Both the position numbers and the translations under genes were made by a program. From Sphingobium sp. EM0848 (GTDB lineage: Bacteria > Pseudomonadota > Alphaproteobacteria > Sphingomonadales > Sphingomonadaceae): a DNA stretch of 64,000 nt. The stretch is from assembly GCF_013375555.1 (NCBI RefSeq), contig NZ_JABXWB010000005.1, positions 558,001 through 622,000 of the forward strand. The letters run 5' to 3'. Shown in pieces: positions 1 to 64,000 of this stretch. The notes below the pieces were generated by a model. The model worked only from the letters and a program-made list of their open reading frames with translations. It did no database searches and was not told the origin of the DNA. Every line of letters starts with the position of its first letter. The first letter of the stretch is position 1.

Positions 1-87
1 CTGGACGGTACTCTGTGCAAATACCCCTGTAGGCAAAAGCACCAGAGCCGCTGGCGAGGCGGCCAGAATTGCGCGCAAGCTTCGCAT
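1..87 (-). CDS. N-terminus of an exported protein, cut by the window edge
   Basis: Only 29 codons are inside the window. The peptide starts with two basic residues, has a hydrophobic Ala/Leu core and ends in a VFAQS-type signal peptidase site, so the protein is exported. The start follows a strong ribosome site (GAGGGAGG) about 5 bases upstream. A TonB-dependent receptor would fit this neighbourhood of SDR and dioxygenase genes, but no receptor domain is visible, so that is inference. A CTAGTC-type element lies about 70 bases upstream, pointing towards it, which suggests co-regulation with the rest of the 0-17 kb cluster. Confidence 0.6.
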   Translation of the reverse strand, partial: MRSLRAILAASPAALVLLPTGVFAQSTVQ

Positions 88-156
88 AAAATCCTCCCTC
101 TCGATTCGCCCCGTTTATGTCGGTGGCAGGCGTACAGTTTCACGCTACGGCCGTGT

Positions 157-180
157 GGCCAATACCTTAAAACAGACTAG
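157..180 (-). promoter_or_regulatory. CTAGTC-type element upstream of the exported protein
   Basis: On the minus strand this reads CTAGTC, a T-rich stretch, AAGGTATTG, then GCCA. It shares the CTAGTC head, G-rich centre and GCCA tail with five other elements in the first 17 kb. It ends about 70 bases before the start codon at 87. It is the most diverged copy, so on its own it is only suggestive. Confidence 0.4.
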
Positions 181-339
181 GGTTCGAATTTTCCAGGCCA
201 CTGCTGACCACAACGACTGGCGGACAGCCAAGCTGTGGGAGCGGTCGCTCCCCTCCCACAGAGCGCCCGCCTTCCGCACCGCCAGCCATGGCTGGGATCC
301 AAGAACCAGCGACCGGAACTTTGCAGTCTCAGTTTCCAG

Positions 340-1227
340 TCATGAACCGACAGATGACGGTAACCGCATCAGTTCGATGCGGACACCATTCGGGTCGGCG
401 CCGTGCATCAGTTCGATGGCGGGGGTCTTCACATGGGCCTCTTCGACGAAGTAACCGCCCCGATCGGTCAGCATTGCTGCCGTGGCGGTCGGATCGTCAT
501 CCCAAAAGGCCAGATGCGTCAGACCGAACCGGTTGAGCGGCTGGCGTTCGCGCGATCCAAAGCTGGCCGGCTCAAATACCTTCAACAGCTCGATTGTGTT
601 GCCCTCCGGGTCCCGCACCATCTGGGCACGCAATTTGATCCCTGGCACTTCGTTGATCACGCCAAGCCAGTCGTAGCCCTCATCAAGGACATAGTTTTCC
701 GCAGGCACGAACCCGAGCGCCTCATAGTAAGAGACGGCGACTTCGATATCATCCACACAGATACCGCTATGAGAAAATCGTTCCGCTTCGCCCGGCGCAT
801 TCATCAGTTCAACCCGCACGCCATCCGGATCGGTACAGTAAAGCAAGGTGGTGGTGTTACCGGCGAAATAAGCCCTGGTTTCTTCATATACCGTGCCGCC
901 CGCCTCGGTGATGCGCGTCGCCCAGCTGTCGATGTCGTCCACATAGAAGGATATGTGCACCAGGCCATATTGCAGGGTGGACCGCTTTTCGCGGGCGCCG
1001 GTGGCTGGCGGATTCAGAAACTGCAGCAGTTCGATGACCGGCCCGTCCGGGCGCTTGAGCATCACCGCCCGCAACCGGACATCCGGAATCTCCATGGTCC
1101 TGGACATGTCGGGGCCTTCGATGATGCCGTGATCCTGATAAGGCTCGAAGCCCAGCGCCTCCCGGTAGAACCGCTCCGATACCGCAATATCGCTCACGCA
1201 AATCCCGCGATGTGACAGTCTGACCAT
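340..1227 (-). CDS. Two-domain VOC (glyoxalase/dioxygenase) family protein
   Basis: A 295-residue protein made of two vicinal-oxygen-chelate modules, about residues 1-145 and 150-295. Each opens with a HxGICV(S/D)DI strand (SHRGICVSDI and SHSGICVDDI) and closes with PDGVRVELM or PNGVRIELM, the usual place of the metal-binding Glu. The fold is shared by extradiol dioxygenases, glyoxalase I and epimerases, so the reaction cannot be fixed. The start at 1227 is chosen because GGAGCGAGG lies just upstream; the open frame continues further without domain content. It stands alone between the exported-protein gene and the first LuxR gene and is transcribed in the same direction. Confidence 0.8.
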   Translation of the reverse strand: MVRLSHRGICVSDIAVSERFYREALGFEPYQDHGIIEGPDMSRTMEIPDVRLRAVMLKRPDGPVIELLQFLNPPATGAREKRSTLQYGLVHISFYVDDIDSWATRITEAGGTVYEETRAYFAGNTTTLLYCTDPDGVRVELMNAPGEAERFSHSGICVDDIEVAVSYYEALGFVPAENYVLDEGYDWLGVINEVPGIKLRAQMVRDPEGNTIELLKVFEPASFGSRERQPLNRFGLTHLAFWDDDPTATAAMLTDRGGYFVEEAHVKTPAIELMHGADPNGVRIELMRLPSSVGS

Positions 1228-1620
1228 GATCCTCGCTCCTTGATGTTGGGATCGCCATCCGGCGTCGGCTGGATGCGTCCTTTGAACCTTATGTGATTGT
1301 TGCCCCATTCGTCCGCGTGCGCCGCGGTTCACCCCATGCCGGATGCAGCGGCGGCAATAATCCCAACATTGCCTTCGAGTGAACCCATTCATCCGCTCCT
1401 GTGGATCTGTCCGGTGCCGCCTGATCATCCATTTGCGTGGAGAAGCGGTCTTGCACATCGGCTGATGCCTGACCTCGTCAAAATGGAGTAGATGCGCGCC
1501 GACACCCCTTCAATCCCGTCCTCGAGCGACGCGGACCAAAGGAGAGCAATTCTTATAATCAAACGATTATGAACTGTTACCGTCGAACGCTCCCGGTCTC
1601 CGCCGTTAAAGGGCAGGGGC
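1228..1620. other. Non-coding interval between the VOC gene and the first LuxR gene
   Basis: No convincing gene in 393 bases. It holds one plus-strand copy of the CTAGTC-type element (1474-1500) and a short inverted repeat, ATAATC-AAAC-GATTAT, at 1555-1570. The repeat has no following T-run on either strand, so I do not call it a terminator. The interval must contain the VOC gene promoter. Confidence 0.5.
1474..1500 (+). promoter_or_regulatory. CTAGTC-type element near the VOC gene
   Basis: Reads CTCGTCAAAATGGAG and then TAGATGCGCGCC. Compared with the copy upstream of the SDR at 7794 it differs at a few positions and one spacer base. It points away from the VOC gene, unlike the other copies, which point at the gene they precede. 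If it controls the VOC gene it must act in either orientation. Confidence 0.45.
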
Positions 1621-2808
1621 TCAGCTGGCCGATAGCGTTTCGGGGAAACTGGTGTGAATGAGGTGCACCAACTGCAGTTGCCGGTTGACGCCCAGCTTCG
1701 AAAATATCGAGCGCAGATGCGCGCGTACCGTATTGTCGGCGATCCCCAATTGTTGCGCCGCTTCACCCACCGACGCCCCGTTCGCCAGTGCCGCCGAAAT
1801 CGCGCCTTCGGTCGGCGTTAGCCCAAACAGCCGACAGACCGTCGTCCCGTCAATCTGCCGGTTGCGCGCCGGGTCGGTAATCAGCAGCGCCACCGCAGGC
1901 ACAGCCCCTGCATGCATGAATTCAGGTATCGGAACCGGCTGCACGATGACCATGATATCACCACGTCCCGAAGGCCGCTCGACCGGGAACAAGTTGCGCG
2001 CGCCAGCGGGTGCCTCTCGCGCCTCGGCCAACAGAACATTGAAATCCCGGTCGGCTTCGGCGTTGGAAAGCAGGATTTTGCCGTCCGCGAGCTTCATCCC
2101 ATCCGCCTCGGCCAGAATCGACGCCGCGACTTCGTTGACCTTGAGGACGGAAAAAGCGGCATCAAGCAGAACCGTGCCGACAGAGAACTGCTCCACGGTG
2201 TCGATCATCACCGCCCGCTCGGACCGGGAGAGTTCCAGCCGTTGATAGATTTCGAGCGCCTGGCGCAGATGCGGCAGTATCTTTTCGACCCAGCGCCTCT
2301 CATCGGGGGTGAAAGCATCCCCCCCGGGCGCCCGCGATAGCCGTAGGCGCGCCTCGAACCCGCTTGCCAGCCGCAGGTCGACCCCAAGGATATGCGAAGC
2401 ATCGATCGACCCCAGCCACTCCTTGTAGTCCGGCGGTACATTTTCGAGCGCGGCCGGCCCGATATATTCATAATGCGCAACGACCTGCCCCTCGGGCAAG
2501 CGCACGAACGGATCGATCAGCAGATAGCGGTCAATATATTCCTGAATTTCCTGCGGCGTCGATGTGGGCGTAATCATCGTGCCACGCCCGCCCGCATCAG
2601 GCGGGACGAGGATGAGGGTGCCATGCTTGGCATCGATCTGGGCACTGAGTTCCAGAAGAAAGCGGCGCCAGGGGTTATCACTCACCAGCGACGTGTTCAG
2701 GCTCAGAACAAGTGTCGAGAAACTCTCCACCGGATCAACAGGAATACCCAACTCAATTTCTCCGGCGGAACCGCTTCTCAACAACGTTTCCTCCGATCGT
2801 AGCGCCAT
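1621..2808 (-). CDS. LuxR-family transcriptional regulator (copy 1)
   Basis: About 395 residues. The last 60 form a LuxR/GerE helix-turn-helix (LGIADNTVRAHLRSIFSKLG). The long N-terminal part has no receiver phospho-acceptor pattern and no Walker A, so it is more likely a ligand-sensing or PAS-like region. The regulator at 11024-12271 is a clear paralogue, with the same length class and near-identical recognition helix. It is the last gene of a minus-strand operon behind the OYE flavoenzyme and an SDR. The start is uncertain: ATG at 2808 is used because it clears the upstream SDR, but its GAAGGA lies very close, and a GTG a few codons upstream is possible. Probably the regulator of the surrounding catabolic genes. 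Confidence 0.8.
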   Translation of the reverse strand: MALRSEETLLRSGSAGEIELGIPVDPVESFSTLVLSLNTSLVSDNPWRRFLLELSAQIDAKHGTLILVPPDAGGRGTMITPTSTPQEIQEYIDRYLLIDPFVRLPEGQVVAHYEYIGPAALENVPPDYKEWLGSIDASHILGVDLRLASGFEARLRLSRAPGGDAFTPDERRWVEKILPHLRQALEIYQRLELSRSERAVMIDTVEQFSVGTVLLDAAFSVLKVNEVAASILAEADGMKLADGKILLSNAEADRDFNVLLAEAREAPAGARNLFPVERPSGRGDIMVIVQPVPIPEFMHAGAVPAVALLITDPARNRQIDGTTVCRLFGLTPTEGAISAALANGASVGEAAQQLGIADNTVRAHLRSIFSKLGVNRQLQLVHLIHTSFPETLSAS

Positions 2809-2843
2809 TCCTTCGTCCAACTCCAGTCCGTTTTGCACCTCTG

Positions 2844-3566
2844 TCAGGAGTCCGCGATCATATAGCCGCCACTGGCCGACAGACATTCCCCTGTCACATA
2901 GCGCGCCGCACCGCTGCACAGGAACAGGGCAGGACCGACCATGTCCTCCGCCTCACCCCAGCGGCCAAGCGCAATGCGCGACGCGGTGCCCGGCCCATAA
3001 ACCGGGTCGTCCGCAAACGCAGCGGTCATCGGCGTGCGGATGGCACCGGGCGCCAGAGCATTGACGCGCACCCCTCGTGCGCCCCAGGCCTGCGCCAACG
3101 ATCGCGTCAATATGAGCAGACCCGCTTTCGCCGCGCCATAACCGGGCAGGACAGTGCTGCCCCAAAATGCCGTCATGGAGGCCATGGAAAGCACCGCGCC
3201 GCCACCATCGTGCCGGCTTTCCGCCAGTTTCGGCAACAACGCCGTGGTAAGGGCATGAGTGCCCTTCAGACCGGCATCAATCGCGGCGTCAAAATCCTCC
3301 GGTATCGCGGTGCGCCCGGCATTGTTGATCAGGATATCGAGCTTCGGGCAGGCATCGGCCACCGCCTCCACGCTGGCGCGGTCGAGCAGGTTCATCGGCA
3401 GATAACGGGCGTGGGACGGCAAAGCGTCATATGCCCCGCCATCCGGCGCCGTGCCGGTGATCGTGACATGGGCGCCCGCGTCAGAAACCGCCTGCGCCAG
3501 CGCGGCGCCGATACCGCTGCTCCCTCCCGTGACGAGGACCAATCGGTCGGAAAAACCGAACGTCAT
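2844..3566 (-). CDS. Short-chain dehydrogenase/reductase
   Basis: A classical SDR of 240 residues: cofactor loop TGGSSGIG (residues 13-20), structural NNAG (81-84), and catalytic Ser130, Tyr143 and Lys147. It should oxidise an alcohol or reduce a ketone with NAD(P)H. The start at 3566 is set by an ATGA overlap with the stop codon of the OYE gene, indicating translational coupling; an in-frame ATG six codons upstream lies inside that gene. Being coupled to an enoate/dienone-type reductase suggests consecutive redox steps on the same substrate. Confidence 0.85.
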   Translation of the reverse strand: MTFGFSDRLVLVTGGSSGIGAALAQAVSDAGAHVTITGTAPDGGAYDALPSHARYLPMNLLDRASVEAVADACPKLDILINNAGRTAIPEDFDAAIDAGLKGTHALTTALLPKLAESRHDGGGAVLSMASMTAFWGSTVLPGYGAAKAGLLILTRSLAQAWGARGVRVNALAPGAIRTPMTAAFADDPVYGPGTASRIALGRWGEAEDMVGPALFLCSGAARYVTGECLSASGGYMIADS

Positions 3567-5707
3567 ACGATCTCTTCTCCCCATTTCCGCGCCAGTTCAG
3601 CGGCGTCCTGCATCGCGCCTTCGATATAGCCGACGCCCTTGGCATCCCCGATGACATCAACCGAAAAGCCTGCAACCGCGAGCGTCTCCGCCAGCGATGT
3701 GTCCCCGGTCGCTCCCTGTGCGACGATGACATGATCTGCGGCGAGCGTGCGTAGCTGCCCGGCGGGATTGGCGTAGCGCACAAGGTGATCGCCGATCTCG
3801 ACATCCCGGACATCAGCCAGCATCGTGACGCCCAGATGATGCAGTTCGTCGAGGACACGCCAACGCCGCACGACCTGTAGTCCAGCGCCCAGGCGATCGG
3901 CCTGGTCGATGATCGTCACCTGTCGCCCGCGCTGCGCCAGAAATTCGGCCAGTTCCATGCCAACCAGTTCGCCGCCGATGATGACGATCCGTTTGCCGAA
4001 CGGCATCCAGCGCCGGCTCGCCGCCCTCACGAACTCCGGTCGATTGGTCAGGCCCGTCAACCGCCCCAGCCGAACCGCGAGCCGCGTGGTGGCGTTCACC
4101 TTGCCGTCAAGCGATTCCAAATTCTGCGCCAGCATCAAGCTGCGCATTTCATCACCGTTGAAGACAAAATCGCGATCGGCACCCGGAATGGGGGGCATGG
4201 CCCTGCGCGCGCCCGTTGCCACGACGACATGATCGGGCGCCAGCCTCTGCATCAGTTCGACGGTCGCTTCCGTGCCAAGACGAAGAGTGATGTTGGATGT
4301 GCCCGAAACTTCGCGCCGCAACCAGTTCACGATACCGGCATTGGGCGCATAGGCGATCGATGCGAAACGCGCGGTCCCGCCCAGCGTACCGCTCGCTTCC
4401 ACCAGCGTCACCCGATGGCCCTGCGCCGCCAGCCGTCGCGACGCTTCCATACCGGCGGGTCCGCCACCAATGACGGCAATTTTCCGCTGTTTCACCGCCA
4501 CCCTCAAGGCCCGCTCGCGCTCGAACCCGGTTTCCGGGTTGACCGCGCATTTGACCGGGCGGGAGAAGAAGATCTGACTGATGCAGGTGTAGCAATAGAT
4601 GCAGGGTCGGATGCCCGCACTGTCACCGCTGGCCAGCTTGTTCGGCAGATCGGGATCGGCAAGCAGCTTGCGCCCCATGGTGATGTAGTCGAGCCTGCCT
4701 TCGCCAATGAAACGGTCGCCATCGGCCGGTTCGATCCGGCCGGGACAGATGACGGGTATGCCGACCGCAGCCTTGATCCGGGCGGCCGCCTCGACAAAAC
4801 CGTTGCGCATATCGGTGGCATGCCCCGTGGAGTAGGTAAGGCCCCTGCCCGGATGGCCATCGGCCGAGACATGGATCGCATCGGCTCCCGCTTCCTGCGC
4901 CAGTCGAGCGGTCGTAGCGGCATCCTCGACCGTGATACCGCCGTCGATCAGGAAATGCTGGCTGTCGATCCTGGGCCAGATGGGAGTATCGGCCCCCACA
5001 GCCGCACGTATGCCCCGAATGATGTCGCATAGCAGACGCGTCCGGTTCTCGATCGTCCCGCCATATTCGTCGGTGCGCTGATTGATCAGCGGGTTGAGAA
5101 AGGCCGAAATCAGATAGCCATGGCCGGCATGAATCTCGATCGCATCGACACCCGCCTGCTTTGCCCGGACGGCGGCGCGCGCGAACAGGTCGACGATATA
5201 GGCGATGTCATCCCGATCCATCACGCGATAGCGAGGTTCCCCCATGCTGGCGAAAGGCGCCGTGAAGATCGCCAACTCGTCGGCAAGGAAACCCTCCATC
5301 ATATCGCCGTCGCTCTTGCCGACGGCGGGAACGGACGGCGTCCAGATGGGACGACCGGCAAGCATGTCGTTCATTGCGACAAGACCGGCATGATGAAGCT
5401 GAACTGCAAGCTTCGCACCATGTGCATGGACGGCGTCGGCGATCGCCCGAATGCCCGGCACATGCCGTTCGTCCGACACGGCTTCCTGCCGCCAGTTGCT
5501 CGATCCCTCGGGGAAACCGATCGAGACCGAGCCCATGGTGATCAACGCAGCGCCACCCTTGGCCCTGGCCGTATAATAGGCTCGCAACCTTTCACCCGAA
5601 ATACCGTCTTCATCGGCGAGGTTCGAGCCCATCGGCGTCATGAAAATGCGGTTTCGCAATTCCATGGAACCGATCCGCCCCGGCTGGAGCAGATGCGCGA
5701 ATGCCAT
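3563..5707 (-). CDS. Old Yellow Enzyme-type FMN/Fe-S/FAD oxidoreductase (FadH/BaiCD-like)
   Basis: A 714-residue three-part flavoenzyme. An OYE TIM barrel (about 1-340) contains the HAGHGYLISAFLNP signature and YGGTIENR. A cysteine cluster follows (C369, C372, C375, C387), placed as in the [4Fe-4S] site of 2,4-dienoyl-CoA reductase. Then come an FAD loop (IGGGPAGMEASRRLA) and a pyridine-nucleotide loop (IGGELVGMELAEF). Known relatives reduce enone or dienone double bonds, including 2,4-dienoyl-CoA and bile-acid intermediates. The start at 5707 has AGGAGAG seven bases upstream. First gene of the operon OYE-SDR-LuxR. A weak CTAGTC-like sequence lies within 5738-5767. Confidence 0.88.
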   Translation of the reverse strand: MAFAHLLQPGRIGSMELRNRIFMTPMGSNLADEDGISGERLRAYYTARAKGGAALITMGSVSIGFPEGSSNWRQEAVSDERHVPGIRAIADAVHAHGAKLAVQLHHAGLVAMNDMLAGRPIWTPSVPAVGKSDGDMMEGFLADELAIFTAPFASMGEPRYRVMDRDDIAYIVDLFARAAVRAKQAGVDAIEIHAGHGYLISAFLNPLINQRTDEYGGTIENRTRLLCDIIRGIRAAVGADTPIWPRIDSQHFLIDGGITVEDAATTARLAQEAGADAIHVSADGHPGRGLTYSTGHATDMRNGFVEAAARIKAAVGIPVICPGRIEPADGDRFIGEGRLDYITMGRKLLADPDLPNKLASGDSAGIRPCIYCYTCISQIFFSRPVKCAVNPETGFERERALRVAVKQRKIAVIGGGPAGMEASRRLAAQGHRVTLVEASGTLGGTARFASIAYAPNAGIVNWLRREVSGTSNITLRLGTEATVELMQRLAPDHVVVATGARRAMPPIPGADRDFVFNGDEMRSLMLAQNLESLDGKVNATTRLAVRLGRLTGLTNRPEFVRAASRRWMPFGKRIVIIGGELVGMELAEFLAQRGRQVTIIDQADRLGAGLQVVRRWRVLDELHHLGVTMLADVRDVEIGDHLVRYANPAGQLRTLAADHVIVAQGATGDTSLAETLAVAGFSVDVIGDAKGVGYIEGAMQDAAELARKWGEEIV

Positions 5708-5779
5708 AGGTCACTCTCCTGAAATCAGCCGCGATCAGACTGCGGGATCAATTTGAATATCGACTGGTTGGAACGAGGG

Positions 5780-6553
5780 TCAGATGCCGAACCCACCAGA
5801 CACGCTGATCGTCTGCCCGGTGACATAGGCGGCCTCACGGGAAGCCAGGAAAACCGCCGCATGGCCGATTTCCTCCGGGCACCCCCAGCGCTTCAGCGCC
5901 AGCTGTTTCTGCACCTCGTCCACCCATTCCTGCGAGAAAACCCCCTGCCGGGTCAGTTCGAGGAACATGCCTGCCTCTATGACGCCGACAAGGACGCTGT
6001 TCGCCCGGATATTATGCCGGCCTTCCTCACGGGCTATGCCGCGCACCAGCGACTCATTGGCGGCCTTGGGCGCAACCGAGAGGCCATCCTTATCCGGCCA
6101 ACGGTCATGCCCCGCCGACCCAAGCGTGACGAACGATCCGCCCCCGCTCGTGCGAAAATGTGGAAGCGCGGCCTTTACGACGTTGAAGAAACCATGCACC
6201 TCGACATCGATCGCCCGCCTCCACTGCTCATGCGTCGTATCGGCCAGAATCTGCTGATCAACCAATGGGCCGGCCCCCCAAATGACGGTGTGTATCCGGC
6301 CATGCTCGGCGATGGCCTGATCGATGACCACTTCGACTTCGCCGGGATCGCGGACATCGACACGGTGCGAAGTCGCCTTCCGCCCCAAGGCGCCGATCTC
6401 GTCCCGCACCCGGCCGGCCACAGCTGGCTTGCTGTAATAGGTGATGGCGACATCGGTTCCGGCGTCGGCGAAGCATTTCGCCACGGCGGCCCCAATCCCG
6501 CCGCTGCCACCGACCACCAGGACGCAGCCCTCGGGAAATCGCCCTTCCCTCAT
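5780..6553 (-). CDS. SDR-family protein lacking the catalytic tyrosine
   Basis: A 257-residue Rossmann protein with GGSGGIG (residues 15-21) and the SDR strand order, but with key changes. The tyrosine of YxxxK is Ser159 (S-V-A-P-K, with Lys163 kept) and the NNAG position reads WGAG. A serine in the usual place (Ser146) remains. The codon at the tyrosine position is TCG and the flanking frame is intact, so a sequencing slip is unlikely. It may be an SDR with altered chemistry or a non-redox role. The start comes from the ATGA overlap with the NTF2-like gene upstream. Third gene of the operon SDR, NTF2-like, this gene. Confidence 0.8.
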   Translation of the reverse strand: MREGRFPEGCVLVVGGSGGIGAAVAKCFADAGTDVAITYYSKPAVAGRVRDEIGALGRKATSHRVDVRDPGEVEVVIDQAIAEHGRIHTVIWGAGPLVDQQILADTTHEQWRRAIDVEVHGFFNVVKAALPHFRTSGGGSFVTLGSAGHDRWPDKDGLSVAPKAANESLVRGIAREEGRHNIRANSVLVGVIEAGMFLELTRQGVFSQEWVDEVQKQLALKRWGCPEEIGHAAVFLASREAAYVTGQTISVSGGFGI

Positions 6554-7005
6554 ATTTTCTCTCCCGAAACCGGGCCGGGTTCCCCATTCCATTGCGCGCC
6601 TGTGCCGAGCACCTGAGCGATCACCTGCGGGTTCAGATATTCCCGCCAACGGCTGATAAGGCCGCCGGAAAATTCGACGATCGACACATAGCGATTCGAA
6701 TAAGGTGCGCCCGTGGGCAGGTAGCGGCTGCGTGAACTATATTCGGCAATCAGCATATCGCCGGCCGCCATGTCGTGAATGGCCTCTATCCGATAGGCAT
6801 AGGGATCAAAGTCGCGCCAGCTGATTTCAAGCATCTCGCGAAACCAGCGCGCACCTCGCCGTTCGAGTGGAAAGCTCTCCATCACCGGAAAGGGCCATTC
6901 CAGCAGGATGTCTTCTGCAAGACACGCCTCGAACGTCTCGAAATCCTTGGCGCCCAGCGCTGTCAGCATCCTGATGAACAGGTCGCGATTGGCGATGCTC
7001 GTCAT
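6550..7005 (-). CDS. NTF2-fold/SnoaL-like protein
   Basis: A 151-residue single-domain protein of the cone-shaped alpha+beta barrel class: N-terminal helices, then an LAEDILLEWPFP segment and a final REYLNP strand. The class contains isomerases, dehydratases and cyclases as well as non-catalytic members. The Tyr/Asp/Asp pattern of ketosteroid isomerase is not obvious, so the reaction is unknown. GAGGAG seven bases before ATG 7005 supports the start. It sits between two SDR genes and overlaps the second by ATGA. Confidence 0.75.
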   Translation of the reverse strand: MTSIANRDLFIRMLTALGAKDFETFEACLAEDILLEWPFPVMESFPLERRGARWFREMLEISWRDFDPYAYRIEAIHDMAAGDMLIAEYSSRSRYLPTGAPYSNRYVSIVEFSGGLISRWREYLNPQVIAQVLGTGAQWNGEPGPVSGEKI

Positions 7006-7023
7006 GGCCGATCTCCTCTTCGA

Positions 7024-7794
7024 TCAGGGCGAAACCCAATCGCCGCCATTGACATCAAGCGCGACGCCGCTGACTTCGCTGGCATAGTCCGACAGCAGGA
7101 AATAGACCGCCTTGGCGCAATCCCTGTCCGGCGGAATATGGCCGACCGGAATACGCGCCGCCGTTTCCGCGCGCAGCGCCTCGCCACCGTCGGGCAAGCT
7201 GGCGAAGAAATTGTCGAGCGGCGCACCGTCCATCCAGCCCATCAGCGCGGTGTTGACACGAATGCCCGTGCCGCCCAGCTCGACGGCAAGTTGGCGCGAA
7301 AGCTGGGCCAGCGCCGATTTCCCCATGGCATAGCCACCTTCACCCGGATTGGGCTTGCGGGTCGCCAGCGTCGAAATATTGACGATCGATCCGGATTTCT
7401 GATTGCGCATCGTCGGGATCACCGCTTGCGCCATACGCAGGCCGCCCACGGCGATCACGTCGAGCGCGCGGCTGATCTGATCTATGTCCGCACTTTCCAG
7501 CGGGGTCCAGTCCGGATGATAATAGGCTGAATGGACCAAGCCATCGACACGTCCGAATGCCTTCAGCGTCTCATCGACCAGACGCTGGCATTGAGACACG
7601 TCGCTGACGTCGGTCGGTACGGCGATCGCCTTGCCCCCGGCTGCAACAATGTCATCGCGAATCGCAGCGATTGCATCGGCCGAGCGGGCCGAAATCGCGA
7701 CCTTCGCGCCCTCTGCCGCAGCGCCACGGCAAAGGGCTTGCCCCATGCCCGGACCAGCACCCGTGATGATCACCACCTTGTCCTTCAGGATCAT
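7024..7794 (-). CDS. Short-chain dehydrogenase/reductase
   Basis: A 256-residue SDR with cofactor loop TGAGPGMG (11-18) and catalytic Ser141, Tyr155 and Lys159. The NNAG position is changed to HSAY, unusual but compatible with activity. ATG 7794 follows AGGAGAGAAGA, which decides the start over an in-frame ATG five codons upstream. It is first in the operon with the NTF2-like and atypical SDR genes. A near-perfect CTAGTC-type element ends 65 bases upstream. Confidence 0.87.
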   Translation of the reverse strand: MILKDKVVIITGAGPGMGQALCRGAAAEGAKVAISARSADAIAAIRDDIVAAGGKAIAVPTDVSDVSQCQRLVDETLKAFGRVDGLVHSAYYHPDWTPLESADIDQISRALDVIAVGGLRMAQAVIPTMRNQKSGSIVNISTLATRKPNPGEGGYAMGKSALAQLSRQLAVELGGTGIRVNTALMGWMDGAPLDNFFASLPDGGEALRAETAARIPVGHIPPDRDCAKAVYFLLSDYASEVSGVALDVNGGDWVSP

Positions 7795-7859
7795 TCTTCT
7801 CTCCTTCATGCGTTACCGCGAGTGACCGCGTGTCGGATCATGGGCTAACGAAGATGGGC

Positions 7860-7886
7860 TGGCGCCACTTCCCCCAATTTGACTAG
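7860..7886 (-). promoter_or_regulatory. CTAGTC-type element upstream of the SDR operon
   Basis: Minus strand CTAGTCAAATTGGGGG followed by AAGTGGCGCCA. It matches the element at 17157-17183 in 25 of 27 positions although the surrounding sequences are unrelated. It sits 65 bases before the SDR start, where an activator site or promoter would be expected. The helicase remnant begins just beyond it, so a recombination joint is the alternative reading. Confidence 0.6.
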
Positions 7887-7889
7887 CCG

Positions 7890-8549
7890 GACTGTTCACG
7901 CCGGGAAGCAGGAAATTATGCCCATTGGCTGAGGCCACGACGGCAGCCAATTGCGAACTGTCCGCAGGTAGGGGCGTAAACAGATCGACGGGATTGATCC
8001 TGCCGTCCAGAACTTTCGGTTTGGGAAAGGCGTCACCAGTTCGCGTCGCACCGCCGTCCCGGTCGATGAGGTGGCGAACCACGGGGCTTTGTTTCAGCAG
8101 ATTAGCCCGGTCGACCAGATCCTTCCACATCAGATATTTGGCGAAAGAAAATGTGCCCAGCACCTCGTCGGGCACGACTTCGATACCGGGTATGTCGCGC
8201 ACCGCCCTGCGCACGACATTCCCGACCACCGTCACGTCGATGCCGCTCTCGTCAGTCGGGAGCGGCCCTTCCTGGACCGGATGCTGCGTTCAAAATCCTG
8301 ACGCAACAGTTCGATCAGCGTCAGGTTGAAGCGCGGATCATCTTCATGATGCGTCATCACGACGCCGGACAGCGCGCTTTTCCGCTCCAGCTTGACGGGA
8401 AGCAGGATCAGCGGCGCCCGATAACTTTCCTCATCTTCCGGTTTCTTCTTCCATTTGAGGGATCCGAGGGAGAGGAACAGCGTGCTGGCCCCACCTTCGG
8501 CCATGTCACTGCGCGCCTTGCGGTAAAGGTCGATAGGGGCGTAGGATTG
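7890..8549 (-). pseudogene. Remnant of a DUF4011-type helicase (Hhe-like defence protein)
   Basis: On the minus strand an open segment reads LYRKARSDMAEGGASTLFLSLG and LILLPVKLERKS, then is frameshifted near 8260-8280. The other frame continues with LPTDESGIDV, VRRAVRDIPG and TFSFAKYLMWKDLVDR. These blocks are characteristic of the DUF4011 N-terminal domain of large DUF4011-helicase-Vsr-DUF3320 proteins, one of which is the Hhe antiphage system. Homology stops after PLPADSSQLAAVVASANG, exactly where the Walker A motif should follow. A TAG interrupts the upstream side near 8550. What remains is a fragment of roughly 220 codons from a protein well over 1000 residues long. Confidence 0.75.
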
Positions 8550-8617
8550 CTAGGAGCGTTGCGAGAGCATGGTCGGACGTCAACCATCTTGATCCATTGG
8601 CCATTGGGTCTATGTAA

Positions 8618-9514
8618 GAGTCCGTTTGAGAATGGTCATGGATGGACGATTCTGCGAAGCATAAGGCTTCCGAGGGCGACGTGGATCATCGCCTCGGAGA
8701 CGTCGAGGCGTCGTTCGTAATCCCGGACGAGGCGCTTCCATCTGGTCATCCAGCCGAAGGTTCGCTCGACGACCCATCGTCGGGGCAACACCTTGAAGCC
8801 CGGCTCCTTATCGGTGCGCCGCACGATTTCGAGGACGAAGTCGCGATAGACGGCAGCGTCCATGAGGCGGGTACGGTCATAGGCGCCATCGGCGAACAGG
8901 TGCTTGAGCCAGGGCCAGCGTTTGCGGATGGCTGCGACAATGGCCTGGGCACCGGCGCTGTCGGAGATGTCGGCGGTGGTGAGGTTGACCATCAGCAGCC
9001 TGCCATCGGTGTCGACTGCGATATGGCGTTTGCGGCCGACGATCTTCTTGCCGGCATCAAAGCCGCGCTTTTCTGCTGCTGGCGCCTTGATCGACTGGCT
9101 ATCGACAACCGCTGCGGTCGGACTTTGCTCCCGGTTCTCGCGCTCGCGGTCAAGCATCAGGGCAACGTCGTGGATCGTACGGAACAGCAGGCGGCGGACG
9201 AACCGCCTGAACCACCAATAGACCGTTTGCCAAGGCGGAAAGTCGTTCGGCAGCATCCGCCAGCCGCCGCCTGTCCGGGCAAGGTAGCGCAGGGCATCGA
9301 GAACATCGCGCAGATCGGTCGTCGGCTTGCGCCCCCGCTTCGGCACCGGCGGCAGGAACGGCTGGATGAACCGCCATTCCTCGTCGGTCAGATCGGTCGG
9401 GTAACGCTTCGATCGTTTCTCAAATCCTGCCATTCGGCTACGGCTCGCTCGGGTCCACATCCCGAGCTTGAATCACACACACGCCAAGCGTTCAATACAT
9501 TCTCAAACGGTCTC
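8618..9514. mobile_element. IS5-family element, IS427-type, intact
   Basis: An 897-base element with terminal inverted repeats: left GAGTCCGTTTGAGAATG (8618-8634), and right 9498-9514, which on the other strand is the same except at one position. It is flanked by a TAA duplication at 8615-8617 and 9515-9517, fitting the TNA target rule and GAG-type ends of the IS427 group. The transposase frame is complete. It landed between the helicase remnant and the Abi-like locus. Confidence 0.93.
8636..9433 (-). CDS. IS5-family (IS427-type) transposase
   Basis: A 265-residue DDE transposase starting at [11 protein letters not shown]. It opens with the [14 protein letters not shown] block of this group. 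The acidic triad is visible as VVDSQSIK (first Asp), FADGAYD (second Asp) and the VVERTFGW...R region (Glu). It fills almost the whole element, ending 18 bases inside the left terminal repeat. No frameshift is seen, so the element is probably still active. Confidence 0.93.
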
Positions 9515-9565
9515 TAAGCTGTTGTCGTACCGAAATGGCGGATTTCCGTCGCATGAGCAGACCCA

Positions 9566-9650
9566 AAAATAAAAAGGCCCGCCTCACGGCGAGCCTTAAT
9601 ATCCTTAGACGATGAGGGGGGGGCATAAGCCCGCGTTCTCAAAGCCGATG
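9566..9650 (-). ncRNA. Probable small RNA divergent from the Abi-like gene (abiF-RNA-type)
   Basis: On the minus strand a good sigma-70 promoter (TTGACG, 16-18 bases, TATAAA or TATATA; 9655-9684) is followed by about 85 bases without a convincing protein and then a strong hairpin with T-run (9574-9597). The result is a short, well delimited transcript. The neighbouring gene on the other side of the promoter encodes an Abi/HEPN-type protein, and abiF-like genes are known to travel with a structured RNA (the abiF RNA motif, part of RNA-protein toxin-antitoxin loci). Assignment to that motif is inference. A 73-codon open frame covers the region but is better explained by the RNA. Confidence 0.5.
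9574..9597 (-). terminator. Rho-independent terminator of the small RNA
   Basis: Ten-position stem with one mismatch (AAGGCTCGCC pairing with GGCGGGCCTT on the minus strand, loop GTGA), followed directly by TTTTATTTTT. It faces the minus strand only, and no protein gene upstream on that strand needs it, which points to a small RNA. Confidence 0.8.
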
Positions 9651-9654
9651 CATC

Positions 9655-9684
9655 TTTATATAGATCTGTTGACGATCTCGTCAA
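9655..9684 (-). promoter_or_regulatory. Sigma-70-like promoter with operator-like inverted repeat
   Basis: TTGACG at 9684-9679 and TATAAA at 9660-9655 on the minus strand. The -35 box is half of a perfect inverted repeat, TTGACGA-TC-TCGTCAA (9669-9684), lying between the small RNA and the Abi-like gene, so a repressor could control both. Confidence 0.55.
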
Positions 9685-9708
9685 TAGGTTGCCAACAGGA
9701 AACCGATC

Positions 9709-10366
9709 TTGCCTTTCACTCAGGACGAGCTTCACGAGCTGCCTAATGTCATTTCGGGGCCCCGCTTTGCCACCTATCTCCAGGCGATGAATAAAGGCCC
9801 TCGAACTTTACGAGTGGAATCTCGCCCTCTCATCGGCTCTTATCGTGCCCTTGCAAGTATGCGAAGTTGCGATCCGGAATGGCATAGCGGAGGGGATCGA
9901 GATGGTCCATGGCGCGACATGGCCTTGGAGCAACGGTTTTATCCGCAGCCTTCCTCGACCGAAGAAGAATTTCCATTACACTCCTGCCAATGATCTTCAG
10001 GCCTGCGCGGCACGGCTCCCGACGACGGGCAAGATCATAGCCGAACTCAAATTCGCATTCTGGGAAAACATTTTCACCGTTGGGCAGGAAACACGTATCT
10101 GGAACAAGTACTTTCGCACATGCTTTCCTGGTGCTCCCACACAACAGACGATTAGCCAATGCCGTCTCGTTGCGTATAGCGACCTTCGTGCAATCCGACA
10201 CTTACGGAACCGTATTGCCCACCATGAGCCGGTTTTTACACGCAACATCGCCGACGATTATCAACGCATCCATGACATGATTGCATGGCGTAGCCCGGTC
10301 GCGGCCGCCTGGATGGATGGCAAGCAGACTGTACTGGGCCTATTAGGAGCAAGGCCGCAGCCCTGA
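9709..10366 (+). pseudogene. Abi-like HEPN protein, frameshifted
   Basis: Two overlapping frames together give a protein of about 220 residues. The first runs LPNVISGPRFATYLQA from a TTG start at 9709. A frame change between 9781 and 9797 moves the match into frame two, ALELYEWNLALSSALIVPLQ, VCEVAIRNG, and on to LRNRIAHHEPVF and DDYQRIHDMIAW. RNRIAH fits the Rx4H active site of HEPN ribonucleases, and FRNRIAHHEP-type blocks typify Abi_2/AbiD/AbiF-like abortive-infection proteins. As read, the gene is broken, either truly or by a base-calling error in the GATGAATAAAGG stretch. A small-RNA unit faces it upstream. Confidence 0.7.
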
Positions 10367-10507
10367 CATACTTCCCTAAATGATCATATGTGGACGGCCT
10401 CCCTCTTACAGGACATTTAGACAGATATCGGCTGATCGGTTGCCTTCATATGTCCGGCCTTTGAGGTGCGATCTCGATTAATCGCTGGCCAGGATGGCTT
10501 CCGCTGT

Positions 10508-10900
10508 TCAAGTTCCTAACAAGTTTGCGGCACTTGATTGCCATTGCATCGTAAGGAATGCCGTGAGCTCGGATCGATCAAATCCATCTATCTGTTGTCT
10601 TGCAAGTTCAGATCCAGCCCAGCAGCGTGTAATCCCGGGTCGGACCAATTCATACACCCTTGCGAGTAATTCTGTATCGGACCACGGCGCCTGACCAACA
10701 AAGTGGAGCAGGGACTGATGCTTCGCCGATACCCGCGATGGCGCCGTCACCGCCGCCAATGGTTCGACATTTTTGCGCTCCACCGGCATTATCAGGCCAA
10801 GACAATAATCTCGCAGCGGATCAGCGCGATCCGCGTGGCCCACCACGTCCACCAGCTTCTGGACATAGGCAAAAAATGCTGCTTCGCTCACGCCATTCAT
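10508..10900 (-). pseudogene. N-terminal remnant of an IS701-family transposase
   Basis: From ATG 10900 the minus strand reads a typical IS701 transposase start: VVGHADRADPLRDYCLGL, PVERKNVEPLAAVTAP and HQSLLHFVGQAPWSD. The match ends near ELVRPGI; unrelated residues follow before a stop at 10508. The DDE core and terminal repeats are missing. It is transposon debris next to the Abi-like locus. The open frame runs on upstream antisense to the second LuxR gene, but that part is not a gene. Confidence 0.75.
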
Positions 10901-10980
10901 CTCAGCTGCTCCCCGCTGACCATGAAGCGCTGCGGCTAGCACGATTTCGAAACTAGCGAATCCTCCAATTTTCTGACTCA

Positions 10981-11005
10981 GTAGTCCAAATGGAGGTGTC
11001 GGGCC
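10981..11005 (+). promoter_or_regulatory. CTAGTC-type element upstream of the second LuxR gene
   Basis: Reads GTAGTCCAAATGGAGG then TGTCGGGCC. It shares the TAGTC head, A-rich then G-rich centre and GGGCC tail with the copies at 7860 and 17157. It lies directly before the LuxR gene start region, which would allow autoregulation. Confidence 0.45.
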
Positions 11006-11023
11006 TTTCCCAGCGATGATAAT

Positions 11024-12271
11024 ATGGAGAAAACATGTTTGGAGAGGCCTGCCTTGGACAGCGTGAACGAGGTCGACGGGATTTCGGTCCCATTGCTCAA
11101 ACTCTATTCCAGTCTCGCAGGCCCTGACCCCTGGACCCAATTCCTCGCTGCCATTCGCCTTCATTTCGATGCGGCGTTCGCCACGATCATCCTGACGCCG
11201 CCGACTGCGCAACGACCCGGCATGATCGTGACCCCCAACGTGGAACCGGCTGCGATCGATACTGCGACCGAATTCTTCGCCTGCGATCCTTTTGTCGGCC
11301 TGCCCGAAGGTGAGGTCGTTTCCTCGACCAACTTTGTCGGGAAGGCGGCCTATCGCGCCAGCCGCTTCTATCGCGACTATGTCGCCCATTACGGGATCGG
11401 CGACATATTGGGCCTGGACCTTATGGCCCAGAGCGGGTTCCAGATGCGCCTGCGGGTCTGCCGTTCGGACGCAGAAGCTGATTTTGACGGAGCCGAGCAT
11501 GGCAGGCTGGCCCGCTTCGTGCCCCATCTGCGCGCCGCGCTCGACCTTTATGAGCGCTTCCAGTCTCATAATGGTGAGGATGATATCTATGACAATGCCA
11601 TCGAGCAGCTTTCGATAGGCACGATCCTGCTCGACCGGGCTGGCGAGGTCGTCCGTTGCAACGGCATCGCGCAAAGGGTGCTGGACGAAAGGGACACGAT
11701 CCGGCTGGTCGGCAAGCGCCTTGCCTTTTCCAGCCCAAATGCTGACCGCAGATTTCGCAAGAATATTGCCGCGCAGCATGAGCTGAACAGTTCGACACTC
11801 GAATTCATGCGCGTCGAGCAGCAGTCGGACCGGCGCGACATCGGCATTGCGATCCGGCCCCTCGATCCGGCCCGATCCACAATCCTGGGCACTGCTCCTG
11901 CCACAGCGATATTCCTGACCGACCCCCAACGGCAGGCCAATCTGACCGGCAAAGCCGTTGCCGGAATATTCGGCCTGACCCCGATGGAGGGAGAGATTGC
12001 GGCCAGCCTGTCGAACGGCCTGTGCCTGGCCCAAACCGCAGAAATTCTTGGCATCGCGCAAAATACCGTGCGTGCGCATCTTCGATCGATTTTCGACAAG
12101 TTGCGGGTGACCCGCCAATCGCAGCTGGTGCACCGCATCCGGGTGGGCATGAGCGGCCTCCTCGCCTGGGCCGCACTCCCGCCGCCATCGTCGGCGGGGA
12201 GCGCTGCTCCCTTTTCGGCGGGGGCAAGAGATAGCGCGACCAATAGGTCGAAGTTACTCCAAACAGGGTAA
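11024..12271 (+). CDS. LuxR-family transcriptional regulator (copy 2)
   Basis: Up to 415 residues, with a C-terminal LuxR helix-turn-helix (LGIAQNTVRAHLRSIFDKLR). It is a paralogue of the regulator at 1621-2808: both share a PW(R/T)(R/Q)FL(L/A) start region, a PF(V)(R/G)LPEG(Q/E)V block and the recognition helix. No receiver or autoinducer-binding signature is evident. The start is uncertain: ATG 11024 has no clear ribosome site, whereas an in-frame TTG ten codons in follows GGAGAGG. It heads a plus-strand operon with a KSI-like gene and an SDR. Confidence 0.82.
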   Translation: MEKTCLERPALDSVNEVDGISVPLLKLYSSLAGPDPWTQFLAAIRLHFDAAFATIILTPPTAQRPGMIVTPNVEPAAIDTATEFFACDPFVGLPEGEVVSSTNFVGKAAYRASRFYRDYVAHYGIGDILGLDLMAQSGFQMRLRVCRSDAEADFDGAEHGRLARFVPHLRAALDLYERFQSHNGEDDIYDNAIEQLSIGTILLDRAGEVVRCNGIAQRVLDERDTIRLVGKRLAFSSPNADRRFRKNIAAQHELNSSTLEFMRVEQQSDRRDIGIAIRPLDPARSTILGTAPATAIFLTDPQRQANLTGKAVAGIFGLTPMEGEIAASLSNGLCLAQTAEILGIAQNTVRAHLRSIFDKLRVTRQSQLVHRIRVGMSGLLAWAALPPPSSAGSAAPFSAGARDSATNRSKLLQTG

Positions 12272-12325
12272 GCGACGGTCCAGAGATCCTGCTTTGCTTC
12301 TGCCCGAACGACAATGGAGCAGTTG

Positions 12326-12763
12326 ATGGCAGAGCTTCCCAAGATGGCGCACGACATGGCCCCCGAGGCCCCCGAAGGTCCGCCCGCCGCGCATATCCGT
12401 CATGTCTTCGTGACATATGGCGCGTTGCAAGGCATGGGTGATGTCGATGGCATCCTTGCCCTGTTTGCCGATGACGCGGTCGTGCGCGATCCCGCCAATG
12501 CGCCAGCCAATCACGGCAAGGCAGAATTGCGGGCCTTTTTCGAGGCCGGCTTTGCCGCTTCAGGCGGAGCCAATGAAATGACGCTTGAAGGCGCGGTCCG
12601 GATCGCGGGCAATCAGGCGGCGGCCGCTTTCATCGTCCGCACCGTGCGCAGCCAGCCTGTCTATCGGGTCGAAACGCTCGATGTGATGACCTTCAACGAC
12701 GCCGGACTGATCACGGAGATGGTCGCCTATTGGGGCCCGGAAAACTTCAGGCAGGAAGGTTGA
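12326..12763 (+). CDS. Ketosteroid isomerase-like protein with complete catalytic triad
   Basis: About 145 residues of NTF2 fold. The sequence GDVDGILALFADDAVVRDP aligns closely with bacterial delta5-3-ketosteroid isomerase. Counting from ATG 12326, Tyr31, Asp55 and Asp119 occupy the positions of the oxyanion-hole Tyr, the catalytic Asp base and the second Asp; the Tyr-Asp gap is 24 residues, as in the family. This predicts an enol-forming double-bond shift on a cyclic ketone. The start is chosen because GGAG lies six bases before ATG 12326; ATG 12314 is possible. It lies between the LuxR gene and an SDR, so alcohol oxidation followed by isomerisation is a natural reading. Confidence 0.75.
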   Translation: MAELPKMAHDMAPEAPEGPPAAHIRHVFVTYGALQGMGDVDGILALFADDAVVRDPANAPANHGKAELRAFFEAGFAASGGANEMTLEGAVRIAGNQAAAAFIVRTVRSQPVYRVETLDVMTFNDAGLITEMVAYWGPENFRQEG

Positions 12764-12772
12764 GGCGAAGCC

Positions 12773-13519
12773 ATGCGCTATAAGGACAAGGATGTGATCG
12801 TCACCGGCGCGGCGTCGGGGATCGGTAAAGCGACAGCGATACGGCTCGCCGTGGAAGGTGCACGCATCATCTGCGCGGATATTGACGAGCAAGGCGCAGT
12901 GGCAACGGCAGAAAACCTCTCCGGGACCGGGCATTATGGTCTGGGCTTCGATGGAGCCGACGCGGCATCGTGCCGCGAGATGATTGCGGCTGCCGTTGCC
13001 CGCAGCGGCAAGCTCGACATGTTATGCAACATTGCAGGCGTCATGGACTGGGGTCCGCTACACCGCTTCAGTGAGGAACAGTTCGACCGTGTGGTGCGGA
13101 TCAACCTCAACAGTCTTTATTATCTGGCCAAGGCCGCAATGCCGCATCTCCTCGCCACCAGAGGCAATATCGTCAACATGAGCTCGGCAGCGGGATTGGT
13201 AGGCATTGCCTATAACAGCGCCTATTGCGCCAGCAAGGCCGGGGTACTCGCCATGACCAAGTCACTGGCGATCGAATTCGCCAGCCAGGGGGTCCGCGTC
13301 AACGCGATCTGCCCGACCGGGGTCAAGACGCCCATGACCGGAACGCTGGATTGGCCGGACGACATGGACCCGGCCCTGCTGATGCGCAACGCCTCCAAGA
13401 TGGGCGACATGATCGACCCTGAGGACGTTGCCGCAGCGGTGGCCTTTCTCGGCTCGACGGATGCCCGCACTATCAGCGGCATATCCTTTCCCGTCGATGG
13501 TGCGCAGACAGCCGGCTGA
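12773..13519 (+). CDS. Short-chain dehydrogenase/reductase
   Basis: A 248-residue SDR: TGAASGIG (11-18), CNIAG in place of NNAG (85-89), Ser138, Tyr151 and Lys155 (YCASK). An acidic residue after the second strand (CADID) favours NAD(H). It starts ten bases after the KSI-like gene, with GAGGCGAAG as ribosome site, and ends the LuxR operon. A hydroxysteroid-dehydrogenase-like step feeding the KSI-like protein is plausible but unproven. Confidence 0.87.
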   Translation: MRYKDKDVIVTGAASGIGKATAIRLAVEGARIICADIDEQGAVATAENLSGTGHYGLGFDGADAASCREMIAAAVARSGKLDMLCNIAGVMDWGPLHRFSEEQFDRVVRINLNSLYYLAKAAMPHLLATRGNIVNMSSAAGLVGIAYNSAYCASKAGVLAMTKSLAIEFASQGVRVNAICPTGVKTPMTGTLDWPDDMDPALLMRNASKMGDMIDPEDVAAAVAFLGSTDARTISGISFPVDGAQTAG

Positions 13520-13576
13520 CGAAGCCCGGGCCACATCGTGAAAGCCACATTTCCGTCACCTTCTTCATGCGGCCCA

Positions 13577-13718
13577 GGACGGATCGACATTCAGGAGATG
13601 GCCTGCCGAAAATGGTGGTTTTCTGCGACCCGGAGCGCAGCGTACTAAAAGTACGTGAGCACCGGAAGCGCAGGAAAGCGCCATTTGCAGGCCGCCAGAA
13701 CTGAATGTCGATCCGTCC
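13577..13718. repeat. 142-base MITE-like element with 18-base perfect terminal inverted repeats
   Basis: The left end GGACGGATCGACATTCAG (13577-13594) is the exact reverse complement of the right end (13701-13718). Inside is a second nested palindrome around GTACTAAAAGTAC, with CCGGAGCGC and GCGCTTCCGGT-like arms, so the whole unit can fold into one long hairpin. No coding capacity is seen. Similar hairpin repeats occur dispersed in sphingomonad genomes. It separates the LuxR-KSI-SDR operon from the next gene and may terminate transcription. No clear target duplication. Confidence 0.8.
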
Positions 13719-13746
13719 TAGTCGATTTGGGGGTGTTCGACAGGCC
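13718..13746 (+). promoter_or_regulatory. CTAGTC-type element upstream of the KSI-like gene at 13801
   Basis: Reads CTAGTCGATTTGGGGG then TGTTCGACAGGCC, ending 54 bases before the start codon at 13801 and pointing towards it. Its first base is the last base of the hairpin repeat to its left. Confidence 0.5.
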
Positions 13747-13800
13747 AGACCTCACGGCACTCTCCTCTCGAGAGTTGCCAACGCAAAAAGGAGAAACAGG

Positions 13801-14166
13801 ATGAATACCGAAGATATGCCATTGGCGTCATTGAACGCGGTGAAGGCACAGGATCGCACAGGCTGGCTCGCCCTGTTCGAAGACGATGCGGTGGTCCAGG
13901 ACCCCGTGGGGCCATGCGAATGGGATCCGTCTGGTGAAGGGCAAAACGGCAAAGAAGCAATCGGCCGTTTCTATGATATGTTCATGAGTTTCCAGCAGTC
14001 CTTCAATTATGAGATCCACCATCAGGTAGTCCGTGGGAACGAAGCTGCGGTTTCAGTGACACTGCATGTCACCATGAAGGATGGCACCACGCAATCGTCC
14101 CGCGCGATCAATATCTATAAGGCGTCAAAAAACGGAAAGATTGCTTCACTCCGTTCCTTCTGGTGA
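13801..14166 (+). CDS. KSI-fold protein with substituted catalytic residues
   Basis: A 121-residue NTF2-fold protein close to ketosteroid isomerase (GWLALFEDDAVVQDPVG). Asp34 matches the catalytic base, but the oxyanion Tyr position is Ser10 and the second Asp position is Asn104. Either the chemistry differs or it serves as a binding protein. The start has AAGGAGAAACAGG directly upstream. It stands alone between the hairpin repeat and a terminator, with its own CTAGTC-type element. Confidence 0.75.
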   Translation: MNTEDMPLASLNAVKAQDRTGWLALFEDDAVVQDPVGPCEWDPSGEGQNGKEAIGRFYDMFMSFQQSFNYEIHHQVVRGNEAAVSVTLHVTMKDGTTQSSRAINIYKASKNGKIASLRSFW

Positions 14167-14464
14167 TGATAGCGCCCTTTGAGGATTCCAGTCATTTCAC
14201 ACGAGGGGCGCGTCAATAAAGAAATTTGGTTCAAATATTTGAACGCAATATCATCCGACATTACAGCCGTGCAAGAATGGGATGCACGGCTGTAGGAAAA
14301 ATAAGGAGGGCCGGCCCCGTCCCAGAATTGACCGGCATGGCAATTGCATCGCCGAAAATGCCTGTTTCATCGCTCTCTAAGCTTTTGTTGTCGCATCGTT
14401 TTAAGCGCAAAACCCGAGCTCGGAGTCACGTGCCTCCGGCTCGCCCACTTTTGCGCACGATGCT
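14167..14464. other. Non-coding interval between convergent genes
   Basis: No gene seen. It contains a perfect 14-base palindrome TTCAAATATTTGAA (14230-14243), the terminator at 14263-14293, and an imperfect pair GCATCG..GCGCAAAA / TTTTGCGC..CGATGC around 14394-14463 that could form a long hairpin at the 3' end of the dehydratase-like gene. Confidence 0.5.
14263..14293 (+). terminator. Hairpin terminator after the KSI-like gene
   Basis: A perfect ten-base stem ACAGCCGTGC/GCACGGCTGT with an 11-base loop. It is followed by AGGAAAAATAA rather than a T-run on the plus strand, and preceded by few T residues on the other, so intrinsic termination is likely but not optimal. Confidence 0.5.
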
Positions 14465-14950
14465 CTAACGGGCCAGTGGTCGCGCGCCATTCGCCCGCGT
14501 CGGCCGGATCGTTCCAAGATCACGCCCGTGACGGGAGAGATCGCCCACAAGGTCATTCCCCATCGTCCTTTCGACGATCCGCCAGTTCCCGTCCCTTTTC
14601 TCCAGCCGGTCGAGATAATCGCCCCCGATGACAGGCTGCAGCGGCCCATCCTCAGCCTGCTGAAACACCATGACATAGGAACTGACGCGAACCCTGCCTT
14701 CCCCTTCGGGGACGATCATCACATTGGCCAGCATATGCCGCGTGCGTGGAGTGCCGTCCGCATAGGTCAGCACCCAATCGCGGAATGACCTGGCCACGGC
14801 AGCCGGATTGCGATCGGCAATGATCGCGCCGCCACTTCGCACCAGGGCATCGCCCAGCAATTCGCCCACCGCATCGAAGTCACCAGCGTCCAGTGCGAAC
14901 GGATAGCTGAACAATATATTCTGAATGGCAAAATAATCGTCCGCCGTCAT
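14465..14950 (-). CDS. SnoaL_4/BaiE-like dehydratase-family protein
   Basis: A 161-residue NTF2-fold protein of the SnoaL_4 type related to scytalone dehydratase and bile-acid 7-alpha-dehydratase. Tyr16 and Asp21 (five apart) and His72 in TRHMLANV match the spacing of the catalytic Tyr, Asp and His known in BaiE. The ending GDYLDRLEKRDGNWRIVERTM is typical of the class. This suggests elimination of water from a cyclic hydroxy-ketone; the substrate is unknown. It follows the PQQ dehydrogenase gene by 38 bases, so they are probably co-transcribed. Confidence 0.7.
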   Translation of the reverse strand: MTADDYFAIQNILFSYPFALDAGDFDAVGELLGDALVRSGGAIIADRNPAAVARSFRDWVLTYADGTPRTRHMLANVMIVPEGEGRVRVSSYVMVFQQAEDGPLQPVIGGDYLDRLEKRDGNWRIVERTMGNDLVGDLSRHGRDLGTIRPTRANGARPLAR

Positions 14951-14988
14951 CCTGATCCTCCCATAACAACTTCAGCCAATCACCCCAT

Positions 14989-17037
14989 TCAGGACCCATC
15001 TGGCAACGCATAGGCGATCAGGGAATCGCCAAGGCCTGTCCCCATGAATTTGTGCCCTCCTGCGGCGATGACGACATATTGGCGGCCATTTTTCGTCAGA
15101 CGATAGGTCATTGGCGTGGCCTGCCCCCCTGCGGGCAAGCGCGCGCGCCACACGACCTTTCCGGTCCTGACATCATATGCGCGAAAATATTGGTCCGTAG
15201 TCGCCCCGATGAAGATCAGCCCCGATGCGGTCAGCATCGTGCCGCCCATATTGGGGACGCCGATCTTGAACCACAACGGAAACGGCGCCTGATCGCGGGT
15301 GGTGCCGAGCGGCACGTTCCACAAGACCTTGCCGGCCTTCAGGTCGATCGCCGTCAGGCGCCCCCATGGGGGGCGATTGCATGGTGCGCCAAAGGGTGAA
15401 AGAAACGGCTTCATCGACAGGCCGTATGCAGCGCCCTTCGTGGGGATGATCTTTTCACCAGCGGCCGTGCGTCTTGCGATGTCCGCCTGCGGGATCAATT
15501 GCATGATCGCCGGGACCTGATTGGTGTTGGCGATCAGGATACCGCGCTTACGGTCGATCGAAACGCTGCCCCAGTTCGAAGCGCCCATGAAGCTGGGGAA
15601 CTGAACCCATCCTCTGGTTGAGGGTGGGGTGAACGGACCCGCATAATCATGGGAACGGAAAGCCTGTTTGCACCTATATTTGTCATAGGGTGTAAAGCCC
15701 CACATATCGCTGTCGGACAAGTCAGGATCGCGCAGGATAAAGGCAGGATTGGCCGGAAACGGCTGTGTCGGTGAAAGTTTTTCACCCGGCAGCCTGCTTG
15801 CCGGCACGCGGCGCTCCTCCACCGGCGACAAGGGACGGCCCGTCCGTCGATCAAGAATGAAGATATGCCCGATCTTGGTCGCCTGGGCCAGAGCGGGCAC
15901 GGTGCCATTTGCAGTGGGCAGATCGAACAATACCGGCTGTGACGGAACGTCGTAATCCCAGACATCCTTGCGCACGGTATTGAAGTGCCAGCGTACCTTA
16001 CCCGTTGTAGCATCCAGCGCGACGACCGCACTGGAATAATAATCCAGCCCCTTGCGGTGCGCGGCAATGTGATCCGGCGGGGCGTTGCCCATGGGAACAT
16101 AGACCAGATTAAGCGCCGGATCGACTGACATCGGCGCCCAGCTATTGGGCGTCGAACGCACGAATGCCTCACCTTTGGGCGCATCGCCTTTATCGGACAT
16201 GCCCGGAGGCAGGGCGTTCCAGGACCATGTCGGTCGGCCCGTGTGAATGTCGAAAGCACGGATTACGCCAGCGGGCATATCGGTGCGAATATTATCGGCA
16301 ATGCGATTATTGGTGACGATATTGGTCCCAATCACCACCGGCGGCGATGAAATCGATATGTCGCCGCGCTCATATTTGCCAAGGTCGCGCTTCAGATCGA
16401 CAACGCCGTTCGCGCCGAAGGCCGGGCATGACCTGCCCGTGACGGAATCGAAGGCCAGCATGCGGCCATCCAGCGTGCCCGCAACTATCTTGCCCGCACA
16501 CAGCCTGCCTTTCTCCACCTCCACGTCGCGCGCATAGGTGACCCCGCGGCAATTGATCAGATAGGTACTGAAATTGTCCGACCTGGGCTGGACGGCCCAG
16601 ATTTCCTTGCCGGTTTCAGGATTGATGGAAGCAATGCGGCCGTTGCCGGAGCATATATACAGGCGATTTTCAGCGACGATCGGCGTCGCTTCCAACGTCG
16701 GGGACGAGAATTGCGGGGTGCCTTCGACCATCCCGACATGGTAGGTCCAGACAGGTTTGAGCGCCCAGACATTTGCAGGGGTGATCTGTGTCAGCGGCGA
16801 ATAGCGCGACCCGCCGGCATCATTGCCCCAATAATCCCAACTCGCAACCGGCCCGGAAAAGTCGATCGTGGGGTTCGTCCGAAACATGTTGGCCTGCCAA
16901 GCCCAGCCGAACCCGGCGGCTACTGCCATTACCGCACCGGCAATTATTAGCTTTCTATGCCGCAACACCTTCCCCCAAATACATGGTCTGGGCGATACGA
17001 CGATCTCTTTGCAGATCTCATTGATCGCATCGGCCAA
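14989..17037 (-). CDS. Membrane-anchored PQQ-dependent dehydrogenase (glucose/quinate-type)
   Basis: Up to 682 residues. One membrane segment (about 29-48, LIIAGAVMAVAAGFGWAW) precedes an eight-bladed PQQ propeller with repeated AxDxxTGKxxW motifs (SINPETGKEIW, ALDATTGKVRW, AIDLKAGKVLW, AYDVRTGKVVW). The whole-domain similarity is to membrane glucose, quinate and shikimate dehydrogenases, which oxidise periplasmic alcohols and pass electrons to ubiquinone; those usually carry five membrane segments, so this is a reduced version. The start is uncertain: the long frame begins with TTG 17037, and a GTG at 16968 after GGGGGAAG is an alternative. No PQQ biosynthesis genes are in the window. Confidence 0.85.
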   Translation of the reverse strand: MADAINEICKEIVVSPRPCIWGKVLRHRKLIIAGAVMAVAAGFGWAWQANMFRTNPTIDFSGPVASWDYWGNDAGGSRYSPLTQITPANVWALKPVWTYHVGMVEGTPQFSSPTLEATPIVAENRLYICSGNGRIASINPETGKEIWAVQPRSDNFSTYLINCRGVTYARDVEVEKGRLCAGKIVAGTLDGRMLAFDSVTGRSCPAFGANGVVDLKRDLGKYERGDISISSPPVVIGTNIVTNNRIADNIRTDMPAGVIRAFDIHTGRPTWSWNALPPGMSDKGDAPKGEAFVRSTPNSWAPMSVDPALNLVYVPMGNAPPDHIAAHRKGLDYYSSAVVALDATTGKVRWHFNTVRKDVWDYDVPSQPVLFDLPTANGTVPALAQATKIGHIFILDRRTGRPLSPVEERRVPASRLPGEKLSPTQPFPANPAFILRDPDLSDSDMWGFTPYDKYRCKQAFRSHDYAGPFTPPSTRGWVQFPSFMGASNWGSVSIDRKRGILIANTNQVPAIMQLIPQADIARRTAAGEKIIPTKGAAYGLSMKPFLSPFGAPCNRPPWGRLTAIDLKAGKVLWNVPLGTTRDQAPFPLWFKIGVPNMGGTMLTASGLIFIGATTDQYFRAYDVRTGKVVWRARLPAGGQATPMTYRLTKNGRQYVVIAAGGHKFMGTGLGDSLIAYALPDGS

Positions 17038-17375
17038 ACGAACCTTTCACGCCTCCACCGCAGCAACGGATTCGTCCATGCCAAGACCAGCACCCGCAAT
17101 GAAGCGGGATGCAGCCTTGGCAGATGGAGCGCCAGGAATGTTTACCCAAGGCGACGTGGCCCCACTTCCCTCAATTTGACTAGGCCGCCGCCTTTTGGCG
17201 AAAACAAATTCGAGTTCATCCGCGATGCACTCAGGGGTCTCGACGAGGTCCAGCCGCTTTTGGAGATAGCCCGCCCAGCGCCGAATGACAAAGTGTCGAA
17301 CAACGAGAAAGCGAACGTCATGAACCTCATCCGATTCCAGAGGGACGTGTCGACATATCTTCCTCCGATCAGCTC
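17038..17375. other. Upstream region of the PQQ operon with possible gene debris
   Basis: It contains the CTAGTC-type element at 17157-17183. Beyond it, about 17184-17375 reads on the plus strand as an open segment (FEFIRDALRGLDEVQPLLEI, LIRFQRDVSTYLPPISSYLD) that looks protein-like but has no start, no recognised family and runs into the antisense of the hydrolase gene. I treat it as a possible gene fragment. Confidence 0.4.
17157..17183 (-). promoter_or_regulatory. CTAGTC-type element upstream of the PQQ dehydrogenase operon
   Basis: Minus strand CTAGTCAAATTGAGGG followed by AAGTGGGGCCA; 25 of 27 positions equal the element at 7860-7886. It lies 119 bases before the TTG start at 17037 and points towards the gene. 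Confidence 0.6.
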
Positions 17376-18152
17376 CTATCTGGATGTTCCCGCACTCAGG
17401 AAGCCGATCATCGCCGCCGCCAGTGCCGACGGATCTTCCTGCATCGGATAATGCCCGGCATTTTCGAGGACCAGCAGGTCGCAGGAGGGCAGATGCCTAC
17501 GCCAGGTGGCGTCGACCAGTTCCGCCGTGATCGCCTGATCGAAACGCCCGACAATGACTTGCGCCGGCACCGGCAGACCGTCCGCCAGCGCGGTGAAATC
17601 GTCGAGCGCCCAGGATTCGAAATAGGCGGCAAAGGCCTCGATGCTGGCGGTTCGTTCCGAATCCCGCACAAGATCGGCATAAAGCGCATCGGACAGCCTG
17701 TCCGACGTCGAATGCCGGATGATCATCTCGCGCGCGCCATTGTCCCTCGCCGCCGATCGGAACAAGGCCAGCGCGTCGGCATCAAAGGGCGCCGCGCCCG
17801 CCCAGACGGGCGCGATCCCGACCAGCGCTTCGACCCGGCCGGGGGCTTCGGCCGCGACGCGCAGGGCCGCCTTTCCTCCCATGGAATGACCGGCGACGGC
17901 AAAGCTGTCCCAGCCCAGATGGTCCGCCAGCGCCAGCGCGTCCGCGGCGATGGTCGCGACATCATAGGGACCGGCGCGGTCGCCGGAAAGGCCGTAGCCC
18001 CGCTGGTCCATCAACGCGAGCGACCAGTCATCCTCGCTGAAATGCGGTAGCAGGGGATCGAAGCTGCGATGATCCCCGAACCAGCCGTGCAGCGCCAGCA
18101 GATGGCGCGGTCCACGTCCCCGCAGGGCGTGCCCGATGACCGGCGCGCTCAT
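17376..18152 (-). CDS. Alpha/beta hydrolase
   Basis: A 258-residue alpha/beta hydrolase with the nucleophile elbow GHSMGG (Ser90), acid Asp205 (GRFDQ) and base His234 (NAGHYP). HGWFGD near residue 23 supplies the oxyanion loop. The size and triad fit C-C hydrolases and esterases of ring-cleavage pathways. Its ATG overlaps the TGA of the FAH-family gene. Last gene of the operon TonB receptor, VOC, FAH, hydrolase, which suggests it acts on the ring-opened product. Confidence 0.85.
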   Translation of the reverse strand: MSAPVIGHALRGRGPRHLLALHGWFGDHRSFDPLLPHFSEDDWSLALMDQRGYGLSGDRAGPYDVATIAADALALADHLGWDSFAVAGHSMGGKAALRVAAEAPGRVEALVGIAPVWAGAAPFDADALALFRSAARDNGAREMIIRHSTSDRLSDALYADLVRDSERTASIEAFAAYFESWALDDFTALADGLPVPAQVIVGRFDQAITAELVDATWRRHLPSCDLLVLENAGHYPMQEDPSALAAAMIGFLSAGTSR

Positions 18153-19144
18153 GCCGCGACATACCGTTCGACGCGCTGATCGATCGCGCCGAAGAGGGAG
18201 ACGTCCCGCGCATCGAACATCTCCAGCCGGACATGGTCGCCAAAACGCAGATAGGGCGTGGTGGGCGCCCCGTTGCGAAGCTGCTCATGCGCCCTCTCCT
18301 CGGCGATGCAGCCGCTGCCGTGCCGGGCATGATCGGCATTGGCGAGTGCGCCCGCGCCGATCACCGTGCCCGCGCGCAACTCCCGCGTCCGCGCCGCATG
18401 GGCGATCAGCTGGGCGTAATCGAAACTGGCGTCGATGCCCGGCTGAAGCTCCCCCAATCGCCTGCCGTTGATGTGGATGCGATAGATGCCCGACAGCAGC
18501 CGCCCGTTCCACGCGTCGCCCAGCTCGTCGGGGGTCACCGCCACCGGCCCCATGCTGTTGACGCACTTGCCCTGGAGGAAACCGAAACCGCGGCCGATTT
18601 CGGGCGGAATCACGCCACGCAGCGAATAATCGTTCAGCAGCACGATCAGCCGCACATGGCCCGGCGCGTCCTCGACTGTCACACCCATCGGCACGTCGCC
18701 GGTGATGACCGCGATCTCCGCCTCTATGTCGATGCCCAGCGCCTCGTCCTCGGTCAGCCGCAGGGGCTGTCCGGGGCCGAGAATGGGGTCCGAAAGGCCC
18801 TGATACATCAGCGGAACCTCGAAGAAATCCTCCGGCGGCCTGGCGCCACGCGCGGCGCGGACCACCGACATGTGATGATAATAGGCGCTGCCGTCGAGGA
18901 ACTGATAGGCGCGCGGCAACGGCGCCAGCGCGGCGGCGGGATCGAAATCGAACGCGCCCTCCGCCCTGCCCTCGGCCAGCGCCCGCTCCAGTGCATGCAG
19001 CGCCGGTTCGGCATCCGCCCAGTCATCGAGCGCGGCCTGCAGGGTCGGTGCGATACCCGTCGCCCGCACCGCCTTGCGCATGTCGGCCGAAACGACCAGA
19101 AGCCGGCCATCGCGGCCGCCCTCGTTCAGACTTGCCAGCTTCAT
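18149..19144 (-). CDS. Fumarylacetoacetate hydrolase-family protein
   Basis: A 331-residue protein with an FAH-fold catalytic half (about 95-325). The metal ligands are visible in DIEAEIAVITGD (E-x-E) and LIVLLNDYSLR (Asp), and LQGKCVNSMGP and FGDHVRLEMF close the domain. Members hydrolyse or decarboxylate acylpyruvates after aromatic ring cleavage. Full-length FAH enzymes are longer, so this belongs to the broader family. It overlaps both neighbours by ATGA, so the three genes are translated together. Confidence 0.87.
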   Translation of the reverse strand: MKLASLNEGGRDGRLLVVSADMRKAVRATGIAPTLQAALDDWADAEPALHALERALAEGRAEGAFDFDPAAALAPLPRAYQFLDGSAYYHHMSVVRAARGARPPEDFFEVPLMYQGLSDPILGPGQPLRLTEDEALGIDIEAEIAVITGDVPMGVTVEDAPGHVRLIVLLNDYSLRGVIPPEIGRGFGFLQGKCVNSMGPVAVTPDELGDAWNGRLLSGIYRIHINGRRLGELQPGIDASFDYAQLIAHAARTRELRAGTVIGAGALANADHARHGSGCIAEERAHEQLRNGAPTTPYLRFGDHVRLEMFDARDVSLFGAIDQRVERYVAA

Positions 19145-19695
19145 TGCAGCACCTCCCGCCGATAGCCGCTGGCGCTGCCGAAGACGCGCTCCCGGTTCGA
19201 CCAGTCATGGGTTTCGTTCCAGCAGTCGAGCACCGCCACGGCTTCCTGCTCGAATCGCGCATGCTGTTCCGGCGTCCCGGTACGGGCCGTCAGTTCCAGC
19301 CGGTGCCCGGAGGGGTCGAAGAAATAGATGGAGAGGATGAAATCGTCATGGTCGGTGGGACCGAGCACGTCGATGCCCTTCGCCTCCAGTTCGGCCTTGG
19401 CCTTGTTGAGCGCGTCGACGCTTTCAACCTCGAAGGCGAAATGCTGCACCCAGTCGGGGGTGTTGCGGTCCTTGATGCCGGGCGGCGCCTTGGGCACTTC
19501 GAAAAAGGCGATGTTGGACCCGTCCTCCATCTCGAAGAAGATGTGGATGTGCGGACTATATTCGCCGGTGGAGGGCACATGATCCTCCCCCATGGCGTGG
19601 GTGAATGTAAGGCCAAGGACGGTGGTGTAGAACTCCACCGTCTCCGCCGCATCCACACACCGGAATGCGGCATGATGCAGCTTCTTGCACAGCAT
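19141..19695 (-). CDS. VOC-family dioxygenase/glyoxalase
   Basis: A 184-residue single VOC domain pair: LHHAAFRCVDAAETVEFY at the N-terminus supplies the first metal His, DWVQHFAFEVES the second, and FFDPSGHRLELT the Glu. Such proteins include ring-cleaving dioxygenases and glyoxalases. Co-transcription with an FAH-family enzyme, a hydrolase and a TonB receptor favours a ring-cleavage role. The start at 19695 is chosen for the GGAGAAAAACCG ribosome site; the open frame extends upstream into the receptor gene. It ends in an ATGA overlap with the FAH gene. Confidence 0.85.
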   Translation of the reverse strand: MLCKKLHHAAFRCVDAAETVEFYTTVLGLTFTHAMGEDHVPSTGEYSPHIHIFFEMEDGSNIAFFEVPKAPPGIKDRNTPDWVQHFAFEVESVDALNKAKAELEAKGIDVLGPTDHDDFILSIYFFDPSGHRLELTARTGTPEQHARFEQEAVAVLDCWNETHDWSNRERVFGSASGYRREVLQ

Positions 19696-19726
19696 CGGTT
19701 TTTCTCCTGTCAAAATCCCTGTTCCT

Positions 19727-22588
19727 TCAAAATCTGGTGCGCACGCCGACGCGGAACTGGCGGCCGATGACGTCATAGATATAGCCGTTGACGCCGGTCT
19801 GGATCGTGCTGGCGGTCGAATAGTTGGGCGAGGCCGGCGGGCCCTTGTCGAGCAGGTTCTGCACCGCGAAATAGACCTCCGTGCCCTTGGCGGCGCCGTC
19901 GATGCGCCAGGTCATCGACCAGTCGAGATAGAAGGCGGAGGACACGCTGTTGTCGTCGATATCGACGCCCTCGACCCACGCGTTGTTGAGCTTGCCCGCG
20001 CTGATGAAGCGGCCGGTCAGGGTGGAGGCGACCTTGCCCAGATCATAGGTGGCGGAGGCCATGCCCCGCCAGCGCGGCACCGCCTTGGACGGTTGCGATT
20101 CATTGGCGTTGGTCCCGGCATAGTCTACCTTCTGCCCGTCGGCCTTCTCCGACCGTTGGTCCACATAGGTCGCGACCGCCCGCAATATGAGGTCGCCCTT
20201 GCCCAGTTCCGTGCGGTAAGTCCCCTCGATATCAACGCCCCTTGTTCGTTCCGCATTGATGTTCTGCGGCACCAGCAGGATGCTGGTGATCGGTCCGGCA
20301 GGCGATCCGCGGGTGATGAAGCCGCATTGCGCGGTGATCCCCTGCTGGCATTTGTCGATCACGCGCTGGGCGATCAGGCTGGCGATCGCGCCGTCGATCT
20401 TGATGTCGAAATAATCGACCGAGAGCGACAGGCCGCGAAGCCAGGCCGGGCGATAGACGATACCGAACGACCTGGTGTCCGCCCTTTCCGGCTTCAGGTC
20501 CGGATTGCCCTGGCTGACGGTACGCGAACTGTAGCTGGTGCCCGTCACCGGATCGTCCACGGTCTGGTTGAGCGTGGCGCCGCCCTGGAAAAGTTCGCTG
20601 AGATTGGGCGCGCGGATGTCGCGTGAGACGACGCCCCGGACACGGAACTGGTCGTCCAGATCCCAGGTCGAACCGACTTTCCAGGTCGTCACCGATCCGC
20701 TGAGGCTGTAGTCGGTCAGGCGGATGGCGGCGTTGAGGTCGAGCGACTTGACGAAGGACTTGTCCGCCAGCAGCGGCACCACCGTTTCGAAAAAGGCTTC
20801 CTTGACGTCATATTTGCCCCGCGACGGCTTGAAATTGCCGACGAAGAAAGCGTCGGTCAACGAAAGGGCGTCGGCCGTGGAACGATATTTCTCGCGCCGC
20901 GCCTCAACGCCGAGGGCAACAGAAACCGGCCCGGCCCAGAGCGAGAAAGGCTCACCGCGCAGGCTGGCCGCCGCCACATCCTGCTGGATGCGGATGTCCT
21001 GCACAGAGCGGCCGAAGACATAGTTGCGCGCGGCCTGCGAACTTGACCCGGCCCCGAAGATGTTGAGCGGCACGCAGCCATTGGTCGGATCGGCCAGGGT
21101 CGACCGGCAGACGATCTGGCCGTTGGCCGGATTGGCGACCGCATCGACCGCGCGGTTGAAATTGGCGACGATGGGATTGTTGGCATAGGCGCCGGTCGAG
21201 AAATCGGTCACCCCATGCTGGACATAGGCGTCCCAGGACCAACCGCCGGCCAGCCTGCCCTCCAGCCCGGCGACATAGCGTTGCTGCTCACGCCGGTTGC
21301 GCCCGCGCAACGGGCCCCAGTCGAGGAACATGCGCCCCATCTGGAAGCTATTGAGGCCCAGCGACGCCATTTGCGTGCGGACGTCCGCGGGCAGGAAGGC
21401 ATTGTCGCGCTGGATCGTGATATTGCCGCCACGGTCATAGACACGGGCGACGATCTCGTTCCAGGCCCTGGCATAGTTCGCCTCGCCATAGACGGTGATG
21501 CCGGGCGTCAGGTCATAGCTCAACCGACCATAAGCGGTGCCGTAGCGCAGCGGCACGGCCAGTTCGATCGCCTGGCTGATGTCCTCGACATCGCCGCCAA
21601 AGGCGGAAATGCCGCTGACCGTGCCGGGATCATAGGGCATCAGCGTGCCGCCCGGCCCGAACTGCATGTTGCGCAGCGTATTGGGCCGGGTGACGCCGCC
21701 GACCGTGACGGTCGCCGGTCCGGTGATCAGCCCGCCGGAGGTTTCGTTGCTGGCGCCTACGCCCGTCCGGATGATGCGTCGGGGCTGGCCGTTCGTCGCC
21801 GTCCAGCCGGGGTTGAAGATGACCTTGCGCCCCTTGAACCAGTCGCGCGAGGTCGCCTTCCCCGCCCCGTCATCGTCATGATATTCGCCGCTCAGGATGA
21901 AATGGCCGCGCCCGCCGGCAAAGCTGGTGCCGTAGGAAAGCTCCGCCTTGAAACTCCGCGCGTCGCCCGCGTCGGCGATACCGCTCTGGATGTTCGCCAT
22001 CGCGCCCTCGAACTTGCGGTCGAGGACGAAATTGACGACCCCCGCGACCGCGTCCGATCCCCAGGCCGCCGATGCGCCGCCCGTCACCACGTCGACGCGC
22101 TGGACCAGCGCCTGCGGCAGCAGGTTGATGTCGACATTGCCGGTGATGGTGGACGGCACCACCCGATGCCCGTCCAGCAGCACCAGCGTCCGGTTCGCAC
22201 CCAGGCTGCGCAGGTTGAAGAGGTTGGAGCCGACCGTCGCCGAAGCGCCCGTATTGGCGATGCGCGGCGTGTTCGACCCGACCAGCGCCGGCAACTGGTT
22301 GACATAATCGGCGATGCTGGCGGGCGCGGCCGCCCTGATCTGCTCCACCCCGATGACGGTGGTGGGCGTCGGCGCGGTGAAGCCCTCCCGCACCACGCGG
22401 GAGCCGGTGACCACGATATCGCTCACCGATACTTCCCCCTTCGCCTGCGCCGCCGCTTCCGCCATCTGGGCGCGGGCCGCGCCGGCATCGATCAGGCACA
22501 GGATCGCGGCCGCCGCGCTCGTCGCCTTCAGGCGGCTGCGGCGGTTCAGGCGGCGCCTCTCCATCGATCCCTGCTCTTGCGCAATCAT
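19727..22588 (-). CDS. TonB-dependent outer-membrane receptor
   Basis: About 953 residues. A signal peptide (hydrophobic Ala-rich core ending AGAARAQ) is followed by a TonB box-like DIVVTGSRV, a plug domain, and a long beta barrel ending in VGVRTRF with the terminal Phe expected for Bam assembly. The RNxRxxRYVAGLEG and RDIRAPNLSELFQGG blocks are typical sphingomonad receptors for organic substrates. The start at 22588 is chosen because GAGAGG lies six bases upstream. First gene of the operon with VOC, FAH and hydrolase genes, so it likely imports their substrate. The truncated receptor at 59221-60825 is a close paralogue. Confidence 0.9.
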   Translation of the reverse strand: MIAQEQGSMERRRLNRRSRLKATSAAAAILCLIDAGAARAQMAEAAAQAKGEVSVSDIVVTGSRVVREGFTAPTPTTVIGVEQIRAAAPASIADYVNQLPALVGSNTPRIANTGASATVGSNLFNLRSLGANRTLVLLDGHRVVPSTITGNVDINLLPQALVQRVDVVTGGASAAWGSDAVAGVVNFVLDRKFEGAMANIQSGIADAGDARSFKAELSYGTSFAGGRGHFILSGEYHDDDGAGKATSRDWFKGRKVIFNPGWTATNGQPRRIIRTGVGASNETSGGLITGPATVTVGGVTRPNTLRNMQFGPGGTLMPYDPGTVSGISAFGGDVEDISQAIELAVPLRYGTAYGRLSYDLTPGITVYGEANYARAWNEIVARVYDRGGNITIQRDNAFLPADVRTQMASLGLNSFQMGRMFLDWGPLRGRNRREQQRYVAGLEGRLAGGWSWDAYVQHGVTDFSTGAYANNPIVANFNRAVDAVANPANGQIVCRSTLADPTNGCVPLNIFGAGSSSQAARNYVFGRSVQDIRIQQDVAAASLRGEPFSLWAGPVSVALGVEARREKYRSTADALSLTDAFFVGNFKPSRGKYDVKEAFFETVVPLLADKSFVKSLDLNAAIRLTDYSLSGSVTTWKVGSTWDLDDQFRVRGVVSRDIRAPNLSELFQGGATLNQTVDDPVTGTSYSSRTVSQGNPDLKPERADTRSFGIVYRPAWLRGLSLSVDYFDIKIDGAIASLIAQRVIDKCQQGITAQCGFITRGSPAGPITSILLVPQNINAERTRGVDIEGTYRTELGKGDLILRAVATYVDQRSEKADGQKVDYAGTNANESQPSKAVPRWRGMASATYDLGKVASTLTGRFISAGKLNNAWVEGVDIDDNSVSSAFYLDWSMTWRIDGAAKGTEVYFAVQNLLDKGPPASPNYSTASTIQTGVNGYIYDVIGRQFRVGVRTRF

Positions 22589-22815
22589 TCCCATCCTCTC
22601 TCTTCCCCTGTCCTGTGTATCCGGCGGGGCGTGTCGCCCTCTGTTCCGTCGCTCCTTCTCTGGCACGGCCGTTCACGGCGCGCTGTCGGCACGATCCATC
22701 GGCTTGCCAATCAGTCCGGTTTTTCGAAGCGGGATGGGGATGGAGCGGTTCGCTCCGCGCCCATTTGCGTTAGATACGGCTCGGCTGGCGGCAACGAAAA
22801 AGATGGGACGAGGAT

Positions 22816-23676
22816 ATGGGCGGCATAATGCAGGAACGACTGATCTGGATATTTTCCGGCCGTTTCGGACGAGCAACCGTCAACCTGAACGACCGTCCGC
22901 TGGTCGAACATTGCCATCGCCAGATCAACATCCTGTTCAAGATGGGCGGCGCGGACGCGCTGTTCCAGGCGGGCGGGAAGGATCTGGTGCTGGACGACGA
23001 TAGCGTCCTGCTCTTCAATTCCTGGCTGCCCCATGCCAAGCTCGCCAATGACGGCAAGCCGACGCTGATCCTGTCCCTGTTCATCGAGCCGGCCTGGCTG
23101 TCCGAAGTCCTGCCCGAAACCGCAACGGTAGTGGAAAGCCTGTTCCCGCTGGCCAGCGCCCGGCTCAACGACGATGTCCGGATGCTGGCGAACCGCCTGG
23201 CCTCGGCGATCCCGACCCATGTGCGCGACGTGGAGGATCAGTGCGACGAACTGTTGCTGAACCTGATGGACGCGCTGGTTGTGCACCATGCCGACCAGTC
23301 GGTCGACCGGGCCGCGCTTCCGCGCCGCCGCATGGTCGATTTCCGTATCCGCAAGGCGCTTTCCTACATCCACGACCATGCGCTGCGGAACCCGCGCATG
23401 GAGGAGGTCGCGCGCGAGGTCGGCCTGTCCCGGTCGCGCTTCTTCGAACAGTTCCGCCGCTGCGTCGGCACCTCGCCCCAGCATTATGCCGATTATGTCC
23501 GGCTGACCGCCGCGACCCGGCGCCTCAGCACCACCGACCTGCCGCTCATCGAACTGGCCGACGAGCTGGGATTTGCCGGCCACAGCAATTTCACCCGTTT
23601 CTTCACCCAGCATATCGGCGTGTCGCCCAGCGAGTTCCGCCGTCAGACCGCGACCGGCGAACTGGCCACGCCCTGA
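22816..23676 (+). CDS. AraC-family transcriptional regulator
   Basis: A 286-residue activator: N-terminal sensing domain (about 1-160) and C-terminal double helix-turn-helix (about 185-280, VAREVGLSRSRFFEQFRRC and LADELGFAGHSNFTRFF). It diverges from the TonB receptor operon across 227 bases that include the hairpin GGAGCG-GTT-CGCTCC (22742-22756), so it probably activates that operon. ATG 22828 is an alternative start and aligns better with the paralogue at 45776-46612, which shares the FGRATVN opening. Confidence 0.88.
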   Translation: MGGIMQERLIWIFSGRFGRATVNLNDRPLVEHCHRQINILFKMGGADALFQAGGKDLVLDDDSVLLFNSWLPHAKLANDGKPTLILSLFIEPAWLSEVLPETATVVESLFPLASARLNDDVRMLANRLASAIPTHVRDVEDQCDELLLNLMDALVVHHADQSVDRAALPRRRMVDFRIRKALSYIHDHALRNPRMEEVAREVGLSRSRFFEQFRRCVGTSPQHYADYVRLTAATRRLSTTDLPLIELADELGFAGHSNFTRFFTQHIGVSPSEFRRQTATGELATP

Positions 23677-23703
23677 CGGCGATGCAGATGGATGGTCCTC
23701 CCG

Positions 23704-24006
23704 TCAGAGGAATCGGGGAATGGGACCGCGCTGCGGCGTCCTCTCGGGAAGCCTGATCGCCTGCCGGTCAACATAGCACCATCCCCAGCCTTCGGGGGGA
23801 TCATATCCCTCGATGATCGGATGCCCCGTCCCTTCGAAATGCGCGCGCGCATGACGCATCGGCGAGGAGTCGCAACAGCCGACATGCCCGCAGGTCCGGC
23901 ACAGCCGCAGATGCACCCAGCTACTCCCCATCTTCAGACATTCCTCGCAGCCCAGCGCGCTCGGCACGACCGCATGGATCGCATCTTTGTGGGTACAGAT
24001 TGTCAT
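23704..24006 (-). CDS. UBP-type zinc-finger protein
   Basis: A 100-residue protein that is essentially one ZnF-UBP domain: CTH near the start, CEEC, LRLCRTCGHVGCCD, then HARAHFEGTGHPII. These Cys and His ligands match the zinc sites of the domain that in eukaryotes binds free ubiquitin C-termini; bacteria lack ubiquitin, so the ligand is unknown. Its ATG overlaps the stop of the thioredoxin-reductase-like gene by ATGA, so the two are made together and likely act together. Confidence 0.87.
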   Translation of the reverse strand: MTICTHKDAIHAVVPSALGCEECLKMGSSWVHLRLCRTCGHVGCCDSSPMRHARAHFEGTGHPIIEGYDPPEGWGWCYVDRQAIRLPERTPQRGPIPRFL

Positions 24007-25658
24007 GACGCCTCCTTTTCGGCTTCACTCAGATAGGCGTGGATCTGGGCGATGGCAGCGGCGCCGTCGCCGACCGCGGCGGCGACCCGCTTGGTCGAAC
24101 CGGCGCGCACATCGCCAATGGCAAAGACGCCCGCCATGCTGGTTTCGAGCGGCAGGGCCGAAGCACCCGTCAGGATGAAGCCCCTGTCGTCCGTGCCGAT
24201 CGATCCGCCCAGCCAGTGCGTGTGCGGCGTCGCGCCGATGAAGAGGAACAGGTGCGCCACGGCATGACGCGTGAGAGCGTCGGTCGCGCGGTCGCGCACG
24301 ACCGCGCAGGCGGGCACGCCATCCTCCCCTTCCAGCTCGACAAGGTCGGCGCCGACATGCAGCTCCACATTGGAAAGTGCGGCGATCCGGTCGATCAGAT
24401 AGCGGGACATGGTTTCGGACAGGTCGCGCCGGACGAAGACATGGACCCGCTTCACATAGGCGGCGAGGAAGACGATCGCCTGCCCGGCGGAATTGCCGCC
24501 GCCGATCAGCGCCACCTCCTTCCCGGCGCACAGGCGCGCCTCGACTGGCGAGGCCCAATAGGAGATGCCCGCCCCCTCGAAACGGGAGAGGGAGGGAATG
24601 TCGGGCTTCCGATAGGCGGCGCCCGACGCGATGACCACGGTGCGGGCCGTGACGGCCGAGCCGCCGGACAGTGAGAGGCGCAGCCGTCCCCCGATGCGTT
24701 CCAGCCGCTCGACGCCCATCGGAACGGCGACCTCCGCCCCGAATTTGAGCGCCTGGTTGAATGCCCGGCCGGCCAGCGCCTGCCCCGATATGCCGGTCGG
24801 GAAGCCCAGATAATTTTCGATCCGGGCCGACGCCCCGGCCTGCCCGCCCATGGCGCGTTCGTCGAGCACGAGGGCGGAAAGCCCTTCCGAAGCACCATAG
24901 ACCGCCGCGGCCAGCCCGGCGGGCCCGGCGCCCACAATGGCGATGTCATAGACCTTCTCGCCGTCGATGGCGGGCAATATGCCAAGGCACAGCGCCAGTT
25001 GCCGTTCGTCCGGACGCTTCAGCATTGCCCCATTGGGGCAGACCAGCAGCGGCAGGTCGCCGGGCAGAAGCGCCAGCCGCTCCATGAAATCGCGGCTCTC
25101 GCCGCCGATCCGGGGGTCCATGACCAGATGGGGATAACCCGTCCGGGTCAGGAAACCCTGCAGCCGCAGCAGATGCGGGTCGTCCGGACGGCCGATCAGG
25201 ATGGTGCCCGATCCGCCCTGCTCGATCAGCCGGACCCGGCGCAGGATGAGCGCCCGCATGACGATCTCCCCAACCTCGGCCGATCCGATCATCAGCGCGC
25301 GCAGATGCGGCGCATCGAACGGCAGCAGGGTGGCGCCGTCCCCGCCCGCTCGCGCCGACGCGATGGAGGCGCGGCCGTCGATCTGGCTGACCTCCCCGGT
25401 GAACTGGCCCGTGCGGTGGGTGGTGATCGGCGCTTCCTCGTCCAGCCCGTCGCGCCGCAGGACCTCGATGGAGCCTTCCAGCACCAGCCAGACCGGCACG
25501 TTCCGGTCCCCCGCGGCAAAGACCGGCACATCGGGAACGAAGGACCGGGGCGGTCCGCTGGCAAAGCGGCGCGCCGTCGCCATCTGCACAGGTGTCAGGG
25601 CCGGGAACATCTGATGGTCGCGCGTGCCGATCTCCTCCGTCGCATGCCGTTCCGTCAC
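24003..25658 (-). CDS. cNMP-binding-domain/thioredoxin-reductase-like flavoprotein without redox cysteines
   Basis: About 551 residues. A cyclic-nucleotide-binding-like domain (about 15-150), a linker domain, then a thioredoxin-reductase core with FAD loop IVGAGPAGLAAAVYGASEG, GGQAGASARIENYLGFP, NAD(P) loop LIGGGNSAGQA and the FAD-binding end FAIGDVRAG. Where thioredoxin reductase has CATC after SY, this protein has WASP, so it cannot reduce thioredoxin by the usual dithiol route. The GTG start at 25658 is supported by AGGAGG and overlaps no gene. Coupled to the UBP zinc-finger gene. Confidence 0.85.
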   Translation of the reverse strand: MTERHATEEIGTRDHQMFPALTPVQMATARRFASGPPRSFVPDVPVFAAGDRNVPVWLVLEGSIEVLRRDGLDEEAPITTHRTGQFTGEVSQIDGRASIASARAGGDGATLLPFDAPHLRALMIGSAEVGEIVMRALILRRVRLIEQGGSGTILIGRPDDPHLLRLQGFLTRTGYPHLVMDPRIGGESRDFMERLALLPGDLPLLVCPNGAMLKRPDERQLALCLGILPAIDGEKVYDIAIVGAGPAGLAAAVYGASEGLSALVLDERAMGGQAGASARIENYLGFPTGISGQALAGRAFNQALKFGAEVAVPMGVERLERIGGRLRLSLSGGSAVTARTVVIASGAAYRKPDIPSLSRFEGAGISYWASPVEARLCAGKEVALIGGGNSAGQAIVFLAAYVKRVHVFVRRDLSETMSRYLIDRIAALSNVELHVGADLVELEGEDGVPACAVVRDRATDALTRHAVAHLFLFIGATPHTHWLGGSIGTDDRGFILTGASALPLETSMAGVFAIGDVRAGSTKRVAAAVGDGAAAIAQIHAYLSEAEKEAS

Positions 25659-25800
25659 CTTCACCTCCTGGCTCTCTTCCGGCCGGGCGGCCGCCGAGGG
25701 ACCGGCATGGGCCTTTTCGCCGCCCGGATATTGTCGATTATCCGCTGGATTTGGATCAGGCACTGGTTTCGGCCAGAACCATGAAAAGGTCGAGGGCATC

Positions 25801-25819
25801 GCGTCCCCCTCTTTTGGGG
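25801..25819 (-). promoter_or_regulatory. Candidate response-regulator site upstream of the sensor kinase
   Basis: Minus strand CCCCAAAAGAGGGGGACGC. It closely resembles CCCCAAAAGGGGATGCG at 28184-28200 upstream of the FixJ-like gene and lies about 60-80 bases before the kinase start. Confidence 0.4.
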
Positions 25820-25878
25820 GGCAAAATCGATCCCGGCCGGGGCTATGCGCAGCAGGACGGCTCGATCATCGTCATTTC

Positions 25879-27453
25879 ATGCCGGAAAGCATGGACATAT
25901 CGATGACAGCCGGCATGGCCGGTCCCGCTTCACCGGCGGAACGGCCCCTGCCCACCCCGACAGGTGGCAGGCAGGCGGTCGCCTTTTGCCTCGCTGCGCT
26001 GATTTTCTGCATCGACACCCTGGCGGGGATCAAGGTAGCGCTGGCGGTGCTCTATGTGCTGGTGCTGGTGATCGCCGGCGATCGCCTGGGCCGCCGCCGG
26101 CTGATTATCTGGTCGCTCGGCTGCGCCGCCCTCACCTTGCTCAGCTTCACCATCGTGCATGCACGCCATCCCGGCATCGATCCGGTGCTGCGCCTCATCA
26201 TCAGCCTCGGCGCGAATATCATCACATCCGGCCTGCTGCTGCACCGGGAGGAGATGGACAGACGTGTCCGGCAGGAAGGGCAGCGCTACGAAAATGTCCT
26301 GAACGCGCTGGCGGTCGCGGTCTGGGAACATGACTTCCGACCCGTGGAGGCCGCAATTGCGGCAGTGCGGGCGGCCGGGATCACCGACCTGCGCGCCTAT
26401 CTTAACGCCCATCCGGATTTCGTGGCCGAGGCGCGGGCCATGGTGCGGATCACCGATGTCAACGACAGGGCGCTTGACCTGATGGGCGTGCCGACCAAAC
26501 AGGCCTTCTTCCAGCGGCTCAGCGACTTCCTTCCCGACAATGACGACAGTTTCCTCGAATGCATCCTCGCCATCGACGAGCGGCGGGACATGTTCCAGGC
26601 GGAAACCCAGGTGATCGCCGCCCATGGCGAGCCGATCGACATCATCGTCGCCTTCAGCCTCTCGCCGGGCAAGCCGCTCGACCGCGTGCCCGGCAGCATC
26701 CTCGACATCCGCCAGCGCAAGCACCTGGAGATGACGGTCGAACGAGCGCGCTTCGAACTGGACGAGGTGCAGCGCACCGCCGCCGTCGGCGCCATGTCGG
26801 CATCGATCGCGCATGAGATCAATCAGCCGCTCGCGGCCATCCAGGGCTTTGCGAGCGCCGCCGCGCGCTGGCTCGACCGCGATCCGCCCGACATCCGCGA
26901 AGCGCGCGATTCGCTCGCCGGCCTCAACCGCGCGGTCGAGAATGTGTATGAGGTCATGCAGCGGGTCCGGAACCTGGTCGCCAATGCGCGCGGCGAAACA
27001 GCGCCGCTCAACCTGCATGCGCTGGTCCGCGATGCCGTGACCCTTGCCGGACGCGACGCCGGCGCGCACGGCGCAAAGATCATCTTCGCCAGCAGCGCGG
27101 CCGACCTCATCATCCTTGGTGACCGGATATTGCTCAAGCAATTGCTGCTGAACCTCATCACCAACGCCTTCCAGGCCATGGAGCCCCTGCCCCCCGGCGA
27201 CAGGCTGGTGGAGATCGACCTGTCGCTGACGGTTACCGATGCCCGCGTCACCCTGCGCGACCGCGGTCCCGGCCTTGCCGGATCGGGGCGCGAAAAACCG
27301 TTCGAACCGTTCTTCACGACAAAGCGCGGGGGCATGGGGCTGGGCCTTTCGATCTGCCGGTCCATCGTCGAACTGCATGACGGCCGGATCGCCCTTGCCA
27401 ACCATCCCGAAGGCGGGCTGGAAGTGACGCTCACCCTCCCCGCCGAAGCCTGA
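25879..27453 (+). CDS. Membrane sensor histidine kinase (FixL-like output domains)
   Basis: About 524 residues. Several hydrophobic segments in the first 110 residues (AVAFCLAALIFCI, VALAVLYVLVLVIAG, LIIWSLGCAALTLLS) form the membrane part. A PAS-like region follows, then a HisKA domain with the phospho-acceptor in SIAHEINQPLAAIQGF (His312) and a HATPase domain with NLITNAFQA, DRGPGLAG and GGMGLGLSICRSIV. The start is uncertain; ATG 25891 or 25903 are alternatives. It converges on the FixJ-like regulator gene, which ends five bases away, and the two probably form a pair. Confidence 0.85.
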   Translation: MPESMDISMTAGMAGPASPAERPLPTPTGGRQAVAFCLAALIFCIDTLAGIKVALAVLYVLVLVIAGDRLGRRRLIIWSLGCAALTLLSFTIVHARHPGIDPVLRLIISLGANIITSGLLLHREEMDRRVRQEGQRYENVLNALAVAVWEHDFRPVEAAIAAVRAAGITDLRAYLNAHPDFVAEARAMVRITDVNDRALDLMGVPTKQAFFQRLSDFLPDNDDSFLECILAIDERRDMFQAETQVIAAHGEPIDIIVAFSLSPGKPLDRVPGSILDIRQRKHLEMTVERARFELDEVQRTAAVGAMSASIAHEINQPLAAIQGFASAAARWLDRDPPDIREARDSLAGLNRAVENVYEVMQRVRNLVANARGETAPLNLHALVRDAVTLAGRDAGAHGAKIIFASSAADLIILGDRILLKQLLLNLITNAFQAMEPLPPGDRLVEIDLSLTVTDARVTLRDRGPGLAGSGREKPFEPFFTTKRGGMGLGLSICRSIVELHDGRIALANHPEGGLEVTLTLPAEA

Positions 27454-27457
27454 TCTG

Positions 27458-28108
27458 TCAGGCCACCATCTTCTCGGCCGGTGTATCGGGAAGCGTCGCC
27501 GCAGCACGAACCAGGTCCGGCACGGTGCGTAGGCCCATCTTCCGCATCAGGCTGGACCGATGCAGCTTCACCGTGATCTCGGTAATGCCGATTTCCGCCG
27601 CAATCTGCTTGTTGAGCAGGCCACGCACCACACCGTCCATCACCTGCCGCTCCCGCCGGGAAAGCGTGCCGAACCGTTCCCGCAGCGCCCGGCTTTGGTC
27701 CCGCAGCACCTGTCTTTCCAGCGCAAGCGCAAGCCCGGCATTGACCGCATCGATCATATCCTGATCGCGAAACGGCTTGGTCAGGAAATCGATGGCCCCT
27801 GCCTTCATGGCCTTTACCGACATGGGAATGTCGCCATGCCCGGTCAGGAAGATCGCGGGGATGTCATGCCCCTTGTCCATCAGCAAAGCGTGGCATTCGA
27901 AACCGCCGATATGCGGCATCCGCACATCCATCACCAGGCAGAGCGGTGAATCGGGCAATGCCGTGGCCAGCAATTGCCGGGCGGACTCATAAGGGCGCAC
28001 GGCAATGCCGACAGACCGCAGCAGCGAATCGAGCGCGCCCCGGACCAGCGGATCGTCGTCGACGACCAGCACGGCGGGCTTGTTCGAGAAGGCTGGCATT
28101 ACGGTCAT
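27458..28108 (-). CDS. FixJ-type two-component response regulator
   Basis: A 216-residue regulator. The receiver (about 10-125) has the acidic pair VVDDDP, the phospho-acceptor in LVMDVRMP, Thr in FLTGHGD and the FLTKPF lysine. The C-terminal LuxR-type helix-turn-helix reads LSRRERQVMDGVVRGLLNKQIAAEIG. The FLTGHGDIPMSVKAMKAGAIDFLTKPF run is diagnostic of the FixJ/TodT group. The start at 28108 follows GGAAGG. Two tandem repeats upstream may be its own binding sites. Confidence 0.9.
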   Translation of the reverse strand: MTVMPAFSNKPAVLVVDDDPLVRGALDSLLRSVGIAVRPYESARQLLATALPDSPLCLVMDVRMPHIGGFECHALLMDKGHDIPAIFLTGHGDIPMSVKAMKAGAIDFLTKPFRDQDMIDAVNAGLALALERQVLRDQSRALRERFGTLSRRERQVMDGVVRGLLNKQIAAEIGITEITVKLHRSSLMRKMGLRTVPDLVRAAATLPDTPAEKMVA

Positions 28109-28160
28109 GGCGGTTCCTTCCATGACCGAAAGAAGCAAAAATCGCCCATTTCATACAAGC

Positions 28161-28175
28161 CCCCAAGGGGTTGCG
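28161..28175 (-). promoter_or_regulatory. Tandem repeat site 1 upstream of the FixJ-like gene
   Basis: CCCCAAGGGGTTGCG, a palindromic core with a TTGCG tail, followed 23 bases on by a second copy of the same design. Placed about 55 bases before the FixJ-like start and 180 before the AraC gene at 28354. Confidence 0.4.
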
Positions 28176-28183
28176 CCGCTACA

Positions 28184-28200
28184 CCCCAAAAGGGGATGCG
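28184..28200 (-). promoter_or_regulatory. Tandem repeat site 2 upstream of the FixJ-like gene
   Basis: CCCCAAAAGGGGATGCG, the same palindrome-plus-tail design as 28161-28175 and close to the element at 25801-25819. The spacing of 23 bases puts both on nearly the same DNA face, as for a cooperatively bound dimer. Confidence 0.4.
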
Positions 28201-28353
28201 GAAAAGCAGACGCGTATCGGCCCGCCAGACCCCCGCACCTACACCATCGTATAGCCAAGCCAGATCAAAGCGATGCCGGACTGATCGGTCGGTTGGTTTC
28301 GCAGGCGGCGGCGCTGAAGGACACTCCTGGAAAAGAGCCTTGCGGAGTGATTC

Positions 28354-28926
28354 ATGTTCGTCAGCGCAGCCATAACCTCATCCCCCCCGCACCGCCCGCA
28401 GATCGCCTGCCCCACGCAGGTCGTCGCCCTGCTGACAGGCGCGCGCGACAGCCTTGACGGGGACCTGAACCTTGCCCGGCACTATCTCGAGCAATTGTCG
28501 GCGATCTTCGAACAGGATTTCGAAAGCGCTGTCCCCGAGGGCGTCCTGCTGCCCCAGCGGCTGACCCATGGGGACCCTCTCGCAAAGGGGGGACTGGCGG
28601 CCTGGCAGGTGCGGCGCGTGACCGACCATATCGACCGGCAGCTCGACACCGCCCTCGTCACCGAGGACCTTGCCACCGTCGCCCAGCTGAGCACCGGGCA
28701 TTTCTGCCGCGCCTTCAAGACGAGCCTGGGAGAGACACCGCACGCCTATATCATCCGCCAGCGGATCAGGCGGGCGCAATGGCTGATGCTCAAGACCCGC
28801 GATACCCTGTCCCAGATCGCCTATGCCTGCGGGCTGACCGATCAGGCCCATCTGACCCGCCTGTTCCGGCGCATCGTCGGAACGACGCCGATGTCCTGGC
28901 GACGGAACTGGCAGCACTCGGCCTGA
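28354..28926 (+). CDS. Small AraC-family regulator
   Basis: A 190-residue protein that is mostly DNA-binding domain: two helix-turn-helix units, LATVAQLSTGHFCRAFKTSLG and ISQIAYACGLTDQAHLTRLFRR, in the last 100 residues. The N-terminal 85 residues have no cupin pattern and probably form a short helical region. It lies in the FixL/FixJ neighbourhood and is followed 20 bases later by a lone receiver gene, so the two are likely co-transcribed. Confidence 0.82.
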   Translation: MFVSAAITSSPPHRPQIACPTQVVALLTGARDSLDGDLNLARHYLEQLSAIFEQDFESAVPEGVLLPQRLTHGDPLAKGGLAAWQVRRVTDHIDRQLDTALVTEDLATVAQLSTGHFCRAFKTSLGETPHAYIIRQRIRRAQWLMLKTRDTLSQIAYACGLTDQAHLTRLFRRIVGTTPMSWRRNWQHSA

Positions 28927-28945
28927 CAATGGGATTGACTTCCGG

Positions 28946-29347
28946 ATGACGCACGCAGCCGGATCCAGACGCAGGCCGGAGAGGAATCGGCTGGTCGCCA
29001 TCGTGGATGACGATGCGCTGGTACGCTCATCCATGGCCAGCCTGATCCGGTCCTTCGGGTTCGACACGGCGATGTTCGATTCCGCGGAACGACTGCTCGC
29101 ATCGGCTCCAGAGCTTTTCGACTGCATCGTCTCCGACGTGCAGATGGGGGGTATGACCGGGCTTGAACTGCATCGCGAATTGAAGCGGCGCGGCGTCGGC
29201 GCGGCGCTCATTCTTGTCACCGCCTATCCCAACAGGCGGATCAGGGAGCGCGCGCTGGAGGAAGGGGCGAGATATCTCCTCGAAAAACCCTGGTCGGCCG
29301 ATGACATGGCGCATTGCCTGGAAGACATATTGGGGCGGCTCGCATGA
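28946..29347 (+). CDS. Single-domain response regulator (receiver only)
   Basis: A 133-residue receiver with AIVDDDA, phospho-acceptor CIVSDVQMGG, LILVTAYP and YLLEKPW lysine. No output domain follows; the frame ends in ILGRLA. FixJ-like receivers without output often tune a phosphorelay. Position after the AraC gene and close to the FixL-like kinase suggests crosstalk with that system. Confidence 0.87.
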   Translation: MTHAAGSRRRPERNRLVAIVDDDALVRSSMASLIRSFGFDTAMFDSAERLLASAPELFDCIVSDVQMGGMTGLELHRELKRRGVGAALILVTAYPNRRIRERALEEGARYLLEKPWSADDMAHCLEDILGRLA

Positions 29348-29572
29348 GGCTCCCCGGCAATGGCGCGCGCCTGCGTCAAAGGGATCGTGCGCCTATCCCA
29401 TCGTATGGCTGTACCGCCGGCACTGCTCCGGGCATTTTGAGTCCATGGTCGCCGACGATCACGCCACAGACTGGCGGACCAAACGGCACGACTGTGCTGC
29501 TCACCCTTCCGGCCTATCGGCCCGAGTGGCGGGAATGACCGGTTCGACCCGAAAGGATGAGAGGCTGACGCC

Positions 29573-30160
29573 ATGGAACAGATCGCGGCGCGAACCATAG
29601 GATATCGGCGGACAGTGTGCTTCAAGGCCGGGCAGATCGACGCCGTGACGGCGAAGGTCGACCTGCTGGTTGTCGGCATGTTCGAACGCCATGCCGACAA
29701 CCAGCCGACCGGCGGCGCCGACCGGATCGACCGGCTGCTGCACGGAACACTGGGCCGCCTGCGCGAAGGGGAGATATTCAAGGGCATCGCGGGCGAAACC
29801 CTCACCATCGCGACGCCGCCCGCGCCGCTTTGCGCCCGCTCGCTGATGCTGGTCGGCCTGGGGGACGGCCTGTCGGCGGATTGCGGGGCGATCGCCCATC
29901 CCACCGAACTTGCGATGCGCACCGCCCTTCGCATGCGGGCGCGGTCTGTTGGCTGTCTTCTCGCCTCGCTGGAGCGCGACATCCCCTCCGCCATGATCGA
30001 GGCCTGTGCGGCGACCATGATGCAGGGTGCGATGAAAGCGATCGACGAGCATCGGGATACAGGCGAAACGCCTGCACTGGACTGGGTCTTCGATATCCGG
30101 GCCAACGACATGGCACGGGTGGAGGCAACGCTGGGCCGGGCGCTCGAAGCGTCGTCATGA
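29573..30160 (+). CDS. Stand-alone M17 leucyl-aminopeptidase N-terminal-like domain
   Basis: A 195-residue alpha/beta protein. VDLLVVGMFE, a central GEIFKGIAGETLTI and RSLMLVGLGD resemble the N-terminal macro-like domain of M17 leucyl aminopeptidases, but the catalytic C-terminal domain with its metal ligands is absent and the gene simply stops. Probably a ligand-binding protein rather than a peptidase. The start has GAGAGG upstream. It sits between regulator genes, 12 bases before a NarL-type regulator, so a signalling role is possible. Confidence 0.6.
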   Translation: MEQIAARTIGYRRTVCFKAGQIDAVTAKVDLLVVGMFERHADNQPTGGADRIDRLLHGTLGRLREGEIFKGIAGETLTIATPPAPLCARSLMLVGLGDGLSADCGAIAHPTELAMRTALRMRARSVGCLLASLERDIPSAMIEACAATMMQGAMKAIDEHRDTGETPALDWVFDIRANDMARVEATLGRALEASS

Positions 30161-30172
30161 AGAGATTAGGAG

Positions 30173-30874
30173 ATGCCTGAAAACGCGCCGATGATATATG
30201 ATGGCTCCGGCACGGAGGAGGAAGCGGCGAATGGGGTGTCAATATCAGGACAATTTGCCGTGATCTCTGTGCTTGTGGTGGACGATCATGTCCTGCTGCG
30301 CGAGGGCGTCGGCGCGGTTGTGGCGACTCAGGCGGACATCCGCATCACCGGCGAAGCGGGCAGCGGCGCCGAAGCCATTGCGGAATATGACCGCCTGCGC
30401 CCGGATGTCGTGCTGATGGACCTGCAACTGCCCGACATGTCGGGCGTCGATGCGATTTCCGCCATCAGGTCGGCCAATCCGGACGCCCGGATACTCGTCC
30501 TCACCACCTATTCGGGGGACGGGCGCGCCATCAAGGCGTTGCGGGCGGGCGCCATGGGCTATCTGCTGAAAGCCAGCCTTCGCAACGAACTGCTCGACGC
30601 GATCCGTTCGGTGCACCATGGCGGCAAGCATCTCGACGCGTCGGTCGCGACGGCCATCGCGATGCATGTGCTGGACGACGCTTTGTCCGACCGCGAGGTT
30701 TCCGTGCTGTCGCTGGCTGCATGGGGCAATTCCAACAAGCAGATCGCGGCCCGGCTCGATATTTCCGAAGAGACGGTGAAGGGTCATATGAAGATCGTCT
30801 TTTCGAAACTGCGCGCGACAGATCGCACCCATGCCGTGACGATCGCCGCGAAGCGGGGACTGATCGACCTGTAA
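30173..30874 (+). CDS. NarL-type two-component response regulator
   Basis: A 233-residue regulator. The receiver starts at ISVLVVDDHVLLREG, with phospho-acceptor VLMDLQLPDMSG, Thr in VLTTYSGD and YLLKAS. The C-terminal LuxR helix-turn-helix is LSDREVSVLSLAAWGNSNKQIA and ISEETVKGHMKIVFSKL. About 30 residues precede the receiver, so the true start may be further in. NarL-type regulators pair with HisKA_3 kinases; the only such kinase here is at 37811-40735, at the far end of the same plus-strand run. Confidence 0.87.
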   Translation: MPENAPMIYDGSGTEEEAANGVSISGQFAVISVLVVDDHVLLREGVGAVVATQADIRITGEAGSGAEAIAEYDRLRPDVVLMDLQLPDMSGVDAISAIRSANPDARILVLTTYSGDGRAIKALRAGAMGYLLKASLRNELLDAIRSVHHGGKHLDASVATAIAMHVLDDALSDREVSVLSLAAWGNSNKQIAARLDISEETVKGHMKIVFSKLRATDRTHAVTIAAKRGLIDL

Positions 30875-31199
30875 GGGAGATCGTGGCGCCACCGCGTCGG
30901 TGCGCTGGGCCTCCCATTCGTCAGGGGAGAAGGATGTTCATGGCGGCGAATCGCAGCTTTGCATCATACCGATCCAAGACGGATCAGGCCGCCGACCCTA
31001 AGGTCGGCGCAATGCCACGCTTCGCGATCCCACCTTAGCAGCAAGACGCGGCTGATCCGGGAGCGTTCGCGCATGAAGCGCGGCAGGTTTTCAACTTTAT
31101 CGAACAGTATGTCCAATTTTATACGGATAACCTGAAATCGATAGCTCGACTAGCGTCATCAAAAGCAGCCGGTCGCTGCCAGAACAGAGGAGCCCTAGC
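30875..31199. other. Non-coding interval before the isochorismatase-type gene
   Basis: No gene seen in 325 bases. A perfect hairpin GCCGACC-CTAA-GGTCGGC (30991-31008) without a T-run lies in the middle. The A+T-rich stretch around 31095-31140 is the likely promoter region for the following long plus-strand run, and AGAGGAG precedes the next start. Confidence 0.5.
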
Positions 31200-31856
31200 A
31201 TGACCATCACCGCCACGCCCACGCCCGGCAAATCGCTGATTACGCCGACCGATCACACGTTGATCCTGATCGACTTCCAGTCTCAGATGGCGTTCGCGAC
31301 CAAATCGATCCCGACCGAATTGCTGCGCAACAATGCGGCGCTGATCAGCCGGGCCGCCAAGTCGTTCGGCGTCTCGACCATCCTGACGACGGTTGCCGAA
31401 AAGAGCTTTTCCGGCCCGATGTTCACCGAGATCACCGACGCCTTCCCCGGCCAGCGGCTGCTCGACCGCACGTCGATGAACACCTGGGAAGATGCCGCCG
31501 TCATCGAAGAAGTGAACCGCATCGGCAAGGAACGGCTGGTGATGGCAGGCCTGTGGACCAGCGTCTGCATCGTCGGTCCCGTCGCATCTGCAATCGACCA
31601 GGGCTTTGACGTCTATTTCATCTCGGACGCCTGCGGCGACGTTTCGCAAGAAGCGCATGAACGCGCCGTGCAGCGGATGATCCAGCTCGGCGCCAAGCCG
31701 ATGACCTCGCTCCAGTATCTGCTGGAACTGCAGCGCGACTGGGCACGCACCGAAAGCTACGAATCCACCACCGGCATCGCACGGGCCTATGGCGGTGGCT
31801 ACGGCCTTGGCATCACCTATGCCAAGACCATGTTCAACGCGTCCGAAGGCCATTGA
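31200..31856 (+). CDS. Isochorismatase-family cysteine hydrolase (YcaC-like)
   Basis: A 218-residue protein with the Asp-Lys-Cys triad of the family: Asp25 (LIDFQ), Lys68 (VAEKSFSG) and Cys123 (LWTSVCIVG), with the cis-peptide region just before the Cys. YcaC-like members hydrolyse amides of unknown identity. AGAGGAGCCCTAGC precedes the start. It opens a plus-strand run with XapX and amidohydrolase genes. A broken paralogue lies at 43089-43695. Confidence 0.87.
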   Translation: MTITATPTPGKSLITPTDHTLILIDFQSQMAFATKSIPTELLRNNAALISRAAKSFGVSTILTTVAEKSFSGPMFTEITDAFPGQRLLDRTSMNTWEDAAVIEEVNRIGKERLVMAGLWTSVCIVGPVASAIDQGFDVYFISDACGDVSQEAHERAVQRMIQLGAKPMTSLQYLLELQRDWARTESYESTTGIARAYGGGYGLGITYAKTMFNASEGH

Positions 31857-31980
31857 TCCGGCCGGGACCGGCGGCATTCCCCTCCCTCCCCGCCGCCGGT
31901 CCCACCCATTCCCCGCTGAAAGCCGATCTTCTCGCCTTCACCCGTAGCTGAAACAGACCGATGCCAAGGAGTATCCGTCG

Positions 31981-32229
31981 ATGAAGCCCTATCTGCTCTC
32001 GCTCGCCGCCGGTTTGCTGATCGGTATCATTTACAGCCTCCTTGGCGTCCGTTCGCCCGCGCCCCCCGCCATCGCACTGCTCGGCCTGCTCGGAATATTG
32101 GTCGGGGAACAGGTGGTCCCCATCGCCAGGCGGTTCGCCTCCGGTCAGGAAATGGTCGTCTTCCTGCGCAAGGATTGCGCGGAGCATGTCCTCGGCCTGC
32201 CGGTCGACAAATCCAGGGACCAGGTATGA
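31981..32229 (+). CDS. XapX-domain (DUF1427) small membrane protein
   Basis: An 82-residue protein with two hydrophobic segments (YLLSLAAGLLIGIIYSLLG and AIALLGLLGILVGEQVVP), matching the XapX domain. Function unknown. CAAGGAG precedes the start. Its stop overlaps the start of the amidohydrolase gene (ATGA), a combination often seen with isochorismatase-type hydrolases. Confidence 0.8.
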   Translation: MKPYLLSLAAGLLIGIIYSLLGVRSPAPPAIALLGLLGILVGEQVVPIARRFASGQEMVVFLRKDCAEHVLGLPVDKSRDQV

Positions 32230-34181
32230 GCCTTACACGACGCGACACCATCGCCGCGGGAGCGGCTGCCGCCGGGGCGCTGCTTGCATCACCCCTGTAC
32301 GGAAAGAATAACGGAAGGAACGATCCGATGGCCCAGGCCGACCTCATCATCGTCAACGCCAAGGTTTCGACATTGGACCGCGCCAACCCACAAGCCGAGG
32401 CCATTGCCATTCGCGACGGCAAGTTCCTGGCGGTGGGTAGCGAGGCGGAGGTTCGCGCCGCCGTCCGTCCCGGGACAGCGGAAATCGACGCCAAGGGCCG
32501 CCGCATCATCCCCGGACTGATCGACAGCCACATGCACATCATCCGCGGCGGCCTCAACTTCAACATGGAGCTGCGCTGGGACGGGGTGCCGAGTCTTGCC
32601 GAAGCGATGGCGATGCTCAAGACGCAGGTCGACCGCACCCCGGCGCCGCAATGGGTGCGCGTCGTCGGCGGCTTCACCGAGCATCAGTTCGCGGAGAAGC
32701 GCCTGCCGACCATCGACGAACTCAACCGGGTCGCGCCCGACACGCCGGTCTTCATCCTCCATCTCTACGACCGCGCCCTGCTCAACGCGGCGGCGCTGCG
32801 GGCGGTGGGCTATGGCAAGGACACGCCCAACCCGCCGGGCGGCGAGATCGTCCGCGACGCGGCCGGCAACCCCACCGGCCTGCTGCTGGCCCAGCCCAAT
32901 GCGGCGATCCTCTATTCGACGCTCGCCAAAGGGCCGAAGCTGCCGCCGGAATATCAGATCAACTCCACCCGCCATTTCATGCGCGACGTGAACAGCCTGG
33001 GCGTCACCGGCGTGATCGACGCGGGCGGTGGTTTCCAGAACTATCCCGACGATTATCAGATCATCGAGAAGCTCCACGCTGACGGCGAACTGACCGTCCG
33101 GATCAGCTACAATCTCTTCACGCAGAAGCCCAAGGAGGAACTGGCCGACTTCACCGGCTGGGTGAAGCAGGTCACCCCCGGCCAGGGCGACGACAGCTAC
33201 CGCCACAATGGCGCGGGCGAGATGCTGGTCTATTCCGCCGCCGATTTCGAGGATTTCCGCGTCGCCCGCCCGGACATGCCGCCCAGCATGGAGGGCGATC
33301 TGGAACCGGTCATCCGCCTGCTGGCCGAGCATCGCTGGCCCTGGCGGCTGCACGCCACCTATGACGAGACGATCGGCCGTGCGCTCGACGTCTATGAAAA
33401 GGTGAACCGCGACATTCCGCTGACCGGCATCAACTGGTTCTTCGACCATGCCGAAACGATCAGCGACCGCAATATCGACCGCATCGCGGCCCTTGGCGGC
33501 GGCATCGCGGTGCAGCATCGCATGGCCTATCAGGGCGAATATTTCGTCGAGCGTTATGGTGCGAAGGCGGCGGAACGGACCCCCCCCATCGCGAAGATGA
33601 TCGCGGCGGGCATCCCCGTCGGCGCGGGCACCGACGCGACGCGCGTGGCCAGCTACAACCCCTGGGTCTCCCTGTCCTGGCTGGTGACGGGCCGCACCAT
33701 GGGCGGCCTTCGGCTCTATCCCGGCGCAAACCGTGTCAGCCGCGAAAAGGCGCTGGCGATGTGGACCCATGAAAACACCTGGTTCTCGAACGAGGTAGGC
33801 AAGAAGGGGCAGATCAAGGCCGGCCAGCTCGCCGACCTCGCCGTCCTGTCGGACGATTATTTCTCCGTGCCGGAGGATGAGATCGTCCACATCCGCTCCA
33901 TGCTGACCCTGCTGGGCGGCAAGGTGGTGCATGGTGAGGGCGACTATGCGCCCATCGCCCCGGCCCTGCCCAGGCCAATGCCGGACTGGTCGCCGGTCGC
34001 GATCTTCGGCGGCTATCACAAGACACCGGAGGCCAAGGCCAAGCTCGCCTCTGCCTGCGGATGCCATTCGGCCTGTGCCGTCCACGGCCACGATCATGCC
34101 AGCGCGCTCGCAGCGACCGTGCCGGTAGCAGACGTCCAGACCTTCTGGGGATCGTTCGGCTGCGGATGCTGGGCCGTCTGA
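32226..34181 (+). CDS. Tat-exported amidohydrolase (YtcJ-type) with Cys/His-rich tail
   Basis: A 651-residue amidohydrolase. The N-terminus TRRDTIAAGAAAAGALLA is a Tat signal, so the enzyme is folded with metal in the cytoplasm and exported. The amidohydrolase_3 core includes IIPGLIDSHMHI with the metal-binding HxH, FDHAE and AGTDATRVASYNPW, and ends near AIFGGYH. The last 45 residues form an unusual tail with CGCH, HGHDH and a final CGCW, a possible metal site. The start is set by the ATGA overlap with the XapX gene. Substrate unknown. Confidence 0.85.
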   Translation: MSLTRRDTIAAGAAAAGALLASPLYGKNNGRNDPMAQADLIIVNAKVSTLDRANPQAEAIAIRDGKFLAVGSEAEVRAAVRPGTAEIDAKGRRIIPGLIDSHMHIIRGGLNFNMELRWDGVPSLAEAMAMLKTQVDRTPAPQWVRVVGGFTEHQFAEKRLPTIDELNRVAPDTPVFILHLYDRALLNAAALRAVGYGKDTPNPPGGEIVRDAAGNPTGLLLAQPNAAILYSTLAKGPKLPPEYQINSTRHFMRDVNSLGVTGVIDAGGGFQNYPDDYQIIEKLHADGELTVRISYNLFTQKPKEELADFTGWVKQVTPGQGDDSYRHNGAGEMLVYSAADFEDFRVARPDMPPSMEGDLEPVIRLLAEHRWPWRLHATYDETIGRALDVYEKVNRDIPLTGINWFFDHAETISDRNIDRIAALGGGIAVQHRMAYQGEYFVERYGAKAAERTPPIAKMIAAGIPVGAGTDATRVASYNPWVSLSWLVTGRTMGGLRLYPGANRVSREKALAMWTHENTWFSNEVGKKGQIKAGQLADLAVLSDDYFSVPEDEIVHIRSMLTLLGGKVVHGEGDYAPIAPALPRPMPDWSPVAIFGGYHKTPEAKAKLASACGCHSACAVHGHDHASALAATVPVADVQTFWGSFGCGCWAV

Positions 34182-34205
34182 ACCGCCCCTTTCAGGAGAT
34201 TACCG

Positions 34206-35105
34206 ATGAAGCGCATTGCCTTTCTTCTCGCCACCGCCTTCGTCACGGCGGCCCCGCTTTCCTCGCCGCTGCTGGCCCGGGAGACGGCCAGCGCCGATTA
34301 TTCGGTCGGCCCCCAATATGACACGACCCATGTCTATGTGCCGGAGGCCGAATTCGACCGGTTCGTGACCAGCTTCGTCGCGACCTTCGGCGGGACCACG
34401 TCGAAACAGGGCGAGTTCCAGGTCACGCCGACGAACAGCCTTACCAAGTCGCAACTCGCGCTGACGCCCGCCGGGACCGTTTCGGTCTTCGGGTTCAAGA
34501 CGCCGATCCCCTATCCCTTCGGCGACGAGCGGACGGGCTATCTGGTCACTGACATGGACGCCGCCGTGGCGTCCGCCGTGAAGCATGGCGCGATCCGCCG
34601 CATCGCCACCTTCCCCGACCCCATCGGCCGGGACGCGATCGTCCAGTGGCCCGGCGGCGTGAACATGCAGCTTTACTGGCACACCACCAAGCCGAGCTAC
34701 ACGCCACTGACGACCGTGCCGGAAAATCGCATCTACCTGACCGCCGATGCGGCGGATCGCTTCATCGGCGGCTGGACCGCCTATGCGCACGGCCGGATCG
34801 TGTCCGATAACCGGGCGGCACCGGGCGCGGAAGTCGGCCAGCCCGGCAAGACGATCCGCCGGGTCGCCATCGAATCCGGTTATGGCAGGATGGTGGTGTT
34901 CATCACTGACGGCCAGTTGCCCTGGCCCTATGGGCGGGACATGACCGGCTATGCGGTCAGCGACCTGACGGCAACGCTGGAAAAGGCGTCCGCCGCCGGC
35001 GTTGAAACGCTGGTCGCGCCGTTCAGCGCCGGCACCCGGCAGACAGCCATCATCCGCTTCCCCGGCGGCTATGTCGCTGAAATCCACACCGAGAAGGGCA
35101 AATGA
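34206..35105 (+). CDS. Exported two-domain VOC/glyoxalase-like protein
   Basis: A 299-residue protein with a signal peptide (LLATAFVTAAPLSSPLLA) and two related halves, each ending in a YxVxDxxAxxxxA strand (GYLVTDMDAAVASAV and GYAVSDLTATLEKAS) and a FPGG or WPGG turn, as in glyoxalase-like folds. The metal ligands are not obvious, so it may bind rather than transform a ligand in the periplasm. ACCG then ATG 34206, with AGGAG upstream. It overlaps the DoxX gene by ATGA. Confidence 0.75.
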   Translation: MKRIAFLLATAFVTAAPLSSPLLARETASADYSVGPQYDTTHVYVPEAEFDRFVTSFVATFGGTTSKQGEFQVTPTNSLTKSQLALTPAGTVSVFGFKTPIPYPFGDERTGYLVTDMDAAVASAVKHGAIRRIATFPDPIGRDAIVQWPGGVNMQLYWHTTKPSYTPLTTVPENRIYLTADAADRFIGGWTAYAHGRIVSDNRAAPGAEVGQPGKTIRRVAIESGYGRMVVFITDGQLPWPYGRDMTGYAVSDLTATLEKASAAGVETLVAPFSAGTRQTAIIRFPGGYVAEIHTEKGK

Positions 35106-35536
35106 CGATGCACGCCGACCGCGATCCGCGCTTTGTCGACGCCATACTCGACTGGCCACCAACCTGGTTCCTCGCGCGGCTGATGCTGGTCGGCGCCTAT
35201 CTGTTGGGCGGCATCGTCAAGCTGACCGACTGGCCCGGCGCGGTCGCGGAACAGGCGCATTTCGGCATGAACCCGCCCGCATTCTGGGCCGCGCTCACCA
35301 TCGGCATCGAATTGGTCGGGCCGCTGCTGATCCTGTCCGGCCGCCTGATCTGGCTCGGCGCGGGCATGCTGGGGGTCTTCACCCTTCTGGCCGCCTTCAC
35401 CGCCAATGCCTTCTGGGCGATGCCGCAGGGACCTGAGCGCTTCGCCGCGACCAATGCCTTTTTCGAACATATCGGCCTGATCGGCGGCTTCGTTCTTGCC
35501 GCGCTGGTGGCCGAACAAGCGAAGCGGCGTGGCTAG
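35102..35536 (+). CDS. DoxX-family membrane protein
   Basis: A 144-residue protein with four predicted membrane helices (LMLVGAYLLGGIVKL, ALTIGIELVGPLLIL, GMLGVFTLLAAFTANAF, LIGGFVLAALVA) and the DoxX signature GGIVKLTDWPG. The role is usually in redox or membrane sulfur/quinone metabolism, not defined here. Translationally coupled to the periplasmic protein before it. Confidence 0.82.
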   Translation: MTMHADRDPRFVDAILDWPPTWFLARLMLVGAYLLGGIVKLTDWPGAVAEQAHFGMNPPAFWAALTIGIELVGPLLILSGRLIWLGAGMLGVFTLLAAFTANAFWAMPQGPERFAATNAFFEHIGLIGGFVLAALVAEQAKRRG

Positions 35537-35603
35537 TGTGATTTTGAGTGAGATGGAATATTTCACGGCTCGGAAATCACGGCAAACAAAGGGAAGTCAC
35601 GGC

Positions 35604-36989
35604 ATGTTCCGATTCAGTTCAATGGGAACATGCTCCAGTCTTGGCGCCGCCCTGGTCCTGGCGACCCTGATTCCCACCCCCCTCGCCGCGCAGACGACCG
35701 AAGCCTGGGAAGCGCCGACGCTGACGATCACCCGCTATGACGAGGACTGGTCCGATCTCGCCGATGCCGACAGGCGCGCGCATCACTGGACGGGCCAGTT
35801 CAAATATATTCCGATCTCCGATGATGCCTGGCTTTCGACCGGGGTGGAGGTCCGGGCGCGCAGCGAGGATTACAGGAACAATCTCTGGGGTGGGGCCGAT
35901 GCGCCCGACGACAGCTTTCTGTGGGCGCGGGCCATGCCCTATGCCGACCTGCATGTCGGCAAGCTGCGCGCCTTCGTCCAGCCCATCCTGGCCTATTCGG
36001 TCGGGGTGCAGCCCTCGCCCAGCCCCATCGACCAGACCCGCGTCGACCTGCTCCAGGGGTTTGGCGAGGTGGATCTGGGTCCAGTCACGCTGCGCGGCGG
36101 TCGCCAGATGCTCTCGCTCGGCACTGAAAGGCTGGTGGGCACGCGCTACGGCCCGAATGTGCCCTTGGCCCTTGACGGGGTGCGCGCGATCGCGACCGTG
36201 GGCAAGGCGCGCGTGAACCTGTTCGCGGTGAAGCCGGTCGCACCGGGGCCGGCCAGTTTCGACGACCGGACATCCCCGACCAAGGCGCTGTGGGGCGCCT
36301 ATGCCGTGCTGCCCGGCCTCGACCTCTATTATCTGGGTTATCGCAACCGGGCCGCCCGTTTCGGCGGCATTGAAGGCCGGGAGGTTCGCCACAGCCTCGG
36401 CGCGCGCTTCTACGGCACGCGTGGCAATCTCCACTGGAATATGGAGGGCGTCGCCCAGTTCGGCCAGTTCGCGGGACAGAAGATCGGCGCATGGACCGTC
36501 GGCACAGAAGTGGGCTGGCGTTTCGCCGGACTGCCGATGACGCCCGACGCGACAGTGCGCGTCAACGTCGTGAGCGGCGACGGCAAGCCCGGCGACAGGC
36601 ATCTGGGCACGTTCAATGCCCTGTTCCCCAAGGGGAAATATTTCGGCGAACTTTCGCCGGTCGGGCCGACCAATATCGTCAGCCTCAATCCGCGCGTCAG
36701 TGCCGCATTGGGCGACGGCTTTTCAGCGAGCCTCGCCGCCATGGCCTATTGGCGCTATTCGACCGCCGACGGCGTGTACGGCATTCCCGGCAACCTGCTT
36801 CGCGCCCCCGGCGGCAGCAGCGCGCGGTTCATCGGCAAGGAGGCGGAGGCAACGCTGGCCTGGCAGGCGACCGCCGAGCTGGAGCTGTCGACATCCTTCT
36901 CGCTGTTCGGTCCCGGTGCCTTCATCCGCGATACGGGACCCGCCAGAACGATCCGGATGATCGGCCTGGAAGCCAATTTCCGTTTTTAG
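35604..36989 (+). CDS. Alginate-export-family outer-membrane porin
   Basis: A 461-residue protein with a signal peptide ending PLAAQ, then an alginate_exp-type beta barrel (GVEVRARSEDYRNN, GEVDLGPVTLRGGRQMLSLGTERLVGTRYGPN, GARFYGTRGNLHWNMEGVAQFG) and a terminal Phe. Members are 18-stranded outer-membrane channels; the solute here is unknown. GGGAAG before ATG 35604 decides the start. It belongs to the run with the exported amidohydrolase and could import its substrate or product. Confidence 0.82.
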   Translation: MFRFSSMGTCSSLGAALVLATLIPTPLAAQTTEAWEAPTLTITRYDEDWSDLADADRRAHHWTGQFKYIPISDDAWLSTGVEVRARSEDYRNNLWGGADAPDDSFLWARAMPYADLHVGKLRAFVQPILAYSVGVQPSPSPIDQTRVDLLQGFGEVDLGPVTLRGGRQMLSLGTERLVGTRYGPNVPLALDGVRAIATVGKARVNLFAVKPVAPGPASFDDRTSPTKALWGAYAVLPGLDLYYLGYRNRAARFGGIEGREVRHSLGARFYGTRGNLHWNMEGVAQFGQFAGQKIGAWTVGTEVGWRFAGLPMTPDATVRVNVVSGDGKPGDRHLGTFNALFPKGKYFGELSPVGPTNIVSLNPRVSAALGDGFSASLAAMAYWRYSTADGVYGIPGNLLRAPGGSSARFIGKEAEATLAWQATAELELSTSFSLFGPGAFIRDTGPARTIRMIGLEANFRF

Positions 36990-37012
36990 ACAAGAGGTAA
37001 AGGAGATCGCCC

Positions 37013-37726
37013 ATGGCGAGTACATCACAGGCAGCCAATCCCGCCTCATCGCCGCTGCCAGGGCTTCTCATCCTGCTGTCGGCGACGACGGGGCTGGTGG
37101 ATGCGGTCAGCGTCCTTGGCCTTGGCAAGGTGTTCACGGCCAACATGACCGGCAATATCGTCTTCCTGGGTTTCGCCCTGGCCCGGACGCCGGGCTTTGC
37201 CGTCGCCCCCACGCTGGTCGCGCTGCTCACCTTCTTTGTCGGCGCGCTGATCGGCGGGCGCACGGGTCAGACCTTTGGTTCGCGCCCGCTGCGGCACTGG
37301 CTGATCGTCGCCGCGACGATAGAGGCGGCGCTGCTCTGGCTTGCTGCGGTCGTTTCCTTCTTCTTCGATCCGACCGGACTTGGACCGAAATGGGCGCTGT
37401 TCGCCATCATCGGCCTGACCGCCGTCGCCATGGGCTTTCGCAACGCCACAATCCGGCAGCTCAAGGTGCCGGACCTGACCACCACGGTCCTGACGCTCAC
37501 CATCACCGGGATCGCGGCGGATTCGCGGCTGGCCGGGGGCAGCGCGCCCAATCTGCCCAGACGGATCGCCGCCATTCTGGCGATCCTGTTCGGGGCCGCC
37601 GTCGGCGCACTGATGGTTGTCCATTCCGGCCTTGCCCTGCCGCTTGGCGTTGCAGGCCTTCTCGTCCTGGGGGGAACCATTGCCTGCGTCAGGCACCCGG
37701 CTGCGGCGGTTCCCCGCACGGCATGA
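37013..37726 (+). CDS. DUF1275 (YoaK-type) membrane protein
   Basis: A 237-residue protein with about six membrane segments and the DUF1275 opening ATTGLVDAVSVLGLGKVFTANMTGNIVFLG. Function unknown in all known members. AAAGGAG lies before the start. It sits between the porin and the sensor kinase on the same strand. Confidence 0.85.
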   Translation: MASTSQAANPASSPLPGLLILLSATTGLVDAVSVLGLGKVFTANMTGNIVFLGFALARTPGFAVAPTLVALLTFFVGALIGGRTGQTFGSRPLRHWLIVAATIEAALLWLAAVVSFFFDPTGLGPKWALFAIIGLTAVAMGFRNATIRQLKVPDLTTTVLTLTITGIAADSRLAGGSAPNLPRRIAAILAILFGAAVGALMVVHSGLALPLGVAGLLVLGGTIACVRHPAAAVPRTA

Positions 37727-37810
37727 TCGTCACGGCGATGGCCGCGACCCTATCGCTACGCTATGGCCGCGCAGCGTGGGGAGGCATGACATGATGGGCC
37801 GGGATTCACA

Positions 37811-40735
37811 GTGTCGATGAAGCCGTGGGGACGGGGTCGCCGAACCGGCCTGCTGGCCCGTGGATTGGGGTTTGCGATCGTGCTGGCCGGCGGACTTGCG
37901 CCCCTGAACGCACAACAGGTCGAAGGCTATGGCCACAAGCATTGGGATGTGGAGGAAGGCGCGCCTTCGGAGATCCGGGCCATTGCCCAGACGAAGGACG
38001 GCTTTCTCTGGCTGGGGTCGTCCAACGGCCTTTACCGTTTCGACGGGCTCACTTTCGAGAAGATCGAGCCGAGCATTTACGACCGGCGGCAATCCAACCA
38101 GATCACGGCGCTTGCCGCCGCGCCCGACGGTGCGCTCTGGGTCGGGTACGACTATGGCGGCGTCGGCGTCTATCGCAACGGCCGGCTGGTTCCGGCCAAT
38201 GCGACGCCCCGTCCGCACGGTTCCGTCGCGGCCATCGCGGTCCACCCCGATGGCGATGTCTGGATATCGGCGCAAAGCAGCTATGGTTCGGAACTCCGGC
38301 ATTTCCATGAGGGCCGGTGGCGGGTCCATGACAAGACCGGCTGGCTGGGCGACGAGCCGATCCAGGGCATCTTCGTCGCCAGCGACGGCGCGCTCTGGAT
38401 CGCGGAATATCCCTCCATCCGGCGCCTGGCGCCGGGAGCCAGCCGGCCCGAAACGCTGTCGGTCAAGGTGGGCTACGCCGCCACCTTCGCCGAAGACGCG
38501 CAGGGCCATGTCTGGCTGCTTTCCAGCCTGGGCCTGCAGCGGCTGAACGGGCCGGGCGATCGCAGGTTGATCGGGACGGATCATCAAAGCGGCGGCCTTT
38601 ACGGGCAAAGGTCGCTGCTGTTCGAGGATGGGATGGCCTGGATCGCCGGCAATCAGCAGGGGCTGGTCCGCGAAGCCCTCGACGGAAAGCCGTCCGGTTC
38701 GCGGGAAGCGATCCATGTCCGTTCCATCGCCCTCTTCCGCGACCGGGAAGGCACCATCTGGGGCGGCGGTCCCGACGGTCTCGTCAACTATATCCGCTCC
38801 CCGGTCATCGGCCAGCCGCTCGCCGGATCGGCAACGACCGGTTTCGTTACCGGGACCGACGGGTCGCTCTATGTCGGAACCGATGCGGGTGTGTACCGGA
38901 TCGACGATGGCGCTCCCCGGTTGATCCTGAAGTCGCCGGAAGTGAACACGCTCTGCACCGGACCCGACAGGTTGATGGTCGTGGCGGGCGACGGACTTCA
39001 TCTGAAGCGGGCAGGCCAATGGACCAGATATCCGGAACCGGTGGCGCCGTTCGTGTCGGGCGGCTGCGCGATCGACCCCGCCGGGAATATCTGGACCTCC
39101 ACAGCCATCGCCGGGATATTCCGGCTGAACGGCGGCCGATGGAGCCAGGAAAAATCATGGCCACAGGCGAATTTCCTGATCAATGACGGGCCAGGGCGCT
39201 TTTACGCCAGTCAGGCCCTGCGCGCGCTCTTCCTCCTCGAACCGGGAAAAAGCCGAACGATCTGGCAGGCGGACGACATGGCCGTGGGCTATGTCAAGCT
39301 CATCAAGCGGATTGGCGGTCATGTCTATGTCGGCGGCGAAAAGGGGCTGGCGCGCTATGACGGCCGGCGCTTCCAGACGCTGGAATCCCGCGAGCATCCC
39401 TGGCTGAGCGGGATCACCGGGCTGGCGATCGAGCGCGACGATGCATGGGTGATCGCCAGCGGCGGCATCGCGCGCCTGTCCGCCCGCGACCTGGACCGGG
39501 CGTTCGCGGCGCCGGCCAACCCCCTCCCCCACCAGATCATCGGCGCCAGCCTGGGGGTCGCCGCAAGAAGCTCCGCCTATATGGCCAATGACGCCGTGTT
39601 CGACGCGCAGGGACGCGCCTGGTTCGTGACGAACCGGGGAATCCATGTGATCGACCCCAGCCGCATTCGCCGCAATCTGGTTCCGCCGCCGGTCAGCATC
39701 CGCGACCTTGTCGCCAACGGCATGAATTACGGGCAGGCGCGCGCGACGCTGCCCGCCGGAACATCGCGCATCCAGATCGACTATGTGGCGCTCAGCCTCA
39801 CCGATCCGACGAAGAACAGCTATCGCTACAGGCTGGACGGCGTGGACGCATCGTGGATCGAGGCCGGGCCGCGACGGCAGGCCTCCTATACCGGGCTTGG
39901 GCCGGGCACATACCGGTTCCAGGTGATCGCGGCCAATTCGGACGGCGTCTGGAATCGCACAGGCGCGGGCATGACGATCACCATCAAGCCCTTCTTCTGG
40001 CAGACATTATGGTGCAAGGCGGTGCTCCTTCTCGTCGCCATCCTGTTGCTTTGGACCTTTGTGCGCTGGCGGATCAGGCTGGCGGCGAATGTCACCCGCA
40101 ACCGGATCGAGGACCGCCTTGCCGTTCGCGAACATATCGCGCAGGAACTGCACGATACACTGTTGCAGGGCTTTCAGGGTCTGGTGCTGCGCTTCCAGTC
40201 CATTCTCGAACGCCTGCCGCCCGGCGGCGTCGCACGGGCTGAACTCGAAGCCACGCTGGAACGCGCCGACGATGTGCTCCAGGACGCCCGCGACCGGGTA
40301 CGCTTCCTGCGTGAGCGGACCGAGCCGGTGGACCTCAGGCCGATGCTCTCGAAAATCGCCGATGAGGTGCTGGACGGCCACATGGCATGGACCGTCAGCG
40401 AGTTCGGGCGGACCCGCGCCGTCTGCGCGCCCGTCGCGGACGATATCGACCGGATCGCCAGCGAAGCGCTGTTCAACGCACTCCGCCATTCGCAGGCGCG
40501 CAAGGTCGCGATCCGCATTCTTCATGATGCGGCGCATGTCACCATCTCCATCGCCGATGACGGCGTGGGGATAGAAGATGAGGTGAAAAGGCTGGGCCAG
40601 CGGGACGGCCATTATGGCCTGGTCGGCATGCGCGAGCGGGCCGCCAGACTGGGCGCGACATTGAGCCTGCTGGACAGGGAAACCGCCGGAACGGAAGTCC
40701 GCCTGATCATCCCGGCCAGGGTCGCCTATCGCTGA
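37811..40735 (+). CDS. Periplasmic-propeller sensor histidine kinase (HisKA_3)
   Basis: About 974 residues. A signal peptide (GFAIVLAGGLAPLNAQ) is followed by two-component-regulator propeller repeats (for example DGFLWLGSSNGLYRFDG, DGALWVGYDYGG) to about residue 620, a Y_Y_Y domain (about 660-725, YRYRLDGVDASWIEAGP), one membrane helix (about 733-757), a HisKA_3 domain with His781 (AQELHDTLLQGFQGLVLRF) and a HATPase. The start is GTG 37811 or ATG 37817. Such sensors typically detect oligosaccharides or other periplasmic ligands; the partner is probably the NarL-type regulator at 30173. Confidence 0.88.
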   Translation: MSMKPWGRGRRTGLLARGLGFAIVLAGGLAPLNAQQVEGYGHKHWDVEEGAPSEIRAIAQTKDGFLWLGSSNGLYRFDGLTFEKIEPSIYDRRQSNQITALAAAPDGALWVGYDYGGVGVYRNGRLVPANATPRPHGSVAAIAVHPDGDVWISAQSSYGSELRHFHEGRWRVHDKTGWLGDEPIQGIFVASDGALWIAEYPSIRRLAPGASRPETLSVKVGYAATFAEDAQGHVWLLSSLGLQRLNGPGDRRLIGTDHQSGGLYGQRSLLFEDGMAWIAGNQQGLVREALDGKPSGSREAIHVRSIALFRDREGTIWGGGPDGLVNYIRSPVIGQPLAGSATTGFVTGTDGSLYVGTDAGVYRIDDGAPRLILKSPEVNTLCTGPDRLMVVAGDGLHLKRAGQWTRYPEPVAPFVSGGCAIDPAGNIWTSTAIAGIFRLNGGRWSQEKSWPQANFLINDGPGRFYASQALRALFLLEPGKSRTIWQADDMAVGYVKLIKRIGGHVYVGGEKGLARYDGRRFQTLESREHPWLSGITGLAIERDDAWVIASGGIARLSARDLDRAFAAPANPLPHQIIGASLGVAARSSAYMANDAVFDAQGRAWFVTNRGIHVIDPSRIRRNLVPPPVSIRDLVANGMNYGQARATLPAGTSRIQIDYVALSLTDPTKNSYRYRLDGVDASWIEAGPRRQASYTGLGPGTYRFQVIAANSDGVWNRTGAGMTITIKPFFWQTLWCKAVLLLVAILLLWTFVRWRIRLAANVTRNRIEDRLAVREHIAQELHDTLLQGFQGLVLRFQSILERLPPGGVARAELEATLERADDVLQDARDRVRFLRERTEPVDLRPMLSKIADEVLDGHMAWTVSEFGRTRAVCAPVADDIDRIASEALFNALRHSQARKVAIRILHDAAHVTISIADDGVGIEDEVKRLGQRDGHYGLVGMRERAARLGATLSLLDRETAGTEVRLIIPARVAYR

Positions 40736-40862
40736 CCCGGCCTCACTCCAGGACAGCGAGCCGGCACGGATCATATGATGCAACCCCGCGGAGGGTCGGC
40801 GGCGCCACAGAGTAGCGCCCTGCAATCATGGCCGCCGATCTGCACCCGGCTCAATGTCGCAA

Positions 40863-41798
40863 TCAGAACCGGTCCCAATAGGGCGGCGAGCCGAAGCGAT
40901 CCGCCAGAAAGTCGACAAATACCCGCAACCGCGTCGAATCGCGCCTGTCGGCAAGATAGATCGCATGAATGGCGGTGTCCGGCGAAACGGAGGGGGACAG
41001 GCGCCCGACATGCGCCTCCCATTCCGGCAACACCGGCCGCAGGCGCCCGGCGGCAATGTCCTGTCCGACCAGCCAGCTGGGCATGAGCAACACGCCAAGA
41101 CCGGCAAGCGCCACTTCGCGCAGGGTCTCCGAATGATTGGCGCGGACGGACCCGCGGACCCTGACCAGCTCTTCCCGCCCGCCCTTCGTGAAACGCCACG
41201 TCCTGTTGCCGCTGGCATAGGAGAAGGTCAGGCAATTGTGTCGGGCAAGATCGGACGGCTCCAGCGGCTCGCCCCGCTCGGCAAGATAGGCCGGGCTCGC
41301 GCACAGCAGGCGCCGGTGCGGCGCAAGGCGGCGCGCGATCAGGGTGGACGCCTCCAGGCTTCCCAGCCGTATCGCGACATCGATGCGATGTTCGACCAGA
41401 TTGACGGCCTCGTCGGTCATCAAGAGGTCCAGCTCCATGCCGGGATAAGCCGCCAGAAAATCGGGAATGAACGGCGCGACGTGCAGGCGAGCGAAGGCCA
41501 CCGGCAGGCTGACGCGAAGCTGGCCGCGCGGACGCCCTTCCCGTTCGCTGACGCCCCGGTTGGCCTCGTCCAGATCGGCCATGATCCGCGCCGCCTGCAG
41601 ATGATAATCCTCCCCGGCCGGCGTCAGCGTCACGCTGCGCGTCGATCGATTGAGCAGCACGGCCCCGATATGGGCTTCCAGCGCATCGACCTGCCGCGTG
41701 AGCGAGGAGGTCGCCATGCCGCTCCGGCGCGCGGCAGGCGCGAAGCCACCCTCGTCGGCAACCGCCAGAAACGCCCTTATCGCCGCGAACAGATCCAT
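40863..41798 (-). CDS. LysR-family transcriptional regulator
   Basis: A 311-residue LTTR: winged helix-turn-helix in the first 65 residues (FLAVADEGGFAPAARRSGMATSSLTRQVDALEAHIG) and a periplasmic-binding-protein-like effector domain after it. The start at 41798 begins at MDLFAAIRAFL, the usual LTTR opening. A textbook LTTR box lies ten bases upstream. It diverges from the flavin monooxygenase gene, its likely target. Confidence 0.9.
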   Translation of the reverse strand: MDLFAAIRAFLAVADEGGFAPAARRSGMATSSLTRQVDALEAHIGAVLLNRSTRSVTLTPAGEDYHLQAARIMADLDEANRGVSEREGRPRGQLRVSLPVAFARLHVAPFIPDFLAAYPGMELDLLMTDEAVNLVEHRIDVAIRLGSLEASTLIARRLAPHRRLLCASPAYLAERGEPLEPSDLARHNCLTFSYASGNRTWRFTKGGREELVRVRGSVRANHSETLREVALAGLGVLLMPSWLVGQDIAAGRLRPVLPEWEAHVGRLSPSVSPDTAIHAIYLADRRDSTRLRVFVDFLADRFGSPPYWDRF

Positions 41799-41807
41799 TG
41801 GCCACCG

Positions 41808-41822
41808 TTGCGAATTACGCAA
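41808..41822. promoter_or_regulatory. LysR box between LysR and monooxygenase genes
   Basis: TTGCGAATTACGCAA: perfect five-base arms with a T-N11-A core, ten bases from the LysR start and about 80 from the monooxygenase start. A second perfect repeat, AACCTTG-ATCG-CAAGGTT, is at 41851-41868. Confidence 0.6.
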
Positions 41823-41903
41823 TGATGATAGCAGATTTTGTCCTATTCTCAACCTTGATCGCAAGGTTCATCTGTGACCGGCACAATATGGGAGACAGGT
41901 GCC

Positions 41904-43052
41904 ATGACGACAGCTTCATCCAGGCCCAGTGCGCTGATCATCGGCGGATCGCTGGCCGGGCTCTTCACCGGCAACCTGCTGCTGCGCTCGGGCTGGGACG
42001 TCGAAATTTTCGAACGATCGCCCCATGATCTCGACAGCCGAGGCGGCGGGATCGTGCTGCAACCCGATGTGGTCGAACTGTTCCGGCGGACAGGGGGCGA
42101 CGTCCGGCATCTGAACCTTGGCGTCGAATCGCGCTATCGCACGGTCTTCCGCCCCGACGGCTCGATCCAGTCCAAGCATTTCGCGCCGCAGACGCAGACA
42201 TCCTGGTCGCTGATCTATTCGCTGCTGCGGAGCGCATTTGGCGACGAACATTATCATCAGGGCGTGGCGCTGACCGATCTGGAACAGGACCACGCGGCCG
42301 GGACCGTCACCGCCCGCTTCGCCGACGGCTCCAGCCGGACGGCCGATCTGCTGGTCGGCGCGGATGGCGGGAATTCCACCGTTCGCACGCTGATCTGGCC
42401 CAAGGCGAAACCGGACTATGCGGGCTATCTCGCCTGGCGCGGCCTGATCCTGGAAGAGGCGATGCCGACAGTCGCGCGCGCGATTCTGCATGGCGACTTC
42501 GGTTTCGCCAATAATCGGGGATCGCATATATTGGGCTATCTCGTCCCTGGTATCGACAATGACATGCGGCCGGGGCACCGCTTCTACAATTGGGTCTGGT
42601 ATCGCGTCGCGCCGGATGCGTTGCTTCAGGAAATCCTGGTCGACAGGGACGGCCAGCGGCGGATCGCCGCGATCCCGGAGGGCCGGCCGGCCGAAAAATG
42701 GATCGCGTATCTTCGCCAGGATGCCGACTCACTTCTTCCCGCCCCGTTCCGGGAGGTGGTGAAGGCTACGCCACACCCCTTCATGCAGGCGATCAGGGAT
42801 CTGGCATCGGACCATATGGTCGACGGCCGGGTGATCGTCCTTGGGGATGCCGCCGCGATCCCGCGACCGCATACCGCCGCCAGCACCTCCAAGGCGGCGG
42901 CCAATGCACTGGCGCTGGCCGATGCGCTGGAACGGGCGCCCGGTATCGATCAGGCGCTTGCCCGCTGGGAACCGGAACAAGTCGCGCTCGGCAAGGCGTT
43001 GTTGCGTCAGGGCATGCAGACCGGCACCTATCTGATGTTCCACGCGTCCTGA
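41904..43052 (+). CDS. FAD-dependent aromatic monooxygenase (class A)
   Basis: A 382-residue flavoprotein with the FAD loop IIGGSLAGLFTGNLLLRSG, the DG motif region DLLVGADGGNSTVRTLIW and the second FAD motif VIVLGDAAAIPRPHTAAS. The layout and size fit 2,6-dihydroxypyridine or 6-hydroxynicotinate 3-monooxygenase-type hydroxylases. The start at 41904 follows GGGAGACAGG. Divergent from LysR, which probably controls it; the substrate would be the LysR inducer or a precursor. Confidence 0.85.
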   Translation: MTTASSRPSALIIGGSLAGLFTGNLLLRSGWDVEIFERSPHDLDSRGGGIVLQPDVVELFRRTGGDVRHLNLGVESRYRTVFRPDGSIQSKHFAPQTQTSWSLIYSLLRSAFGDEHYHQGVALTDLEQDHAAGTVTARFADGSSRTADLLVGADGGNSTVRTLIWPKAKPDYAGYLAWRGLILEEAMPTVARAILHGDFGFANNRGSHILGYLVPGIDNDMRPGHRFYNWVWYRVAPDALLQEILVDRDGQRRIAAIPEGRPAEKWIAYLRQDADSLLPAPFREVVKATPHPFMQAIRDLASDHMVDGRVIVLGDAAAIPRPHTAASTSKAAANALALADALERAPGIDQALARWEPEQVALGKALLRQGMQTGTYLMFHAS

Positions 43053-43088
43053 ACGAACGGCACCGGGGATTGCCAGGGGGACCCCCGG

Positions 43089-43695
43089 TCATGCCGGGTG
43101 GATCATGTCCCGCGCATAGTCGAGCCCGATGCCATAGCCGCCGCCATGATCGACGACGATGGCGCGCGCAGCCTCATAACTGTCGTGCCGGGTCCAGTCG
43201 CGCTGCATCTCCAGCAGGAACTGGAGCCAGGATGTCATGACGGCCCCGGCCTGTTCCAGCCGCCGCAGCGAAGCTTCGTGGCTGGCAGGCGTCAGCCCAC
43301 TGCAGACATCGGCCACGACACGAACGTCATAGCCTTCCTCCAGGGCCGAAAGCACTGGAAAGCTGACGCAGGATTCCGTCAGCAGTCCGGCGATCACCAG
43401 CGTCCGCCGCCCTTGCCGCTTCATCCTCCCACAGGTTCATACTCCGCCGCTCTATGGCCATGACATCGGGCAACACCGCGCGCAGCGGCGGCATCAGCGG
43501 GCCGCTATAGACCTTGGAGGCCGATGTACTGACCACAATGGGTATATCAAAGGCGCGCGCGATGCGGGCGAGCGCCACGGCGTTGCTGCGCAGGATCTGC
43601 CGATCGGCCGATCCGGTGGCGAAGGCCAGACCCGCCTGCTCATCGACCAGAACGATCGCGCAATCGGCGGGTGTCAAAAGGGTTCTTGCCGTCAT
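43089..43695 (-). pseudogene. Isochorismatase-family hydrolase broken by a small deletion
   Basis: From ATG 43695 the sequence reads LLTPADCAIVLVDEQAGLAF and VVSTSASKVYSG to RRSMNLWED, then the frame is lost. Translation resumes one frame away at KRQGRRTLVIAGLLTESCVSF, with the catalytic Cys, and runs to a normal end at RDMIHPA. Against the intact paralogue at 31200-31856, about seven residues (AAVIEEV) are missing at the break, so a deletion of roughly 20 bases near 43425 explains both the gap and the frameshift. It follows the MFS gene by 37 bases in the same operon. Confidence 0.8.
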
Positions 43696-43732
43696 GGATG
43701 CTTTCCTTGCTGGAGGAAACAGGGATGGTTCA

Positions 43733-44923
43733 TCACCCCCTGCCGAGGCGGGAGAGCTGGAGCAGCGCGCCCAGAAGGGCCAGCACGATGCCGAACAGGG
43801 ATATTGCGGCCCAGCCTCCGGCGCTCCAGGCCGCCGTCGCGCCAGCCGCACCGCCTGCGCCCCCCAGGAACATCGATCCCATGAAGATGGTGTTCAACCG
43901 GGCACGCGCTTCGGGGCGCAAGGAATAGATGATGTGCTGGTTGGAAACGAGGACACCCTGCACGGCGAAATCAAGCAGGATGCATCCAACCACCAGCCCG
44001 GCAATCGATACCCAGAGGCCGATGATCGCCCATGCAGCCACCGTCAGCACCGTGCCCGCCAATATGGCCTTGCGCGGACCGCGCCTGTCGGCGATCCGGC
44101 CGGCAAGCGGAGCCGCCATGACGCCGACCGCCCCAACGATGCCGAACAGCCCGGCGACCTCGGCGCCCAGACCGAAACGCGGCTCCTGAAGGCGCAGCGC
44201 AAGGATCGTCCAGAAGGCGGTGAAGGCACCAAAGAGCAGGGCCTGGGTCACCGCGGCAAGGCGCAGCTGGCCAAATTCGCGCCAGAGATGCACCAGCGAC
44301 GCCATCAGGCTGCCATAGCGGTGGTCGGTGTCGGGATGGCTGCGCGGCAGCATGGCCGCCATCAGCGCACCGGCGCCCAGGGCAAGCGGCACACCCAACC
44401 AGAACATGGCGCGCCACCCCGCATGCGCGCTCACAAACCCCGCCAGCGTCCGGCTGAGCAGGATACCGCAAAGCACGCCCGACATGACCGTCCCGACCGT
44501 CGCACCGCGCTTTTCCGGGGATGAGAGATGCGCCGCAAAAGGCACGATCTGCTGCGCGACCGTGGATGCGACGCCGAGCAGAAACGAGGCCAGCAACAGC
44601 GTCGCCGCCGAGGGCGCGAGCGCGGCCACCACAAGCGCGGTGGCCAGCACCAGGAACTGGACGACGATCAGCCTGCGCCGCTCGATCAGGTCGCCCAGCG
44701 GCACGAGCGCGAAGAGCCCGATGGCATAGCCCAGTTGCGTCGCAGTCGGGACCAGCCCGGTGATGCCGCCGGGCAGATCCTTTTCCATGATGCCCAGCAT
44801 CGGCTGGTTATAGTAGATGTTCGCCACCGCAAGACCCGCGGCGATGGCCATGGCAAAGGTCAGGCCACGGCCGATCGCGACCGGAGCGCCCGTCTTCGCG
44901 GTGGATAGGGAAGCATCCGTCAT
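43733..44923 (-). CDS. MFS transporter
   Basis: A 396-residue protein with about 12 membrane helices. The MFS signature loop between helices 2 and 3 reads GDLIERRRL, and a second half-signature is [11 protein letters not shown]. The opening [12 protein letters not shown] and the overall pattern fit drug or metabolite exporters of the NepI/YgaY group. It is followed by the broken isochorismatase gene. Divergent from the DsbA-like gene. Confidence 0.85.
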
Positions 44924-45113
44924 GTTTCACGGTTTCGGACGATTGGCGACGCGCCGTCTTGGCGGATCGCGCGCTGATTTGGATTATCTTCGCGAGAAAG
45001 GACGAACGGGAAAAAGCGGGATCATTGCGCAACATGCAATGGAGATCGCAACCAAAGGCCTGTTCCCGAACATCTCCGCAAACCCCATGTCCACGCGAGA
45101 AAGGAGACCGGCC

Positions 45114-45764
45114 ATGTCGGCACCCGTCAAAATCACGGTCACATCGGATTTCATCTGCCCCTGGTGCTATATCGGCGAGCGGCGGCTGCGCCGGGCGCTC
45201 GAAAACCTTCCGGAAGGGATTGCGGTCGATCTTGACTGGCTTCCCTTTGAACTGAATCCCGACATGCCGGCCGAGGGGCTGGACCGGAAGGCCTATCGCT
45301 CCGCCAAGTTCGGCAGTTGGGACTATTCGCAGTCGCTCGACGCGAAGACGGTCGAAGCCGGACGCCCGGACGGGGTCCGGTTCGATTATGACGCCATGAC
45401 CCGCACGCCCAACAGCTTCCTTGCCCATCGCATGGCCCTGTTCGCGCGGCAGGAGGGGAAGCAGACCGCCTTTGTCGAGGCCGTCCTGCGGGCCTATTTC
45501 GCCGAAGGCCGCGACATAGGGAGAGCGGAAACGCTTGCCGGGATCGCAGGCGAGATCGGCCTGGAACGGGAGGCCGCGCTTGCCTTTCTCCCAGGCGATG
45601 GGCTGGCGCTCGAAGTTCGCGCGCTGGAAATGCATGCGCGCGGGCGCGGCATCAACGGCGTGCCCCATTTCGAAATTGGCGGCAGGGTCCTCTATGGCGC
45701 GCAACCGGCCGAGACGATCAGGCAGGCGATAGTCGAGGCGGCCGCCTTGGCGGGAGCGGACTGA
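45114..45764 (+). CDS. DsbA-family (FrnE-like) thiol oxidoreductase
   Basis: A 216-residue thioredoxin-fold protein with active site CPWC (Cys15-Cys18 in FICPWCYIG) and the cis-Pro loop GINGVPHFEI. No signal peptide, so it is a cytoplasmic FrnE/2-hydroxychromene isomerase-related type rather than periplasmic DsbA. The start at 45114 follows AAGGAG; an ATG nine codons upstream lacks a ribosome site. It converges on the AraC gene. Confidence 0.85.
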   Translation: MSAPVKITVTSDFICPWCYIGERRLRRALENLPEGIAVDLDWLPFELNPDMPAEGLDRKAYRSAKFGSWDYSQSLDAKTVEAGRPDGVRFDYDAMTRTPNSFLAHRMALFARQEGKQTAFVEAVLRAYFAEGRDIGRAETLAGIAGEIGLEREAALAFLPGDGLALEVRALEMHARGRGINGVPHFEIGGRVLYGAQPAETIRQAIVEAAALAGAD

Positions 45765-45775
45765 TACAGGTTCAA

Positions 45776-46612
45776 TCAGGCGACGGCATAGGTCTGGCGG
45801 CGATATTCGCTGGGCGAGACAGCCATGTGCTGGGCGAAGAAGCGGGTGAAATTGCTGTGCGCGCCAAAACCCAGCTCATCGGCGACCTCGACCAGCGTCC
45901 GCTCGCTGGTGCTGAGCCAGTGCATGGCGGCGCGCATCCGGATATGGTCGATATAATGGCGCGGCGAAACGCCGACGCAGCGGCGGAACTGTTCGAAGAA
46001 ATGCGATCGGGACAGGCCCACCATCCGCGCGATCCCGTCCACGCGCGGATTTTCCAGCGCATGGTCGTGAATATAGGCCAGCGCCTTGCGGATACGGAAG
46101 TCGATGGGCCGCCCAAGCGACGACACATTGGCGGCCTCTGGCACGATATAGGCGTCGACCACCGCGTCGATCAGGTCCATGAGCGGCCTTTCCCTGTCGG
46201 CTCCATTGTCGAGCAGGCCGCGCGAAATGGCGCCCGCCAGACGCTGCGCGGCGAGCCGGACCCCCGTGGTCATCCCTTCCCTGATCCGGGGGAAGCTGAG
46301 CCCATTGCGCAGGCCCCGCGCTTCGAGCACGCGGTCGATCCAGTCCGGTTCGATCACCAGCGACAGGATCGTCGTGGGTCCGGCGGCATTGGCCAGTTTC
46401 AGATGCGGCACCCATGGATTGAACAGGATGACGGTCGATCCGTCGAGCGGCAGGTCGGTATCGCCCGACCGGAAGACCGTCTCCGCCCCGTCCAGCATGA
46501 ACAGCATGTTGAACTGATGATGCGCATGTTCGACCAGCGCGCGGTCCGTCACATTGACCGTGGCGCGCCCGAAATCGCCGGTCACGATCCAGATCGGGCT
46601 TTCCTGATGCAT
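45776..46612 (-). CDS. AraC-family transcriptional regulator
   Basis: A 278-residue paralogue of the regulator at 22816-23676: both start W(I)x(T/S)GxFGRATVN and share the C-terminal helix-turn-helix pair (RMVGLSRSHFFEQFRRCVG, VADELGFGAHSNFTRFFAQH). AGGAGAGG precedes the start. Last gene of the aldolase-ALDH-DoxX-AraC operon, so it probably senses an intermediate of that pathway. Confidence 0.88.
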   Translation of the reverse strand: MHQESPIWIVTGDFGRATVNVTDRALVEHAHHQFNMLFMLDGAETVFRSGDTDLPLDGSTVILFNPWVPHLKLANAAGPTTILSLVIEPDWIDRVLEARGLRNGLSFPRIREGMTTGVRLAAQRLAGAISRGLLDNGADRERPLMDLIDAVVDAYIVPEAANVSSLGRPIDFRIRKALAYIHDHALENPRVDGIARMVGLSRSHFFEQFRRCVGVSPRHYIDHIRMRAAMHWLSTSERTLVEVADELGFGAHSNFTRFFAQHMAVSPSEYRRQTYAVA

Positions 46613-46640
46613 GGTCCAGATCCTCTCCTGTCCTTTGGCC

Positions 46641-47051
46641 TCAGATTTCCGTCGCAGCCCTGCCGCCGATCAGCCCGTCCAGCGAGAAACGGCCGCCCCC
46701 CGCGACGAAAACGTGGAAAAGGCCGCCCAGGATCGCGATATTCTTCATGAAATTGGTCAGTTCCTGACGGTCGGCGAAATCATTGTGGAACGCAACCGCC
46801 GTCACCAGGGTGAACAGCGCCAGCGCCCCCGCCATCAAGCGGGTCCGGTAGCCCAGCAGGAACAGCAGGCCCGCGCCCAGTTCGCAGGCGATGGAAGCCG
46901 CGAAGGCCAGCGTCGGAAAGGGCAGGCTTTGCCCGATCATGTCGATGACGGCCATAGGGTGGCCCAGCTTGCGGACCCCGCTCCACAGGAACAGGGCGGC
47001 GATCAGCGCCCGGCCGGCAGGCAGGGCGAATTGCTTGAGTTCGCGCATCAT
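46641..47051 (-). CDS. DoxX-family membrane protein
   Basis: A 136-residue four-helix membrane protein of the DoxX/YqjF type (ALIAALFLWSGVRKLGHP, LGAGLLFLLGYRTRLMAGALALFTLVTAV). It lies five bases after the aldehyde dehydrogenase gene, so translation is likely coupled. Its job in the pathway is unclear; DoxX proteins recur in oxidative or aldehyde-producing operons. Confidence 0.82.
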   Translation of the reverse strand: MMRELKQFALPAGRALIAALFLWSGVRKLGHPMAVIDMIGQSLPFPTLAFAASIACELGAGLLFLLGYRTRLMAGALALFTLVTAVAFHNDFADRQELTNFMKNIAILGGLFHVFVAGGGRFSLDGLIGGRAATEI

Positions 47052-47055
47052 TCTC

Positions 47056-48564
47056 TCACGCTATATGGATAAGAAGGGTCTTGGTCTGGAGGCACTGTTC
47101 CACGGCATCGGGGCCAAGATCACGGCCGAAGCCCGATCCCTTGTATCCGCCTTCGGGAAGGCCCGGATAGGGAAAGCCCCCGGCATTGACGCTCACCTTG
47201 CCGCATTGGAGGGATCTGGACAGCCTGTGGACGCGGTCGATGTCCTGCGTCCACAGGCTTGCGGCAAGCCCGAAATCGGTGCCGTTCGCTGCGGCGATCA
47301 GTTCCTCCTCAGCGGAGAAGCGATAGATGCCGAGGACCGGGCCGAATATCTCCTCCTGGGTGATCGGATCGTCATGCGACGCGCCGGTAACGAGCGTTGG
47401 CGCCACATAGAAGCCCGCCGCCCCCGCATAGTCGGCGGCACTGTCCACGCCCATGCCGCCAAGGCGCGCCGCCTCGACATAGGCATCGACCCGCGCGCGC
47501 TGACGCGCGCTGACCAGCGGCCCCATGAAGACGCCTTCCCCCATGCCCGCGCCGACCGGGATCGTCCGGATATGCGCCTGAAGGCGCTCGACCACCTGAT
47601 CATGGATCGCATCCTCGACATAAAGCCGCGATCCCGCGACGCAGACCTGGCCGGAATTGAGGAAGATCGCATTGGCCGCCCCCACGATGGCGCGGTCGAG
47701 ATCGGCATCGGCAAAGAGGATCGTCGGCGACTTGCCGCCCAGCTCCAGAGTCAGTTTCTTGAGCGACGCCCCGGCTTCACGGGCGATGGCCCGGCCGGTT
47801 CCCGTCGATCCGGTGAAGGAAATCTTGTCGACGCCCGGATGACGGACCAGCGCATCGCCCGCCTCGCTGCCAAGGCCAGTCACGACATTGACGACGCCGA
47901 CGGGAAATCCGGCCTGTTCGACAAGATCGGCCAGCGCCAGCGCGGATAACGACGCTTCTTCAGAAGGCTTCAGCACGACGGTGCATCCTGCGGCAAGCGC
48001 AGGGGCCAGCTTCCACGCCGCCATCATCAGCGGCACGTTCCACGGCACGATCGCGGCGATTACGCCGACCGGCTCGCGCCGGGTCATGCCCTCGAACCGC
48101 CCCATGCCCGGCGGCGCCGATACGTCGACGGTGCGTCCGGCCAGCTTGGAGGGCCAGCCTGCATAATAGCGGAAGACATCGACCGTCCCGCCGACATCGA
48201 TGCCGCGCGCAAGCCAGAGCGGCATACCATTGTCGACACAGTCGAGCAGGGCAAGGTCGTCCGCCCGTTCCTCGATCAGGGCCGCGAGGCGATGGATCAG
48301 CGCCTCGCGCGCCAGTGGCCCGGCGTCGCGCCATTCCGGCGCAACCAGCGCGGCGCGCGCCGCCGCCACCGCCATGTCGATCTCCGCCGCGCCGCCCTTG
48401 CCGATCAGGCCAATCTCCCGCCCGCTCGACGGTTCGATCACCGGCAGGCTGGCATGGCTCCCGTGCCAGCGCCCGCCGACATAATGCGCCGGTTCGCGGT
48501 CGATCCAGCGCCGCACCGAGGACGGCAATGTTGTCAGGTCATTTTCAAGCGCGACAATGTTCAT
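47056..48564 (-). CDS. NAD(P)-dependent aldehyde dehydrogenase
   Basis: A 502-residue ALDH. Catalytic Cys308 (GQVCVAGSR), general base Glu274 (LELGGKSP), Asn in VPWNVPLMMAAWKLAPAL and the cofactor loop FTGSTGTG are all present. It oxidises an aldehyde to the acid. The group resembles betaine/aromatic aldehyde dehydrogenases. In the same operon as a class II aldolase, and near a ThDP-dependent enzyme that could make the aldehyde by decarboxylation. Confidence 0.9.
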   Translation of the reverse strand: MNIVALENDLTTLPSSVRRWIDREPAHYVGGRWHGSHASLPVIEPSSGREIGLIGKGGAAEIDMAVAAARAALVAPEWRDAGPLAREALIHRLAALIEERADDLALLDCVDNGMPLWLARGIDVGGTVDVFRYYAGWPSKLAGRTVDVSAPPGMGRFEGMTRREPVGVIAAIVPWNVPLMMAAWKLAPALAAGCTVVLKPSEEASLSALALADLVEQAGFPVGVVNVVTGLGSEAGDALVRHPGVDKISFTGSTGTGRAIAREAGASLKKLTLELGGKSPTILFADADLDRAIVGAANAIFLNSGQVCVAGSRLYVEDAIHDQVVERLQAHIRTIPVGAGMGEGVFMGPLVSARQRARVDAYVEAARLGGMGVDSAADYAGAAGFYVAPTLVTGASHDDPITQEEIFGPVLGIYRFSAEEELIAAANGTDFGLAASLWTQDIDRVHRLSRSLQCGKVSVNAGGFPYPGLPEGGYKGSGFGRDLGPDAVEQCLQTKTLLIHIA

Positions 48565-48588
48565 CCTGCCTCTCCCATTGCTGTGTGA

Positions 48589-49347
48589 TTATTCGGCGTA
48601 GCCGGGGGCGACTTCATCCATCAGCCGCCGCCAGGCGGGCCAGTCGGCCTTGCCCCGTCCCCGGTCGTGCAGTTCAAGCTGCCGCACGGTGCTCTCGCAG
48701 ATCGCGTCGGGCACCTCGACGATATTGTCGGTCGCGGCCTCCAGCATGAGCTGGCTTTCGCACGCGGTCATCAGGTCGCGCGTCCGCTCGAAGGTCTCGC
48801 GAACGCTGGAGCCGACGACCACAATGCCGTGATTGCGCAGGAACAGGGCGTGATTGTCGCCCAGCGCCGCCGCAAGCCGCTCGCGCTCGTCCGGATTGTC
48901 GGTGACACCCTCGAACGGATGATAGCCGATCCGCTTGTAGAAACGGATCGCCGCCTGCGAGATCATCCGCAGGCCCCCGCCATGCGCCGACATGGCGATG
49001 CCCGTCGCGCCATGCATGTGGAACACGCAGGCGACATCAGGCCGCGCCCTCAGCACGCCGCTGTGCAGCACGAAGCCGGGGCGATTCACCCCGGAGGATT
49101 CATCAAGATCGGCATCCATGTCGACCCGCACCAGATTGGACGCGGTGACTTCCCGATAGAGCAGCGCATGGCGCTTAATCAGGAACTGCCGCGGTTCGCC
49201 GGGCACGCGAAGGCTCAGATGGTTATAGATGCCATCGGTCGTCGGAAAGAAGCGGTCGATCATCCGATAGGCCGCCGCAAGGTCCTGCCGCGCCGCCCGC
49301 TCGGCATCGATCTGCGCCGCTGTCGATTGTGCTGGATCATTCTGCAT
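48589..49347 (-). CDS. Class II aldolase/adducin-family protein
   Basis: A 252-residue aldolase/adducin protein. The zinc ligands are recognisable in CVFHMHGATG (His-x-His) and LRNHGIVVVG (His), and YNHLSLRVPG opens the fold. Members cleave sugar phosphates or decarboxylate/hydrolyse related compounds, so the substrate is open. The ATG at 49347 lies inside a TGCATGCA palindrome and has no clear ribosome site; a slightly later start is possible. First gene of the operon with ALDH, DoxX and AraC. Confidence 0.82.
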   Translation of the reverse strand: MQNDPAQSTAAQIDAERAARQDLAAAYRMIDRFFPTTDGIYNHLSLRVPGEPRQFLIKRHALLYREVTASNLVRVDMDADLDESSGVNRPGFVLHSGVLRARPDVACVFHMHGATGIAMSAHGGGLRMISQAAIRFYKRIGYHPFEGVTDNPDERERLAAALGDNHALFLRNHGIVVVGSSVRETFERTRDLMTACESQLMLEAATDNIVEVPDAICESTVRQLELHDRGRGKADWPAWRRLMDEVAPGYAE

Positions 49348-49354
49348 GCAAAAT
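49339..49354. promoter_or_regulatory. GntR-type operator candidate 1 (aldolase side)
   Basis: ATTCTGCATGCAAAAT, a 16-base palindrome with one mismatched pair. It overlaps the aldolase start codon and is 142 bases centre to centre from an almost identical palindrome by the transporter gene. Confidence 0.5.
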
Positions 49355-49481
49355 CGATAGGCCGCGAAATGCGGCCCGGTCAATTCACGCTGCCTCGCTG
49401 CTCATGAAATTCGGACAATTCGATAAGAAGGATCGGCACCTGTCGCCGCATATCCTGAGCCGACATATATGGGCAGCGCAT

Positions 49482-49495
49482 TTCTGCATGCAGAA
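49482..49495. promoter_or_regulatory. GntR-type operator candidate 2 (transporter side)
   Basis: TTCTGCATGCAGAA, a perfect 14-base palindrome 26 bases before the AAHS transporter start. TGCATGCA cores within A/T flanks are in the style of operators of FCD-type GntR repressors; such a regulator is encoded at 54765-55526. Confidence 0.55.
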
Positions 49496-49520
49496 TTTGC
49501 CATGTTGCCGGACAAAGACG

Positions 49521-50936
49521 ATGGAGAAGATCTTGCTGCAAGGGCATCATGCACAGCAACAGGCGACCGGGATCGATATCGCCGCGACAATCGACGCCGC
49601 GCCGATCAGCGCGCTCCAGTGGCGCGTCTTCGCGCTGACCCTGATCGCTTCGGTGTTCGACGGCTTCGACACCATGGTCATGTCGTTCCTGGCGCCCGCG
49701 ATCACCCGCCAATGGGGCGCATCGCATGCCGCGTTCGGACTGGTGTTCAGCGCGACATTGCTGGGCGCGGCGATCGGCGCCGCCACGCTGGGCATGCTGG
49801 CCGACCGGATCGGCCGCAAGAAGCTCGTCATCGTCGCGATCCTGTGGTTCGGTTCGCTGACCATCGCCTGCGCGTTCGCGACCGACATCACCTCCCTCGC
49901 CCTGCTGCGCTTCGTCGCCGGACTGGGGCTGGGCGGCGCCATCCCCAACATGCTGGCGCTGGCGGCCGAATATGCGCCCGCGCGGCGGCGGTCCACCATC
50001 GTTTCGGTCATCACCTGGGGAACGCCGCTCGGCGCAGTGCTGGGCGGCCTGCTGGCGCCCCATGTCCTGGAAATCGCAGACTGGCGCGCCATGCTGCTGG
50101 TCGCCGGGATCGCGCCGGTCCTGCTCGCCCCCATCCTCTGGACCGGCCTTCCCGAATCGGTCCGTTTCCTCGCGCTCGGCAGCGGGAACGATGCAAGGCT
50201 GTTGTCGATCGTCCGCCGCATTGCGCCCGATCTGGCCGTGCCGCCCGGCACGCGCTTCCTCCTTCCCGAGCGCACCGTCGGGCGCGCGACCATCGGTGCG
50301 CTGTTCCGCAACGGCCTGGCGGCGGGCACGATCCTGCTGTCGGCGGCAATGTTCACCAGCCTGCTCCTCTCCTTCATGCTGGTGAACTGGACGCCGACCC
50401 TGCTGGAGCGCGCCGGGATTCCCCTGAGCGACGCGATCCTGGGAACCGTCATCCTCAACCTTTCGGGCATCGTCGGCAGCCTGGGAATCGCGCGGGTGGT
50501 CGACGGGCGGATGCGCGGGTCGGCGGTGCTCGCCCTCTCTTATATCTGCGCCGTCGTCGCCATCCTGTGCGCGGGCACGGCAACGATGATCGAGGGCATC
50601 CCCCTGCCCATATTGATGGCGAGCCTTGCAGCCAGCGGCTTCTTCCTGATCGGTTCGCAGATCACGCTGTCGGCCTATATCACCGCCTTCTTCCCGACGG
50701 CGCTCAGGGGCACGGGCATCGGCTTCAACAATGCGGTCGCGCGCTGCGGCTCCCTGCTGGGACCGGCGCTGGGCGGCATCTTGCTGAGCGCGGGGATCGA
50801 CCCTGCCCATATCCTCTTCGCCGGCATCATTCCGGGCCTGCTGAGCGCGATCGCGCTGGCTTGTCTCGCCATCCTCCAGGGCCGCGCCCAGATCGCCGTG
50901 CCCGACCATCTCATCAAGAACAGGGGTATCGCATGA
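49521..50936 (+). CDS. MFS transporter, aromatic acid:H+ symporter (AAHS) type
   Basis: A 471-residue, 12-helix transporter with the AAHS helix-1 signature ASVFDGFDTMVMSFLAPAIT and the loop GMLADRIGRKK. Relatives such as PcaK take up aromatic acids. The start at 49521 begins MEKILLQG; the ribosome site is weak. It diverges from the aldolase operon and overlaps the downstream hydrolase by ATGA. It suggests the substrate of this module is an aromatic or related organic acid. Confidence 0.87.
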   Translation: MEKILLQGHHAQQQATGIDIAATIDAAPISALQWRVFALTLIASVFDGFDTMVMSFLAPAITRQWGASHAAFGLVFSATLLGAAIGAATLGMLADRIGRKKLVIVAILWFGSLTIACAFATDITSLALLRFVAGLGLGGAIPNMLALAAEYAPARRRSTIVSVITWGTPLGAVLGGLLAPHVLEIADWRAMLLVAGIAPVLLAPILWTGLPESVRFLALGSGNDARLLSIVRRIAPDLAVPPGTRFLLPERTVGRATIGALFRNGLAAGTILLSAAMFTSLLLSFMLVNWTPTLLERAGIPLSDAILGTVILNLSGIVGSLGIARVVDGRMRGSAVLALSYICAVVAILCAGTATMIEGIPLPILMASLAASGFFLIGSQITLSAYITAFFPTALRGTGIGFNNAVARCGSLLGPALGGILLSAGIDPAHILFAGIIPGLLSAIALACLAILQGRAQIAVPDHLIKNRGIA

Positions 50937-51709
50937 CTCTCACACCTCGCGACGGCGGCCCCGTCATGCTGACAGGCGAACTCCAGCCCGTCAGCCTGCC
51001 CGACGGCAGCGCCATCAAAACCATGCTCTACAGGGCCGACACCCGCGGCCCCGCGCCAGCGATCGTGGTCTGCCCCGGTGGCATGGGAACGGGCATGTTC
51101 GAGATCGTCGAATGGGCCGCCTCACGCCTCCGCGCCGCCGGCTTCCATGCGCTCAGCATGAACTATCGCGGCGACCTGCCTACCCATGATCCCGACGATA
51201 TTTCGCAGGCGTTCGACTGGCTGGCGGAACAGCCCTTCATCGACCCTGCCCGCATCGGCCTGTTCGGCGTCTCGCGCGGCGGCAATGCCGCGCTGCGCGC
51301 CGCTGCTTCGGACCATCGGTTCAGAGCGGTCGCGACCTTCGGAACGGTGTCGGACTTCCTGCAACAGGCGTACGGAACGGCGGCCTTCGCGCCTGCCCGG
51401 CACCGGCTGATCACCGGCTGGCTCGGCGATCCGGTCACCGCCCGGTCCTTTTACGAGCGTATCCAGGCCATCAATCATGTACAGACCATCGTCCAGCCGC
51501 TGCTGCTGTTGCATGGCGAGCATGACATGCATGCGCCAGTCGAACAGTCCATCGCGGTCCGCGACAAGGTCATGGCGGCGGGCAATCGCGACGTGACGCT
51601 GGAACTGTTCCCGGTGCTCGGCCATTTCGGGGAAGTCGTCCCCAGCGGCTTTGCCTATGACCATCTGGCAAGCCGTTTCATTCCCTTCTTCCGGGAGAAA
51701 TTGGGCTGA
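50933..51709 (+). CDS. Dienelactone-hydrolase/peptidase-like alpha/beta hydrolase
   Basis: A 258-residue alpha/beta hydrolase with nucleophile Ser114 (FGVSRGGNAA), an acid in HGEHDMHAP and a base His in VLGHFGE. The CPGGMGTGMFE loop gives the oxyanion hole. The start is fixed by ATGA overlap with the transporter, so uptake and hydrolysis are linked; the imported compound may be an ester, lactone or ring-cleavage product. Confidence 0.83.
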   Translation: MTLTPRDGGPVMLTGELQPVSLPDGSAIKTMLYRADTRGPAPAIVVCPGGMGTGMFEIVEWAASRLRAAGFHALSMNYRGDLPTHDPDDISQAFDWLAEQPFIDPARIGLFGVSRGGNAALRAAASDHRFRAVATFGTVSDFLQQAYGTAAFAPARHRLITGWLGDPVTARSFYERIQAINHVQTIVQPLLLLHGEHDMHAPVEQSIAVRDKVMAAGNRDVTLELFPVLGHFGEVVPSGFAYDHLASRFIPFFREKLG

Positions 51710-51734
51710 GAAATTGGGTCAGGCGGCTGGCCGG

Positions 51735-52037
51735 TCAGCCGCTATCCTCCCCCTCCGCGATCACCAGTTCGTTGATCCCGGCCCCGGCGAGACGGAACGC
51801 GGCAGCATCCTGATAGGCCTGCGAGTGATAAAATTCCATCGCGGCGTCGAAGGAAGGATATTCGACCAGAACGAAACGCTCAAACTCCCTGGTTCCTTCC
51901 AATATTTCGAATCGTCCGCCGCGTGACAGAATTTTCGCCCCGTATTTTTGCGATGCGGGGCCGGCTCTCTTCACATATTCAAAATATTCATCCGGCTTTA
52001 TTATTTTCGATCTGGCGATCCAATAAGCAGGCTTCAT
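51735..52037 (-). CDS. DUF1330 protein
   Basis: A 100-residue protein of the DUF1330 dimeric alpha+beta barrel type: YWIARSKI at the start, KILSRGGRFEILEG and VLVEYPSFDAAMEFYHS in the middle. Function unknown; the fold resembles small monooxygenases and isomerases. Divergent from the ThDP enzyme gene across about 40-50 bases. Confidence 0.85.
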   Translation of the reverse strand: MKPAYWIARSKIIKPDEYFEYVKRAGPASQKYGAKILSRGGRFEILEGTREFERFVLVEYPSFDAAMEFYHSQAYQDAAAFRLAGAGINELVIAEGEDSG

Positions 52038-52073
52038 GATCTCTTCTCCAAATATATGGAGATTTATTATCGA

Positions 52074-53744
52074 ATGGAGAGTTTAGTGTCACCAAAAAAC
52101 GTCAAAAATACTACGGCTGAACTGGCCGTGGACACGATGATCGCCCATGGGATCGACAGGCTCTATGGCGTGCCCGGCATCCATAATGACGGGCTGTTCG
52201 ACGCGCTGCACGGCGCGCGCGACCGGATCCGCACGATCCATGCCCGGCATGAGCAGACCACGGGCTATATGGCGCTCGGCGCCGCGTTGGCGACCGGGCA
52301 GCCGCAGGTCTTCGCCGCCGTTCCGGGGCCGGGCATCCTCAACGCGTCGGCGGCGCTGCTAACCGCTTATGGCATGAACGCGCCGGTGCTGGCGCTGGCC
52401 GGACAGATCCCGACCGACGCGATGGAGCGCGGCCATGGCCATCTGCACGAAATCCGCGACCAGATCGGCCTGCTGCGCCATCTCACCAAGGACGCGCAGC
52501 GCATCACCGGCCCCGCCGATGCCGGGCCGAAGATCGCCGCCGCCCTGCAACTCGCCCAATCCGGCCGCCCCGGTCCGGTCGCGCTGGAATGCGCCATCGA
52601 CGTCTGGCCCGCCAGCGGCCCCGGCGACGCCGCCCCGCCCTTGCCGATCGCCCGGCCCGCCGTCGACAGCGACGCCATCGAACAGGCCGCAAAGCTGCTG
52701 GGCGCGGCCAAGCGGCCCCTGATCATGGTCGGCGGCGGCGCACAGGATGCGGGCGAAGCGCTGCTGGGCGTCGCGGAAATGCTGCAGGCCCCGGTCGGCT
52801 GCTACCGGCGCGGCCATGGGGCGATTCCCGGATCACATCCGCTAGCGGTCAACCTGCCGATGGCGCACCGGCTCTGGCGGGAGGCCGACGTCGTGCTGGC
52901 GGTCGGAACCCGGCTTTACACCCAGCAAAGCGTCTGGGGCGTGGACGAAGAGCTCAAGATCGTGCGCATCGACATCGAACCGGAGGAGCCGGGCCGCTAT
53001 CGCAATCCCGACTGCGCGATCCTGGCGGACGCAGGCGCGGCGCTGACCGCGCTGGCCAAAGCCCTGCCCCGCTACAACGCCGCGCGCGCGCGGCGCGACC
53101 TGTCCGCCGAACGCGGCTGGATGGCACGCGAACTGGGGCGGCTGGAACTGCAAATGGCCTTTCTCGCCGCAATCCGGCGCGCATTGCCGCCCGAAGGCAT
53201 ATTGGTCGATGAAGTCACCCAGATGGGGTTCGCCGCACGGCTGGCCTATCAGGCAGAACGGCCGCGCAGCTTCCTGTCCGGCGGCCAGCAGGACAATCTG
53301 GGCTTCGGCTTCGGCACCGCGCTCGGCGCCAAGACCGCGGTCGGCGACCGGCCGGTGGTGGCGATCACCGGCGACGGCGGTTTTGGCTATCAGGCCTTCG
53401 AACTGGCAACGGCGGTCAAGCATGGCATCGCGCTGGTCACCGTCGTGTTCGATGACAGTGCCTTCGGCAATGTCCGGCGCATCCAGGATCAGGCCTATGG
53501 CGGGCGGCGCATCGCCGACAGCCTGCACAATCCCGATTTCGTCGCCTATGCCGACAGTTTCGGCGTCCGCGCGGTCCGGGCGGAAACGCCCGCAGCGCTG
53601 GAACGGGCACTGGTCGAGGCGCTGCGCGCGAACGAGCCAGCCCTGATCCATGTGCCGGTGGGGGAGATGCCCAGCCCCTGGCCGCTCATCATGCTGCCAC
53701 GGATCAGGGGCACGGCGCAGCCGGGGGAACGCGCCTGGCCATGA
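52074..53744 (+). CDS. Thiamine-diphosphate-dependent enzyme (acetolactate synthase/benzoylformate decarboxylase family)
   Basis: About 556 residues in three domains. The PYR domain has catalytic Glu in ARHEQTTGYMA; the middle domain spans about 195-330; the PP domain has ITGDGGFGYQAFELATAV followed by an FDD-SAFGN segment, the ThDP/Mg motif. Members decarboxylate or ligate 2-oxo acids. The start is uncertain: ATG 52074, ATG 52056 or GTG 52086 (with GGAGAG). With the nearby ALDH it could convert a 2-oxo acid to an aldehyde and then to an acid. It follows the transporter-hydrolase genes on the same strand. Confidence 0.87.
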   Translation: MESLVSPKNVKNTTAELAVDTMIAHGIDRLYGVPGIHNDGLFDALHGARDRIRTIHARHEQTTGYMALGAALATGQPQVFAAVPGPGILNASAALLTAYGMNAPVLALAGQIPTDAMERGHGHLHEIRDQIGLLRHLTKDAQRITGPADAGPKIAAALQLAQSGRPGPVALECAIDVWPASGPGDAAPPLPIARPAVDSDAIEQAAKLLGAAKRPLIMVGGGAQDAGEALLGVAEMLQAPVGCYRRGHGAIPGSHPLAVNLPMAHRLWREADVVLAVGTRLYTQQSVWGVDEELKIVRIDIEPEEPGRYRNPDCAILADAGAALTALAKALPRYNAARARRDLSAERGWMARELGRLELQMAFLAAIRRALPPEGILVDEVTQMGFAARLAYQAERPRSFLSGGQQDNLGFGFGTALGAKTAVGDRPVVAITGDGGFGYQAFELATAVKHGIALVTVVFDDSAFGNVRRIQDQAYGGRRIADSLHNPDFVAYADSFGVRAVRAETPAALERALVEALRANEPALIHVPVGEMPSPWPLIMLPRIRGTAQPGERAWP

Positions 53745-53778
53745 GGGAAAGCCGCCGGGTCCATCGGACCCGGCGGCG

Positions 53779-54768
53779 TCAGGCGGCCTCGACGGCGGCC
53801 GTGGTCTCGCGCTTGGCCCTTTCGGCATAGCGCCGCGCCAGCACCGAGCAGACGATAAGCTGCGCCTGATGATACATGATCAGCGGCAGCACGATCATGC
53901 CGAGCGCCGGATTCTGGCCGAACAGCACGCGCGCGATCGGCGCGCCATTCGCCAGGCTCTTCTTCGAACCGCAGAAGACCGCCGTCACCTCATCAGCCCG
54001 GCTGAAGCCCAGCAGGCGGCTGACCAGCGTCGTCAGCGCGATCACGCTTCCCAGCAGCGCCAGCACGAGCAGCGCGATGACCAGCAACGTCGCGGGCGCA
54101 TAGCGCGACCACAGCCCCGCCTGCGTGGATTCGCAGAAGGCGGCATAGACGATGAGCAGGATCACGAAACGGTCGGCCTTTGATGTCCAGGCCTTGTGCC
54201 GGGTGACGAAGCCGCCGATCCACGGGCGCAGAAGCTGCCCCGCCGCGAAGGGCAGGAGCAGCGTCTTCATCACGTCCCAGATCGCCGGCAGCAGCGGCAG
54301 ATGCCCCGTGGCGGTCTTCGCCACCAGGCTCACCAGCAACGGCGTCAGCACCATGCCCAGCAGCCCCGACAGCGTCGCGTCGAAGATCGCCGCAGGCACA
54401 TTGCCCCGGCCGATGGCGGTCATCGCGACCGAGGAGGAAATGGTCGAGGACAGCGCGCAGAGGTAGAAGATGCCCAGCCGTATCTCCGGCGCCAGCACGG
54501 TCTTCAGGCCGAAGAACAGCGCAGCGCCGATGGCGGGGAACAGCATGTAGGTGCTGCCATGGACCAGCAGATGGAGCCGCCAGCTCGCGGCCCCCGCGCG
54601 CATCGCGGCGGGGGAAAGTGCGGCGCCGTGCAGGAAGAAGACGAACGCAATACCGGCGGTGGTGACGATCCCCAGATGCAGGGGGCCGTCCTCAGCCCCG
54701 AGCCAGGGCATGGCGAGGGCAAGCGCCACCGCGCCCAGCATGGCCAGAACGAAACCGTCAATCTTCAT
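53779..54768 (-). CDS. Bile acid:sodium symporter (BASS)-family transporter
   Basis: A 329-residue protein with about ten membrane helices, of the SBF-like/SLC10A7 group. The conserved crossover region shows in ALSSTISSSVAMTAIGRGNVPAAIFDATLSG and TAVFCGSKKSLANGAP. Family members take up bile acids, pantoate, 2-oxo acids and other organic anions with sodium. It overlaps the GntR gene by ATGA, so regulator and transporter are co-produced. Confidence 0.87.
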   Translation of the reverse strand: MKIDGFVLAMLGAVALALAMPWLGAEDGPLHLGIVTTAGIAFVFFLHGAALSPAAMRAGAASWRLHLLVHGSTYMLFPAIGAALFFGLKTVLAPEIRLGIFYLCALSSTISSSVAMTAIGRGNVPAAIFDATLSGLLGMVLTPLLVSLVAKTATGHLPLLPAIWDVMKTLLLPFAAGQLLRPWIGGFVTRHKAWTSKADRFVILLIVYAAFCESTQAGLWSRYAPATLLVIALLVLALLGSVIALTTLVSRLLGFSRADEVTAVFCGSKKSLANGAPIARVLFGQNPALGMIVLPLIMYHQAQLIVCSVLARRYAERAKRETTAAVEAA

Positions 54769-55526
54769 GACCTGTTCCTCTCGCGGCCGCCCGTCACGCC
54801 CGGCGGAAGGGCCGCCAGCACCTGGTCCGCCACGCCCGCCTGGTGATCCGCCATATGATGTCCGGCCGCTTCGGCGTCGCGGCGCTCGATCGCCGCGATG
54901 ATCTCGTCATGGTCATGCGCGAACTCCAGATTCATTTCGCGCATGGTGAGCGCGAAATGCCGTGCCCGGTGAAGGTGGACGATCAGGCTGGCGTGCATCT
55001 CGACAAGCGTCCGGTTGCCGCACTGGACCACCACCGCGCGGTGGAACTGCTCGTTCGAAAGATAATAGCGCGCCGGATCATGGCTGACATAGGCGGATTT
55101 CAGCGCGTCATGGATCACGCGCAGGTCGCGGATCTGCTCGACCGTGCCCGAACGGCAGAGGATACGGGCCGCCTCGGCCTCGATCATGGCGATGACCGCG
55201 AATTGTTCGCGCAGCCTTTCGGGATCGAGGGCCGTGACCCGCGCGCCGCGCCGCGGCAGCAGCTCGACGAGATTTTCGGTCGCCAGCACCTTGAGCGCTT
55301 CGCGCAGCGGCGTGCGCGACAGGCCCAGCCTTTCGCAAAGCTGCTTTTCCTGCACCCGCGAGCGCGGCGGCAATTCCCCGCGCACGATCATGTCGCGGAC
55401 ATGATCGACCGCCTTGCGGGTCAGGGATTGCGAGGGGGAAGCGGACTCCATGGCAGCCTTGACCGGTGCCCTAAAGACGGGGCTCTTGGCAACCTCCCCC
55501 ACCAAGATCGGCTCATGCAGGCTCAT
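54765..55526 (-). CDS. GntR-family regulator, FCD-domain (FadR-like) type
   Basis: A 253-residue regulator. The winged helix-turn-helix (about 35-100) reads VRDMIVRGELPPRSRVQEKQLCERLGLSRTPLREALKVLA; the FCD all-helical domain follows with its metal-ligand pattern (Asp near SHDPARYY, His in NEQFHRAVV, His in HDEIIAAIERRDAEAAGHHM). Such regulators are usually repressors released by an organic acid. It overlaps the preceding FAH gene by 14 bases. The TGCATGCA palindromes near 49.4 kb are candidate targets. Confidence 0.88.
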   Translation of the reverse strand: MSLHEPILVGEVAKSPVFRAPVKAAMESASPSQSLTRKAVDHVRDMIVRGELPPRSRVQEKQLCERLGLSRTPLREALKVLATENLVELLPRRGARVTALDPERLREQFAVIAMIEAEAARILCRSGTVEQIRDLRVIHDALKSAYVSHDPARYYLSNEQFHRAVVVQCGNRTLVEMHASLIVHLHRARHFALTMREMNLEFAHDHDEIIAAIERRDAEAAGHHMADHQAGVADQVLAALPPGVTGGRERNRS

Positions 55527-56352
55527 CGGCTATCTCGTTCCTCAGCGTCCCGATCTGCGAGATTTCGACTTCCAGCACATCGCCCGCCTTGAGCCAGCTT
55601 GGCGGGTTGCGGCGCGCACCGACCCCGGCGGGCGTGCCGCTGGCGATGATGTCGCCCGGCTCGAGCCGGGTGAATCGCGAGGCATATTCGATCAGCCGCG
55701 CCGGGCCGAAGGTGAAATTATCGGTGTTGTTATGCTGGCGCACCTCGCCGTTCACGCGGGTTTCGAGCGTCAGCGGATAGCGGATTTCACTGGCCGGAAC
55801 GAACCAGGGACCGACCGACCCGCTTGCGTCGAAATTCTTGCCCACCGGCAGCGAAACCTGCTGATAGTCGCGGATCGTGCCGTCGTTGAAGATGGTATAG
55901 CCGGCGATATGGCCCATCGCCTCTTCCAGCGCGATATGCCGCCCGGCCTTGCCGATCACGATGGCCAGTTCGCCCTCATAATCGAGATGATCCGAAACCC
56001 GGGGCTTCAGGATCGGCGCGCCGTGCGGGACGACGCTTGCCGGCAGGCGAATGAAGAATTGCGGATCGCCGCCGACGTCGCGGTTCATTTCGGCGGCATG
56101 GTCGGAATAGTTCGCACCGACCGCAAGGATCTTGCCGGCATCGGGCAGCGGGCTGTCGAGTTCGACATCCTCGAACCGGCCCAGCGGCTCGCCCGTGGCG
56201 GCGCGACGCGCGGCCTCCTCAAGACGACCGGCTGCGATAGCCTCCCGCAATGTTACGCCAAGACCGGCCACCGACAGATCGACGACCGCTCCATCATCGC
56301 GGAGCACGCCCCAACATGGTCTGCCTGCAAATCGGAAACTGATGAATTTCAT
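55513..56352 (-). CDS. Fumarylacetoacetate hydrolase-family protein
   Basis: A 279-residue FAH-family enzyme: GANYSDHAAEMNRDV opens the catalytic domain, metal ligands lie in LDYEGELAIVIGK and GYTIFNDGTIRDYQ, and GDIIASGTPAGVGARRNP is the family end motif. This short form is typical of acylpyruvate hydrolases and oxaloacetate or 2-hydroxymuconate-type enzymes. It precedes GntR in the operon. The other FAH gene (18149-19144) is only distantly similar. Confidence 0.88.
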   Translation of the reverse strand: MKFISFRFAGRPCWGVLRDDGAVVDLSVAGLGVTLREAIAAGRLEEAARRAATGEPLGRFEDVELDSPLPDAGKILAVGANYSDHAAEMNRDVGGDPQFFIRLPASVVPHGAPILKPRVSDHLDYEGELAIVIGKAGRHIALEEAMGHIAGYTIFNDGTIRDYQQVSLPVGKNFDASGSVGPWFVPASEIRYPLTLETRVNGEVRQHNNTDNFTFGPARLIEYASRFTRLEPGDIIASGTPAGVGARRNPPSWLKAGDVLEVEISQIGTLRNEIADEPA

Positions 56353-56579
56353 GGGGATAAACTCCTATTCTGCGTCCGCCTGCGCACAGACGTCAGCGGC
56401 GATGAAGGCTGGGTGGATGGCGCAGCGCGCGGCAATAGCGGTGATGCGGGGCCGATTGCCCCTGGCGCCGAAGCGGCGCGCATTGGCAGGCTGGGGGGTG
56501 ACGGGTGCGTCGGAGAACATCGGAGAGGCGCCTACCCTCATAGTGCCCGAGCGGCACCTCACAGGCGTCAAGCCCATGG

Positions 56580-57692
56580 TCAGTGCCTTTCACTGGCCCA
56601 GGCGCAGACGGCGTCGGCAACCGACGCCAGCGCATCGGGCTGGCCTGCATAGCTGTGGCTTGCTCCCGGGATCGTCAGATAGCGTTTGTCGCGGGACATG
56701 GCGGCCGCGAAGGTTTCTCGCACATGCCCCGGCGGCACGGCATCGTCCGCGCCATTCTCGATCACCAGCAGCGGACTGCCAATCGCTGCGACCGACCAGA
56801 CCGCATCGACATTGCTGTCCTCAATCGACCATTGCGACAGCCATGCTTCGGGCGTCGTGACGCGGGCGATACCGGCGGGCGACTGGTTGACGGCTTGCGG
56901 CACGCCCAGCCAGCAACGGCCCGCGGGACGGCCGTTGGGATCGATCGTCGGATCGAGGAAATGGGGATCGGCCATGGTGCCCGGCACGATGAACGGGTCA
57001 AGCCGCCCCTCGTCGATCCGCTCCCATGCAAGCGCGGATATGCGACGGATCCGGGCACGCTGTGCGGCCCGATAGGTCGCCAGGAAGGCCTGGTCATAGG
57101 GAGGTGCAGGCACGCCTTCGCCATAGAGGTCGAGCGCGAGATCACGCTCGCCCGGTGCCTCCTCCGCCATCACCGCAGGATCGATGATGTCGGCAAGCAT
57201 CCGTGCGCGGGATGTGTGGGCACCCAGGAAGACAAGCCCGTCGGCGGGTTCAAGCCCCGCCTCCGCCAACCGCAGCGGCGTGTGATCCGGCGTCTCCACG
57301 ATCGTCGGCCGGGTCGCCTGCTCCTGGTAAAAGGCCGACAGCGTGCCACTCCCGCTCCAGCCAAGCAGATTGACGCGCGCATAGCCCAGCGTCTCGCGCG
57401 CGAAGCGGACCCAGGCGCCGACATCCAGCAGGCTGCGCTCCACCACCGCCAGCGCCTCATTGCGCGCATAGCGGGTGGAAACGGTCAGCAGATCGATCCC
57501 GCGCGCGACTATGGCTTCCTCCAGCGGCATCAGGTGCCAGGCACCGGCGGGGCGCAGGAACAGATAGAGAGAGCGCGATGGGCGTTCCCCCGCCTGGAGC
57601 AGCAGGCCATTCAACGGAATCCGCTCGCGGTCCGGAGCCGACCGGCAGCCCCCGGCTTCCGTCGCCACCCAGCGCATCAAGCCTGTGGTCAT
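56580..57692 (-). CDS. Alpha/beta hydrolase (large type)
   Basis: A 370-residue alpha/beta hydrolase with nucleophile Ser113 (LLGWSGSGTL), an acid in ENGADDAVPPGHV and base His in PGASHSYAG. An inserted lid of about 150 residues lies between the nucleophile and the acid. The start overlaps the flavin monooxygenase stop by ATGA. About 230 bases without a gene separate it from the FAH gene downstream. Probably hydrolyses an ester or a ring-opened product made by the monooxygenase. Confidence 0.82.
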   Translation of the reverse strand: MTTGLMRWVATEAGGCRSAPDRERIPLNGLLLQAGERPSRSLYLFLRPAGAWHLMPLEEAIVARGIDLLTVSTRYARNEALAVVERSLLDVGAWVRFARETLGYARVNLLGWSGSGTLSAFYQEQATRPTIVETPDHTPLRLAEAGLEPADGLVFLGAHTSRARMLADIIDPAVMAEEAPGERDLALDLYGEGVPAPPYDQAFLATYRAAQRARIRRISALAWERIDEGRLDPFIVPGTMADPHFLDPTIDPNGRPAGRCWLGVPQAVNQSPAGIARVTTPEAWLSQWSIEDSNVDAVWSVAAIGSPLLVIENGADDAVPPGHVRETFAAAMSRDKRYLTIPGASHSYAGQPDALASVADAVCAWASERH

Positions 57693-59194
57693 GCCGCCGC
57701 CCGCGCCGCTTCGATCCAGCGGCAGAACCAGTCTTCGATCAGGTCGGCGCGATCCACATCGGCGGCAACCGCGATATAGCCGTCCGGGCGTACCAGAAGC
57801 AGGCAGTCGCCGGTCAGGCCATAGTTCCAGCGCAGCTCTCCCCCGGCATCCCGGTAGGAAGCGGGACCGCGATCGACCTCGACCACCCGCAGATGCACAT
57901 CGACGGACGCGGGGATCTCCGCCGATCCGCCGACCGCCAGCAGGATGAAACCGGGATGGCGGAACAGGTCGAAAATGCGGATCGCCGTCCCCACCGGATC
58001 GAGGATCGCGGCATCGGGCGCGCGGTCGCCGGCGCGGATGCCGCCGGGCTTTGCGCGATGTTCGGCGGTCAGCGGCGACGCGCGATAATGGAGGTCCAGT
58101 TGCAGCGTGGCCCGGCCGCGATGCATGTCGGCCTTGTCGGTCATGGCGCTCAGCAGGCCCCTGCTCATATCCAGCACCCCGGCGCCGATGTCCCGCCGCT
58201 CGGTCTCATAGCTGTCCAGCAGCGCCTCGTCCGCGCCCGCCAGAACGGCGGCGAGTTTCCAGCCGAGGTTGAAGCTGTCCTGCACGCTGGTGTTGAGGCC
58301 CTGCCCGCCGGTCGGCGGATGGGCATGGGCGGCGTCCCCCGCGATGAAGGCATGGCCGCGCCGATAGCTGTCGGCAAGGCGGAAGTTCACCCGGTAGATC
58401 GACGTCCAGCTGAGCTCTCCGGCGACCAGCGAAGCATCGCCGGTCCGCGCCGCGATCATCGCCTGAATCGACTCCCGGCTGCGCTCCGGTTCCTCACCAT
58501 CGATGAGTTCGGCCGAAAGCTGGAAACTGTCGGTCCCGGCGAGCGGGCAGAGCGCGAACTGCCCGCCCGGCGCCCTGGGCCAACGATGCCAGGCATCGGC
58601 GGGCAGATTGGCGACCGGCAGGTCGGCGACCAGCATGCGGAACGTGCCCGTTTCGCCGGGATAACCGATCCCCAACTGCTTGCGCACCGTGCTGCGCGCA
58701 CCATCGGTGCCGACCAGCCAGGAGCAGGCAATGATCTCTTCCCCATCCCCGCTACGGACATGGGCCTGCACCCCGCCCCCGGTTTCGGCAAAATCGAGCA
58801 ACTCGGCGCCGAATTCGACCCGGCCGCCCAGTTCGGCAAGCCGGGCGCGCAGGATCGCCTCGGTCCGCCATTGCGGGATCATCAGCGATTGCGGATAAGG
58901 CTCACCGGCTTTTGCCTCCACTTCGCCGCGAACCCGCTGAGGCTCCTCTCCGCCCTTTCCATAGTTGACGATGGGCGGATAGGGTGCCGAGGCAGCCAGG
59001 AAAGCGTCGATCATCCCCAATTGCTCGAAAATCTCGATCGTGCGGGGCTGGAGTCCCTTGCCCCGCGACCCGGCGAAGGGTTCCGTGCTCCGCTCGATCA
59101 AACGGAACGCCACGCCCCTGCGGGCCAGGTCGATCGCCAGCGTCAGCCCGGCGGAACCGGCACCGACGATCAGGACCTGGACGCTGTCGTTCAT
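57689..59194 (-). CDS. FAD-dependent phenol hydroxylase-type monooxygenase
   Basis: A 501-residue class A flavin hydroxylase: FAD loop LIVGAGSAGLTLAIDLARRG, GLQPRTIEIFEQLG, DG motif LVGTDGARSTVRKQLG, and FIAGDAAHAHPPTGGQGLNTSVQDSFNLGWKLA region for FAD and substrate closing, plus the C-terminal thioredoxin-like domain of the PheA/MhpA group. It hydroxylates an aromatic ring. The start at 59194 begins at MNDSVQVLIVG. Located between the truncated TonB receptor and the hydrolase on the same strand. Confidence 0.9.
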   Translation of the reverse strand: MNDSVQVLIVGAGSAGLTLAIDLARRGVAFRLIERSTEPFAGSRGKGLQPRTIEIFEQLGMIDAFLAASAPYPPIVNYGKGGEEPQRVRGEVEAKAGEPYPQSLMIPQWRTEAILRARLAELGGRVEFGAELLDFAETGGGVQAHVRSGDGEEIIACSWLVGTDGARSTVRKQLGIGYPGETGTFRMLVADLPVANLPADAWHRWPRAPGGQFALCPLAGTDSFQLSAELIDGEEPERSRESIQAMIAARTGDASLVAGELSWTSIYRVNFRLADSYRRGHAFIAGDAAHAHPPTGGQGLNTSVQDSFNLGWKLAAVLAGADEALLDSYETERRDIGAGVLDMSRGLLSAMTDKADMHRGRATLQLDLHYRASPLTAEHRAKPGGIRAGDRAPDAAILDPVGTAIRIFDLFRHPGFILLAVGGSAEIPASVDVHLRVVEVDRGPASYRDAGGELRWNYGLTGDCLLLVRPDGYIAVAADVDRADLIEDWFCRWIEAARAAA

Positions 59195-59220
59195 CCCCCC
59201 ATCCGAAGACTCCAAGGCGG

Positions 59221-60825
59221 TCAAAGTTTGAACCTCACGCCCGCACGGAACTGCCGGCCGATGACATCGTAGAGATAACCGTTGGTGCCGGTGCCGAGGA
59301 ACCCCGTGGCGCCGTAAATGGGTGCGACTGGCGGGTCCTTGTCGAACAGGTTCTGGACCGCGAAATAGACCTGAGCGCCCTTGCCGAACTCCGGAATCTT
59401 GAAGCCCAGCGACAGGTCGGTGTAGAACACGGCCGGCACATGGTTGCGGTCGATGTCGACCCCTGCCACCCAGCCATTGTTGAGCTTGCCCGCGCTGATG
59501 AAACGCTCGGTCAGGGTCGCGGTGAAATGATCGGAATCATAGGTGGCGGACGCCAGCCAGCGCCAGCTGGGAACGGCCTGCGAATTCTGGTCGAAATTCG
59601 CGTTCTGCCCGGCATATTCGGTGGTCACGCCACCGATCGTCACCGTGCGGCGGTCGACATAGGTGCCGACCATGCGCAGCCCCAGCGTGCCGTTCCAGTG
59701 GCGCACAAGGTCGGACAGGTTGCGGCGATAGCTCGCCTCAAAATCGACGCCGCGCGTCGCCTCGCCGCCGATATTGAGCGGCTGGAGCTTGACGAGCGTG
59801 ATCTGGTTGGCGGCATTGCGGGTGATGAACGAACATTGCAGCGCGTCGCCGCCCTGGCAGAGGTTGATCACCGCCTGCGCGGTGTTCGAATAGATCGCCT
59901 TGTCGATCTTGATATCGAAATAGTCCACCGACACGGCGAAGCCGGAAAGCCAGTTGGGGCGATAGACGACACCGAGCGCGGTGGTATCGGCCTTTTCGGG
60001 AACCAGATTGGGATTGCCCGCGGCGAATTGCTGGATGCTGTAACTTCTGTTCAGGACCGGATCGCTGATCGTCTGGTTAAGGTTGTTGCCGGCCTGGAAC
60101 AGTTCGGCGAGATTGGGCGCGCGGATGTCGCGTGAGCGCGTGCCGCGGAAGCGCAGCTGGCTGTCGACGTCCCAGGTCAGGCCGAGCTTCCAGCTCGTGA
60201 CATTACCCGACAGGCTATAGTCGGTATAGCGCACCGCCCCGTTGAAATCGACCTCGCGGAAGAAGGGCACATCCTTGAGCAGCGGCACGACCGTCTCGAA
60301 AAAGCCCTCCTTCACATTATAATGGCCGTTGGAGGGACGGAAATTGCCCAGGAAGAAGGCGTTGGTCTGGTCGAGCGCGGTCGTGGCCGCCCGGTAGGAT
60401 TCGCGCCGCCATTCACCGCCAAGCGCAATCGACACCGGACCGGCCCAGGTGGAGAAAGGCTCGCCATGCAGCGACGCTGCCGCCACGTCCTGCTTGATGG
60501 TGATGGTCTGCAGCGACGTGCCGTAGATATAGTTCAGCGCCGCCTGCGTGCTCTTGCCGGTGCCGAAAACGTTGAGCGGAACGCATCCGTTGGTCGGGTC
60601 GGTCAGCGTCGAACGGCAGACGATCTGGTTGTTCGCCGGGTTGACCACGGCGTCGACGGCCTTGTTGAAATTGGCGGTGATGGGGTTGTTGCTATAGTCG
60701 CCGTTGAGGAAATCGGTCTGGCCATGCTGGAAATAGGCGTCCCAGCTCCAGCTTCCGCCGAACTTGCCCTCAAGCCCGCCGACATAGCGATATTGCTTGC
60801 GGTCGTTGCGGCCGACCGACGGCCC
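59221..60825 (-). pseudogene. TonB-dependent receptor missing its 5' part (cut by IS21)
   Basis: About 535 residues of barrel remain, from GRNDRKQYRYVGGLEGKFGG to RAGVRFKL, colinear with the second part of the receptor at 19727-22588. Signal peptide, TonB box, plug and the first strands, over 400 residues by comparison, are absent: the coding sequence stops at the IS21 end at 60826. The remaining part cannot be exported. It was the first gene of the operon with the flavin hydroxylase and hydrolase, whose native promoter is therefore also gone. Confidence 0.88.
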
Positions 60826-60951
60826 TGTCAACGGCGGAGTAAAAGTCGGCCATTGGGCGGCGCAAAATCAGGCCGGGTGATCCGTGTGCTGGCGAGCGCC
60901 GCGAGGGCGTAGCCCGAGTGGGGGTCGCCAACACACGGATGGTCTTTTCTG

Positions 60952-61719
60952 TCAGGGGTTGGAGCGTGCCTTGCGCGCCTGGCTTTGGGCCAGACGATAG
61001 CTCTCTCCGTTCATCTCGAGTATGGAGACGTGGTGGGTAAGCCGGTCGAGGAGCGCGCCTGTCAGGCGCTCGGAGCCGAACGTTTCGGTCCACTCGTCGA
61101 ACGGCAAGTTGCTGGTGATCAGCGTCGAGCCGCGCTCGTAACGCTGCGAGATCAGCTCGAACAGCAGTTCCGCGCCGGTTTTCGAGAGCGGCACGAACCC
61201 CAGTTCATCGATGATGAGGAGCTTGTATCCGGCCATTTGCTTGTGGAGGCGCAGAAGGCGGCGTTCGTCGCGTGCCTCCATCATCGCGCTGACCAGCGCG
61301 GACGCGGTGGTGAAGCCGACCGTCAGGCCCTTCTGGCAGGCGGCAAGGCCGAGGCCGATCGCCACATGGGTCTTGCCGGTTCCCGAGGGACCAAGGGCTA
61401 TGACGTTCTCGCGGCGGTTGATCCAGTCGCAGCGTGCCAGTTCCAGCACCTGCATCTTGTTGAGCTTGGGGATCGCGGCAAAGTCGAAGCTGTCGAGGCT
61501 CTTGGCGGCCGGGAACTTCGCAGCCTTGATCCGGCGCTCGACCATCCGGCGTTCCCGGTCGATCAGCTCCAGTTCGACAAGCCGGGCAAGGTAGCGGACG
61601 TGATCTGCGCCCTCGGCCGCGCATCGCCGGGCCAGCTTGTCATGCTCGCGCAGGAAGGTTGGTAGCTTGAGCGTCTTGAGGTGGCTGGCCAGTAACAGCT
61701 CGGGGGACGGACTGCTCAT
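60952..61719 (-). CDS. istB: IS21 helper ATPase IstB
   Basis: A 255-residue AAA+ protein with Walker A GPSGTGKTH, Walker B LLIIDELGF and the IstB opening LLLASHLKTLKLPTFLREHDKLAR. It assists IstA in target selection and strand transfer. The start at 61719 is set by the ATGA overlap with istA; open frame continues upstream but is istA antisense of frame. It is intact. Confidence 0.93.
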   Translation of the reverse strand: MSSPSPELLLASHLKTLKLPTFLREHDKLARRCAAEGADHVRYLARLVELELIDRERRMVERRIKAAKFPAAKSLDSFDFAAIPKLNKMQVLELARCDWINRRENVIALGPSGTGKTHVAIGLGLAACQKGLTVGFTTASALVSAMMEARDERRLLRLHKQMAGYKLLIIDELGFVPLSKTGAELLFELISQRYERGSTLITSNLPFDEWTETFGSERLTGALLDRLTHHVSILEMNGESYRLAQSQARKARSNP

Positions 61720-63227
61720 GCCGCATCCTTCGCATCGCCCGAGAGCAACTGCATGTAGGAGCGCGCCGATGTCGTCTCCACCCTGGCTCTGGGCAGATAG
61801 GGATAGATCGCCATGTCCAATCGGGGTGGTCGGCGCTCCACCCGGCACAGCAGGAGATGCTTCACGGCATCAAAGCCGATCGCCCCGATATCGAGAGCCT
61901 GCTTTACGGCCGCATGCAGATCGGCAAGCGTGAAGCTCTCCAGCAGACGCAGCACCTGCACATACTCGCGCCGACCATGCTTGCCCATACGAGCTTCCAT
62001 GAGGCGGCGCAGCGTTGCAAACGCTTCGGGCAGGTGCCAGCCTTGCAGGGGCGCTGCCTGATCGAGCGCATTGATCTTCTGTTCGATCAGGGGAAGGTAA
62101 TGGATGGGATCGAAGATCACGTCCTCGCGCTCGTAGCTGCGCACATGACGGGCAATGACCTCGCCCCGGCAGCCGATCACCACCTCGCCGACATAGCCCC
62201 GGATCCATACCTCCTGATGGCCGAAGCGCACCGGCACCGAGTAATCATTGGTCCGGTAACGCACCAGCGCCTGCGACGAGACCTGGCCGCTGGTCTGGTC
62301 ACAAGCCTCGAACGGGGCAGCCGGCAGTTCCTGCATCGCCGCCAGATCGCGCTTCAGCCTCTCGCCGATCGTCTCGCTCTCGCCCCGCAGCCGGTCGTTC
62401 TGACGCTTGCGGCATTGCTCCTCGAGCCACAGGTTGAACGCCTCCCACGTCGCGAACCGGGGGATCGGCACCATGAAGTTGCGGCGAGCATAACCGACCA
62501 GCCCTTCAACACTGCCTTTGTCGTTCCCCCTGCCGGGACGGCCGTAACGATCGCGGATCAGGTAATGCGACAGGAAGCCGCTGAACAGCCGGGCGCGCTG
62601 CCTCGTGCCGTCGGGCAGGATCTTCGAGACCAGGCAGCGGTCGTTATCGTAGACGATCGACAGCGGCACCGCGCCGAAAAACGCGAAGGCGTGCACGTGG
62701 CCGTCCATCCATGCCTCGGCAACGGCAGCGGGATAGGCGCGCACGTAGCAGGCGTCGCTGTGCGGTAGATCGAGCACGAAGAAATGCGCCTTCTGCACAA
62801 CACCGCCGATCTCGACCATGGCCTCACCAAAATCTGCCTGGGCATGGCCGGGCGCATGCGCCAGCGGCACGAACATCTCCCGGCTGCGCTGCTCGCGCTG
62901 TCGGATGTAATCCTTGATGATCGTGTAGCCGCCGGTGAAACCGTGCTCTTCGCGAAGGCGGTCAAATACCCGCTTCGCCGTATGACGCTGCTTGCGCGGA
63001 ACCTGACGGTCACCATCAAGCCATGCATCGATGATCGGAACGAACGCTTCCAGCTTGGGCCGCCGCACCGCCGCCGTCCGGCGGTAACCGGGGGGCTCCG
63101 AATACGACAGCATCTTGCGGACCGTGTCGCGCGATACGTTGAAATGCTTCGCCGCCTCACGCTGGCTCATGCCGCCCGCGCAAGCAAGACGCACCTTCAG
63201 GTAAAGATCCACGGTATATATCTCCAC
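61716..63227 (-). CDS. istA: IS21 transposase IstA
   Basis: A 503-residue DDE transposase: N-terminal helix-turn-helix (GMSQREAAKHFNVSRDTVRK), core with HAQADFGEA (first Asp), SIVYDND (second Asp) and GNDKGSVEGLVGYARRNF (Glu), then the C-terminal domain. The start is a GTG at 63227 (VEIYTVDLYLK), the usual IstA opening, with GGGAGG close upstream. Intact, so the element may be mobile. Confidence 0.93.
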   Translation of the reverse strand: MEIYTVDLYLKVRLACAGGMSQREAAKHFNVSRDTVRKMLSYSEPPGYRRTAAVRRPKLEAFVPIIDAWLDGDRQVPRKQRHTAKRVFDRLREEHGFTGGYTIIKDYIRQREQRSREMFVPLAHAPGHAQADFGEAMVEIGGVVQKAHFFVLDLPHSDACYVRAYPAAVAEAWMDGHVHAFAFFGAVPLSIVYDNDRCLVSKILPDGTRQRARLFSGFLSHYLIRDRYGRPGRGNDKGSVEGLVGYARRNFMVPIPRFATWEAFNLWLEEQCRKRQNDRLRGESETIGERLKRDLAAMQELPAAPFEACDQTSGQVSSQALVRYRTNDYSVPVRFGHQEVWIRGYVGEVVIGCRGEVIARHVRSYEREDVIFDPIHYLPLIEQKINALDQAAPLQGWHLPEAFATLRRLMEARMGKHGRREYVQVLRLLESFTLADLHAAVKQALDIGAIGFDAVKHLLLCRVERRPPRLDMAIYPYLPRARVETTSARSYMQLLSGDAKDAA

Positions 63228-63331
63228 GCCCTCCCTGCTCGCGCAAAGAAGGCAAAGTGGACGACTTTTACGCCGCCCGCAGCAGCACTTCGCCGCCGCC
63301 ACCGTGGTCTAATTTTGCACCGCCGTTCTCA

Positions 63332-63992
63332 GGTCGAGCCGCAAAATGATGCTGTCCGGCATGGCGAGCAGGATGGTGAGCCCGACTTCGTGTCGCTGGG
63401 CGGGAGCTTTACCTTCGAGCGGATCAATGCACCACTGCTGCTCGCGCTGCTGCCCGACCTGATCCATATCCCCGCATCGCTGGGCCGCACGACCCGTTTC
63501 GGCCGCCTCATCGAGCTGCTGGCAGAGGAATGTGTCTCCGATTTTCCCGGTAAGGAACTGATCATCCAGCGCATGCTCGAAACGCTTCTGGTCGAAGCGT
63601 TGCGCTGGCACGGACTGGATGGCGAGATGGTGCCAGCGGGTCTGCTGAAAGGCCTGCGCGACCCGGCGCTCGCCCGTGTGCTGCGCGCGATCCATGCCGA
63701 TGTCCGGGAAAGCAGGACGGTGGCCGAACTGGCGCGCCTCGCCGGCATGTCCCGATCGACCTTCGCGGCGCGTTTTGGCGACACGGTCGGCTGTGCGCCG
63801 ATCGAATATCTGGCGCGCTGGCGGATGGCGTTAGCCAAGGACGCACTGGCGCGCGGGACGAAGTCGCTGGACCGGATCGCCGACCAGATCGGCTATGAAT
63901 CCGCGAGCGCCTTCAGCACGGCCTTCCGCAGACGGCTAGGCTGCGCACCGGGCCAATTTGCGCGCGACTTCGCCCGTCAGATGGAAGGGTAG
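63332..63992 (+). pseudogene. AraC-family regulator missing its 5' part (cut by IS21)
   Basis: From the IS21 end the plus strand reads the last part of a cupin-type sensing domain (EPDFVSLGGSFTFERINAPLLLALLPDLIHI) and a complete AraC DNA-binding domain (LARLAGMSRSTFAARFGDTVG, ADQIGYESASAFSTAFRRRLG), ending at 63992. Roughly the first third of a cupin_6-type AraC protein and any start codon are lost. It points away from the truncated TonB receptor, so the two were probably a divergent regulator-receptor pair, as at 22.7 kb. Confidence 0.85.
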
Positions 63993-64000
63993 CCAACTTG

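Follow-up and report, generated by a model that had tools for sequence, protein, structure and literature searches.

The window analyzed here, a stretch of 64,000 nucleotides from Sphingobium sp. EM0848, carries an Abi_2/HEPN gene whose reading frame is broken and, divergent from it on the minus strand, a predicted small-RNA unit with promoter and terminator signals of its own. The features of the locus are as follows.

9684-9679, minus strand: -35 element of the RNA promoter, TTGACG, read from the sequence
9655..9662, minus strand: -10 element, read likewise as TATATA (9662-9657, spacer 16) or TATAAA (9660-9655, spacer 18)
9669..9684, strand-neutral: palindrome TTGACG-ATCT-CGTCAA over the -35 element, a possible operator
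9566..9650, minus strand: predicted small RNA of ~80 nt, its ends placed from the promoter and the T-run
9599..9651, minus strand: conserved RNA core of models R1 and R2, from covariance match and covariation
9641-9638 and 9616-9613, minus strand: TGAG and CTCA, around which the outer helix of the core forms
9631-9629 and 9624-9622, minus strand: inner hairpin of the core, GGC-TTAT-GCC; the core also has a C-rich unpaired strand
9597-9574, minus strand: intrinsic terminator hairpin of 10 pairs, followed by a T-run to ~9565
9709..9795, plus strand: Abi_2/HEPN gene, piece 1, with start TTG at 9709, AGGA upstream and the frame lost near 9795
9794..10366, plus strand: Abi_2/HEPN gene, piece 2, in another frame, with the HEPN motif RNRIAH at 10205-10222

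When a profile of intact homologues was compared with the window, profile positions 1-27 fell on 9715-9795 and positions 31-216 on 9794-10357 in a different frame, which places the interruption near 9794-9796 and bears out the frameshifted Abi-like gene, complete with an Rx4H motif of HEPN type, that a preliminary description of this DNA had proposed; intact copies of the gene are present in other genomes. The protein is a member of the Abi_2 family. The window piece 9845-10363 scores 18.3 bits against Pfam Abi_2, under the cut-off of 25.6, and 34.2 bits against the PADLOC PD-T4-5 model (no curated cut-off shown), and the intact homologue L034 reaches 27.6 bits, above the Pfam cut-off, and 45.9 bits, respectively. 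The Abi_2 domain is found at E up to 0.01 in 61 of the 61 members of alignment A3, in which R170, N171 and H175 of the HEPN motif RNxxxH are invariant. By comparison of its predicted fold the protein has the fold of PbAbiF (the AbiF fold); a search of the PDB by sequence profile returned ribosomal proteins only, at E 0.05 or worse, and these were set aside as chance. Proteins of the family occur on plasmids, prophages and chromosomes and are often annotated 'hypothetical protein'.

The near-consensus minus-strand promoter and the strong hairpin with a T-run that the preliminary description had reported are both present, with ~57 bases separating the -10 box from the terminator hairpin, and an RNA of 85-87 nt folds better than shuffles (z -3.3 and -4.1 in two runs). 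Single-sequence statistics over 9000-11000 do not place the unit above chance: the terminator scan found one terminator against a shuffle mean of 1.7, and the RNA promoter is absent from the list of the strict promoter scan, which accepts only -10 boxes whose sixth letter is T. It is comparison that lifts the unit above chance, since the predicted RNA, structure, promoter and terminator recur in the corresponding position beside homologous genes. The window core matches R1 at 49.1 bits (E 6.8e-13), the window being one of the 45 seeds and the E-values of the RNA models rough; it is the sole R1 match in its own genome, which holds one copy of the RNA and one of the protein gene.

Mobile-element sequence lies on both flanks of the locus. 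On one side is an IS5-family element (8617-9515, transposase NF033580) with terminal repeats of 18 nt (8617-8634 and 9498-9515) and an open transposase frame at 8636-9460 on the minus strand, its end at 9515 lying ~50 bases past the RNA T-run; on the other is a partial IS701-type transposase (10508-10960, minus strand; 53.7 bits against a cut-off of 150).

Structure, linkage and control signals of the RNA

Alignment A2 comprises 45 hand-anchored cores with the structure read from the sequences. Its fold consists of an outer helix, formed for instance by GCC-A-CGGG and CCCG-A-GGAC or by GGC-TT-TGAG and CTCA-TC-GTC, an inner hairpin of three pairs, GGC-GNRA-GCC in many members, and the unpaired C-rich strand, which is nearly invariant in part and reads CCUCCCC in many members. 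Pairing occupies 86.5% of cells, a value that none of 500 shuffles (79.0%) reaches, and double-sided changes number 67 compared with 24.7, while sliding the partner strand by 1-3 columns as a control leaves 36-53% paired; RNAalifold, unaided, predicts 7 of the 11 pairs. In A4, an alignment fitted to the model (93 rows, 74 distinct), 83.4% are paired versus 77.2% and double-sided changes amount to 79 versus 30.9, with weak outer-helix pairs at 9-46 and 10-45, unpaired in 43 and 42 of the 74 rows. Of six RNAs folded by free energy, five adopt the core fold and L022 prefers a different one. Cores from different genera align with one another and show no variable spacer-like segment, and the family is distributed over alpha-, beta- and gammaproteobacteria and actinomycetes. 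Tandem repeats are absent from the RNA: in R1 runs on two source sets no source gave more than one core match except L026, in which two separate RNA units lie on opposite strands. A small ORF inside the RNA was considered and rejected, as core lengths of 50-56 nt span all three classes modulo 3 and the RNA is therefore not coding.

Whether the RNA is conserved next to homologues of the Abi gene had been set beforehand as the test of the preliminary description, and conservation was found, sphingomonad plasmids included: a DNA search with 9520-10400 returned the RNA region and the gene conserved together in four such plasmids, together with an Asticcacaulis plasmid match that covers the RNA alone. 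A protein search of plasmids gave 545 records with homologues. The loci set consisted of the best 80 of at least 543 confirmed genome loci and 26 viral loci. R1 run on 93 sources gave 93 matches in 92 of them (41 seeds and 51 non-seeds, some of the latter near-copies of seeds), with two matches in L026 and none in L106, whose contig begins inside the gene; 12 of 45 further sources also match (L002-L005 and L113-L120), the remaining 33 being distant homologues, the split-gene locus L006/L017 (one locus, two entries) and the cut contig L121. After deduplication the RNA is present in 94 of 95 loci whose protein has at least 36% identity to L034, in 8 of 31 at 30-36% and in 0 of 20 below 30%, bins that leave out loci matched over fewer than ~100 residues as well as L106 and L121, which have no upstream sequence; the 95 close loci include 41 seeds, the window itself (L139) and L193, counted on a partial 17.1-bit match only. 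At the sole close locus lacking the RNA, L006, the gene is split over two frames and transposase-like sequence abuts its start. All 88 distinct intact loci have the divergent orientation, with 27-185 bases (median 62) from the core to the first profile residue.

Whole genomes were searched with strict filters, by which weak RNA matches are lost. The phylum sample comprised 398 genomes: 8 of them contain the 9 places matched by R1, and 21 contain the 23 places matched by the protein profile (E<=1e-20). Six of the nine RNA places, one of them the window, are upstream of and divergent from a protein place, and the other three (L143, L146 and L145) have no Abi_2 gene. A more sensitive search placed the RNA at two more protein places (L154, L155), the other 15 protein places of this sample being without it. 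In the class, 289 genomes yielded 18 protein-profile places (E<=1e-40), spread over 16 genomes, and six R2 places, three beside a protein place, two without one (L205 and L206, of one genus) and one weak and partial, so that 14 of the 18 protein places are without the RNA if the partial match of L193 is counted as having it. G601 was dropped as a member of the RNA family, its partial match (22 bits, positions 9-41) not being convincing.

Control signals were examined in 93 distinct units with enough flank, drawn from 112 matches. The RNA promoter scores at least 9/12 in 80 of the 93 units compared with 9% of shuffles, 76 of these 80 promoters sitting 0-9 bases before the core, and a terminator follows the core in all 93 compared with 5.7% of shuffles. 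Of 88 loci, 4 have a promoter of at least 9/12 on the gene strand, no more than in shuffles, and 36 have a Shine-Dalgarno-like string there. Given the strong promoter and terminator signals of the RNA and none above shuffles on the gene strand, the RNA would, by sequence, be the strongly expressed partner, as fits an antitoxin. The inverted repeat that, in the preliminary description, would allow joint control of both transcripts is indeed present in the window, and the control itself is speculative: the form TTGAC-N6-GTCAA, with at least four of five letters in the second half-site, occurs in 17 of 92 units (other spacings tried, 0-7).

Comparison with abiF RNA and AbiF-type systems

The RNA of the locus is not the abiF RNA (RF03085) that the preliminary description had tentatively proposed. 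The covariance-model search it had recommended, run over 9200-10800 at E up to 10, found no RF03085 match, nor did a search of the relatives scanned at E up to 1, and R2 matched none of 20 loci fetched with RF03085, two of which are over the RF03085 cut-off. One of these two, L171, has its RF03085 match and a weakly matching abi gene on a common strand, in contrast to the divergent arrangement here. The RF03085 fold has 37 positions, with an outer six-pair helix, an inner three-pair hairpin and a conserved stretch in the loop. An Rfam scan of the window returned no family at its gathering score, the weak matches to isrJ (20.8 bits, gathering score 37) and Betaproteobacteria toxic sRNA (17.9 bits, gathering score 50) both being rejected on that ground.

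ToxIN-type type III systems combine a ToxN fold, a tandem-repeat RNA and co-directional order, none of which is seen here, whereas the logic of an RNA antitoxin would be common to both. According to PMC12373285 and PMC12737573, AbiFr of the Prevotellaceae AbiF/AbiFr pair (PDB 8vz6; Zilberzwige-Tal et al. 2025) binds and blocks AbiF; the RNA described here differs in having no RF03085 match, another secondary structure and a position on the strand opposite to the gene. The AbiFCd/RCd22 pair of Clostridioides difficile resembles the locus in combining an Abi_2 protein that bears a HEPN motif, there a toxin, with an RNA (~100 nt) that ends at a terminator of its own, and RCd22 neutralises AbiFCd by direct binding, acting as an antitoxin; unlike the single divergent core here, RCd22 carries two RF03085 motifs and runs in the direction of abiF, its transcription reading through into the gene (PMC12373285). 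PD-T4-5 of E. coli, a plasmid-borne distant relative of AbiF/D that acts in abortive-infection defence, is the basis of a PADLOC model that matches 61 of 61 members of our protein alignment; the accessible part of PMC9519451 mentions no RNA partner for it, whereas here an RNA adjoins the gene. By analogy, the locus would work like AbiF. In titles and abstracts of the literature searched, with most subscription journals outside it, we recognised no divergent RNA beside Abi_2 genes, and absence from print is not claimed.

Proposed function of the RNA and the HEPN protein

We consider it likely that the locus is a toxin-antitoxin or abortive-infection module composed of an Abi_2/AbiF-fold HEPN ribonuclease as toxin and a divergent structured RNA of ~80 nt as antitoxin, the RNA most likely keeping the toxin switched off. 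What survives of the earlier proposal of an RNA-protein toxin-antitoxin locus is thus the conserved RNA unit beside an Abi/HEPN gene and, with good probability, the RNA-protein pair, but not the abiF identity of the RNA. Transcribed from a sigma-70-type promoter and ended by its own terminator, the RNA would be in excess over the toxin, and its transcription would also hold that of the toxin down, as the toxin gene has no above-chance promoter and in some relatives starts inside the RNA promoter. The RNA would most likely bind the HEPN protein directly and block the nuclease, a type III-like action resembling that of AbiFr and RCd22 on AbiF, and loss of the RNA, through phage shut-off of host transcription or loss of a plasmid, would free the toxin.

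Silencing of the toxin mRNA by base pairing (type I-like), or transcription interference only, would dispense with protein binding altogether, and we regard this as unlikely. Interference is plausible in relatives such as L030, L032 and L107, whose gene has its start codon in or beside the RNA promoter, and a regulator could bind the -35 palindrome, but interference alone leaves the covarying internal structure unexplained. Against base pairing, the RNA places the first 120 coding bases of its own gene, the part examined, at a mean rank of 0.476, where 0.5 means no preference, with a mean pairing energy of -51.0 kcal/mol for own genes versus -49.8 kcal/mol for other loci (n=88).

Still less probable is an RNA that activates or directs the HEPN nuclease as a cofactor, guide or sensor, in a Cas13-like manner, instead of inhibiting it. 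The review PMC12737573 presents AbiF-type HEPN toxins and their RNA antitoxins as the presumed origin of Cas13, which would derive from the AbiF fold that the protein shares; the C-rich unpaired strand, moreover, could pair with a trigger RNA. Against this stand the alignable core, which shows no variable spacer-like part, and the toxin-dead loci, whose retention of the RNA is better fitted by an inhibitor. The strain studied here has an interrupted toxin frame beside an apparently complete RNA unit, and the RNA is kept in six of the seven broken-toxin loci with usable upstream sequence (the window, L024, L026, L073, L087, L105 and L006/L017, counted once); as L073, L087 and L105 come from draft or metagenome assemblies, where the frameshift could be erroneous, this retention gives weak support. 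A chance neighbor with no link to the toxin gene, whether a regulatory sRNA, a leader or a terminator, is a very improbable reading of the RNA: some RNAs do stand without an Abi_2 gene, but the RNA accompanies 94 of 95 close loci and six of nine RNA places are paired with a protein place, and its downstream neighbor varies among the annotated records looked at (an antiporter subunit in L023, a recombinase in L025, a helicase in L028).

For the plasmid, prophage and chromosome branch of Abi_2 proteins, the finding adds a second family of RNAs, distinct in fold and opposite in gene order; it suggests a route for the safe carriage of such toxin genes and supplies a covariance model to find them. 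We predict that screens cloning the gene without its divergent RNA may miss or misjudge it. A doubtful extension is that the RNA partner was replaced or remodelled in this branch of the AbiF lineage and that the conserved CCUCCCC strand may be a sensor, in which case G-rich or Shine-Dalgarno-like RNA arising during phage infection would pair with the C-rich strand, open the RNA and release the nuclease; RNA sensing would then predate guide RNAs in the AbiF lineage.

Solitary RNAs, plasmids, viral contigs and distant relatives

RNAs without an adjoining Abi_2 gene, at L205 1501-1552, L206 1501-1552, L143 1501-1554, L146 1501-1555 and L026 2531-2581, are candidate solitary antitoxins or remnants. 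The fetched flanks of L143 and L146 hold no Abi_2 gene; in L026 a second RNA stands beside a truncated toxin gene. The RNA of L145 (1501-1551) is ~370 bases upstream of and divergent from an ORF (1923-2588) with a HEPN-like motif, RNQIIH, and a Pfam Abi_2 score below the cut-off.

The region is matched by 119 plasmid records (Salmonella, Escherichia, Klebsiella and others), 11 of which cover at least 80% of the RNA and gene. Solitary antitoxins were considered for the other 108, on small enterobacterial plasmids, and rejected in the two examined, L209 and L210 (mobilizable E. coli plasmids of 4.6 and 6.0 kb), where one deletion fuses the RNA core to the C-terminal part of the toxin and removes the RNA promoter, so that both partners appear dead; this case bears neither way on RNA retention. 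On IncP-typed plasmids (L031, L212, L213, L214) the gene adjoins parA-type partition genes, a neighborhood that suits plasmid maintenance. A toxin-less RNA in Vibrio phages was also rejected: 20 of 31 matches were listed, and among these the match covers query bases 73-130, the core end and terminator, which amounts to terminator similarity only. Two of the 11 remaining phage records are Acinetobacter phages. Two exact-pattern core scans of viral contigs found nothing, and divergent members of the RNA family do occur in viral contigs.

Among 33 distinct distant relatives without an R1 or R2 match, ten have a divergent promoter-terminator unit, compared with none of 165 shuffles and none of the 33 gene strands, by a measure that recovers 73 of 91 loci with the R1 RNA. 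Some of the ten read CCCCGG...GCCTCT...ATGC...CCGGGG, reminiscent of RF03085. Distant Abi_2 homologues at L122, L123, L203, L156, L159, L165 and L169 have a short divergent RNA-like unit of another type, with a C-rich 5' strand, a CCTCT-like middle, a matching G-rich 3' strand and, in several, a T-run; these units resemble RF03085 by eye and gave no RF03085 match in those scanned (all but L203). The RNA partner seems to have diversified within the family. Near the distant Abi_2 gene of L156, positions 2426-2493 match the DUF3800-IX RNA (RF02968) at 48.1 bits, over its cut-off.
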